A DNA stretch of 35,972 nucleotides, taken from Alphaproteobacteria bacterium. GTDB taxonomy: Bacteria; Pseudomonadota; Alphaproteobacteria; Rhizobiales; Beijerinckiaceae. Location: positions 1 through 35,972 of the forward strand of contig JAJPHH010000207.1 of NCBI GenBank assembly GCA_021325385.1, given 5' to 3'. A model generated the notes under the pieces. It had not been told where the DNA came from, made no database searches, and saw nothing but the letters and a program-made list of their open reading frames with translations. A program made the translations under genes and the position numbers. This document shows positions 1 to 35,972 of the stretch, piece after piece (position 1 is the stretch's first letter; each line of letters starts with the position of its first letter).

Positions 1-30
1 ACCCGCGCCCGCCTCGATGGCCTTTTTGCA

Positions 31-242
31 ACCAAGACGTTTTGCTGACCGAAACGGCCGAACGGCCGGTTTCGGCAGCAAAACGTCTTGGTCGCCAATA
101 GCCACGCCGAGCGATCGCGGTCACCCGAAGGGGCGGAGCGCAAGCGAGGCGCCCGCCATGGCGCCGCGCGGGCGGATATCGTTGCGCGCGTACCTTCGAG
201 GCGCCATGGCGGGTTGACGGCGATCGGGCGGCGTGGCGCCGC
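31..242 (+). repeat. Structured dispersed repeat, copy 1
   Basis: A hairpin (31-92) is followed by a conserved block (93-242). The hairpin has a 17-bp perfect outer stem starting ACCAAGACGTTTTGCTG, an inner stem of the CGAAA/TTTCG type and a GGCC-GGCC tip. The block contains GTCACCCGAA and ends in GGCGGGTTGACGG followed by GCGTGGCGCCGC, which also end the other two copies (31254-31470 and 34381-34587). Within the block, CCCGCCATGGCGCC pairs with GGCGCCATGGCGGG. No coding potential is convincing here. It lies downstream of the urtD end, where urtE would be expected. It could be a non-autonomous mobile element or a structured RNA; the sequence does not decide. Confidence 0.8.
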
Positions 243-302
243 AGTGTCGAAAGCAAGCCAAACCGCCGGACCGAGGCGCAGGCCTTTCCCCGGACATCCC
301 TG

Positions 303-350
303 CGCTTGCGCGGGAATGACACGTCCGTCATTGCGAGCGAAGCGAAGCAA
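303..350. repeat. Half-copies of two short palindromic repeats
   Basis: Positions 303-320 (CGCTTGCGCGGGAATGAC) match the right arm of the complete palindrome at 9933-10018. Positions 326-350 (starting CGTCATTGCGAGCG) match the left arm of the complete palindrome at 3951-4040. Both are half elements lying side by side after copy 1 of the larger repeat. Together they fill the space between the left end of the window and the end of urtD, so the 382 bases before urtD hold repeats and no supportable gene. Confidence 0.65.
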
Positions 351-382
351 TAGCGGCGAAGATTGATTGAAGCGAACCATCC

Positions 383-1144
383 TCACCGCCCCAGATACAC
401 TTCGATCACGCGCTCGTCGGCGCTGACCTGATCGATCGAGCCTTCGGCGAGAACCGCGCCTTCATGCAGCACCGTGACCTTGACGCCGAGCGCGCGCACG
501 AATGCCATGTCGTGCTCGACGACGACGACCGAGTGGTCGCGGGCGATGGCGCGGAGCAGATCGGCCGTCGCCGCAGTTTCGGCGTCGGTCATGCCGGCGA
601 CCGGCTCGTCGACGAGCAGCAGCTTCGGGTCTTGCGCCAGCAGCATGCCGATCTCCAGCCATTGCTTCTGGCCATGCGACAACGCGCCAGCGAGGCGGTC
701 GCGATGATCGGCGAGGCGGATCGTCTCGAGAATGCGCTCGATGCGCTCGCCGACGCTCGGCGCGTCGCCCCTGAACAAGGTCGCGAAGACTTCGCGCGGC
801 GCCTTCGCGGCGAGCAGGACGTTGTCATAGACCGTGTGGCTCTCGAACACGGTCGGCTTTTGAAACTTGCGGCCAATTCCGAGTTCGGCGATGTCGGCTT
901 CGTCGAGCTCTCTGAGATTGTGCCTGCCGTCGAAATAGACTTCGCCTTCGTCGGGCCGCGTCTTGCCGGTGATGACGTCCATCATCGTCGTCTTGCCGGC
1001 GCCGTTCGGGCCGATGATCGCGCGCATCTCGCCGGGCTCGAGCGCCAGCGACAGGCCGCGCAAGGCCTTCTAGCCGTCGAAAGAGACGCTGACGCCGTCG
1101 AGATAGAGCAGGCTCTGCGTCAGCTTGGCGGTGTCCGCAATCAT
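383..1144 (-). pseudogene. urtD: Urea ABC transporter ATPase UrtD, interrupted by an in-frame TAG
   Basis: This is the ATP-binding subunit of the UrtABCDE urea importer, which powers uptake from the cytoplasmic face. The natural start is the ATG at 1144-1142, which overlaps the urtC stop as ATGA. Codon 25 (1072-1070) is TAG, directly after the residues SVSFDG, and the frame resumes with KALRGLSL. From there the protein is intact: Walker A GPNGAGKT, a UrtD-like MDVITGKTRPDEG, signature LSHGQKQWLEIG, Walker B LLLVDEP and the switch histidine VVVVEHD. About 253 residues would result without the stop. A TTG at 1063 could restart translation but would lose the first strand and the aromatic A-loop residue. 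It may be a true nonsense mutation, a readthrough site or a sequencing error. Confidence 0.85.
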
Positions 1145-2286
1145 TCGGCCGCTCCCGGCTGCGGCTCGATCGCTTTCAGCGCCGGCGGCGGCGCGGCCGG
1201 CTTCTCGCGCCGGCTCAGGACGAGGCCGAGCAAGCCTCTCGGCAAGAACAAGGTCGTCAAGACGAACAGCGCGCCGAGCGCGAACAGCCAATATTCGGGC
1301 AGCGCGCCGGTAAAGTAGGTCTTGGCGAAATTGACGAGCGCCGCGCCCAGCGCCGCGCCGACCAGCGTGCCGCGGCCGCCGACCGCGACCCAGATCACCG
1401 CCTCGATCGAATTGGCCGGATCGAATTCCGACGGATTTATGATGCCGACCTGCGGCACGTAAAGCGCGCCGGCTATGCCGGCGATCACCGCGGAGACGAC
1501 GAAGACGAAGAGCTTGTAGTTCTCGACCCGGTAGCCGAGGAAGCGGATGCGGCTCTCGGCGTCGCGCACCGCGATCAGCGCCTTGCCGTATTTCGACGAG
1601 ACGATCGCCTTGGCGACGAGAAAGGCGAGAATGAGAAATAGCGCGGAGAGCGAGAAGAAGCCCGCGCGCGTCGCGTCGGTCTGCAAAGGGATGCCGAGAA
1701 TGTCCTTGAAGTCGGTGAGGCCATTATTGCCGCCGAAGCCGAAATCGTTGCGGAAGAAGGCGAGCTTCAGCGCATAGGTCATCGCCTGAGTGATGATCGA
1801 AAGGTAGACGCCGTTGACCCGCGAGCGGAAGGCGAACCAGCCGAAGGCGAAAGCGAGGACGCCCGGCGCCAGCATCACCATCATCATGGCGTAAGGGAAG
1901 AAATTGAAGCCCCACCAGGCGACCGGCAAGGAATGCCAGTTCAAGAACACCATGAAATCCGGCAGCAACGGATTGGCGTAGACGCCGCGCGCGCCGATCT
2001 GGCGCATCAGGTACATGCCCATCGCATAGCCGCCCAGCGCGAAGAAGGCGCCGTGGCCAAGCGAGAGAATGCCGCAGTAGCCCCAGACGAGGTCGAGCGC
2101 CAGCGCCAGCATGGCGTAGCAGAGATACTTGCCGAGCAGCGCGACCACATAGGGCGGGATGAAAAGAGGCGATTGGCGCGGCAAAGCGAGCGCGAGAACC
2201 GGCACGACGAAGGCGGCGGCGAGCAAGACGAGGATGAAAGCTGCGCCGAGACGGTCGAGCCTGGCGAAGAGACGCGCCGCGATCAT
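1141..2286 (-). CDS. urtC: Urea ABC transporter permease UrtC
   Basis: A 381-residue inner-membrane permease of the branched-chain amino acid (LivM) type, the second channel subunit of the urea importer. The chain is almost entirely hydrophobic segments. It contains the LivM-like stretches DLVWGYCGILSLGHGAFFAL near residue 65, FRSRVNGVYLSIITQAMTYA near 175 and AVIWVAVGGRGTLVGAALGA near 300. The start ATG overlaps the urtB stop (ATGA), and its stop overlaps the urtD start, so the three genes look translationally coupled. Length fits the family. The hydrophobic core is complete with no break, unlike the following urtD. Confidence 0.95.
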   Translation of the reverse strand: MIAARLFARLDRLGAAFILVLLAAAFVVPVLALALPRQSPLFIPPYVVALLGKYLCYAMLALALDLVWGYCGILSLGHGAFFALGGYAMGMYLMRQIGARGVYANPLLPDFMVFLNWHSLPVAWWGFNFFPYAMMMVMLAPGVLAFAFGWFAFRSRVNGVYLSIITQAMTYALKLAFFRNDFGFGGNNGLTDFKDILGIPLQTDATRAGFFSLSALFLILAFLVAKAIVSSKYGKALIAVRDAESRIRFLGYRVENYKLFVFVVSAVIAGIAGALYVPQVGIINPSEFDPANSIEAVIWVAVGGRGTLVGAALGAALVNFAKTYFTGALPEYWLFALGALFVLTTLFLPRGLLGLVLSRREKPAAPPPALKAIEPQPGAAE

Positions 2287-3875
2287 GCTTCGACCGCCCT
2301 GCCCTTGAGCGCAAACAGGCCGCGCGGGCGCTTCTGGATGAACAGGATGATGAAGACGAGCAGCGCGATCTTGCCGAGCACGGCGCCGGCGAAAGGCTCG
2401 AGCAGCTTGTTGGCGATTCCGAGCGTCAATGCGCCGAGCAGCGTGCCCCAGAGATTGCCGACGCCGCCAAGCACGACGACCATGAAACTGTCGATGATGT
2501 AGCCCTGGCCGAGATTGGGCGAGACATTGTCGATCTGGGAGAGCGCGACGCCGGCAATCCCGGCTATGCCGGAGCCGAGCGCGAAAGCGAGCATGTCGAT
2601 GAGACCGACGGAAATGCCCATGGCCGAAGCCATGCGGCGATTCTGCGTGACCGCCCGCATGCGCAAGCCGAACGGCGTCAAGCGCAGCACCAGTTGCAGC
2701 GCGACGAAGACGATCGCCGCGAGGCAGATGATCCAGAGCCGCCCGGTCGTGATTTCAAGCCCGCCGACGGTCGCGCCGCCGGACATGAAATGCGGCGCGG
2801 AGACCTGCCGGTTGTTGGCGCCGAAAGCGGTGCGCACCGCCTGTTGCAGGATCAGCGAGACGCCCCAGGTGGCGAGCAGGGTCTCGAGCGGCCGGCCATA
2901 GAGGAATTGGATGACGAGGCGCTCGATCAGCACGCCGACGAAACCAGCGACGAGGAAGGCGAGCGGCAGCGAAATGGCCAGAGACCATTCCGACAGCGAT
3001 GGCGGCAGCACGCTCTGCACCACGAAAACGGTATAGGCGCCGAGCATCACCATCTCGCCATGCGCCATGTTGATGACGCCCATCACGCCGAACGTGATGG
3101 CGAGGCCGATCGCGGCGAGCAGCAGAACCGAAGAGAGCGACAGGCCGTACCAAAGGTTTTGCGCGCCGCTCCACAGAGCGAGCCGGAACTGGATCGCCGA
3201 CAAGGCCGCTTGCGCCGCCGTCCTGACCGGCCCGGCCTGCTCCTTCTGGGCGGCCGCGTCGAGCATGCTCTGCGCGTCCTGATCGCCGCGCGCTTTCAGG
3301 ACGGCGATGGCGGCGAGGCGATCGGCCTCGCTCGCCTCCGGACTCGAGAGCTGAATGGCGGCGCGCGCCTGGCGCAGCGCCTCGGCGGCGCGCGGGTCGT
3401 TCTCCCTGGCGAGCGCCGCCTCGACATTGGCCAGCGCCTTGACGTCTCGCGATTTGAACACGGCCTCGGCCGCCGCGATCCGCTTGTCCGGATCCGGCGC
3501 AGCGAGGGTCATCGAGCCGAGCGCCGCGTCGATCGCGCTGCGCAGGCCATTGTTGACGCGCACTTTCTTCAGACTCGGCGCGCTCGCTTTGTCGCCGGTC
3601 CTGGCGTCGAACAGCGCGCCGTTCACATCCTTGAAGTAGATTCTATGCGACGAGGGATCGAAATACAGGCGATTGTCCGACAGGGCTTCGAGAATTTTCT
3701 GCGCCGTCGGGGCGCCGCTGGCGGCAAGCTCGCCGACGGCCTTCTCGCTCTCCGGGAACTTGTCCGCCGCGAAACGGGCGAGCGCGCTGTCGAGCGCGTC
3801 TGCGCGGGCCGGAACGTTCGACGCAAGCGCCAGGCAAAACAGAACGAGAAGCGTCGCGAAACAGCGAATGAGCAT
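2283..3875 (-). CDS. urtB: Urea ABC transporter permease UrtB
   Basis: A 530-residue permease of the LivH type with the N-terminal extension characteristic of UrtB. A signal peptide (about residues 1-26, ending PARADA) is followed by a roughly 200-residue helical, alanine-rich extracytoplasmic region. The membrane domain begins near residue 245 with ITFGVMGVINMAHGEMVMLG, the LivH hallmark, and later shows MVVVLGGVGNLWGTLLGA. It forms the urea channel with UrtC. It lies 268 bases downstream of urtA, a gap that holds a hairpin and a palindromic repeat, so permease expression may be lower than that of the binding protein. It overlaps urtC by four bases. Confidence 0.95.
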   Translation of the reverse strand: MLIRCFATLLVLFCLALASNVPARADALDSALARFAADKFPESEKAVGELAASGAPTAQKILEALSDNRLYFDPSSHRIYFKDVNGALFDARTGDKASAPSLKKVRVNNGLRSAIDAALGSMTLAAPDPDKRIAAAEAVFKSRDVKALANVEAALARENDPRAAEALRQARAAIQLSSPEASEADRLAAIAVLKARGDQDAQSMLDAAAQKEQAGPVRTAAQAALSAIQFRLALWSGAQNLWYGLSLSSVLLLAAIGLAITFGVMGVINMAHGEMVMLGAYTVFVVQSVLPPSLSEWSLAISLPLAFLVAGFVGVLIERLVIQFLYGRPLETLLATWGVSLILQQAVRTAFGANNRQVSAPHFMSGGATVGGLEITTGRLWIICLAAIVFVALQLVLRLTPFGLRMRAVTQNRRMASAMGISVGLIDMLAFALGSGIAGIAGVALSQIDNVSPNLGQGYIIDSFMVVVLGGVGNLWGTLLGALTLGIANKLLEPFAGAVLGKIALLVFIILFIQKRPRGLFALKGRAVEA

Positions 3876-3950
3876 GCCGGCGATGTTCCTTTTCGATCTT
3901 CAGCCGAAAGATGCTCTGTTCGTGAGAGCGAGTTTGCCCTTGAGCCGCCC

Positions 3951-4040
3951 CGTCATTGCGAGCGAAGCGAAGCAATCCATTCGTAGAGCGCCGCGGCCCA
4001 TGATTGGATTACCTTCGTCGCTTCGCGCCGCGCAATGACG
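3951..4040. repeat. Palindromic repeat between urtA and urtB
   Basis: The arms CGTCATTGCG (3951-3960) and CGCAATGACG (4031-4040) are perfect inverted copies, and pairing continues inward through GAGCGAAGCGAAGCAATCC against GGATTACCTTCGTCGCTTC. This belongs to a short REP-like palindrome common in alphaproteobacteria. A half copy is at 326-350 and a decayed copy at 34809-34847. It sits inside an operon, where such elements can stabilise upstream mRNA or dampen downstream expression. Confidence 0.75.
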
Positions 4041-4097
4041 GCTGGCGATTCAAAATCATGGAGCCCGCACGCAATCTCCCTCTCGCTCCAAGGAGAG

Positions 4098-4127
4098 GAG
4101 AGTCTGAGCTACGCCGCCCAGACTCTC
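4098..4127 (-). promoter_or_regulatory. Hairpin just after urtA
   Basis: A perfect 9-bp stem (GAGAGTCTG at 4098-4106 with CAGACTCTC at 4119-4127) and a 12-base loop start 17 bases after the urtA stop codon. No run of T follows on the minus strand, so it is a poor terminator. An mRNA-stabilising or attenuating hairpin between a binding-protein gene and its permeases is a familiar arrangement, but that role is inferred here. Confidence 0.5.
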
Positions 4128-4143
4128 ATGAATCCGGGCGTAT

Positions 4144-5442
4144 TTACCCGCCGCACTTGCCTGTCTTCACATTGAAATTGCCGCAGGCGAGCGGCTTGCG
4201 CCAATCGGCGATGAGGTCGCGCGAGCCTTCCAGGTACGGCGACCATTCTTGCGCGACGACCGTGCCAGGCGTCTGCCAGACCGTGTTGAGCTGCCCGTCG
4301 GCCTGGATTTCGCCGATATAGACCGGCTTGGTGATGTGGTGGTTCGGCATCATCGTCGAATAGCCGCCGGTCAGGTTCGGCACCGAGACGCCGATCAGCG
4401 CGTCGATCACCTTATCGGGATCGGTCGTGCCGGCCTTCTCCACCGCCTTCACCCACATGTTGAAGCCGATGTAATGGGCCTCCATCGGGTCGTTGGTGGT
4501 GCGCTTCGGGTTCTTGATGAAGTCGTGCCACTGATCGATGAACGCCTTGTTCTCGGGCGTGTCGATCGATTCGAAATAGTTCCAGGCGGCGAGGTGGCCG
4601 ACCAGCGGCTTGGTGTCGAGACCGGCGAGTTCTTCTTCGCCGACCGAGAAAGCGACGACCGGGATGTCCGTCGCCTTGACGCCTTGATTGCCGAGCTCCT
4701 TGTAGAAGGGCACGTTGGCGTCGCCATTGATCGTCGAGACCACTGCGGTCTTCTTGCCGGCCGAGCCGAAGGCCTTGATTTTCGAGACTTCAGTCTGCCA
4801 GTCGGAATAGCCGAACGGCGTGTAATTGATCATGATGTCTTCGGCCGGCACGCCCTTGGACTTGAGGTACGCTTCGAGAATCTTGTTGGTCGTGCGCGGA
4901 TAGACATAGTCCGTTCCTTCGAGCACCCAGCGCTTGACCGAGCCGCCGTCGGCGCTCATCAGATAGTCGACCGCCGGGATCGCCTGCTGGTTCGGCGCCG
5001 CGCCGGTATAGAAGACGTTCCGCTGCGATTCTTCGCCCTCGTACTGGACCGGATAGAAGAGGATCGAGTTCAGCTCCTGGAAGACCGGCAGGACGGACTT
5101 GCGCGAGACCGACGTCCAGCAACCGAACACGACCGCGACCTTGTCCTTGGCGATGAGCTCGCGCGCTTTTTCGGCGAAGAGCGGCCAATTGGAGGCCGGA
5201 TCGACGACGACCGGCTCGAGCTTCTTGCCGAGCACGCCGCCTTTCTTGTTCTGCTCGGCGATCAACATGAGCATGACGTCTTTCAGCGTCGTCTCGCTGA
5301 TCGCCATCGTGCCGGACAGCGAGTGGAGAATGCCGATCTTGATCGTATCTTCGTCCGCCTTGGCGGCGAGCGCGCCGAGCGCGAGCGCGCCGCCGATCAG
5401 CGCGCCGGTCGCGCGCAGCATGAAACGTCGAGTGAGTGACAT
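4144..5442 (-). CDS. urtA: Urea-binding protein UrtA of the ABC importer
   Basis: A 432-residue periplasmic solute-binding protein of the Peripla_BP_5/UrtA family that delivers urea (or short amides) to UrtBC. The N-terminus, SLTRRFMLRATGALIGGAL, has a twin arginine and hydrophobic core, suggesting Tat export, with cleavage after AAKADE or just before it. The mature part begins TIKIGILHSLSGTMAISE and carries VVFGCWTSVSRKSVLPVFQE and NSILFYPVQYEGEESQ, typical of UrtA. The start at 5442 is chosen because it gives an intact signal peptide and lies 12 bases after GGAGG. A sigma-54 promoter lies about 70 bases upstream. The related amide-binding protein FmdD is the main alternative, but the urtB-type permease next door favours urea. 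Confidence 0.93.
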   Translation of the reverse strand: MSLTRRFMLRATGALIGGALALGALAAKADEDTIKIGILHSLSGTMAISETTLKDVMLMLIAEQNKKGGVLGKKLEPVVVDPASNWPLFAEKARELIAKDKVAVVFGCWTSVSRKSVLPVFQELNSILFYPVQYEGEESQRNVFYTGAAPNQQAIPAVDYLMSADGGSVKRWVLEGTDYVYPRTTNKILEAYLKSKGVPAEDIMINYTPFGYSDWQTEVSKIKAFGSAGKKTAVVSTINGDANVPFYKELGNQGVKATDIPVVAFSVGEEELAGLDTKPLVGHLAAWNYFESIDTPENKAFIDQWHDFIKNPKRTTNDPMEAHYIGFNMWVKAVEKAGTTDPDKVIDALIGVSVPNLTGGYSTMMPNHHITKPVYIGEIQADGQLNTVWQTPGTVVAQEWSPYLEGSRDLIADWRKPLACGNFNVKTGKCGG

Positions 5443-5511
5443 GAGAACCCCGTCCTCCGAACGCCGGTCGTGGCGGCTGACGCCGCCGCCCCCCAATGGG
5501 ACGGCCCGCTC

Positions 5512-5528
5512 TCGCAAGGGACATGCCA
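5512..5528 (-). promoter_or_regulatory. Sigma-54 (-24/-12) promoter of the urea operon
   Basis: On the minus strand the bases read TGGCAT-GTCCC-TTGCGA. The RpoN consensus is TGGCAC-N5-TTGCW, so the essential GG and GC are present with the correct 10-base spacing. Transcription would start near 5500, leaving a leader of about 60 bases before urtA. Urea uptake under NtrC/RpoN control is established in several bacteria. I did not find a convincing NtrC enhancer upstream. Confidence 0.7.
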
Positions 5529-5624
5529 GTCCGCGCCGCGCGGAGCGCCGTGCTCTTGGCGCGCGAGCGCATAAATCTTAGGCGTTATGGCGCGAGAACA
5601 TGCACGCCGGACGGGCGCCGCCGA

Positions 5625-5795
5625 TCACCATTGAAGCAGGCTGCGGCCAGGAATGTCGGCGTAATCCGAGGCGTTGCAAGTCGCCAGGGCGGGGCGATGG
5701 ACAAGCGCATCAGCGAGCTGTCATTCAGAGCCGCCACTCCAGGATCGCCGTCGCAGAGATGAATGAGGACGTCCGTATCGAGCAGAAACGGCCAT
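5625..5795 (-). pseudogene. Remnant of a VapC-type PIN toxin gene
   Basis: Directly after the antitoxin stop, the minus strand can be read as FLLDTDVLIHLCDGDPGVAA, the beginning of a PIN-domain ribonuclease with its first catalytic aspartate. A potential ATG at 5795-5793, overlapping the antitoxin TGA, is one base out of frame with it. About 70 bases later, in a third frame, the strand encodes NASDYADIPGRSLLQW and a stop at 5625, which is the usual C-terminus of a VapC with its last acidic residue. The middle of the domain (about 80-90 residues) is missing. This is a decayed toxin with one small frameshift and an internal deletion, unlikely to be active. Confidence 0.7.
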
Positions 5796-6034
5796 CAAAG
5801 ACCGGGACGCTCCGCGAGCTCTTCGACGTCGCGCCTCTCGATGCTGGGCGGACCAGGCAGAGAGCGAATGCGATCGATCATGGCCGGGACCGACAGGCGG
5901 GCAGGATAGATCGTGATCACGTCGCCGGAACGCGCAATCACCAGCTCGACGTCCTCGCCATAGGCGACTTCGCGCGGCAGCTTTAGCGCCTCGCTATTGC
6001 CACTGCGAAAGGTCCGGGTTCGGGCGATTGTCAT
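5795..6034 (-). CDS. AbrB/VapB-type antitoxin, toxin partner decayed
   Basis: A 79-residue SpoVT/AbrB swapped-hairpin DNA-binding protein. Residues 5-40 (TRTFRSGNSEALKLPREVAY, then DVELVIARSGDVITIYP) form the domain typical of VapB antitoxins, which neutralise a PIN toxin and repress their own operon. The C-terminal tail, rich in charged residues and ending RPGL, is the usual toxin-binding part. The start at 6034 is preferred over an upstream in-frame ATG (6073) because GAGG lies nine bases upstream and the upstream codons fall inside the likely operator. The toxin gene that follows is a remnant, so this looks like an orphan antitoxin. Confidence 0.8.
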   Translation of the reverse strand: MTIARTRTFRSGNSEALKLPREVAYGEDVELVIARSGDVITIYPARLSVPAMIDRIRSLPGPPSIERRDVEELAERPGL

Positions 6035-6046
6035 GACAGTCACCTC

Positions 6047-6069
6047 GCGTATATACGCGTACATACGCG
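6047..6069. promoter_or_regulatory. Probable antitoxin operator
   Basis: A perfect 12-bp palindrome, GCGTATATACGC (6047-6058), overlaps a second near-perfect one, GCGTACATACGC (6057-6068), giving two phased half-helical repeats just before the antitoxin start. VapB-type antitoxins bind palindromes of this kind to autoregulate. The position and symmetry support an operator; binding is inferred. Confidence 0.6.
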
Positions 6070-6109
6070 ACATCGCCGCCGGTTTGCGATAGCGCGCCGT
6101 CGCTGGACT

Positions 6110-6682
6110 CTATCGCGGCGCGCGCTTCGCCAGAATCCGCTGCAGCGTGCGCCGGTGCATGTTGAGCTGGCGCGCCGTCTCCGAGACGTTGCGGTCGCAG
6201 GATTCGTAGACGCGCTGAATGTGCTCCCAGCGCACGCGGTCGGCGGACATCGGATGGTCGGCGCTCTGCGGCTTGTCGGCCCGCGTCGCCATCAAGGCGG
6301 CGAGGATTTCGTCGGCGTCGGCCGGCTTGGCGAGATAGTCGAAGGCGCCGAGCTTGACCGCGGTGACCGCGGTGGCGATGGCGCCGTAGCCGGTCAAGAT
6401 GATCGCGCGCGCGTCCGGCCTCACCGCCTTCAATTCGCGGATCACGTCGAGCCCGCTGCCGTCGCCGAGGCGCAGGTCGATCACCGCGAAAGCCGGCGGC
6501 CGATCGGCGATCGCCGCGAGCCCTTCGCCGACCCCGCCGGCCGTGACGGCGGCAAAGCCGCGCCCCTCCATCGCCCGGGCGAGTCGGGCCGCAAAAGGCT
6601 TGTCGTCGTCGACAATGAGGAGAGATTTGTCCGTTGCGGCCGCCGCCATCGCCGCGGCCTCGAATTCGCGCTGATGCTCCAT
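6110..6682 (-). CDS. regA: Redox response regulator RegA/ActR/PrrA
   Basis: A 190-residue two-component response regulator. The receiver domain (residues 20-135) has the acidic pocket IVDDD, the phosphate-accepting aspartate near residue 69 in FAVIDLRLGDGSG, and the lysine in YLAKPADADE. The C-terminal Fis-type helix NVSETARQLNMHRRTLQRIL is almost invariant in the RegA/ActR/PrrA family, which controls respiration, carbon and nitrogen fixation and photosynthesis genes in response to redox state. It lies 36 bases downstream of the regB-type kinase on the same strand, so the two are likely cotranscribed. A second possible start is the methionine at residue 12. Naming as regA, actR or prrA depends on the species. 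Confidence 0.95.
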   Translation of the reverse strand: MEHQREFEAAAMAAAATDKSLLIVDDDKPFAARLARAMEGRGFAAVTAGGVGEGLAAIADRPPAFAVIDLRLGDGSGLDVIRELKAVRPDARAIILTGYGAIATAVTAVKLGAFDYLAKPADADEILAALMATRADKPQSADHPMSADRVRWEHIQRVYESCDRNVSETARQLNMHRRTLQRILAKRAPR

Positions 6683-6718
6683 GGTTAAACTCGGTTGATG
6701 CGTCGTGCCGCCGCGGCG

Positions 6719-8065
6719 TCACTTGGCCGCGGCCTCGGAATAACCTTCTAGGACTTCCTGCGGCCCGCGTCGACCTTGCTCGAAGGCGTCGCGCCTCCAG
6801 ACGATTGTCGCGACCGCCCCGGTCGCCGGCGGCGCCGCGTTGACGATGCTGGTTGCGGCGCCAGTGCGCTCCAGCAAGGTCTTGGCGATGAACAGGCCGA
6901 GGCCGAGGCCGCCGCCGCTCTCGCGGCCGTCCTCGCCTCGGGTCGTGACATAGGGCTCGCCGAGCCGCGCCAGGATGTGCGGTGCGACGCCTGGCCCGTC
7001 GTCGGCGATCGTGATCGTGACCTCGTCGTCGCTCCAGGCGGCCGCGACCCGCACCTCTTTGGCGGCGAAATCGACCGCGTTCTCGATGATGTTGCGCAGG
7101 CCGTAAAGCATGCCCGGATTGCGCCGGCAGGCCGGCTCGGGCGGCTCGCCCTTGGTCTCGACGAGGATGGCGATGTCGAGCGGCCGGTGCGGCGCGACGA
7201 TCTCTTCGATGAGCTGGCCGATCGTCATCTCGCCGAGCGGGCCGGCGCTGTCCTCGCCGAGCGAGGCGAGCCTGCCGAGAATGGCGCGGCAGCGGCCGAT
7301 CTCCTGCGCGAGCAGCGCCAAATCGTCGGCGAAGGGGCCCGCGGGCGGTTTCAGCCGGCTCATCTCCTTGACGACCAGAGCGAGCGTCGCGAGCGGCGTT
7401 CCGAGTTCATGCGCCGCCGCGGCGGCGAGGCCGTCGAGCTGGCTCAAATGCTGGGCGCGGGCGAGCGCCAGCTCGGTCGCGGTCAGGGCGCCCGCCAATT
7501 GCCGCGCCTCCTCGGCGACGCGCGTCGCGTAGACGGCGATGAAGGCGGCGCCGACGGCGAGCGCGACCCAGATCGCGACGGAATAGAGCATCGGCAATTG
7601 CAGGTCGCGCCCGGGCAGCCAGGGCAGAGGACGGCGCCAGAAGGTCAGGATCGTCGCGCAGGCGAGCGCGACGACCAGCAACAGCAAGGTGCGGCGCAGC
7701 GGCAGCGACGCCGCCGAGATCATCACGGGCGCAAGGAACAGGATCGAGAACGGATTGACCAGGCCGCCAGTCAGGAAAAGCAGCGCGGCGAGCTGAAAAA
7801 TGTCGAAGCTGAGAATGGCGACCGCCTCGGTGTCGCCGAGCCGCCGGCTGACCGGATAGCGCAAGCGCAGGCCGAGATTGAGCAGGACGGCGAAGCCGAT
7901 GCAGAGGAAGCACCAGCCGATCGGCACGTCGAAGCCGAGGCCGAGGCCGACGATCAGCACCGCCGCCGATTGGCCGGCCACGGCCAGCCAGCGCAATCGG
8001 ATCAGGGTGTCGACGCGCAATTGACGCGCGAGCTGGCCGAAATCGTCGTCGCCGAGCGCGGACAT
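6719..8065 (-). CDS. regB: Redox sensor histidine kinase RegB/ActS/PrrB
   Basis: A 448-residue membrane histidine kinase, partner of the adjacent RegA. Six hydrophobic segments occupy residues 25-180, including the family motif GGLVNPF (100-106) that is linked to quinone sensing. The H-box AAHELGTPLATLAL places the phosphorylated histidine near residue 219. The conserved redox-active cysteine in IGRCRAIL is at residue 259. The ATPase domain shows NIIENAVDFA, DDGPGV and a GLGLGLFIAK box. The start at 8065 (MSALGDDDF) is chosen over an open extension to 8185 because the extension is arginine-rich and lacks homology. An AhpD-like gene ends 52 bases upstream on the same strand. Confidence 0.93.
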   Translation of the reverse strand: MSALGDDDFGQLARQLRVDTLIRLRWLAVAGQSAAVLIVGLGLGFDVPIGWCFLCIGFAVLLNLGLRLRYPVSRRLGDTEAVAILSFDIFQLAALLFLTGGLVNPFSILFLAPVMISAASLPLRRTLLLLVVALACATILTFWRRPLPWLPGRDLQLPMLYSVAIWVALAVGAAFIAVYATRVAEEARQLAGALTATELALARAQHLSQLDGLAAAAAHELGTPLATLALVVKEMSRLKPPAGPFADDLALLAQEIGRCRAILGRLASLGEDSAGPLGEMTIGQLIEEIVAPHRPLDIAILVETKGEPPEPACRRNPGMLYGLRNIIENAVDFAAKEVRVAAAWSDDEVTITIADDGPGVAPHILARLGEPYVTTRGEDGRESGGGLGLGLFIAKTLLERTGAATSIVNAAPPATGAVATIVWRRDAFEQGRRGPQEVLEGYSEAAAK

Positions 8066-8117
8066 GCGGCTTTCTACCACGTCGCGCTTTCGCGCCGCCA
8101 ATGGTCCGCAGCCCTGC

Positions 8118-8471
8118 CTAGGTCGAGGCGCCGCCTTGCTCGGCCCTGCCCTCCGTCTCCGCCAGGAACAGCGCAGAGTGAGCATAAGCGGCGCCGGCGC
8201 GCATTTCCGCGGCCACCCAAACCGCCTCCATCAATTCGGCTTCGGTCGCGCCATGCCGAAGCGCAGCCTTGGTATGGCCTCTGATGCAATACGGGCATTG
8301 CGTCACATGCGCCGCCGCCACCGCGATCAGCTGCTTCGTTTTGGCCGGCAGCGCGCCGTCGGCGAAGACGGATCGGCTGAATTCCTGGAACGCCGCTTCG
8401 GCAGCGGGAGCGAGCTTGGCGCGCCGCTCGGCGAGAGCGCGGGACGGCGCAGGGTAAAGCGACTCTGTCAT
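8118..8471 (-). CDS. AhpD-like / carboxymuconolactone decarboxylase family protein
   Basis: A 117-residue helical protein of the AhpD-like family. Its core TQCPYCIRGHTKAALRHGAT carries the CxxC plus histidine motif of alkylhydroperoxidase D-type enzymes, which reduce peroxides or act in thiol relay. The start at 8471 is fixed by a strong GGAGG eight bases upstream. The gene lies 52 bases before regB on the same strand, so it may be cotranscribed with the redox regulator pair. The exact substrate cannot be read from the sequence; a decarboxylase-like activity is less likely because the cysteine pair is intact. Confidence 0.88.
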   Translation of the reverse strand: MTESLYPAPSRALAERRAKLAPAAEAAFQEFSRSVFADGALPAKTKQLIAVAAAHVTQCPYCIRGHTKAALRHGATEAELMEAVWVAAEMRAGAAYAHSALFLAETEGRAEQGGAST

Positions 8472-8652
8472 AATGGGCCTCCTCGCAAATTCAGATCGGT
8501 GAGGAATCGAGTCGGGCGGGCAAGGGTTCCGAGCGTTCGGGGCGCCGGCTGCAGTCGAGACGGGTCCGGCGCCTCGCAAATCTTTGAAGACAATCCGCGG
8601 ATTTGTGGAGCAAAATGCGCGGGGAAGCCATCGCATGGACCTGGGAGGAAAC

Positions 8653-9891
8653 GTGATCAACGCCGTGAGCGATCCTGAAGCCGTCGGCATGAACGGCAAG
8701 CGCCTCGAGCGCATCAAGCCGGCGATGCAGTCCTATATCGATCGCGGCGTCTATTCCGGCATCGTCACGCTCGTCGCGCGGCGCGGCAAGCTCGTCCAAG
8801 CCGAGCAGGTCGGCTGGCGCGACAGGGAAGCGCAGACGCCGATGGCCGCCGATACGATTTTCCGGCTTTATTCGATGACCAAGCCGATCGTCTCGACGGC
8901 GCTGATGACTCTCCTCGAAGAGGGCCGCTTTCGGCTGATCGACCCCGTCGCGAATTACATCCCCGCCTTCGGCCGCGTGAAGGCGATGACCGCTTATGGC
9001 GGGCTCGCCGATCCCGCGCGCCCGATCGCCATTCGCGATCTGCTGACGCATACGAGCGGGCTGACCTACCATTTCCTCGAAGACTCGCCGGTTTGCCGAC
9101 TCTATGACAAGGGAAAGCTCCTCCAACCGGATTGCTCGCTGGCGGACGGCGTCGAGGATCTCGCCAGCTTCCCGCTCGCCTTCCAGCCGGGCGAGCGCTG
9201 GCATTACAGTCTCGGCATCGACGTCGTCGGCCGGTTGATCGAAGTGATTTCCGGCCGCTCGCTCGGCGATTTCCTGCGCGAGCGCATTTTCGCCCCGCTT
9301 GGCATGAGCGACACGGCGTTCGGCGTCCCGCCTGAAAAGCGAAATCGCGTGGCGGCGATGTATGGCCGCCCGGACATTCTCCTGCCGGGCAACACCTCGC
9401 CGCGAGCTTTGGCGGCGTGGCGCGAGGGCTTCAATCAGCGCATCGACGTTTCCGCCACCTATCCGGTCGACAAGCCGGACATTTTCCAGCGCGGCGGCCA
9501 TGGCCTATTTGGAACCGCGGGCGATTACCTGCGCTTCGCCCAGATGCTGCTCGATGGCGGCGCGTTGGACGGCGCGCGGATCATCGGCCGCAAGACCCTC
9601 GCCCTGATGCACGCCAATCATGCGCCGCCGTCGCTGCTCCCGCTCGAGATCGCCGGCCTGCCGATCTTGGGCTACGGCTTCGGCCTCGGCTCGCGCGTGG
9701 CGATGGACGTCGCGCAAATCGGCGCGCCAGGCTCGGTCGGCGAATTCGGCTGGGCCGGCGCGGCCAAAACGCATTATTGGGTCGATCCGCAAGAGCAGAT
9801 CGCGGCGGTTTTCATGACCCAGTCGATGCTGAGCTACGATCTGCCCGAGCTCGATCTCAGGGCTTTGGTCTACCAGGCGATCGAGGATTGA
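8653..9891 (+). CDS. Serine hydrolase of the beta-lactamase class C / esterase family
   Basis: A 412-residue protein of the beta-lactamase/penicillin-binding-like fold (COG1680). The nucleophile motif S-M-T-K lies at residues 74-77 (FRLYSMTKPIVS), followed by RDLLTHTSGLTYHF and the second conserved block ERWHYSLGIDVVGRLIEVISG, then FGWAGAAKTHYWVDP near the end. Family members are mostly esterases or D-amino-acid peptidases rather than true beta-lactamases. No signal peptide is seen, so the enzyme is probably cytoplasmic. The GTG at 8653 is chosen because GGGAGG lies seven bases upstream; the in-frame ATGs at 8584 and 8635 have no good ribosome site and precede weakly conserved sequence. Confidence 0.88.
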   Translation: MINAVSDPEAVGMNGKRLERIKPAMQSYIDRGVYSGIVTLVARRGKLVQAEQVGWRDREAQTPMAADTIFRLYSMTKPIVSTALMTLLEEGRFRLIDPVANYIPAFGRVKAMTAYGGLADPARPIAIRDLLTHTSGLTYHFLEDSPVCRLYDKGKLLQPDCSLADGVEDLASFPLAFQPGERWHYSLGIDVVGRLIEVISGRSLGDFLRERIFAPLGMSDTAFGVPPEKRNRVAAMYGRPDILLPGNTSPRALAAWREGFNQRIDVSATYPVDKPDIFQRGGHGLFGTAGDYLRFAQMLLDGGALDGARIIGRKTLALMHANHAPPSLLPLEIAGLPILGYGFGLGSRVAMDVAQIGAPGSVGEFGWAGAAKTHYWVDPQEQIAAVFMTQSMLSYDLPELDLRALVYQAIED

Positions 9892-9932
9892 TGCTCGGTT
9901 GCAAGCAGCGCCTTCGCGCGTCAGCCTGAAAT

Positions 9933-10018
9933 GTCATTCCCGCGAAAAAGCGGTAATCCAGGGAGATCTATCCGGCAAGCGCGGAGGCTTCCTGGATTCC
10001 CGCTTGCGCGGGAATGAC
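9933..10018. repeat. Palindromic repeat of the GTCATTCCCGCG type
   Basis: Inverted arms GTCATTCCCGCG (9933-9944) and CGCGGGAATGAC (10007-10018), with further internal pairing through AATCCAGG and CCTGGATT. The element lies between two convergent genes and may serve as a bidirectional transcription end. The right arm recurs at 303-320. Confidence 0.75.
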
Positions 10019-10043
10019 AAGGAGCAATTACAGGCCGCCTACT

Positions 10044-10574
10044 CTACTCCACCTTCTCGTCCGGGTAGACGCCCCACAGCTCGACCTGCTGGATATAGCC
10101 GTCGAAGCCCTCGCCTTCGATTCGGCACCATTGGCCGTCGCAGGTCCGGATATTGCCGATCACGCCCGATTGCAGCGTCGCCACCTGGTCGGATTTGAGA
10201 TTGGGGCGCGCGTAGAGCGGAAACGTCTTGCCCTGCTTGCCCGGCCCGACCAAGGCGGTGCGGCGCCCGGAGAGGAGCGAGTGGAGCACCCAGCCTTCGG
10301 TCCCTTCCGAATCCCGGATTTTTCGCCACGTGTCGAATTCGGCGGTGATTTCGACCGGCAGGCCGGCGCGCTGGAAGACCCAAATGGTCGGATGATCTTT
10401 TGAAGGCCCCTCGCGCAAATTGACGCGATCCGTCTTCAGGCTGACATAGCGCGGCACCATCCGTCCGGTCACCGCGCCGATCTGCTGAGCCTGGGCGAAA
10501 GGCGAGACAATCGCCGCGAGAATCAAGGCGGCGAGGAGGCGCGCGACCGAGGGGGAATTGCAAAAAAGGCGCAT
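10044..10574 (-). CDS. Secreted SH3-domain protein
   Basis: A 176-residue protein with a signal peptide (residues 1-29, ending PFAQAQ). The mature part holds two bacterial SH3-like segments: VSLKTDRVNLREGPSKDHPT with WVFQRAGLPVEITAEF and a second, starting TFPLYARPNLKSDQVATLQS. Such domains bind cell-wall peptides or regulate envelope enzymes. WRKIRD, GWVLHSLL and QWCRIEGEGFDGYI are typical SH3b strands. The start at 10574 is chosen because the sequence upstream is arginine-rich and not secretory. It is divergent from the hydroxyacid dehydrogenase. The molecular partner is unknown. Confidence 0.85.
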   Translation of the reverse strand: MRLFCNSPSVARLLAALILAAIVSPFAQAQQIGAVTGRMVPRYVSLKTDRVNLREGPSKDHPTIWVFQRAGLPVEITAEFDTWRKIRDSEGTEGWVLHSLLSGRRTALVGPGKQGKTFPLYARPNLKSDQVATLQSGVIGNIRTCDGQWCRIEGEGFDGYIQQVELWGVYPDEKVE

Positions 10575-10834
10575 GTTTCGGCGTTTCCGCGTCCTTGGCG
10601 CGCGCGACCCGCGGTCCTTGTCTTTGCTCCGTCTTCTGCTAGAGAGGCCTGAAGACGGCGATCGGCCGCGGGCTTTCGAGCTTGTCGTCCATCTGCGGCC
10701 GTTACGCTTAATGAGACGTAAAGGCGATTGGAAGAGCCGCAACGAATCGCAGCGCGTTTCGAATTTGCAACAGGCCGGCGATCCGGCTTGTGCAGGATCG
10801 GCAAACCTACGAGCAATTCTAAAGGCCGCGTTGA

Positions 10835-11830
10835 ATGACCAAGAGGAAACTCCTCGTCGTTGTGACGCGGAAATTGCCCGAGCGGATCGAAACGCGCATG
10901 CGCGAATTGTTCGACGCCAGGCTCAATCTCGACGACAAGCCGATGAGCGGCCCCGAACTCGCCGCGGCGATGCGCGAAGCCGACGTGCTGGTGCCGACGG
11001 TCACCGATCGAATCGATGCCGGCCTGATCGCGCAAGCCGGCGAGCAGATGAAGCTCATCGCCAATTTCGGCAACGGCGTCGACAATATCGACGTGATCTC
11101 GGCGACGCGGCGCGGCATCATCGTGACCAACACGCCGGGCGTGCTCACCGAAGACACCGCGGACATGACCATGGCGCTGATCCTGTCGACGGCGCGCCGG
11201 CTCGCCGAAGGCGCCAGGATCATCCCCAACGGCGAATGGCCGGGCTGGTCTCCGACTTGGATGCTCGGCCGCCGGATTACCGGCAAGCGCCTCGGCATTG
11301 TCGGCATGGGCCGCATTGGCCAGGCTTTGGCGCGGCGCGCCCGCGCCTTCGGCCTCTCGATCCATTATCACAACCGGCGGCGCGTCGCGGCCGAGATCGA
11401 AGAGCCGCTGGAGGCGACCTATTGGGAATCGCTCGACCAGATGCTGGCGCGCATGGACATCGTCTCGGTCAATTGCCCGCACACGCCCGCGACCTATCAT
11501 CTCTTGTCGGCGCGCCGGCTGAAATATCTCCGGCCGGAGGCGATCGTGGTCAATACCGCGCGCGGCGAAGTGATCGACGAAAACGCGCTCGCCCGCATGC
11601 TCGAAGCGGGCGAGCTCGCCGGCGCCGGGCTCGACGTGTTCGAGCGCGAGCCGGCCGTCTCGGATAAGCTCGTCAAGCTCGCCGCAGCAGGCAAGGTCAC
11701 GCTATTGCCGCATATGGGTTCGGCCACGCATGAGGGCCGCAACGATATGGGCGAGAAGGTGATCGTCAACATCCGCACCTTCATGGACGGCCACCGGCCG
11801 CCGGATCGCGTGCTGCCGAGCATGCTATAG
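10835..11830 (+). CDS. D-2-hydroxyacid dehydrogenase (glyoxylate/hydroxypyruvate reductase type)
   Basis: A 331-residue NAD(P)-dependent dehydrogenase of the D-isomer family, likely reducing glyoxylate or hydroxypyruvate. The substrate domain shows IANFGNGVDNIDV; the Rossmann domain has the fingerprint GIVGMGRIGQALARRARAFG near residue 155. The catalytic triad is visible as arginine in VVNTARGEVID (near 241), glutamate in LDVFEREPA (near 270) and histidine in LLPHMGSAT (near 292). Length fits GyaR/HprA enzymes. A weak ribosome site (AAAGG) lies ahead of the ATG. In methylotrophs and photorespiring bacteria these enzymes feed one- and two-carbon metabolism; the physiological substrate here is not proven. 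Confidence 0.9.
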   Translation: MTKRKLLVVVTRKLPERIETRMRELFDARLNLDDKPMSGPELAAAMREADVLVPTVTDRIDAGLIAQAGEQMKLIANFGNGVDNIDVISATRRGIIVTNTPGVLTEDTADMTMALILSTARRLAEGARIIPNGEWPGWSPTWMLGRRITGKRLGIVGMGRIGQALARRARAFGLSIHYHNRRRVAAEIEEPLEATYWESLDQMLARMDIVSVNCPHTPATYHLLSARRLKYLRPEAIVVNTARGEVIDENALARMLEAGELAGAGLDVFEREPAVSDKLVKLAAAGKVTLLPHMGSATHEGRNDMGEKVIVNIRTFMDGHRPPDRVLPSML

Positions 11831-12018
11831 GGCGAGCGGCGGGCGTTTACGCCGCGCCGCGCCTCCGCCGCGTGACTCAAGCCGGCTTACGCCGCAGCCT
11901 TGCAAATCGTCCGCGCCGTGCGCATCTAAGCTGAACGGTCGCGTTACGAGCCTTGCGAGAACTTTATGACGGCTTCGGCCGTTATAGAAGCGCGGCGTTT
12001 GTGATGAGGGGTCGTTCG

Positions 12019-12684
12019 ATGAGTCGAGCAAAACTCGCCCTGCTCTCTTCGGTTTTGCTCGCGAGCGCGACGCTGCCGGCCCAGGCGGACATCCTCATCA
12101 AGATCGACCAGTCGACGCAGCGCATGAGCGTCGATGTCGACGGCCGACATCTCTATGATTGGCGCGTCTCGACCGGAAGGCCAGGCTACGATACGCCGGA
12201 CGGCGTGTTCCGGCCCAATCGGATGGACGCGGACCATTTTTCGGACGAATATGACAGCGCTCCCATGCCGCATGCGATCTTTTTCGATCTGCACGGCCAC
12301 GCCATCCATGGCAGCTACGATCCGATTGGCCATCCGGCCGCTTCGCATGGCTGCGTCAGGCTCGACCCCGCCAACGCCGCCAAGCTGTTCGACCTCGTCA
12401 AGCAGCAGGGCATGGCCAAGACCACGGTCGAGATCACCGGCGACGTGACGGTCGCGCTGCGCAATTTGAAATCCGGGCCGAACGTGAAAACCGCGCGCAG
12501 ACAGCAATTGCCGAGCGGGCCAGACGCAAGCTGGGACGACGACGCCCAGCAGGTCGGCTCATACGACCCTCAGGTCGGCTCATATGACCCGCAGGTCGGT
12601 TCGTACGATCGTTACGGCTACGCCGCGCCGCAGCCCAACTTTCCCGCCTCCGGCGATTATGCGGCGCCCCAGCAAGGCTGGTAG
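12019..12684 (+). CDS. L,D-transpeptidase with C-terminal tandem repeats
   Basis: A 221-residue secreted enzyme of the YkuD family, which forms 3-3 crosslinks in peptidoglycan or attaches proteins to it. A signal peptide (residues 1-23) is followed by the catalytic domain. The signature SHGCVRLDP puts the nucleophile cysteine at residue 112, and the histidines of HAIHGSYDPIGHPA precede it. The C-terminus has three 7-residue repeats, QVGSYDP/R (12550-12612), and a proline- and glutamine-rich tail ending PQQGW. The start at 12019 follows GAGGGG by seven bases; an in-frame ATG at 12004 is less well placed. Confidence 0.9.
   Translation: MSRAKLALLSSVLLASATLPAQADILIKIDQSTQRMSVDVDGRHLYDWRVSTGRPGYDTPDGVFRPNRMDADHFSDEYDSAPMPHAIFFDLHGHAIHGSYDPIGHPAASHGCVRLDPANAAKLFDLVKQQGMAKTTVEITGDVTVALRNLKSGPNVKTARRQQLPSGPDASWDDDAQQVGSYDPQVGSYDPQVGSYDRYGYAAPQPNFPASGDYAAPQQGW
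12550..12612 (+). repeat. Three 21-bp tandem repeats inside the L,D-transpeptidase gene
   Basis: Units 12550-12570, 12571-12591 and 12592-12612 each encode Q-V-G-S-Y-D followed by P, P and R. The first two differ at two silent positions and the third at a few more, so the array is an in-frame duplication that has partly diverged. It lies in the disordered tail after the catalytic domain. Confidence 0.9.
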
Positions 12685-12755
12685 GCGCCGCGGGCCGAAG
12701 GAGCGGGTCGCGCGTTTTCCGCGCGAAAGCGCATCGCAGCGAGGCGCGGCTTCTC

Positions 12756-13187
12756 TCAATTGACCGGATAGACCGGGCCGGCGCCGCCGGTATTCGGCCA
12801 GGCCATCGAGCCGCCGAAATGCAGGTCGGCGCCGTTCGCGTCTTCGATCTGGATGTACTGGACGCCGTTGGGCGCTTGCATCAGATAAAACGTCCAGCCG
12901 GTCCGCTTGTCGTGATAGGGCTTGGGCAGAGGCTTGACCAGTTTCGGCGGCTTCACGACCGGCTTCTTCGGCTTGTAAGGAACCCAATCGCCGTTCTCGT
13001 CGATGACGGAAATGCCCTGGCCGGGCTTGGGCGGCGGATCATAGGGCTTCCAGCCGCCCTTGCCGTCGTCGACCTGGATGGTCGAGCGATTGTCCATCGA
13101 CGGCTCGGCGCGAACGCTCGAAGCGTTCGAAGCGAGCGCCGCGGCGAAAGCGCCGATCACGGCCGCTGTCTTGATCATGCTGCGCAT
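12756..13187 (-). CDS. Small secreted protein, proline/lysine-rich linker
   Basis: A 143-residue protein with a signal peptide (residues 1-28, ending SSVRAEP). The middle is rich in proline and lysine (PYKPKKPVVKPPKLVKPLPK). The tail contains TGWTFYLMQAPNGVQYIQIE and ends near AGPVYPVN. I recognise no domain family. AGGAG seven bases upstream supports the start at 13187. The leader and first mature residues (RAEPSMDN) closely match those of the divergent neighbour at 13423, while the rest is unrelated, suggesting the two genes share a duplicated export leader. Function unknown; envelope location inferred. Confidence 0.75.
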   Translation of the reverse strand: MRSMIKTAAVIGAFAAALASNASSVRAEPSMDNRSTIQVDDGKGGWKPYDPPPKPGQGISVIDENGDWVPYKPKKPVVKPPKLVKPLPKPYHDKRTGWTFYLMQAPNGVQYIQIEDANGADLHFGGSMAWPNTGGAGPVYPVN

Positions 13188-13422
13188 GGTCGAATCTCCT
13201 GTCGAATGAGGAAAGCCGGTCCCGGCTCCCGAGCGTTGGTCGCGGCGGCGGCTCGGACGGTTCAAACGCGGCGAAAATTTTTCGAATCGCCGGCCGAACC
13301 GGCGCCGTTCTCCGGCGCCTTCTGAAAAAAATTCCGACCGCATGAACCGAACGCCGCAATCTCTCGACCAACGGCCGGAAGCCGCTGGCTTCAAGCACCC
13401 TCGAGCTGATTGGGAGATGACG

Positions 13423-13842
13423 ATGAGCACAATGACCAAGTCCGCGTTGATCGGCGCCTGCATTTTCGCGGCCGCCAGTTTCGCGGCGTCCGGCCTTCGC
13501 GCCGAGCCGTCGATGGATCACACGCCGCAGCCGCCGATCGCGCAGACGCCGAAGGGCGGGTCATGCGTGGCGACGAGCACGCGGGAAAAGGAGATCGAGC
13601 GGCTCAAGAAAAGCATCGAGCGCCGGAAGAAGCATATCGCGCGGCTGAAGGAGCATATCGCCGACAAGCAGAAGAAGATCGACGAGCTGAAGAATTCGAA
13701 GGACAAGTTCATCGACAATCGCGTCGGCGAGCTCGAGCGCGACATCTGGCTCAACCAGCAGGAGCTGCAGAACGAAGAATCAGATCTCAATTGGGAGGAA
13801 AAGCGCCTACAGGGCCTCGAATCGGGCGAATGGGGATGTTGA
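13423..13842 (+). CDS. Small secreted coiled-coil protein
   Basis: A 139-residue protein with a signal peptide ending near ASGLRAEP. The mature part begins PSMDHTPQPP and then, from about residue 48, forms one long charged coiled coil rich in Lys, Glu, Arg and Ile with heptad spacing (EIERLKKSIERRKKHIARLK). It ends LESGEWGC, and a second cysteine sits at the coil start (GGSCVATS). GGGAG six bases upstream selects the ATG at 13423. It is followed by an overlapping membrane-protein gene and then the ECF sigma pair. No family is recognised; a periplasmic spacer or envelope-stress protein is an inference. Confidence 0.75.
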   Translation: MSTMTKSALIGACIFAAASFAASGLRAEPSMDHTPQPPIAQTPKGGSCVATSTREKEIERLKKSIERRKKHIARLKEHIADKQKKIDELKNSKDKFIDNRVGELERDIWLNQQELQNEESDLNWEEKRLQGLESGEWGC

Positions 13843-14294
13843 TCTCCGGCAGAGGCGCGCCAAGCGACCGCAGGTCTCGCGAGATCAGGCGTTGGTTGGG
13901 CTACGCCCGAGCGACGCTTCTCCTGCTGATGGTCGGCGACGGGATGGCCGCCAATCTCGCGAGGCAGGCCAAGGCGCCGCTCGCCGCGCCGCTGTTCTTC
14001 GCCGGCCTTGGCCTTTTGCTGCTGCTCGCGCTGCCCGATCTTGTCGAGTTCGCTCTCGTGCGGCTCCGCGTTCTCGCCAAGGCGAAGCCCCGGAAGGAGG
14101 CGCCGGCCATCGAAGCGATCTTCGAGCCGCCGCCGATCGAGCGCAAGGCCTACGAAGACCGCAAGGCCGAGGATTGCGGCGCGCGGCCATCGCTCTTGCA
14201 GATCCAGGGCGGCGACCTCCCGGCCTCGCTCGCTCATGGCGCGCGCATGTCCTGGTACGTGCCGCCCGCGGAGACCGATAAGCCCGAGCATTGA
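13836..14294 (+). CDS. Small membrane protein, unknown family
   Basis: A 152-residue protein with two hydrophobic segments (about residues 26-42 and 48-75) and a long cytoplasmic-looking tail rich in Glu, Pro and Lys, containing AIEAIFEPPPIERKAYEDRK. Its ATG overlaps the TGA of the coiled-coil gene (ATGTTGA) with GGGG just upstream, which argues for coupled translation and a real gene. No family is recognised. It lies 180 bases before the ECF sigma gene on the same strand, so it may belong to that unit. Confidence 0.6.
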   Translation: MLISGRGAPSDRRSREIRRWLGYARATLLLLMVGDGMAANLARQAKAPLAAPLFFAGLGLLLLLALPDLVEFALVRLRVLAKAKPRKEAPAIEAIFEPPPIERKAYEDRKAEDCGARPSLLQIQGGDLPASLAHGARMSWYVPPAETDKPEH

Positions 14295-14474
14295 TGGGCG
14301 CCTCGCCGGGGTCGCGCCGGCGGCGCGGGGTTGCGGCGCCGCCTCTGCTCGAACGCCAAGCCGACCTGCGCATGGCGCCCCCAGCGGCGGCCCCACGATT
14401 CTTCTTGCCTGTTCGATGTGAACCTTCCACGCTGCTCGGGCGACCAAGAAGGGAGCGCCGGGGGCGCTTGGGGC

Positions 14475-15029
14475 ATGGAGTCCGACGAGAGGCTGATCGC
14501 CCGCTTGAGAGGCGGCGACAAGCTGGCGTTGCAGGCGCTCTATGCGCGCCACAACGTCAAAATTCATCGCTTCGTCTTGCGGCTCGTCCGCGACGAAGGT
14601 GCGGCGGAGGATGTCGTGAGCGAAGTATTCGTCGATCTTTGGCGCAATCCCGCCGCCTTCGAGGGACGTTCGGAAGTCTCGACCTGGCTGTTGGCGATCG
14701 CTCGCAACAAAGCCTGGTCGCTGCTGCGCAAAAAGAAGGACGGCGAGATCGAGGACGAGGCCCTGGCGGCGATCGAGGACGACAGCGACAATCCCGAAAT
14801 CGTCGCGCAGAAGAAGAGCAAGGGCGAATTGTTGCGCGCCTGTCTCGAGCGTCTGAGCGCCGAGCATCGCGAGGTGATCGATCTCGTCTACTATCATGAC
14901 AAGTCGGTCGAGGAAGTGGCCGAAATCGTCGGCGTCCCCGAAGGCACGGTGAAGACGAGGATGTTTCACGCCCGCAAGAAGCTGGCCGAAATCGCCCGCG
15001 CCGCGGGCGTCGATCGAGGATGGCCATGA
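14475..15029 (+). CDS. ECF-type RNA polymerase sigma factor
   Basis: A 184-residue extracytoplasmic-function sigma factor. Region 2 (about residues 10-80) shows DKLALQALYARHNVKIHRFV, then AAEDVVSEVFVDLWRNPAAF and STWLLAIARNKAWSLLRKKK. Region 4 (about 120-175) shows LSAEHREVIDLVYYHDKSVE and the helix-turn-helix VGVPEGTVKTRMFHARKKLA. It directs RNA polymerase to stress promoters. The stop overlaps the next gene's start (ATGA), which encodes its likely anti-sigma partner. The start at 14475 gives a normal ECF N-terminus; further upstream sequence is not conserved in style. Confidence 0.92.
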   Translation: MESDERLIARLRGGDKLALQALYARHNVKIHRFVLRLVRDEGAAEDVVSEVFVDLWRNPAAFEGRSEVSTWLLAIARNKAWSLLRKKKDGEIEDEALAAIEDDSDNPEIVAQKKSKGELLRACLERLSAEHREVIDLVYYHDKSVEEVAEIVGVPEGTVKTRMFHARKKLAEIARAAGVDRGWP

Positions 15030-15703
15030 CCCGCGAAGACGATATCCGCGAGATCGAAGAGCTGCTGCCCTGGTACGCGACGGGGAAGCTTGGCGCGAGC
15101 GAGAAGCGCCGCGTCGAGGAGGCGCTGTCCCGCGAACCCAAGCTGCGCGCGAGCTTGGCGACGATCCGCGAGGATATCGACGAGACGGTGGCGCTGAACC
15201 AGACCTTGCCCGGCCCGCGTCCGGCCGCGCTCCACCGGATCATGGCCGCGGTCGAGGGCGAGCCGCGGCGGGAGGGCGCGCTCGCGCGCCTGACCGGACC
15301 GATCGCGCGTTTGGCGACGCGCCTCAGCCGAAGCGCGATGGCCTCGCCGCGCGCCTTCGCCTTCGCGGTCTTCGCCGCGGCGATCGTCGTGATCGGCGAA
15401 AGCGCGGCGATCGTCTCGCTGCTGCCTCATGCCGGCCAGACCTATTCGACCGCCTCGCAAGAACGCCCGGCGACGAGCGGAGGGGCTTTCCTGCTCGTCG
15501 GCTTCGCGCCGGACGCGACGGCGCGACAGATCGCGGACTTGCTGCAGCAAAAGAACGCCGTCATCGTCGACGGCCCGCGCAGCGGCCTTTACCGCATCCG
15601 CATCGGCGACAACTCGATGAGCAAGGAGCAGCGCGACGCGGCGCTCGCCGCCTGGCGCGCCGCGCCGATCGTCCGCACGGCGCTGCCGGCGGCGGAGCGG
15701 TGA
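15026..15703 (+). CDS. Membrane anti-sigma factor
   Basis: A 225-residue single-pass membrane protein that should hold the adjacent ECF sigma factor inactive. The cytoplasmic N-terminus begins with EIEELLPWYATGKLGASEKR, the anti-sigma helix bundle, which lacks the zinc-binding His-Cys-Cys residues. A membrane segment spans about residues 110-133 (FAFAVFAAAIVVIGESAAIV). The periplasmic part, starting near SQERPATSGGAFLLVGFAPD, resembles a small alpha/beta domain. GAGG and six bases precede the ATG at 15026, which overlaps the sigma stop; another in-frame ATG at 15020 is possible. Confidence 0.87.
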   Translation: MTREDDIREIEELLPWYATGKLGASEKRRVEEALSREPKLRASLATIREDIDETVALNQTLPGPRPAALHRIMAAVEGEPRREGALARLTGPIARLATRLSRSAMASPRAFAFAVFAAAIVVIGESAAIVSLLPHAGQTYSTASQERPATSGGAFLLVGFAPDATARQIADLLQQKNAVIVDGPRSGLYRIRIGDNSMSKEQRDAALAAWRAAPIVRTALPAAER

Positions 15704-15786
15704 GGCGCGGAGAACGCGTCGCCGTCGAAAGGGCCGCGCTTCTGTTCCTTATGGCGACAGAGCAGTTTGTCCTATACGTGAACGCC

Positions 15787-15804
15787 GCGGCGCCACGCCG
15801 GCCG
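15787..15804 (-). repeat. Terminal fragment of the structured repeat
   Basis: Eighteen bases, GCGGCGCCACGCCGGCCG, match exactly the conserved outer end of the structured repeat as seen at 34381-34398. The fragment lies between the convergent anti-sigma and methyltransferase genes, with nothing else of the repeat nearby. In GC-rich DNA this could be chance, so it is listed with low confidence. Confidence 0.3.
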
Positions 15805-15817
15805 GCCGTCGTCGCAG

Positions 15818-16813
15818 TCATGCAGCGCGCGCCACCAGGACGGAGATGTCGGCGCTCGTGTCGATGACGCGATCGAGGCGCAGCCCGCAATGCAAGAAGA
15901 GATCGGCGTATTCCGGCTTGCTGCGCTCTTTTCCGCCGACCACCGCAAGCATCACGATGTCCAGGTACTTGTTGAGGTCCTGGTCGTCGCCCTCGCCGAT
16001 GATCCGCTCGGCGACAAGCACGCTGCCGTCCGGCGTCATCGCCTCCCGGCAGTTGCGCAGGATCAGCGACGCGCGTCCGTCGTCCCAATCGTGAATGACC
16101 CGTTTCAGTATATAGACGTCGCCGCCGCGCGGGACCGCCTCGAAGAAATCGCCGGCGACGAACTCCGTCCGCGACAGCGGGCCGCCCAGCCCGGCCTTGG
16201 CCGAGGCGATTCCTGCGGGCCTATCCAGCAGAACTCCGGAAAGATGGGAATTCCTCCGGAGAATGAGCGACAGCAACTGACCGTGGCCTCCGCCGACATC
16301 GACCACGCGCCGCGCCGTCGAGAAATCATAGGCCGCCGCGACGGCTTCGTTGGCGCCTTGGCTCACGCTCACCATCGCGCGCTGAAAGAGCGCCGCCTGC
16401 TCCGGGTGAGCGTCGAGCCACTCGAATCGGGGCGCGCCGAATAGGCGCTCGAACGCCGTCCGGCCGGTTTTGATCGAATACGGGAGGTCGCCGAAAGAGC
16501 GATAGGCTTCGGTATTGATCATGCGCACAAAGTCGCTTGGGCCGCCCGGCAAATCCGACCGCAAGGCCGCGCTCAATTCGGTCTGCGCGAAAAGCCGCGG
16601 CGAAACCTCCCGGAAGACCCCTTCGCTGGCGAGCAACCGCATCACCCGATAGAGCGCGTCGGGATTCGCGCCGCCGGCGCTCGCCAATTCCTCCGCCGTG
16701 CGCTCGGCGCCAGCCAACGCGTCGGCGATTTTCAGCTCGACGACGACCCGCAGGGCCTGCGCGAGCGCGAAGCCGAAGCCCATTCGCAGGATCTGTTGCG
16801 CTGGCGTGAACAT
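15818..16813 (-). CDS. SAM-dependent O-methyltransferase
   Basis: A 331-residue class I methyltransferase of the plant-like O-methyltransferase family, which includes hydroxyneurosporene and acetylserotonin enzymes. The N-terminal dimerisation helices read MGFGFALAQALRVVVELKIA, then a winged helix (LYRVMRLLASEGVF). The SAM-binding motif is RRVVDVGGGHGQLLSLILRR and the catalytic histidine lies in VYILKRVIHDWDDGRA. GGGAGGAG upstream fixes the start at 16813. The substrate is not evident; carotenoid or small aromatic hydroxyls are family substrates. It is followed on the same strand by no further gene. Confidence 0.88.
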   Translation of the reverse strand: MFTPAQQILRMGFGFALAQALRVVVELKIADALAGAERTAEELASAGGANPDALYRVMRLLASEGVFREVSPRLFAQTELSAALRSDLPGGPSDFVRMINTEAYRSFGDLPYSIKTGRTAFERLFGAPRFEWLDAHPEQAALFQRAMVSVSQGANEAVAAAYDFSTARRVVDVGGGHGQLLSLILRRNSHLSGVLLDRPAGIASAKAGLGGPLSRTEFVAGDFFEAVPRGGDVYILKRVIHDWDDGRASLILRNCREAMTPDGSVLVAERIIGEGDDQDLNKYLDIVMLAVVGGKERSKPEYADLFLHCGLRLDRVIDTSADISVLVARAA

Positions 16814-16877
16814 CCGCTCCTCCCTCCAGGACCGGCCCAATTGATACGCGGCGACGCCTCCTCGAGCGGAGATGTCC

Positions 16878-18248
16878 TCACTGCGTTTTCGCCGCCGGCT
16901 TGTCGGCGCCGAGCGCCTGCATCGCGTCGACCAAACCGGCGCCGAACTCCGCCTCGTGGCCCGCGCCGGCGAGCGGCCGCGCCGTCGAGACCAGCGTCTT
17001 CTTCAGCGCCTCGGCGCTCAGGCCGGGATTGCGCTCCAGCACCAGCGCGGCGACGCCGGAGACCAAAGCGGCGGCGACCGAGGTTCCGCTCTCGAGATCA
17101 TAGCCGCCATTCGGCGCCGGCAGCAGCACGTCGACGCCGGGCGCCGACAGGGCGATGTACTTTCCGCGGTTGGCGTTCTCGAACAATTTATCGTCGGCGT
17201 CGGTCGCCGTGACGGCGAGCACGCCCGCATCGGCGGCAGGATAGAGCGGCGGCGATTTCGGCCCGGCATTGCCGGCGGCGGCGATCAGGACGACGCCTTT
17301 GGCCGCTGCCGCGGCGGCGACGCGCCGAAGCTCGGGATCGGGCGGCCCGGCGAAGCTCATATTGACGATTTTCGCGCCCTCGCCAACCGCCCAATCGACT
17401 CCCTTGGCGATCGACATCGTCGTGCCCTGCGGCCCCGACGGCGAAGCCTCGAAAGCGCGCGCCACGAGCAGGCGCGCCTTGGGCGCGGCGCCCTCGATCG
17501 CGCCGCGCGCCGCGATCGCGCCGGCGATCGCCGTGCCGTGATCGAGGCTCCACAAGGCGCCGCCGATCGTGTCGGTCTTGGCGGCGATCGCGTCTTTGAG
17601 GTCCGGATGGGTCTCGTCGACGGCCGTATCGACCATGGCGACCAGGACCTTGTCGCCTGACGCCAAGCTTCGCGCCGCGTCCACCCGCAGCTTGCCGAGC
17701 GCATATTGCCCGGCGACGGCCGGGCGCGCGGCGTCCGAGGCCTGTTGCAGGGCGTAGGTATAATTCGGCTGCGCGGCGGCGATCAGCGGTTCGCCGGAAA
17801 GCTCGCGCAAGATCGCCGCGGCCGACCGCCCGTCGGCCGCGCGCCACACCCGCACGTCCTCGCCGAGGAGAAGGATGCGCGACGCCGCGATTTCATCGAG
17901 CCGGTGGCGACGGCGCAGCGCGTCGACGGCCGCAGCCGGCGCGCGGCCGGAGAACTCGACGACGACCTCGTTAGGCCGAAACCGCGTCTCGCCCGGCGAG
18001 GGCGGGAGCGCGCGCGAGACCGGGGCGGCGGGCTGGCGGACGGTCTGCGCCCGCGGCGTTTGCTTGAGCGCGGGCGGCGGCCGCCGTTGCGTCTCAGCTT
18101 GCGGCGCGGTCGCGGCCGGCGGCGGGGCGGGCGTAGGATGGAACGAGGCGTTCGGATCGACGCCCTCGCCGGCTGCGGCGCGGCCGCAAGCCAGCAGGAC
18201 GAACGAGACCGCTGCGAAAAGCGAATATGCGTTGCGCTTCGGAGCCAT
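16878..18248 (-). CDS. Secreted subtilisin-like serine protease
   Basis: A 456-residue S8-family protease. A signal peptide (residues 1-26; LLACG could be a lipobox) is followed by a proline-rich linker (36-90) and a propeptide-like domain (90-170, FRPNEVVVEFSGRAPAAAVD). The catalytic domain has Asp207 (VAMVDTAVDETHPDL), His237 (DHGTAIAGAIA), Asn327 (AAAGNAG) and Ser390 (ESGTSVAAAL), so the triad and oxyanion residue are intact. The usual DTG/DSG around the aspartate is DTA. The start at 18248 gives the signal peptide. It is a stand-alone gene with its 3' end near the methyltransferase start. Confidence 0.92.
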   Translation of the reverse strand: MAPKRNAYSLFAAVSFVLLACGRAAAGEGVDPNASFHPTPAPPPAATAPQAETQRRPPPALKQTPRAQTVRQPAAPVSRALPPSPGETRFRPNEVVVEFSGRAPAAAVDALRRRHRLDEIAASRILLLGEDVRVWRAADGRSAAAILRELSGEPLIAAAQPNYTYALQQASDAARPAVAGQYALGKLRVDAARSLASGDKVLVAMVDTAVDETHPDLKDAIAAKTDTIGGALWSLDHGTAIAGAIAARGAIEGAAPKARLLVARAFEASPSGPQGTTMSIAKGVDWAVGEGAKIVNMSFAGPPDPELRRVAAAAAAKGVVLIAAAGNAGPKSPPLYPAADAGVLAVTATDADDKLFENANRGKYIALSAPGVDVLLPAPNGGYDLESGTSVAAALVSGVAALVLERNPGLSAEALKKTLVSTARPLAGAGHEAEFGAGLVDAMQALGADKPAAKTQ

Positions 18249-18575
18249 GGCGCGCTCCCCCGCCCTGTCGCCGTCTCCTTCGGCCGCCGAGGCTAAGTTC
18301 GCCCCAAGCGCGCCCACAGTCAAACGGCCGCTCTTGCAAATCCCCGACGCCGATCGCATGTCACGAGCGACGCTCGCCGAAGGCGAGCGCGTCGGCTGGC
18401 GTGTTCGCCGGCCAGGAGCTTCGTTTGATGGCTGGGCCGCCGCGCGCGATTGACTTCGCCATACAATCCATGAATCATCGTGCTTGACAGCCCTCGCAGC
18501 CCCGCGCCGCGGGGCTTGTCGCGTTCAGAGCGTCAAACAAGCGACATTCGTGCTAACAGCAAGAGGAGATAAGCC
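18249..18575. other. Intergenic region ahead of infC
   Basis: This space separates the divergent protease gene and infC. It holds a TTGACA (18484-18489) and a GC-rich hairpin, GCCCCGC-GCC-GCGGGGC near 18500-18516, in the infC leader, but no clear -10 element at the expected distance. No gene is supported. Confidence 0.5.
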
Positions 18576-19115
18576 ATTCGTCGTCCTATGAAGGCCGTAG
18601 CGACTCCAGAGAAAGGGGGACCGCTGACAAACCGCGATATACGGGCGCGGGAAGTTCAATTGATCGACGCCGAAGGTCACAATCGCGGCGTCGTGGCCAT
18701 TGCAGACGCTCTGCAACTCGCGGAGGAAGCCGGGCTCGATCTGGTCGAGATCGTGCCCAACGCCAATCCGCCGGTGTGTAAAATTCTCGATTTCGGCAAA
18801 TTCCGCTTCCTCGAACAGAAGAAAGCCGCCGAGGCGCGCAAGCGCCAGAAGATCGTCGAGATCAAGGAAATCAAATTGCGTCCCGGCATCGACGACCACG
18901 ATTACGAGGTCAAGATGAAGGCGGTGCGCCGGTTTTTCGAGGAAGGCGACAAGGTCAAGGTGACTTTGCGTTTCCGCGGCCGCGAAATGGCGCATCAGGA
19001 TCTCGGCTTCAAGCTGCTCAACCGGGTCCGCGCCGAGACCCTGCCCTTCGCCAAAGTCGAGGCCGAGCCGCTGATGGAAGGGCGGCAAATGACGATGGTT
19101 CTGGCGCCGAAATAG
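18576..19115 (+). CDS. infC: Translation initiation factor IF-3, ATT start
   Basis: A 179-residue IF-3 that binds the 30S subunit, prevents premature 50S joining and checks the initiation codon. The N-domain begins [20 protein letters not shown], the linker is lysine-rich ([20 protein letters not shown]) and the C-domain includes [19 protein letters not shown]. The start is read as ATT at 18576: AAGAGGAG ends seven bases before it, and the added residues I-R-R-P fit alphaproteobacterial IF-3. The in-frame ATG at 18588 is 19 bases from that site, too far. An AUU start lets IF-3 repress its own translation, as known in Escherichia coli. Confidence 0.93.
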
Positions 19116-19149
19116 CCGGCCGTCGATCTTCGTTTTTCTTTTGAAAGAT

Positions 19150-19170
19150 GCGCCGGCCGAAAGCCGGCGC
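19150..19170. terminator. GC-rich hairpin after infC
   Basis: An 8-bp perfect stem GCGCCGGC/GCCGGCGC with a 5-base loop lies 35 bases after the infC stop. It has no T run on the plus strand, so it may end transcription weakly or only shape the mRNA. Confidence 0.35.
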
Positions 19171-19289
19171 GCCTCCGCATGGGGGTCATGCCCTTTCGGC
19201 ATTGGAGAAATGGCGCTCCGAAGGCTATTTCAAGCGCTTTGATTCAGGGCGCTGCTGAAGCGTCGCATAAGGTCGGCGCGAGCGCCTCG

Positions 19290-20519
19290 ATGAGCACTGT
19301 CCAAGATACGAGCGAAACCGCGCGGCAGGGCTCCCTGGCGCAAATGCGCGCGGCCGAGACGACGACGGTCGCGATCATCCTCGCGGTCAGCGTCTCGCAC
19401 ATGCTCAACGACATGATGCAGTCGCTGGCGCCGGCGCTCTATCCGGTGTTCCGCGACCAATTCGGCTTGACCTTCTTCCAGACCGGTCTGATCACCTTCA
19501 CTTTCCAAGTCACGGCCTCGCTGCTCCAGCCGGCGATCGGCCTCTTCACCGATCGCCGGCCGCAGCCCTATTCCTTGCCGGCGGCCATGGCCTTCACCTT
19601 TTGCGGCCTCGGCCTTCTGGCCTATGGCCAGACCTATCCGATGCTGCTCGCCGCGGTCGGCCTGATCGGAATCGGCTCGGCGATCTTTCACCCGGAAGCC
19701 TCGCGCGTCGCCCGCGCCGCCTCGGGCGGGCGCCACGGCTTCGCCCAGTCGCTGTTTCAGGTCGGCGGCAATTTCGGCCAGTCGCTGGGGCCGCTGATGG
19801 CGGCCTTCATCGTCGTGCCGCATGGCCAGCGCTCGGTCCTGTGGTTCACGGCCTTGGCCCTCGCCGCGGTGGCGATCCTGACCCGCGTCAGCCATTGGTA
19901 CGCTCGGCGCCGGCCGGCCGCCAAGCACCCGCTTTCGGCCAAAGCTTCGCCCGCGCCGCGCAAGATCGTCGTCCGTTCGATCGTCATCCTGGTGACGATC
20001 ATGTTCTCGAAAACGTTCTATCTCGCCAGCCTGTCGAGCTACTACACGTTCTACCTGATCAGCACGTTCGACGTCTCGGTGCAGGATTCGCAGCTTTATC
20101 TCTTCGTCTTTCTCGCCGCCGCGGCCGCAGGCACCTTTATCGGCGGGCCGGTCGGCGACCGGTTCGGCCGCAAATTCGTGATCTCCGGCTCGATTATCGG
20201 CGTATTGCCCTTCACCCTGCTGCTGCCGCACCTCAATCTGTTCTGGACCGCAATCGACAGCGTCATGATCGGACTTATTCTGTCCTCGGCCTTCTCGGCG
20301 ATCGTCGTCTACGCGCAGGAATTGATGCCGGGCAATGTCGGCGCCGTGGCCGGGCTGTTCTTCGGCCTCTCTTTCGGCCTCGGCGGCATCGGCGCGGCGG
20401 CGCTCGGCGCGCTCGCCGACTTGACCAGCATCGGCTTCGTCTATCAGGTCTGCGCCTTCCTGCCGGCGATCGGTCTGCTGACCTATTTCCTGCCGGACGT
20501 CAGAGCGCGGCGGGGGTAA
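19290..20519 (+). CDS. MFS transporter of the fosmidomycin-resistance type
   Basis: A 409-residue, 12-segment membrane transporter. The N-terminal half has VSVSHMLNDMMQSLAPALYP, FRDQFGLTFFQTGLITFTFQ and GIGSAIFHPEASRVAR, closely matching Fsr-type efflux pumps; GGRHGFAQSLFQVGGNFGQS follows in the same way. The C-terminal half has GGPVGDRFGRKFVISGS. Fsr exports fosmidomycin and some related compounds; natural substrates are unclear. The start at 19290 is chosen because the 37 residues encoded further upstream are not membrane-like. The gene follows infC without any evident functional link; rpmI and rplT, often next to infC, are absent. Confidence 0.9.
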   Translation: MSTVQDTSETARQGSLAQMRAAETTTVAIILAVSVSHMLNDMMQSLAPALYPVFRDQFGLTFFQTGLITFTFQVTASLLQPAIGLFTDRRPQPYSLPAAMAFTFCGLGLLAYGQTYPMLLAAVGLIGIGSAIFHPEASRVARAASGGRHGFAQSLFQVGGNFGQSLGPLMAAFIVVPHGQRSVLWFTALALAAVAILTRVSHWYARRRPAAKHPLSAKASPAPRKIVVRSIVILVTIMFSKTFYLASLSSYYTFYLISTFDVSVQDSQLYLFVFLAAAAAGTFIGGPVGDRFGRKFVISGSIIGVLPFTLLLPHLNLFWTAIDSVMIGLILSSAFSAIVVYAQELMPGNVGAVAGLFFGLSFGLGGIGAAALGALADLTSIGFVYQVCAFLPAIGLLTYFLPDVRARRG

Positions 20520-20535
20520 CGCGGGCGCGCCTCGT

Positions 20536-20572
20536 AAAAAAATCGCCCCGGGCCGAGCGGCTCCGGGGCGAC
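20536..20572 (-). terminator. Rho-independent terminator of the Gly/Tyr-rich gene
   Basis: On the minus strand an 8-bp stem (CGCCCCGG with CCGGGGCG, 20544-20551 and 20563-20570) is followed by seven T residues (20542-20536). It lies about 50 bases after the stop of the gene at 20622-21482. On the plus strand it may also serve the MFS gene, though only a short T run follows there. Confidence 0.8.
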
Positions 20573-20621
20573 GTTTCTAGCTGCTTGGCGCGGGTTCCGC
20601 GCCAAGGTCGGCCGACCTTTT

Positions 20622-21482
20622 TCAGTGCTGGATCATATGGCCGCCGCCGCCGACCGCGCCGCCGACGTGCCCGCCGCTGCCGCCGCTAATATGGGCCGCG
20701 CCGCCGACTTGGCCGCCGCCGCCCATATGCGCGCCGCCGAAATTATGCTCGGCTCCGTGGAACTGCGCGCCGCCTTGGAAGCCGCCGACGCTCGCCGCGC
20801 GGCCCTCCTCGACTCGACGCTCTGAACCGCCGTAAACGAAACGGCCCTCGTGCCGATGATGCCGGTAACCATAGGTCCCGAACTCGAAGCCGACGGCCGG
20901 CGCGCTATAGTCGTAGCCATAGGCGTAGCCGGGCTCGTACGTGTAGGAGTAGCCATAGGTCCCGCACCAAGCCGGCATGTCGGCCGGATCATAGTGTCGG
21001 TACCACCAGCAGCTATGGCGGCGATAGCCATAGCCATAGGCGTAGTAGCCGCCGCTATAGTACGGATAGACGCCGACGCCCGCGACGCCGTAGCCATGAC
21101 GGTAGAACCGGCCCCCATGGCCATAGAACCGTCCTTCATGGCCGAAGCGCCTGAAGTCGCGATCGCGGTCGCCCATCCGGGAGCGCTCGAAGGATCCCGC
21201 CCTCGTCGAAGCGAATTGACGGCCGCCGCGGAAAGTCCCGGCGCCGCGCATCGCTCCGCCTTCGCTCTGGCGGCTCATCGCGCCATGCATCTCCGCGCCG
21301 CCGCTCGGGCGGGTCATCGCGCCATGCGCCGCCATTCCGGCGCCGCCCTGAGCGGACATTCCGGCCGCCCCTTGCGGGCGGGTGTCCGCGCTTGCAGCGC
21401 TGGCCGGCGACAGCGGCGCCAGCGCAGCCAAAGCCGTCGCGCACAGCGCGATGGCCGGAACTCTAAAAGTTGCGTAACTCAT
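20622..21482 (-). CDS. Secreted Gly/Tyr/His-rich low-complexity protein
   Basis: A 286-residue secreted protein. The signal peptide (1-29, ending ASPASAAS) is followed by a Met/Gly/Ala-rich segment with imperfect repeats of the form G-x-M-x-A-x-G. A central Tyr/Gly/His-rich region follows (FYGHGGRFYRHGYGV, then YYSGGYYAYGYGYRR), with two cysteines and several aromatic residues (HSCWWYRHYDPADMPAWCG). The tail is Gly/His-rich (GGAHMGGGGQVGGAAHISGG). AAGGAGG upstream fixes the start. No family is recognised. The composition could suit metal binding or a surface layer; that is inference. Confidence 0.8.
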   Translation of the reverse strand: MSYATFRVPAIALCATALAALAPLSPASAASADTRPQGAAGMSAQGGAGMAAHGAMTRPSGGAEMHGAMSRQSEGGAMRGAGTFRGGRQFASTRAGSFERSRMGDRDRDFRRFGHEGRFYGHGGRFYRHGYGVAGVGVYPYYSGGYYAYGYGYRRHSCWWYRHYDPADMPAWCGTYGYSYTYEPGYAYGYDYSAPAVGFEFGTYGYRHHRHEGRFVYGGSERRVEEGRAASVGGFQGGAQFHGAEHNFGGAHMGGGGQVGGAAHISGGSGGHVGGAVGGGGHMIQH

Positions 21483-21833
21483 GACGACCTCCTTTTTGCG
21501 GCGCGTCGCGCCGCGGGTCGCCCCTCACATTGCGAGATGATGCGCCTTCTCCCTTGGGGTAGAACGCGCCGAGCGCCTCGTGAGCGCCTTCTCTCTGTTT
21601 TTCTTTCGCTATTATCTCTACGCCGCTCCGCCTGAATTGTTCATGAACGACTGCGAAATCTGTTTCGAAATTCGCAAAACGATCCCTGGTGAAGAGCGAA
21701 CTTCGGGTTGCCAGAAACATCCTGCCCGGCAGAGGGCGCCAAAAGAACGGTTTTTCGGCCCAGCCTCCGGGGCGCTCCCCGGCACGGCCGAAGCCGCCGC
21801 CTGCCTCTCGGGGAGCGGGCGTATTCCTGCCGC

Positions 21834-24125
21834 TCACGCAATCGCGACTTCAGCCGCTCGGACGCCGGCCGGCCCGGCTTCGATCCGGAACGCGCCCGCC
21901 CGGCCGCTCATCGCGGTCGCTTCGCGCTCCAGCATTTTGGCGGTCGCAGCGCTCTGCTCGACCAGAGCGGCGTTCTGCTGGGTGATCTTGTCCATCTGGT
22001 CGAGCGCCTTGGTGATCTGCTCGATGCCGGCGGACTGATCGGCGCTGGCCGTCGCGATCTCGGCGACGATCGCCGCCGCCTCCTTGATCGAGGCGACGAT
22101 CTCGCCCAAGGCCGCGCCGGCCTCATTGGCGCGCGCCACGCCTTCGTCAATCTCGTCATTGCTGGCGGCGATCAGGTTCTTGATGTCCGCGGCCGCCTGG
22201 GCCGAGCGCTGCGCCAGCTGGCGCACCTCGGCGGAAACCACCGCGAAGCCGCGGCCCGCTTCGCCGGCTCGCGCCGCCTCGACCGCGGCGTTGAGGGCGA
22301 GCAGATTGGTCTGGCGCGCGATCTCGTCGATGGCGGCGATGATCTCGATCATCTTCGAGGAAGACGTCTTGATCCGGGCCATCGCGTCGATCGTCTCCGC
22401 CACGGCTTGGCCGCTGCGCTCCGCCACCGCGCAAGCGTCGCTCGCCGCCCGGTTGGCGTTCTGAGCGCTGGCCGCGTTCTTCTTCGCGGCGTCGGCGATG
22501 TCCGCCATCGCCGCCGAAGTCTGCTCCAGGCTCGCGGCCTGCTCTTCGGCGCGGCGCGACAGGTTGGCGGCGCCGCCGGCGATTTCGCCCGAGGCGCCGG
22601 CGACGTCGCGGGTCGCGGCGACGATCGCGCCGATCGTCTCGCGCAGCTTCTCGACCGCGGCGTTGAAATCGTCACGCACCCGGCGATAGGACTCGGCGAA
22701 GCCGTCGCCGAGCCGCACCGTGAGATCGCCGTCCGACAGCCGCGCCAGACCTTCGGCCAGCGTCATGACCGCGCGCGCCTGCGCTTTTCCGGCGCCGGCG
22801 CGTTCGTCCGCGATCCGGCGCTCGGCGTCGCGCGCCTCTTGCCGGCGCTCGGCCGCCTCCTGCTCGGCGGCGTCGCGCGCCTTGGCGGCGCCGGCGAGCT
22901 TGGCCATTGCGGCCCGCATCTCGCCGATCTCGCCCGAGGCCGCGCGCTCCTTCGCGCCCTCCGCCGCGCCGAGCCGCGGCTTGCCGACGAACAGAACGCC
23001 GATCACGGCGCCGTTCGAAAGGATCGGCTCATAGATCGAGAAATGCGGGACGCCGAAAATATCGGCGACGCCGCGGTACGTCCTGCCCTCTTTCAGCACC
23101 CGGTCATAGACCGGGCCGGCGGCGAGCGTCGTGCCGACGATGCGCGCGCCAGCGGCGTTGCAGACATTCGTCGCCACCCGCCGATCGCGCATGAACACCG
23201 TCGCCAGCGCGCCGTCGCGGCCGACGGCGTCGACCAGGCCGAGATCGTCGTTGACCGGCTTTTCGCCGAAAAACAGCATTTCGCCGGAAAGGCGCGGCTC
23301 GCCGCAGCGATAGAGCCGCTGTCGCAAATCGTCGAGCCGCTCGTCCAAAGCCGCGAGGATGCGCGCGTCCAGCTCCTGTTGCGTCGTCGCGCTCGCCATC
23401 GCGATCAGCTCGCGTCGGATTGCGCTGAACGGCGCAAAGATCCGCCTGATCAGGAGATAGGCCGCAAGACTGGCGAGAGCGATGAGCGCGGCGCCCCAGG
23501 CGAGATTGGTCGTCACCAGATTTTGCAGGACGCCGAAAAAGTCCGCCTTCTTCACGCCGACATAGGCGACGCCGACAACCGCGTCGCCCTGAAGGATCGG
23601 CTCGTATACGGTCAAATATCGTTCGCCGAGAATGTCGGCTTCGCCGCGATAGGTCTGATGCGCGCCGAACACCGCGTCGCGCGCCGGACCGGCGGCGAGC
23701 CTCGTGCCGACCGCGCGCGATCCGTCCGGCTTGGCGACATTGGTGGCGACCCTGACATCGTCGACGAAAATCGTTGCGGTTCCTCCGGCGACCTGCTTGA
23801 CCCGGTCGACCGCCTCGAAATTGCCGTTGATCTTGATCGCGCCAAAATAGAGCTCGTCGCCTTTTCGCGACGGCGCGCCATAGCCGGCGAGGATCGAATC
23901 GAGCAGCTTGATGTTGATCGAAAGATCGGCCTGAGCGCGCCGGTACATCTCGGCCTCGGTCGTCTTGACCGAAACGAAAATCGCGGCGCCGACGGCCGCG
24001 GCCATCGTCAGCGCGACCATCAGCGTCAGGCGCGCGACGAGGCTCGGTTGCGGCGCGACTTTGCCGAGCAGGGACCTGAAGCCCCCCTTGGCGGCCGCCG
24101 GTTTGGCGCTGGCCGGCAGGTTCAT
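21834..24125 (-). CDS. Methyl-accepting chemotaxis protein with two Cache modules
   Basis: A 763-residue chemoreceptor. A membrane segment (about 33-54) is followed by a Cache-type sensor domain (about 60-200) and a second membrane segment (about 207-226). A second, clearly homologous Cache module lies at about 265-383; both contain RVATNV, GT-LAAGP, TYRG-ADI and YEPIL. A HAMP-like segment (445-500, [16 protein letters not shown]) and the signalling domain follow, with the hairpin tip [20 protein letters not shown] near residue 610. No CheR-binding pentapeptide is visible at the C-terminus. The second Cache module lies after the last membrane segment, so it should be cytoplasmic. The start at 24125 is chosen for lack of conserved sequence upstream. 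Confidence 0.88.
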
Positions 24126-24399
24126 GGCGGCGGCTCCACGAGACGCGAGCTGGACCCGCGCGGACGGGCGATTGACGATCGGCCGCGCGGCTATGCTTGA
24201 TCGAAGCTGAAAGGATCGCCTCAAATTCTTTCAAACTCACGAACGCGTGAACCGCCGCCGCGAAAAAACGGCTGGTCCCGACGACGGGCGTCAGGCGTTG
24301 GCGCCGCGTTAACCATTCGATCTTCCGGCGCGCTGGCGAAAGCGCCCGAGCGCGGCGCGCCGGCTTGGAACAAAGCGCGAAACATGATTCCTGTGACCT

Positions 24400-26463
24400 A
24401 TGGCGGCCACAGCGATTCGCGAACGTCCGGTCCTCGGCGAGCTTAACGACGCCCAGCGCGCCGCGGTCGAGCACGGGCTCGGCGAGCCGTCCGGACCCGC
24501 CCCGCTCCTCGTCGTCGCCGGCGCGGGCGCCGGCAAGACCAACATGCTCGCCCATCGCGTCGCCCGGCTGATCCTGGCGGGCGCCGATCCGACCCGCATC
24601 ATGCTGGCGACGTTCTCGCGCCGCGCCGCGGCCGAGCTCAACGCCCGCGTCCGCCGCCTCCTGGCCAAGAAGCTCTCAGACGGCGCGGCCGAGGCGGCGA
24701 TCCCGGCCTATAGCGGCACGTTCCACTCGATCGGCGCGCGGCTTCTGCGCGACTATGCCGAGCGCGTCGGCCTCGAGCCCGGCTTCACCATCCATGACCG
24801 CGAGGATTCGGCCGATCTCATCAATCTCGTCCGCCACGAGCTCGGCCTGTCGGAGAGCAAGGAGCGCTTTCCGACCAAGGGGACGTGCCTGGCGATCTAT
24901 TCGCGCGCGGTCAACGCCAAGGCCGAGCTCGCCGAAATTCTCGGCCGGCATTTTCCCTGGTGCGCGGCCCACGAGAAGGCCTTGCGCAGCCTGTTTGCGG
25001 GGTACGTCGAGGCCAAGCAGCGCCAGAGCGTGCTCGATTACGACGATCTCCTGCTCTATTTCGCCCAGATGATGCGGATCGAGCCGATCGCCGCCGAAAT
25101 CGCCGGCCGGTTCGATCATCTCCTCGTCGACGAATACCAGGACACCAATCGCCTGCAGCACGAGATCGTGCTGGCGCTCCGGCCGAAAGGCCGCGGCCTC
25201 ACCGTGGTCGGCGACGACGCCCAGGCGATCTATTCGTTCCGCGCCGCCACGATACGCAACATCCTCGACTTTTCGAACGAATTCGATCCGCCGGCGCGGA
25301 TCGTCGCTTTGGAGCAGAACTATCGCTCGACCAAGGCGATCCTCGACGCGTCCAACGCCGTGATCGCCCTTTCGCCGCAGCGCTTCGCCAAGGAATTGTG
25401 GACGGATCGCGGCGGCGGCGCGCGTCCCGTGCTGGCGACGGTCGGCGAAGAGATCGACCAGGCGCGCTTTGTGGCGATGCGCGTTCTTGCGGCGCGCGAA
25501 GCCGGCGCCAGCCTGAAATCGCAGGCCGTACTCTTTCGCACCTCGCATCACAGCGCCGCCTTGGAGCTGGAGCTCACCCGCCGCAACATTCCGTTCGTCA
25601 AATATGGCGGCTTGAAATTTCTCGACGCGGCCCATGTCAAGGACGCGCTCGCGATGCTGCGCTTCGCGCAAAATCCGCGCGACCGCATCGCCGGCTTCCG
25701 CGTCGCCTTGACCTTGCCCGGAATCGGCCCGGCCAGCGCCGAGCGCATCGTCGCGGCGGCGCAAGGCGGCGTCGCCTCGCTGGCCGAATGGCCGGCGCCG
25801 GCCCGCGCCGCGGCGGACTTCCGGCCCTTCGCCGAAATCCTGCGCGACCTCGCCGCGGCGAGCGAATGGCCGGCCGATCTCAACCGGGTCGTCGACTGGC
25901 TCCGGCCGCATGTCGAGCGCCGCTTCGACGATTTCTCCGCACGCCTCGCCGATCTCGACGCGCTCGAGCGGATCGGCGCTTCGTACCCGTCGCGCGAGCG
26001 CTTCCTTTCCGAGCTGACGCTCGATCCGCCCGACGCGACCAGCGACGAAGCCGGCCCGCCGCATCGCGACGAGGATTATCTGATCCTGTCGACGATCCAC
26101 TCGGCCAAGGGCCAGGAATGGCGCTCGGTCTTCATCCTCAATGCGGTCGACGGCTGCATTCCTTCGGAACTCGCGACCGGCTCGCGCGACGAGATCGAAG
26201 AGGAGCGAAGGCTGCTCTATGTCGCGATGACCCGCGCCCGCGACGAGCTGACGCTGATCCTGCCGCAGCGCTTCTATGTTCATAACCAGCCGCGCAACGG
26301 CGACAAGCATGTCTACGCCAGCCGAACCCGGTTCATCCCGCCGAAGCTGCTGGGCTATTTCGACCACCTCTCGTGGCCGCCGCCGAAAAGCGAGCCGATT
26401 TCGGCTCGCGCCGAAGGCCCGCGCGTCGATCTCGCCGAAAAGATGCGCGCCATGTGGCGGTGA
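24400..26463 (+). CDS. UvrD/Rep-family ATP-dependent DNA helicase
   Basis: A 687-residue superfamily 1A helicase that unwinds DNA 3' to 5', probably in repair or replication restart. Motif Q is in LNDAQRAAVEHG; Walker A is GAGAGKT (residues 41-47); motif Ia is ATFSRRAAAEL. Motif II is LVDEYQDTNR (near 243), motif III GDDAQAIYSFRAA, motif IV EQNYRSTKAIL, motif V STIHSAKGQEWRSVFIL and motif VI EEERRLLYVAMTRARDEL. The C-terminus lacks UvrD-type tail residues, so it is shorter than UvrD (about 720) and closer to a UvrD-like helicase. It stands alone, divergent from the chemoreceptor. No specific gene symbol can be given. Confidence 0.92.
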   Translation: MAATAIRERPVLGELNDAQRAAVEHGLGEPSGPAPLLVVAGAGAGKTNMLAHRVARLILAGADPTRIMLATFSRRAAAELNARVRRLLAKKLSDGAAEAAIPAYSGTFHSIGARLLRDYAERVGLEPGFTIHDREDSADLINLVRHELGLSESKERFPTKGTCLAIYSRAVNAKAELAEILGRHFPWCAAHEKALRSLFAGYVEAKQRQSVLDYDDLLLYFAQMMRIEPIAAEIAGRFDHLLVDEYQDTNRLQHEIVLALRPKGRGLTVVGDDAQAIYSFRAATIRNILDFSNEFDPPARIVALEQNYRSTKAILDASNAVIALSPQRFAKELWTDRGGGARPVLATVGEEIDQARFVAMRVLAAREAGASLKSQAVLFRTSHHSAALELELTRRNIPFVKYGGLKFLDAAHVKDALAMLRFAQNPRDRIAGFRVALTLPGIGPASAERIVAAAQGGVASLAEWPAPARAAADFRPFAEILRDLAAASEWPADLNRVVDWLRPHVERRFDDFSARLADLDALERIGASYPSRERFLSELTLDPPDATSDEAGPPHRDEDYLILSTIHSAKGQEWRSVFILNAVDGCIPSELATGSRDEIEEERRLLYVAMTRARDELTLILPQRFYVHNQPRNGDKHVYASRTRFIPPKLLGYFDHLSWPPPKSEPISARAEGPRVDLAEKMRAMWR

Positions 26464-26585
26464 AGCGCGCGCCCTGATGAGCGCACTGTCGCCGTATTCC
26501 CCGGACCAAACGATCCGGGCGTCGCAAACGAGACCGCGCCAGAAAACAGGCGACGCCGAGCTCCTTACGGCGCGCGCCGACAACC

Positions 26586-26960
26586 TCAGCAACGCTTTCC
26601 AGGTTGACCTTGATAGCTGACAATCGTGTTCGTAAGGTCTTTGACGTGCTCTCCATCAGCTTCAATTTCATATCGCCTGAGCTGGGCTGCCCCGCCCTCA
26701 AATTTCAGTGTTACGGTTCCATTCTTGCTGATAGCCCATGTACCCTTTGTTGTTGTCTGATAATTAATTCGATTGGTGGTAAAAACATAGGTATGGTCGC
26801 GACCGTAGTTTTCCTGATCAAACCCTCCTGACCAACAAAACTTCTTGCCGGCGAGACCGGCGTCGGTCTTTATAATTTCAGCAGAGGCCGAAGTAGCGGA
26901 TGCGATGGCGATTGCCGAAAGTCCAGCAACGTACAACGAAAAATACTTGCTCCCCTTCAT
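26586..26960 (-). CDS. Small secreted protein, paralogue of the gene at 27103
   Basis: A 124-residue secreted protein with a signal peptide (1-27, ending SATSASAE). The mature part reads IIKTDAGLAGKKFCWSGGFD, then DQENYGRDHTYVF, KGTWAISKNGTVTLKF and a C-terminal PGKRC with the second cysteine. These pairs of cysteines and the GTW-ISK-GTVTLK block match the tandem neighbour. Unlike that gene it has no strong ribosome site at 26960; an upstream ATG at 26975 is possible. The family is not recognised, but the pattern resembles small rhizobial secreted proteins of unknown role. Confidence 0.8.
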   Translation of the reverse strand: MKGSKYFSLYVAGLSAIAIASATSASAEIIKTDAGLAGKKFCWSGGFDQENYGRDHTYVFTTNRINYQTTTKGTWAISKNGTVTLKFEGGAAQLRRYEIEADGEHVKDLTNTIVSYQGQPGKRC

Positions 26961-27102
26961 TTGCGTTCTGCCCATATGCTCGTGTCCGGAGTTTAGTCGA
27001 AACGAGACCGCCACGGGGCGCGGAACGCCCTCTCCGCGCCTCAGGGCGCGCGCCGCGTCGAAGTTCTCGCGCCCTTCCTAGGCCGACCCACTTACGCGGA
27101 CC

Positions 27103-27477
27103 TCAGCAACGCTTTCCAGGCGCCCCGCCAAAGTTCGGAAGAGAGCCGGTGAGCTCTTTGACTTGGCTTCCGCTCAGGTCGTAACGCCTAGACTGTGTGC
27201 CAGTGTCGAGCTTGAGGGTTACGGTCCCGTCCTTACTGATGGACCAAGTGCCCTTTTCAGATTGTTGCTTGTCCCACTGCCCCGACGTCGGGCGGGAGTA
27301 GTGAACGTAAGTATGGTCAGCGCCATAATGCTCTTGATCAGCGCCTTCTGACCAACAGAACCTCTTTCCGGCCAGCCCCGCGTCGCTATTTATGATTGAA
27401 GCGACGCCCGAACTGGCGAAGCTTATGAAGCCAACGCCGAGCGCGGCGATCGATACAAGATGCTTGCTTCCTTTCAT
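27103..27477 (-). CDS. Small secreted protein, tandem paralogue
   Basis: A 124-residue secreted protein with a signal peptide (1-28). Conserved with the gene at 26586: SDAGLAGKRFCWSEGADQEH, the DHTYV motif, KGTWSISKDGTVTLKLDTGT, RRY and the C-terminal GAPGKRC. GAGGAGG upstream of the ATG at 27477 gives a strong ribosome site. The two genes are separated by about 140 bases and share parts of their leaders (CAGAACGC), so they arose by tandem duplication. The role is unknown; expression from the divergent regulator at 28374 is a guess. Confidence 0.82.
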   Translation of the reverse strand: MKGSKHLVSIAALGVGFISFASSGVASIINSDAGLAGKRFCWSEGADQEHYGADHTYVHYSRPTSGQWDKQQSEKGTWSISKDGTVTLKLDTGTQSRRYDLSGSQVKELTGSLPNFGGAPGKRC

Positions 27478-27628
27478 TGGGGCGTCCTCCTCTATGTTCG
27501 CGTTCTGATCGCATTCAAATTTTGGGCGAACGAGACTGCCGCCCACAAACAGGGCTGCGCGAACGGCTCGTGATCTCCGCGCATCCCACCTTCCTGGCAT
27601 GGGCCGGCCTTGCTTTGGCGCCGTTACC

Positions 27629-28123
27629 TCATTTAAAGGTATAGTTGATCTCGAATTGGAAGGGTCCAGTACTCTTCGCTGTCCAAGTGGCGGTCTTCCC
27701 CATCATCGACGCAGCGCCGCCGGCCGCTAAATTTACTGCGGTGTGTCCCGAAGCCGTCCACCCCGTAGGTTCGCCCTCGGACATTGTAAGCTCGAGTTTC
27801 CCATCCAGCGCTTGAAAGGAAAGAATGGCTCCAGGCCTTCGCGCCACGCCATTGCCAGAAAGCTGGGTGGCTTTTGTCCCATCCCATTCCCATATGCCAT
27901 TGCCAGTCTCAACAGCGCCGGCCAATAGCCCCTCGGTGACCCTGCAACTGAACAGTCCTGTTGTAATTGCGTGTCCCTCGCGATCTCCAAGCGGTTCGGG
28001 CGCAGAGGCGCCGACGTCCTGGCAGACGTCATGCCCAGCTTCCTGAGCCTTCGCGCTCGGCGCGGCAAGGGCTAAGGCGATGGCCGAGAGGATGTACAAG
28101 TGACGGTATAAGCGTCCTATCAT
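27629..28123 (-). CDS. Secreted protein of unknown function
   Basis: A 164-residue secreted protein with a signal peptide (1-26, ending PSAKAQ). The mature chain begins EAGHDVCQDVGASAPEPLGD, has one more cysteine (LFSCRVTEG) and a beta-rich second half (IWEWDGTKATQLSGNG and MGKTATWTAKSTGPFQFEIN) ending NYTFK. The two cysteines probably form a disulfide. GGAGGAG upstream selects the start. No family is recognised. It lies after two other secreted-protein genes on the same strand and diverges from a LuxR-type regulator. Confidence 0.8.
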   Translation of the reverse strand: MIGRLYRHLYILSAIALALAAPSAKAQEAGHDVCQDVGASAPEPLGDREGHAITTGLFSCRVTEGLLAGAVETGNGIWEWDGTKATQLSGNGVARRPGAILSFQALDGKLELTMSEGEPTGWTASGHTAVNLAAGGAASMMGKTATWTAKSTGPFQFEINYTFK

Positions 28124-28332
28124 GGTATCTCCTCCCTTTGCGATCCTTTCTATTACTGCACAAACTTTAACAGTACTCCCGTCTCTCTATTTGATCTATT
28201 TTCACTCCGATCTGTCGGAAACACAGAATAACCCGCTTTTACATTTCAATACGTATTTTTCAGCGGCGAGTTCGCCGTCCTGAGACGGCTTTCGTCATGT
28301 CCAAACATACCGTTGACTTGCTCATGGATTCA

Positions 28333-28348
28333 CCCCCCAAATGGGGGG
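28333..28348 (+). promoter_or_regulatory. Perfect C6/G6 hairpin in the regulator leader
   Basis: CCCCCC-AAAT-GGGGGG forms a perfect 6-bp stem ending 25 bases before the start of the LuxR-type gene, close to its ribosome site (GGGGAG at 28362-28367). A hairpin at that spot could modulate translation. This is inference from structure and position. Confidence 0.45.
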
Positions 28349-28373
28349 CGGCCATCGCATCGGGGAGATGCGC

Positions 28374-29456
28374 ATGGACAATGTCGCCATCGATCTCATC
28401 TACGAATCGGCCATCCTTCCAGAAAGGTGGCCCGAGGCGCTTGGTCGGGTTTGCAGCGAGGCGCGTTGCTGGGGGTCAGCCCTCATAATGCTTGATCCGT
28501 CAAAGCGGGCTCGCTTCGTCCCAAGCGAGACCTACAAATTGGTGGTGGCGCATGCAGGGCGATTTCAACAGAACTTCGAAAACCCTAGGCCTGGCCGCCA
28601 TCTCGCCCGCGACCACCATGGGTTCTTGGCAGACTTAGACCTTTGCACGCCCGATGAACTCGCTGTCGATCCTATCTATCAAGAAGTCATGCGGCCTCTT
28701 GGGCTCGGCTGGAGCGCGGGAACGACAATCCCCTTGCCGTCAGGCGACCTCTTGATTTTCGACTTCTTACGATCGGCGTCTTCTCCGGCGTTCGAAGCGT
28801 CGACCCTCCAATTGCTTGATCGCTACCGGCCTCATCTGGCTCGTTCTGCATTGATGACCGTAAAATGTGCGGTCGAGAAAGCTCGGGTTGCCGTCAACAC
28901 GCTCGAACATGTCGGCGCCCACGCGGCGGTGATCAGCGGCGCCGGGCGCGTCATCGCGGCAAATCGGTTGTTCGAGCGCCTGTCGCCGCGTTTGGTCATT
29001 GGCGCCAGGGAGCAGCTTTATATCGCGGACCGCAGAGCAAACGAGTTTTTCAGATCGAGCATCGAACGGATGTCCCTGAAAGATGCAAACTCTCCGGGGA
29101 CCATTCCGATTCCGGCTTCCGACGATATTCCGCCGATAGTGCTGCATCTTATACCGCTTCGCCGTTCGGCTCTGGATTTATTCACGGGCGCGGCCGCGCT
29201 CGTTGTAGCGACGAAATTATCGTCATCCCCAGCCCTTCCGAGCCAGGCGCTTTCCATTCTGTTTGACTTGTCTCCTTCTGAGGCTCGCACGGCGAAAGCT
29301 ATTTCGGAAGGAAAATCCCTTAGGCAGATTGCGGCCGAGCAGAGCATCTCTGTGGAGACCATCAGAGGGTATTTGAAAGCGGTATTCGCAAAGACGGCGG
29401 TTCGCCGGCAGTCGGAGTTGGTCAGGCTGCTCGCAGGTAAATCGCTCGCCCGTTAG
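28374..29456 (+). CDS. LuxR-type helix-turn-helix regulator
   Basis: A 360-residue transcriptional regulator. The C-terminal GerE/LuxR domain (about 295-355) reads FDLSPSEARTAKAISEGKSL, RQIAAEQSISVETIRGYLKA and VFAKTAVRRQSELVRLLAG, the standard four-helix DNA-binding unit. The N-terminal 280 residues have no recognisable autoinducer or receiver motif; a PAS-like segment at AAVISGAGRVIAANRLFERL (about residues 200-220) is likely. GGGGAG and six bases precede the ATG at 28374. It diverges from a run of secreted-protein genes, which it may regulate. The ligand is unknown. Confidence 0.85.
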   Translation: MDNVAIDLIYESAILPERWPEALGRVCSEARCWGSALIMLDPSKRARFVPSETYKLVVAHAGRFQQNFENPRPGRHLARDHHGFLADLDLCTPDELAVDPIYQEVMRPLGLGWSAGTTIPLPSGDLLIFDFLRSASSPAFEASTLQLLDRYRPHLARSALMTVKCAVEKARVAVNTLEHVGAHAAVISGAGRVIAANRLFERLSPRLVIGAREQLYIADRRANEFFRSSIERMSLKDANSPGTIPIPASDDIPPIVLHLIPLRRSALDLFTGAAALVVATKLSSSPALPSQALSILFDLSPSEARTAKAISEGKSLRQIAAEQSISVETIRGYLKAVFAKTAVRRQSELVRLLAGKSLAR

Positions 29457-29482
29457 ATTTCAGGCGGCTTGGGAGCCATTCC

Positions 29483-29695
29483 ATGGTGAAGACCATCGCG
29501 AATGCGGAGCGCTTGCTGAAAATCGGCGGCCGCCTCGGCGAGGCGATCGACCCACCTCTCCGGCCGGAACTGGTGGAGCAGATCACCATCGCGGCGGGAG
29601 CCACCGGCGCGGTGCTCTTGCAAAACGATACTCGGACTCGGGACGTCCCGCGCACGGTGGGCGTCGATGAATTTAATACGCCGCTAATTTGATGA
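29483..29695 (+). pseudogene. Short N-terminal fragment resembling a GAF-type regulator
   Basis: A 69-residue open frame starts 27 bases after the LuxR-type gene with a fair ribosome site (GGGAG). Its sequence, RPELVEQITIAAGATGAVLL and QNDTRTRDVPRTVGVDEFN, looks like the start of a GAF sensor domain, and then the frame stops. No continuation is visible in the following 190 bases. I read it as a truncated gene, but a genuine small protein cannot be excluded. The sequence from 29696 to 29887 shows only short hairpins (GCGCC/GGCGC near 29719, GCGGC/GCCGC near 29832). Confidence 0.45.
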
Positions 29696-29887
29696 AGGAT
29701 GGCATAAGCGAGATATACGCGCCGCGGCTTGGCGCGCAGCGGATCGCGAGCCTGGGCTTCGCCGCTGCGCGCAGCCGACCGGCTGAATGCCCCAATCGCG
29801 CAATTTCCTCCAGCCCGAAAGGGAACGAAAGGCGGCTTAGCCGCTTAAAGAGCATCTGGGCCGTGAGATGAAAGAATTGCCGCGTCG

Positions 29888-31096
29888 ATGAAAGAAGAGT
29901 TCGTACCGCCGGAAGCGAGAGCGGAAGCGCTCGCCAAGGCCCGAGACAAGAAAATGGCGAAGTCGTCGGCCGCCTATGTCCGCGGGACGACGGCAAGGTT
30001 CTATAACTGGCTCGCCGGAGTCAAACGCGGATCGCTGCCCGAGGGCCCTCCGATTTGGATTTGCGGAGACTGCCACCTCGGCAATCTCGGCCCGGTCGCC
30101 AATGACGACAAGGACATAAAGATTCAAATCCGCGACTTCGATCAGACGGTCATCGGCAATCCCTGTCACGACCTCATTCGGCTTGGCCTGTCTCTCGCGT
30201 CCACCGCGCGCGGATCGAATCTGTCGGGGGTCGTCACCGCCAAGCTGCTCGACGCCATTCTGATCAGCTACCGGGGCGTTCTCGAAGGCGAAGACTCGCC
30301 GTCGCCAAAGCCCAAAATACTCCGTCGCCTGACCAAAAAAGCGAAGGAAGCCGATTGGCGAAGCCTCGCCGAAGCCAATATCGACGACGAAACGCCCTCG
30401 ATCCCGCTCGGGCGCAGATTCTGGCCGCTCTCGGCGGAAGAACGGCGCGAGATCGAGGCGCTGGTCGAGAGGCGGGAAATTTGCGAGCTCGTGCGGAGCG
30501 CCTCCGGCCGCGACGACGGCGCCCATGTCAAGCTGCTCGACGCCGCCTATTGGCGGAAGGGCTGCAGTTCGCTCGGCCGCTTGCGCTACGCCGTGCTGCT
30601 TCGGATCGGCGCCAAGGGCGACGGCGAGCATTATTGCCTGCTCGACCTCAAGGAGGCGGCCAACGCGGCTGCGCCCCATGCGAGCGAGGTTCATATGCCC
30701 AACGATCAGGCCGAGCGCGTCGTCGAAGGCGCGCGCAACCTTTCGCCCTATCTCGGCGACCGGATGCGCGCGGCGACGCTGCTGCGCAAGCCGATCTTCG
30801 CCCGCGAACTGATGCCGGAAGACCTGAAGATCGAGATCGGCCGGCTCGAGGAGGATGAGGCGATCGACGTCGCTTCGTACCTGGCCGGAATCGTCGGCGC
30901 GGCGCATGCCCGCCAGATGGACGCGGCGACCCGGAAGCGATGGAGGTCGGAACTTCGCCGCCGCGACGCCGGCGACGAAGCTCCATCCTGGCTATGGCGA
31001 AGCGTCGCCGACCTCCTCGCCGATCATGAGCGCGCCTATCTCGAGCACTGCCGAGGATACTGGGAGCCGGCGGAAAGGTCGCCGGCGGCGCGTTGA
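29888..31096 (+). CDS. DUF2252 family protein
   Basis: A 402-residue protein of the DUF2252 family. The family hallmarks are present: YVRGTTARFYNWL, the motif WICGDCHLGNLGPVANDDKD and RDFDQTVIGNPCHDLIRLGL near residue 90, and later LRYAVLLRIGAKG, the lysine-rich LLDLKEAANA and NAL-like block ERVVEGARNLSPYLGDRM. The pattern suggests a protein-kinase-like fold with an aspartate pair. Biochemical function is unknown. It is soluble, with no signal peptide. It stands alone, following the GAF-like fragment and preceding the structured repeat. Confidence 0.85.
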   Translation: MKEEFVPPEARAEALAKARDKKMAKSSAAYVRGTTARFYNWLAGVKRGSLPEGPPIWICGDCHLGNLGPVANDDKDIKIQIRDFDQTVIGNPCHDLIRLGLSLASTARGSNLSGVVTAKLLDAILISYRGVLEGEDSPSPKPKILRRLTKKAKEADWRSLAEANIDDETPSIPLGRRFWPLSAEERREIEALVERREICELVRSASGRDDGAHVKLLDAAYWRKGCSSLGRLRYAVLLRIGAKGDGEHYCLLDLKEAANAAAPHASEVHMPNDQAERVVEGARNLSPYLGDRMRAATLLRKPIFARELMPEDLKIEIGRLEEDEAIDVASYLAGIVGAAHARQMDAATRKRWRSELRRRDAGDEAPSWLWRSVADLLADHERAYLEHCRGYWEPAERSPAAR

Positions 31097-31253
31097 TATC
31101 GCGGCGAGGCGGCGACTCCGCCCTCCGCCGCCGCATGTCTGGACTGGGCCGCGCCGCAACGCGTTTCTCGCGCCTCCTGCGCACCAACGCAGTGCTCGGC
31201 GTCAATCCCAATGCGCTCCTCGGGTTCCACCCGCGCACTGCGGTATCGTCTTG

Positions 31254-31470
31254 CTATCAAGAAGTTTTGCTGACCGAACCGGCCGACCTGGCCGGTTTCG
31301 TCAGCAAAATTTCTTGATAGCCAATATGCCGCGCCGGCCGATCGCAGTCACCCGAAAGGGCCGAAGCGATAGCGGAGGACCCGCCATAGCGCCTCTCCAG
31401 CGCTTGTACTCTATGCGCGGCGTAAGGGACGCTATGGCGGGTTGACGGCGATCGGCCGGCGTGGCGCCGC
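31254..31470 (+). repeat. Structured dispersed repeat, copy 2
   Basis: The leading hairpin (31254-31320) has arms CTATCAAGAAGTTTTGCTG and CAGCAAAATTTCTTGATAG, with two G-T positions, an inner CGAA/TTTCG stem and a GGCC-GGCC tip. The block 31321-31470 contains GTCACCCGAAAGGGCC and ends GGCGGGTTGACGG plus GGCGTGGCGCCGC like the others. Its outer arms CGCCGGCCGATCGC and GCGATCGGCCGGCG are inverted copies, and CCCGCCATAGCG pairs with CGCTATGGCGGG. It lies between the DUF2252 gene and the converging hypothetical gene; the bases 31097-31253 before it hold no supportable gene. Confidence 0.85.
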
Positions 31471-31555
31471 GGACGCATAGGTGAGTGCACCGAGCTTCTG
31501 TGAGTTCCGTCGCGAAGCGAGAGGCAGAGCAAGACGCGCCGCGCCGCTTGAAGTA

Positions 31556-32071
31556 TCAATCCTCGAATGGAAGCTGACGAACAAATCCCGCGAGCCTCTC
31601 GGCCTCCTTCGACGTGATGTCCTTCGGAAGTCTGACAGCGATGCGAACGTCCGGGCGCAATTGAAAAGTATGTTCGATGAAATCGTCCTCCTCGTCAAAA
31701 AGAAGTTCGGGGGCCTCCGACCAGTCATCATCCTCGCTCAGTTCCGCATCAGCCGGCACGTCTTGCAGATAGCTTTCTGACCCCTGGGCAGCAGCACCGA
31801 TGCTTCGAAGATGGTACGACCAGACCATGCGGGAGACGGAACCGCGGCGCCCGGCCTTAAACTTGCCGACGCCGAGCGCGGCCAATTGCTTGAGGATGGC
31901 AACCATGTCGCGGTAGTCGCAGCGAGCGAGGCTGGCTGCGCGGGTCGCGAGAGTCTCCCGACTGTGCTTCTTGCGTTCAGCAAATTTGTCAAAAAGCGCC
32001 TTAGCGGCCTCGTTCTCTTGGTAAAGGCCACGCAATCCGGCAATAGCCCTGTTATTGAGCGGTATATTCAT
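31556..32071 (-). CDS. Conserved hypothetical protein
   Basis: A 171-residue soluble protein. The N-terminal half (RAIAGLRGLYQENEAAKALF, then SLARCDYRDMVAILKQLAAL) is helical and basic, suggesting nucleic-acid or protein binding. The C-terminal half is acidic and ends in EHTFQLRPDVRIAVRLPKDI and TSKEAERLAGFVRQLPFED, a tail seen in many bacterial proteins of unknown role, often accessory. AGGAG seven bases before the ATG and a good promoter upstream show it is a real gene. Its leader is far more AT-rich than its neighbours, a sign of transfer. No function is claimed. Confidence 0.75.
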   Translation of the reverse strand: MNIPLNNRAIAGLRGLYQENEAAKALFDKFAERKKHSRETLATRAASLARCDYRDMVAILKQLAALGVGKFKAGRRGSVSRMVWSYHLRSIGAAAQGSESYLQDVPADAELSEDDDWSEAPELLFDEEDDFIEHTFQLRPDVRIAVRLPKDITSKEAERLAGFVRQLPFED

Positions 32072-32108
32072 TTATAAACTCCTATTCCAAAATTGATCCC
32101 GACAATTC

Positions 32109-32137
32109 CAGGATTATGATTCTTTTCTAGCATATAA
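32109..32137 (-). promoter_or_regulatory. Sigma-70 promoter of the hypothetical gene
   Basis: The minus strand reads TTGACA, 17 bases, then TAGAAA, ahead of AGGAG and the ATG at 32071. The -35 is a perfect consensus match. The flanking leader (about 32072-32180) is AT-rich, unlike most of the window. Confidence 0.6.
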
Positions 32138-32162
32138 AACGCTCTTTGTCAACCTAAAAAGC

Positions 32163-32681
32163 TCATACGTCAATATTTTTAGTGGCGTTGCCCGTAAGGA
32201 GCAATTCAAATGAGGTTCCCATGCTCCCCCGCCTCACCCTCGCCGATCGCGCACCCGCGCCAGGTCGTCGATCGGCCGGCCGACCATGTTCGCCTGCAAT
32301 TCGCCGCGGCTCGATCCGGTTTGGGCGGGTTGACGCCGACGGCGTCTTTGCTCTGCGTAAAGCCCGGTTCGGTAGGCTATCGATATCGAGAGTTGCATCG
32401 GATCGCCGCCCCATGGCGCCGCCGCCGCGATCCGATCCGGCGATGCTGAGGCGGCGGATCACACGATCACTGAAGTCCAGCGCTTTAGCTCGTCGCTCCG
32501 CGAACTTTTTTTGCTTTCTGAAAATCGGAATATACGCTATACTTCTGGCGATCCCGCCTCCCGGAGCTTCGCCATGATAGCCCTCTCCTCGCCCGCGGCG
32601 CGTCTGGGCCGAGTTGGCCCAAGACGTCCCATGCGGTGGTCCGATCGTGGCGTGGCCGCAAAACGACGTTGCAATTTTTTT
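32163..32681. other. No supportable gene
   Basis: Several frames are open here on both strands but all are arginine- or proline-rich with no family likeness, and none has a ribosome site. A partial palindrome GGTCG...CGACC lies near 32263-32286. I see nothing else to annotate. Confidence 0.5.
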
Positions 32682-32750
32682 CCAAATTTTTTGCACACTA
32701 ACCCTTTGAAATCGCCCGAAATGCGGAAATTAGAATTTGGAAAAATTTGG
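32682..32750. repeat. AT-rich inverted repeat upstream of the membrane-protein gene
   Basis: CCAAATTTTT (32682-32691) and AAAAATTTGG (32741-32750) are perfect inverted copies 49 bases apart. They lie 70-140 bases before the SSS-like gene in a markedly AT-rich patch. An operator or a mobile-element end are both possible. Confidence 0.5.
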
Positions 32751-32820
32751 AGCGGCCAAAAACGCCGTGCCCTGAAATGATTGAGGTTTTCGAGCGGGAT
32801 TTTGGGCGGAGACGAGCGCG

Positions 32821-34335
32821 ATGCGCCTTGAAGGAGCCAGTGGCGGCATGGACGAGCGCAGGGCGGCGTCGCAGACGCGGATCGATGGCCGCGCGGCTTT
32901 CGCCTCGGCCGCCTATCTCATCGGCGTCGGCCTGACTTTCCTGTTGGAGCGGATCGGCGCGCCGGACGGCTTGGTGCGGGCGCTCGCGCCGATCCTGGCG
33001 CTGGGCGCGATCGCGCTGATCGGCGCGCTGACCCGCACGACCCGCATCGCCGCCTTTTACGCCGCCGACCACGCCGCCGCGCCGCGCTATGGCGCGGCCG
33101 CCTTCGCTGCTGTCGCGGCCGGCCTCGCCGCCTGCGCTGCGGCGGGCGGCGACGCGCCGCCTTTGGCGGCGATGGGTTTCGGCTTCGTCCTCTCGGCGAC
33201 CATCGTCGGGCCGTTGGCGCGAAGCGCCGGCGCCTCCTCGCTGCGCGAGGCGGTCACGGCGCGTTTCCACAGCCGGCCGCTGCGGCTGATCCTGGCCTCG
33301 AGCTTTCTCGCCATCGGCGTGCTCATCGCCGCGGCCGGCTGCGAGGTCGCGGCTGACGCGATGGTCGACCTCCTCGGCATGTCGCGCGCCGGCGCGGTCG
33401 CCCTGATCGGCGTGATCCTCGCCTTGGTCGTCGCGCCGGGCGGGCTCGCCGGTTTCCTCTGGGTCGCGGCGGCCGCCGCCGGCATGATCGCGCTGGTTCT
33501 CGCCCTGCCGCTCCTGGCGCGCGCCGCTGCCGATTCGAGCGCCGGCGCGCCGATTCTCGGCGGCCTCGGCGAAATGGCGGCGAGCGTCGGACGCGCCGCG
33601 GCCGAGTGGCGAATCGCAGGCCCCGGCGGCGGCCTCGACAACCTCGCGATCGCGCTCGGCGCGGCCGTCCTGCCGCCGCTCTCGATCGGCGCCTTGGCCA
33701 GCGAAACGCCGCGGCGGGCGCGGCGCGCCGGGATCGCCGGCGCGATCCTGGCGGCTTTCTTCGCGCTCGCCTTCGCGCTCGGCGCGCCGCTCTGGCGCGC
33801 GGATGGCGGCGTCGCCGGGCAAAGCCTGCGCGCCAGCGCGCTCCTCGTCGCGGCGCTGATCTGCGCCGCCGCCGGCGCGCATACCGCTTCGCGAGCGGCG
33901 AGCGCGGAATCCTCCTATGGCTACGAGAACGTGCTGGCCAGCGCCCGCCTCGCCCGCTCGCGCGGGCTGGCGCTGCTGGCGATCGCGGTCGGCGCGATCC
34001 TGGCCCTGCATCGCGCCGTCCGGCCGGCCGAGGCGCTGGTCGACGCCGCCGCTTTGTCCCTCGCCGTTCTCGGACCGCTGCTGGCTTTGGCGGCCTCGGC
34101 GCGCAGCCGCGCCATTCACGCCTTGGCCAGCCTCGCGACGACGATCGCGACCATCGCTTTCTTGATTTGGGCGAACGGCTGGAGCTTTGCGCTCAGGCAA
34201 GCGCCGTCCGTGGCGCTGACCGGCGCCGCGGCGGGATTCGCCCTGGCCTGGGCGGCGAGCCTGTTCAGCGACGCGCCGCCGGAAGTCGAGGCGCCGGCCG
34301 CGCCGCTGTTTCTGGAGGAGCCGTTTGATTCTTGA
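32821..34335 (+). CDS. Divergent sodium:solute symporter-like membrane protein
   Basis: A 504-residue polytopic membrane protein with about 13 hydrophobic segments. The layout follows the sodium:solute symporter (SSS) family: a basic stretch with AAFYAADHAAAPRYGAAAFA after the first segments (compare the usual FYVAGR...G), REAVTARFHSRPLRLILASS in the middle, and LDNLAIALGAAVLPPLSIGA near residue 275 in place of the family's LGTAGLPH block. Alanine is exceptionally common. Several canonical polar sodium-site residues are not evident, so transport activity is uncertain. A second possible start is ATG 32848, after AAGGAG. It stands alone. Confidence 0.65.
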   Translation: MRLEGASGGMDERRAASQTRIDGRAAFASAAYLIGVGLTFLLERIGAPDGLVRALAPILALGAIALIGALTRTTRIAAFYAADHAAAPRYGAAAFAAVAAGLAACAAAGGDAPPLAAMGFGFVLSATIVGPLARSAGASSLREAVTARFHSRPLRLILASSFLAIGVLIAAAGCEVAADAMVDLLGMSRAGAVALIGVILALVVAPGGLAGFLWVAAAAAGMIALVLALPLLARAAADSSAGAPILGGLGEMAASVGRAAAEWRIAGPGGGLDNLAIALGAAVLPPLSIGALASETPRRARRAGIAGAILAAFFALAFALGAPLWRADGGVAGQSLRASALLVAALICAAAGAHTASRAASAESSYGYENVLASARLARSRGLALLAIAVGAILALHRAVRPAEALVDAAALSLAVLGPLLALAASARSRAIHALASLATTIATIAFLIWANGWSFALRQAPSVALTGAAAGFALAWAASLFSDAPPEVEAPAAPLFLEEPFDS

Positions 34336-34380
34336 GGGGGCTTTCCGGCGCGAGGCCCGAGATGCAAACGCCCGACGCTG

Positions 34381-34587
34381 GCGGCGCCACGCCGGCCGAT
34401 CGCCGTCAACCCGCCACAGCGCCGCAAACGCTGGTGCAAAGGTACGATGTCGGAGAGGCGCTATGGGTCCTCCGCTTCGCTCCGGCCCTTTCGGGTGACA
34501 GCGATCGTCCGGCGCGGCATTGTTGGCTACTGTGAATTTGGTGACGAAAGCGGCCATTTCGGCCGTCTTTCGTCACCAAATTCACAG
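34381..34587 (-). repeat. Structured dispersed repeat, copy 3 (inverted)
   Basis: This copy lies in the opposite orientation. The conserved outer end GCGGCGCCACGCCGGCCG is at 34381 and the hairpin at 34530-34587, with arms CTGTGAATTTGGTGAC and GTCACCAAATTCACAG that share almost nothing with the stems of copies 1 and 2, yet are a perfect 16-bp pair. The inner CGAAA/TTTCG stem and GGCC tip are kept. GGGTGACAGCGATCG and the GTTGACGG motif match the other copies. It lies between the SSS-like gene and hisN; no gene is supported from 34336 to 34859. Confidence 0.83.
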
Positions 34588-34808
34588 GAGCAAAAGAGCC
34601 ATCGCCGCGCGGAGGCGTGAAGGCTCGCCTCGCCATTGCTCAGGCGGCGAAAGTACGTCCTGAAAGTATGATGGCGAGGCGACCGCGAAGTGGCTTGGCC
34701 TTGACGCCGAGCACGGCGATGGCATGCAGGATAGAGCGTAACCATATACGTACAGGCGATTGCGACGACCCAGACCACGATCCGTTCACAGAGCGTCGCG
34801 CTATAGGG

Positions 34809-34847
34809 ATTGCTTTGCTTTGCTTCGCTTCGCTCGCCACGACGATC
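34809..34847 (-). repeat. Decayed copy of the CGTCATTGCGAGCG palindrome
   Basis: On the minus strand the bases read CGTCGTGGCGAGCGAAGCG followed by AAGCAAAGCAAAGCAATC, matching one arm of the palindrome at 3951-4040 with an expanded AAGCA unit. It lies just beyond the 3' end of the hisN-type gene. Confidence 0.5.
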
Positions 34848-34859
34848 CGACACTTTATG

Positions 34860-35663
34860 CTACACCGCCAGCAGCTCCAGCGCCTGCTCGTGCACGCGCC
34901 GGTCGCCGGCGGCGACGATGCGTCCGCCGCGCGACGGATCGCCGCCGTCCCAGGTCGTGACGATGCCGCCGGCGCCTTCGATGATCGGCACGAGCGCGAC
35001 GATGTCGTGCGGCTTCAGGCCCGCCTCGATGACGAGGTCGACGAAGCCGCCCGCGAGCGCGCAATAGCCGTAGCAATCGGCGCCGTAGCGGGCGAGGCGC
35101 GTCCGCTCTTCGACCCGGCGAAAGCCCGGCGCTTCGGTCTCGTCGAACATTTGCGGCGACGTCGTCATCAGCGTCGCCTCGCCCAGCGACGGGCATGGGC
35201 GGACGCGCAGCGAGCGGCTGGCGGCGCTCTCGTTGCGGGCCAAGCCGAGGCCGCGCCAGCCGGCGCTGACACCGTCGCCGAAATAGCGCTCGCGGGTGAA
35301 GGGCTGCGACATCATCCCGTAGACCGGCCGGCCGCGATGCGTCAGGCCGATCAAAGTGCCCCAGGTCGGCAGGCCGGAAATGAAAGCCTTGGTGCCGTCG
35401 ATCGGATCGAGCACCCAGACATAATCGGCCTCGGCCCGCTCGACGCCGTACTCTTCGCCGATGACGCCATGAGCCGGAAAAGTCTGCGCGATCAGCCGGC
35501 GCATCGCGACTTCGGCGGCGCGGTCGGCTTCGGTCACCGGGTCGAACGCGCCGCCGCGCGATTTGTCCTCGGCGCCGATTGCGCTGCGAAAGAACGGGAG
35601 AATCACTTCCGCCGAGATTTGCGCGAGCCGATCGACGAAGCCGGAAAAATCAATGGCGGTCAT
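34860..35663 (-). CDS. hisN: Histidinol-phosphatase HisN, inositol monophosphatase family
   Basis: A 267-residue enzyme of the FIG/inositol monophosphatase fold, which removes phosphate from histidinol phosphate in histidine synthesis in Alphaproteobacteria. The metal-binding motifs are clear: GVIGEEYG, the core WVLDPIDGTKAFISGLPTWG near residue 85, and the C-terminal aspartate in LKPHDIVALVPIIEGAGG. GGAFDPVTEADRAAEVAMRR is the typical N-terminal block. AGGAG precedes the ATG at 35663. The best call is HisN rather than an inositol enzyme because of the DPIDGTKAFISG and PVYGMMSQPF combination. No other histidine gene is adjacent. Confidence 0.88.
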   Translation of the reverse strand: MTAIDFSGFVDRLAQISAEVILPFFRSAIGAEDKSRGGAFDPVTEADRAAEVAMRRLIAQTFPAHGVIGEEYGVERAEADYVWVLDPIDGTKAFISGLPTWGTLIGLTHRGRPVYGMMSQPFTRERYFGDGVSAGWRGLGLARNESAASRSLRVRPCPSLGEATLMTTSPQMFDETEAPGFRRVEERTRLARYGADCYGYCALAGGFVDLVIEAGLKPHDIVALVPIIEGAGGIVTTWDGGDPSRGGRIVAAGDRRVHEQALELLAV

Positions 35664-35972
35664 GCGCCGCGCTCCTGCAGAATTTGCATATGTCGCATAC
35701 CGATTCGGCCAGGCGAGGCCGGAGCGACGGTTTGAAATAAATCATATAAATTCCTGTTCTGTCGGCAAATTCGTCGCAAGAGGGCCGCCGCCGATCGGCG
35801 CTCCTAGCGTGTTAGATCCGTGGCGAAAAAAGGTTTTTCCACCGGCTGGAAAAATAACGCTTGCATTTGGTGCGGCGCAGTTCGATATTGTTGCGGTGCG
35901 GCATGACCTGCCGCATATGCCCTCCTTGGGCGTTTCCTCCCTAGACTTGGGCCGCTTGTGGCGACACAGGCG
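35664..35972. other. Intergenic region at the right end
   Basis: No gene is supported here. The part from about 35860 to 35972 contains repeated TGCGG-type motifs (TTGTTGCGGTGCGGCA at 35887-35902) and CCTCC-rich stretches, which look like the upstream region of a gene beyond the window edge. An operator of a PHB-type regulator is imaginable but not shown. Confidence 0.4.

Follow-up and report, generated by a model that had tools for sequence, protein, structure and literature searches.

A dispersed three-hairpin repeat in Methylocapsa-like bacteria with covarying palindromic stems

The window analysed here is a stretch of 35,972 nucleotides, the whole of the DNA under study, from contig JAJPHH010000207.1 of an alphaproteobacterial draft genome (Beijerinckiaceae; assembly GCA_021325385.1, referred to as G000) that comprises 209 contigs and is 97.9% complete. 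Towards its right-hand end, two convergent genes are separated by an insert (34336-34859). The left neighbour (32821-34335) encodes 504 aa and has no Pfam family; the right neighbour is an inositol monophosphatase gene (34860-35663, PF00459). Within the stretch examined, the 504-aa gene adjoins the inositol monophosphatase gene in four of ten genus relatives (38-44% identity). In the relatives G002, G008 and G009 both genes abut and the repeat described below is absent from the site; therefore, the element was either acquired at this locus or lost from those relatives. The same two genes are separated in G010 by about 340 bases of unrelated sequence. Further to the right, a match to the suhB/mmgR sRNA family of Rfam (RF00519, 46.6 bits, cutoff 41) occupies positions 35912-35972 on the + strand and is clipped by the end of the window.

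The insert holds a non-coding repeat of about 340 bases with three hairpins, A-B-C, which is dispersed in Methylocapsa-like bacteria and has hairpin B at its middle. In the layout shared by the genome matches, hairpin B (58 bases) is flanked by two palindromic modules, A (about 130 bases) and C (about 125 bases). Modules A and C are alike, each with an outer stem of the form GCC...GGC, GTCA/TGAC-type pairing, an inner stem and a side hairpin. The features in the window are as follows.

34336-34859, no strand: insert between two convergent genes
34386-34518, + strand: module A of copy 3; outer stem GCCACGCC...GGCGCGGC, internal GTCA/TGAC pairing, inner stem and side hairpin
34530-34587, + strand: hairpin B of copy 3; variable outer arms, TTTGGTGA/TCACCAAA anchor and GGCC tip (z = -12.1)
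34598-34723, + strand: module C of copy 3; outer stem GCCATCGCC...GGCGATGGC, GTCA-type motif and side hairpin
31328-31465, - strand: module A of copy 2, from sequence and outer-stem pairing score
31254-31320, - strand (element on the - strand): hairpin B of copy 2, from fold and B-model match
31180-31249, - strand: module C of copy 2, degenerate; bounds by eye, outer stem score 10 against 7.2 shuffled
101-237, - strand: module A of copy 1, by eye
31-92, - strand: hairpin B of copy 1 (young subfamily), from fold and B-model match
285-303, - strand: terminal inverted repeat of the MITE carrying copy 1, with 1 mismatch

A first-pass annotation, made from the letters of the window, had described three hairpins, and all three were located again (copy 1 at 31-92, copy 2 at 31254-31320 and copy 3 at 34530-34587). 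Their outer stems start with ACCAAGACG (copy 1), CTATCAAGAAG (copy 2) and CTGTGAATTTGG (copy 3), as it had read them, and each is paired by its own partner arm. The replacements that it gave between copies 1 and 2, C-G by A-T and G-C by G-T, are correct as read on the + strand, and so are the block pairs ATGGCG/CGCCAT in copy 1 and ATAGCG/CGCTAT in copy 2. The corresponding pair in copy 3, which it had called G-U-compatible, is so only if read from the - strand, whereas on the + strand C stands opposite A; a short deletion is also present in one arm of this block in copy 3. The CGAAA neck and GGCC tip had been taken as constant; they are common, but not invariant once further copies are compared. 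Similarly, 34530-34587 does contain a hairpin, but only the middle one of a repeat unit that extends over about 34386-34723.

The RNA folds of the three B hairpins (copies 1 to 3) were far more stable than those of dinucleotide shuffles (z = -11.3, -11.5 and -12.1; 0 of 200 shuffles as good in each case), and copy 3 with its flanks folded as DNA gave z = -12.8, again with 0 of 200 shuffles as good. For the outer modules of copy 3, the RNA fold of 34383-34529 (module A) gave z = -2.6, with 2 of 200 shuffles as good, and that of 34592-34725 (module C) gave z = -8.3.

The element is present in multiple copies, occurs in several species of a single genus and in one genome from a second, and is absent from the present locus in three relatives. 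A search of the source genome with 201 bases around the hairpin returned 27 matches, a few of them duplicates of one place read from both strands. With a covariance model of B trained on 27 copies, G000 gave 108 two-strand matches, taken as 54 places, although some young copies at contig ends may be one physical copy counted twice. The same model gave 34 matches (17 places) in Methylocapsa sp. S129 (G010) and 6, 4, 2 and 2 matches in G006, G004, G002 and G008, respectively; at E <= 0.01, a match was found in 6 of 11 genomes of the genus. In a family sample of 149 genomes, searched by scoring the best 30 or fewer candidates per genome under stricter filters than in the genus search, at least 6 had a match at E <= 1e-4, namely five of the genus and G144, which belongs to another genus. 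The five places in G144 have the A-B-C layout with different outer stems, and one of the five is without most of C. At the DNA level, 10 of 80 relatives had matches, among them four genomes of other genera in which short pieces of the element, 29-57 bases long, were matched (L036, L038, L040 and L041, in G046, G018, G044 and G060, respectively).

Gene context was taken from a crude coding-frame call that resolved both neighbours at 39 of 79 places and left 40 unresolved; among the resolved places, 19 are between convergent, 13 between tandem and 7 between divergent genes. The plasmid and phage collections yielded no match to the element, and carriage by either was rejected. In viral contigs, the pattern of the young hairpin had no match and a looser hairpin pattern had two, which we read as chance. 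One contig filed as viral (L064, IMG/VR contig IMGVR_UViG_3300027965_000213) is the same site as the G000 place L121, with 99.9% identity over 1285 bases, and is probably host DNA. L064 and L121 are the sole same-site pair met. A tblastn comparison of the flanks of 54 own loci with those of 22 other loci (the G144 loci left out) found no orthologous hairpins in near relatives; it gave three matches of one flank each, L009-L054 (34% over 310 aa), L097-L127 (45%) and L106-L127 (36%), the latter two over about 104 aa.

The arrangement of the modules varies between copies. Module positions were assigned by script and are misplaced in a few loci (e.g. L013, L025 and L031). By eye, L018, L021 and L028 are without B or C, and L022 retains only a stub of B; hairpin B is inverted relative to A and C in L025, L031 and L123, also by eye. 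In some copies, seen by eye and uncounted, GGTAGC or GCTACC adjoins B, which may be compared with the GTAG tag at the foot of REP palindromes.

The young copies of G000 lie within a unit of about 515 bases bounded by inverted ends of 19 bases; these ends have 62 matches with at most 2 mismatches, against none for a reversed control. Among nine complete MITE units, the flanking 8-mers are alike at 7 or 8 positions in four, including a 296-base unit without B (L149), and five are without an 8-base duplication. The target is the palindrome GTCATTCCCGCnnnnGCGGGAATCCAG or a like sequence in seven of the nine and another GC-rich palindrome in two; in L099, L105 and L108, two like halves of the target palindrome flank the unit, as if recombined. 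G000 holds 96 + 98 matches to GTCATTCCCGCnnnnGCGGGAATCCAG with at most 2 mismatches (e.g. G000:C1:5734-5760). A 1302-base element in G183 has the same ends as the young MITE (1 mismatch) and encodes an IS4-family transposase (NF033592 (IS4), 214 bits against a cutoff of 115; DDE_Tnp_1 and DUF4372). The IS4-family element L200 (G183:C1:4401874-4403375), which has the inverted ends of the young MITE, also lies, by eye, within a GC-rich palindrome. G010 (L201) and G111 (L202) carry MITE-like units, about 240 bases long, that share these ends and in which no A-B-C cargo was seen. An ISAs1 origin of the ends was rejected, as there was no NF033564 and the ends proved to be of IS4 type via G183; in the draft of G000, no Y1, ISAs1 or IS4_1-model transposase was found. 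Among 15 older copies tested, 14 have no MITE end at p < 0.05, and L019 has the left end; the values for copy 3 are p = 0.095 (left) and p = 0.995 (right). Therefore, the A-B-C unit predates the young MITE or stands apart from it.

The first-pass annotation had suggested that structure rather than sequence is kept among the copies, or that the arms are copied from each other, and had proposed a covariation test on all genomic copies. The first of these readings is supported. RNAalifold on 27 copies gave 22 consensus pairs, 15 of which have changes on both sides. Standard pairs made up 92.2% of cells, compared with 77.6% in shuffles, and cells changed on both sides numbered 107, compared with 40.4 in shuffles (0 of 500 as high). 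When the partner was slid by 1-3 columns, the score fell from 0.435 to at most 0.119. Of five measures compared with shuffles, one, the count of further pair types, was unexceptional (62 of 500 shuffles as high).

A larger hairpin alignment comprised 76 distinct hairpins of 80 and then 58 distinct cores (L122 without the full anchor). For the tree-aware and branch sets, 53 of the 58 were used, L007, L009, L020, L120 and L134 being left out for arm insertions or misregister. The G006 copies L034 and L083 (weak, C251) and window copy 1 were left out of the alignment sets; L095 and L096, which have the same B-model score as window copy 1, were in the set. Seven elements were re-oriented to put A upstream, three automatically (L127, L131 and L134) and four by hand (L107, L121, L135 and L137). 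The tree-aware test is our own test of the R-scape type, not R-scape itself, and its null keeps the inferred substitutions of each branch and shuffles their positions (100 simulations). Across the 53 distinct copies, 6 of 18 stem pairs were significant at E < 0.05, compared with 0 of 612 other column pairs. The 12 non-significant stem pairs include six that are nearly invariant (12-15, 17 and 18), two that fall just short (7 and 11, with E of 0.06 and 0.17) and pairs 1-4 at the stem foot. Hairpin B thus covaries beyond phylogeny. The outer stems of module A and, less uniformly, of module C are likewise replaced wholesale with pairing kept; the module C stems GGCGATGGC, GGCTCAGGC, GGATCAGGC, CTCGATGGC and GGATGGCGC each have their own matching arm. 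Weak outer pairing, with a score no more than 2 from the shuffled mean, was seen in five listed A rows (L121, L124, L136, L137 and L138) and about 15 C rows, many of them from G010.

Several explanations of these paired changes have to be weighed. Apparent covariation can come from chance or shared ancestry when related sequences are counted many times, and the copies are indeed related, many of them near identical, with an unexceptional number of further pair types; however, the branch-wise null still separates stem pairs from other column pairs and slid structures lose their score, so this explanation is highly improbable. Pairing could also be kept by mutation alone, if one arm is copied onto the other during replication by template-switch (quasipalindrome) correction, which would sometimes invert the interior of the hairpin. 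Template switching has been published as a maker and keeper of stems and is described as able to fix the base pairing of existing stems (PMC8794818). Events of this hairpin-templating type are present in the repeat but few. The neck of L109 is the reverse complement of the consensus neck except for one loop base, and those of L107 and L103 also look inverted by eye; in L108 and L119 the right neck arm is changed and the left unchanged, and in L115 both are changed. On 45 branches shorter than 0.06, 9 two-sided pair-to-pair changes stand beside 9 one-sided breaks and 6 one-sided restorations, which also speaks for templating. Yet these short-branch doubles are no proof of a single step, because branches merge events, the tree uses B together with its flanks and modules may recombine. 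The first-pass annotation had offered copying of the arms from each other as an alternative, and as a usual one-step event this is not supported by the young copies: 30 of 32 were compared, two being left out for arm indels or a cut arm, and they show 11 one-sided arm changes and no two-sided ones. Two of these changes are each common to two copies, the one in L124 and L125 being at a deletion edge. Both L124 and L125 carry a common deletion of part of the right neck arm, which leaves a shortened hairpin. In the three longest branch bins, two-sided pair-to-pair changes and one-sided breaks numbered 19 vs 7, 18 vs 10 and 12 vs 7, respectively. Taken with the young-copy counts, this means that pairs were broken and then restored, that broken copies had no descendants, or that the arms sometimes change together. 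We consider template switching a rather unlikely source of the pairing as a whole.

Selection on an RNA fold would keep pairing as well, if the element were a structured RNA acting in transcript end protection, as a terminator-like signal or as an sRNA. The folds of B are very stable, nearly half of the resolved places (19 of 39) lie between convergent genes, and REPs are said to lie downstream of genes for the most part, many of them plausibly being transcribed (PMC3733652). If selection acted on single-strand RNA, one-sided changes should leave G-U more often than A-C, a test that is weaker where B is inverted relative to A and C. One-sided mismatches comprised 15 G-U, 21 A-C and 19 other over the 18 pairs of the 53 copies; 11 G-U, 13 A-C and 9 other over pairs 4-18, summed over the branch bins; and 3 G-U, 3 A-C and 5 other in the young subfamily. 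As G-U does not exceed A-C, the signal is strand-symmetric, as expected for DNA, and this counts against an RNA read from one strand. The inversion of B in some copies (L025, L031 and L123, by eye) also argues against RNA, as does the lack of a terminator-like site at copy 3 and of an Rfam family at the gathering score. No intrinsic terminator (GC-rich stem followed by a T run) was found in 34300-34900; in Rfam the element had no match at the gathering threshold, and four matches to miRNA models were far below it (best 25.3 bits, threshold 114). A terminator identity and an RNA family identity were both rejected on these grounds. Some elements could act as RNA, but an RNA fold is an improbable explanation for the pairing of the repeat.

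BIMEs and Rhizobium intergenic mosaic elements (RIMEs) are mosaics of palindromic modules between genes. The A-B-C repeat resembles them in having several palindromic modules in variable combinations between genes, with modules missing in L018, L021, L022 and L028. The likeness to RIMEs is one of layout, and the A-B-C order was seen only in a single genus and in one genome from outside it. REPINs and REP sequences are, in the same way, palindromic repeats scattered between genes, with a hairpin whose ends are conserved while another part varies. Most REP repeats are reported from spacers between unidirectional and convergent genes (PMC3733652). Compensatory changes are reported as common in REPIN hairpins (PMC3116915) and are also present in the A-B-C repeat; covariation in a mobile palindrome is therefore not new in kind. 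The A-B-C repeat differs from a REP doublet in its three hairpins of about 130, 58 and 125 bases. It differs from the RAYT-moved REPINs of Pseudomonas and E. coli in that its outer stems are replaced wholesale between lineages and in that no Y1 RAYT-type transposase was found in G000. PF01797 (Y1_Tnp) had no match in the G000 draft, whereas 5 of 14 control genomes were positive, and mobilisation by RAYT was rejected. With IS4-family MITEs, the young subfamily shares terminal inverted repeats (19 bases), a duplication of 8 bases in 4 of 9 complete units and a transposase-bearing relative in G183, whereas copy 3 and 13 other older copies of the 15 tested are without such an end at p < 0.05. The literature searched, largely without subscription papers, held no recognised description of the A-B-C repeat. 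As far as our searches show, three things are new: the layout with three hairpins, outer stems that are replaced wholesale across two genera, and a decay that is symmetric between the strands.

On balance, it is fairly probable that the element is a non-autonomous, mosaic palindromic repeat of MITE-like or BIME-like character, whose folded DNA is what spreading lineages keep. The spreading unit would have to fold as DNA, either as an extruded cruciform or as single-stranded DNA in replication or transposition. Only lineages with complementary arms would then keep being copied, and inserted copies would gather one-sided mutations. The youngest wave in G000 was carried inside the MITE of about 515 bases with IS4-type ends. 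Against this explanation, template-switch repair without selection can also yield pairing over long branches, no matching transposase was found in the G000 draft, 14 of 15 older copies tested have no MITE end at p < 0.05, the duplication is absent in five of nine units and outer-stem pairing is near the shuffled level in some rows of A and C. A bolder interpretation is possible and is put forward tentatively, namely that the three hairpins form a mobile DNA element that owes its heritable identity to its fold on either strand, every outer stem being exchangeable for an unrelated sequence if the partner arm follows. Such a fold may be kept by hairpin-templated repair, by recognition of DNA shape together with a few fixed letters (GTCA/TGAC and TTTGsTGA/TCAsCAAA), or by both.

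In palindromic repeats, covariation of this kind can readily be misread as the mark of a functional RNA. Other such repeats can be put to the two tests used here, one of strand symmetry (G-U or A-C among one-sided mismatches) and one on young copies, which asks whether changes are one-sided or two-sided. The approximately 80 natural copies of the A-B-C repeat provide material for asking how long DNA hairpins stay paired as their letters change, whether by selection for shape or by templating of the arms.
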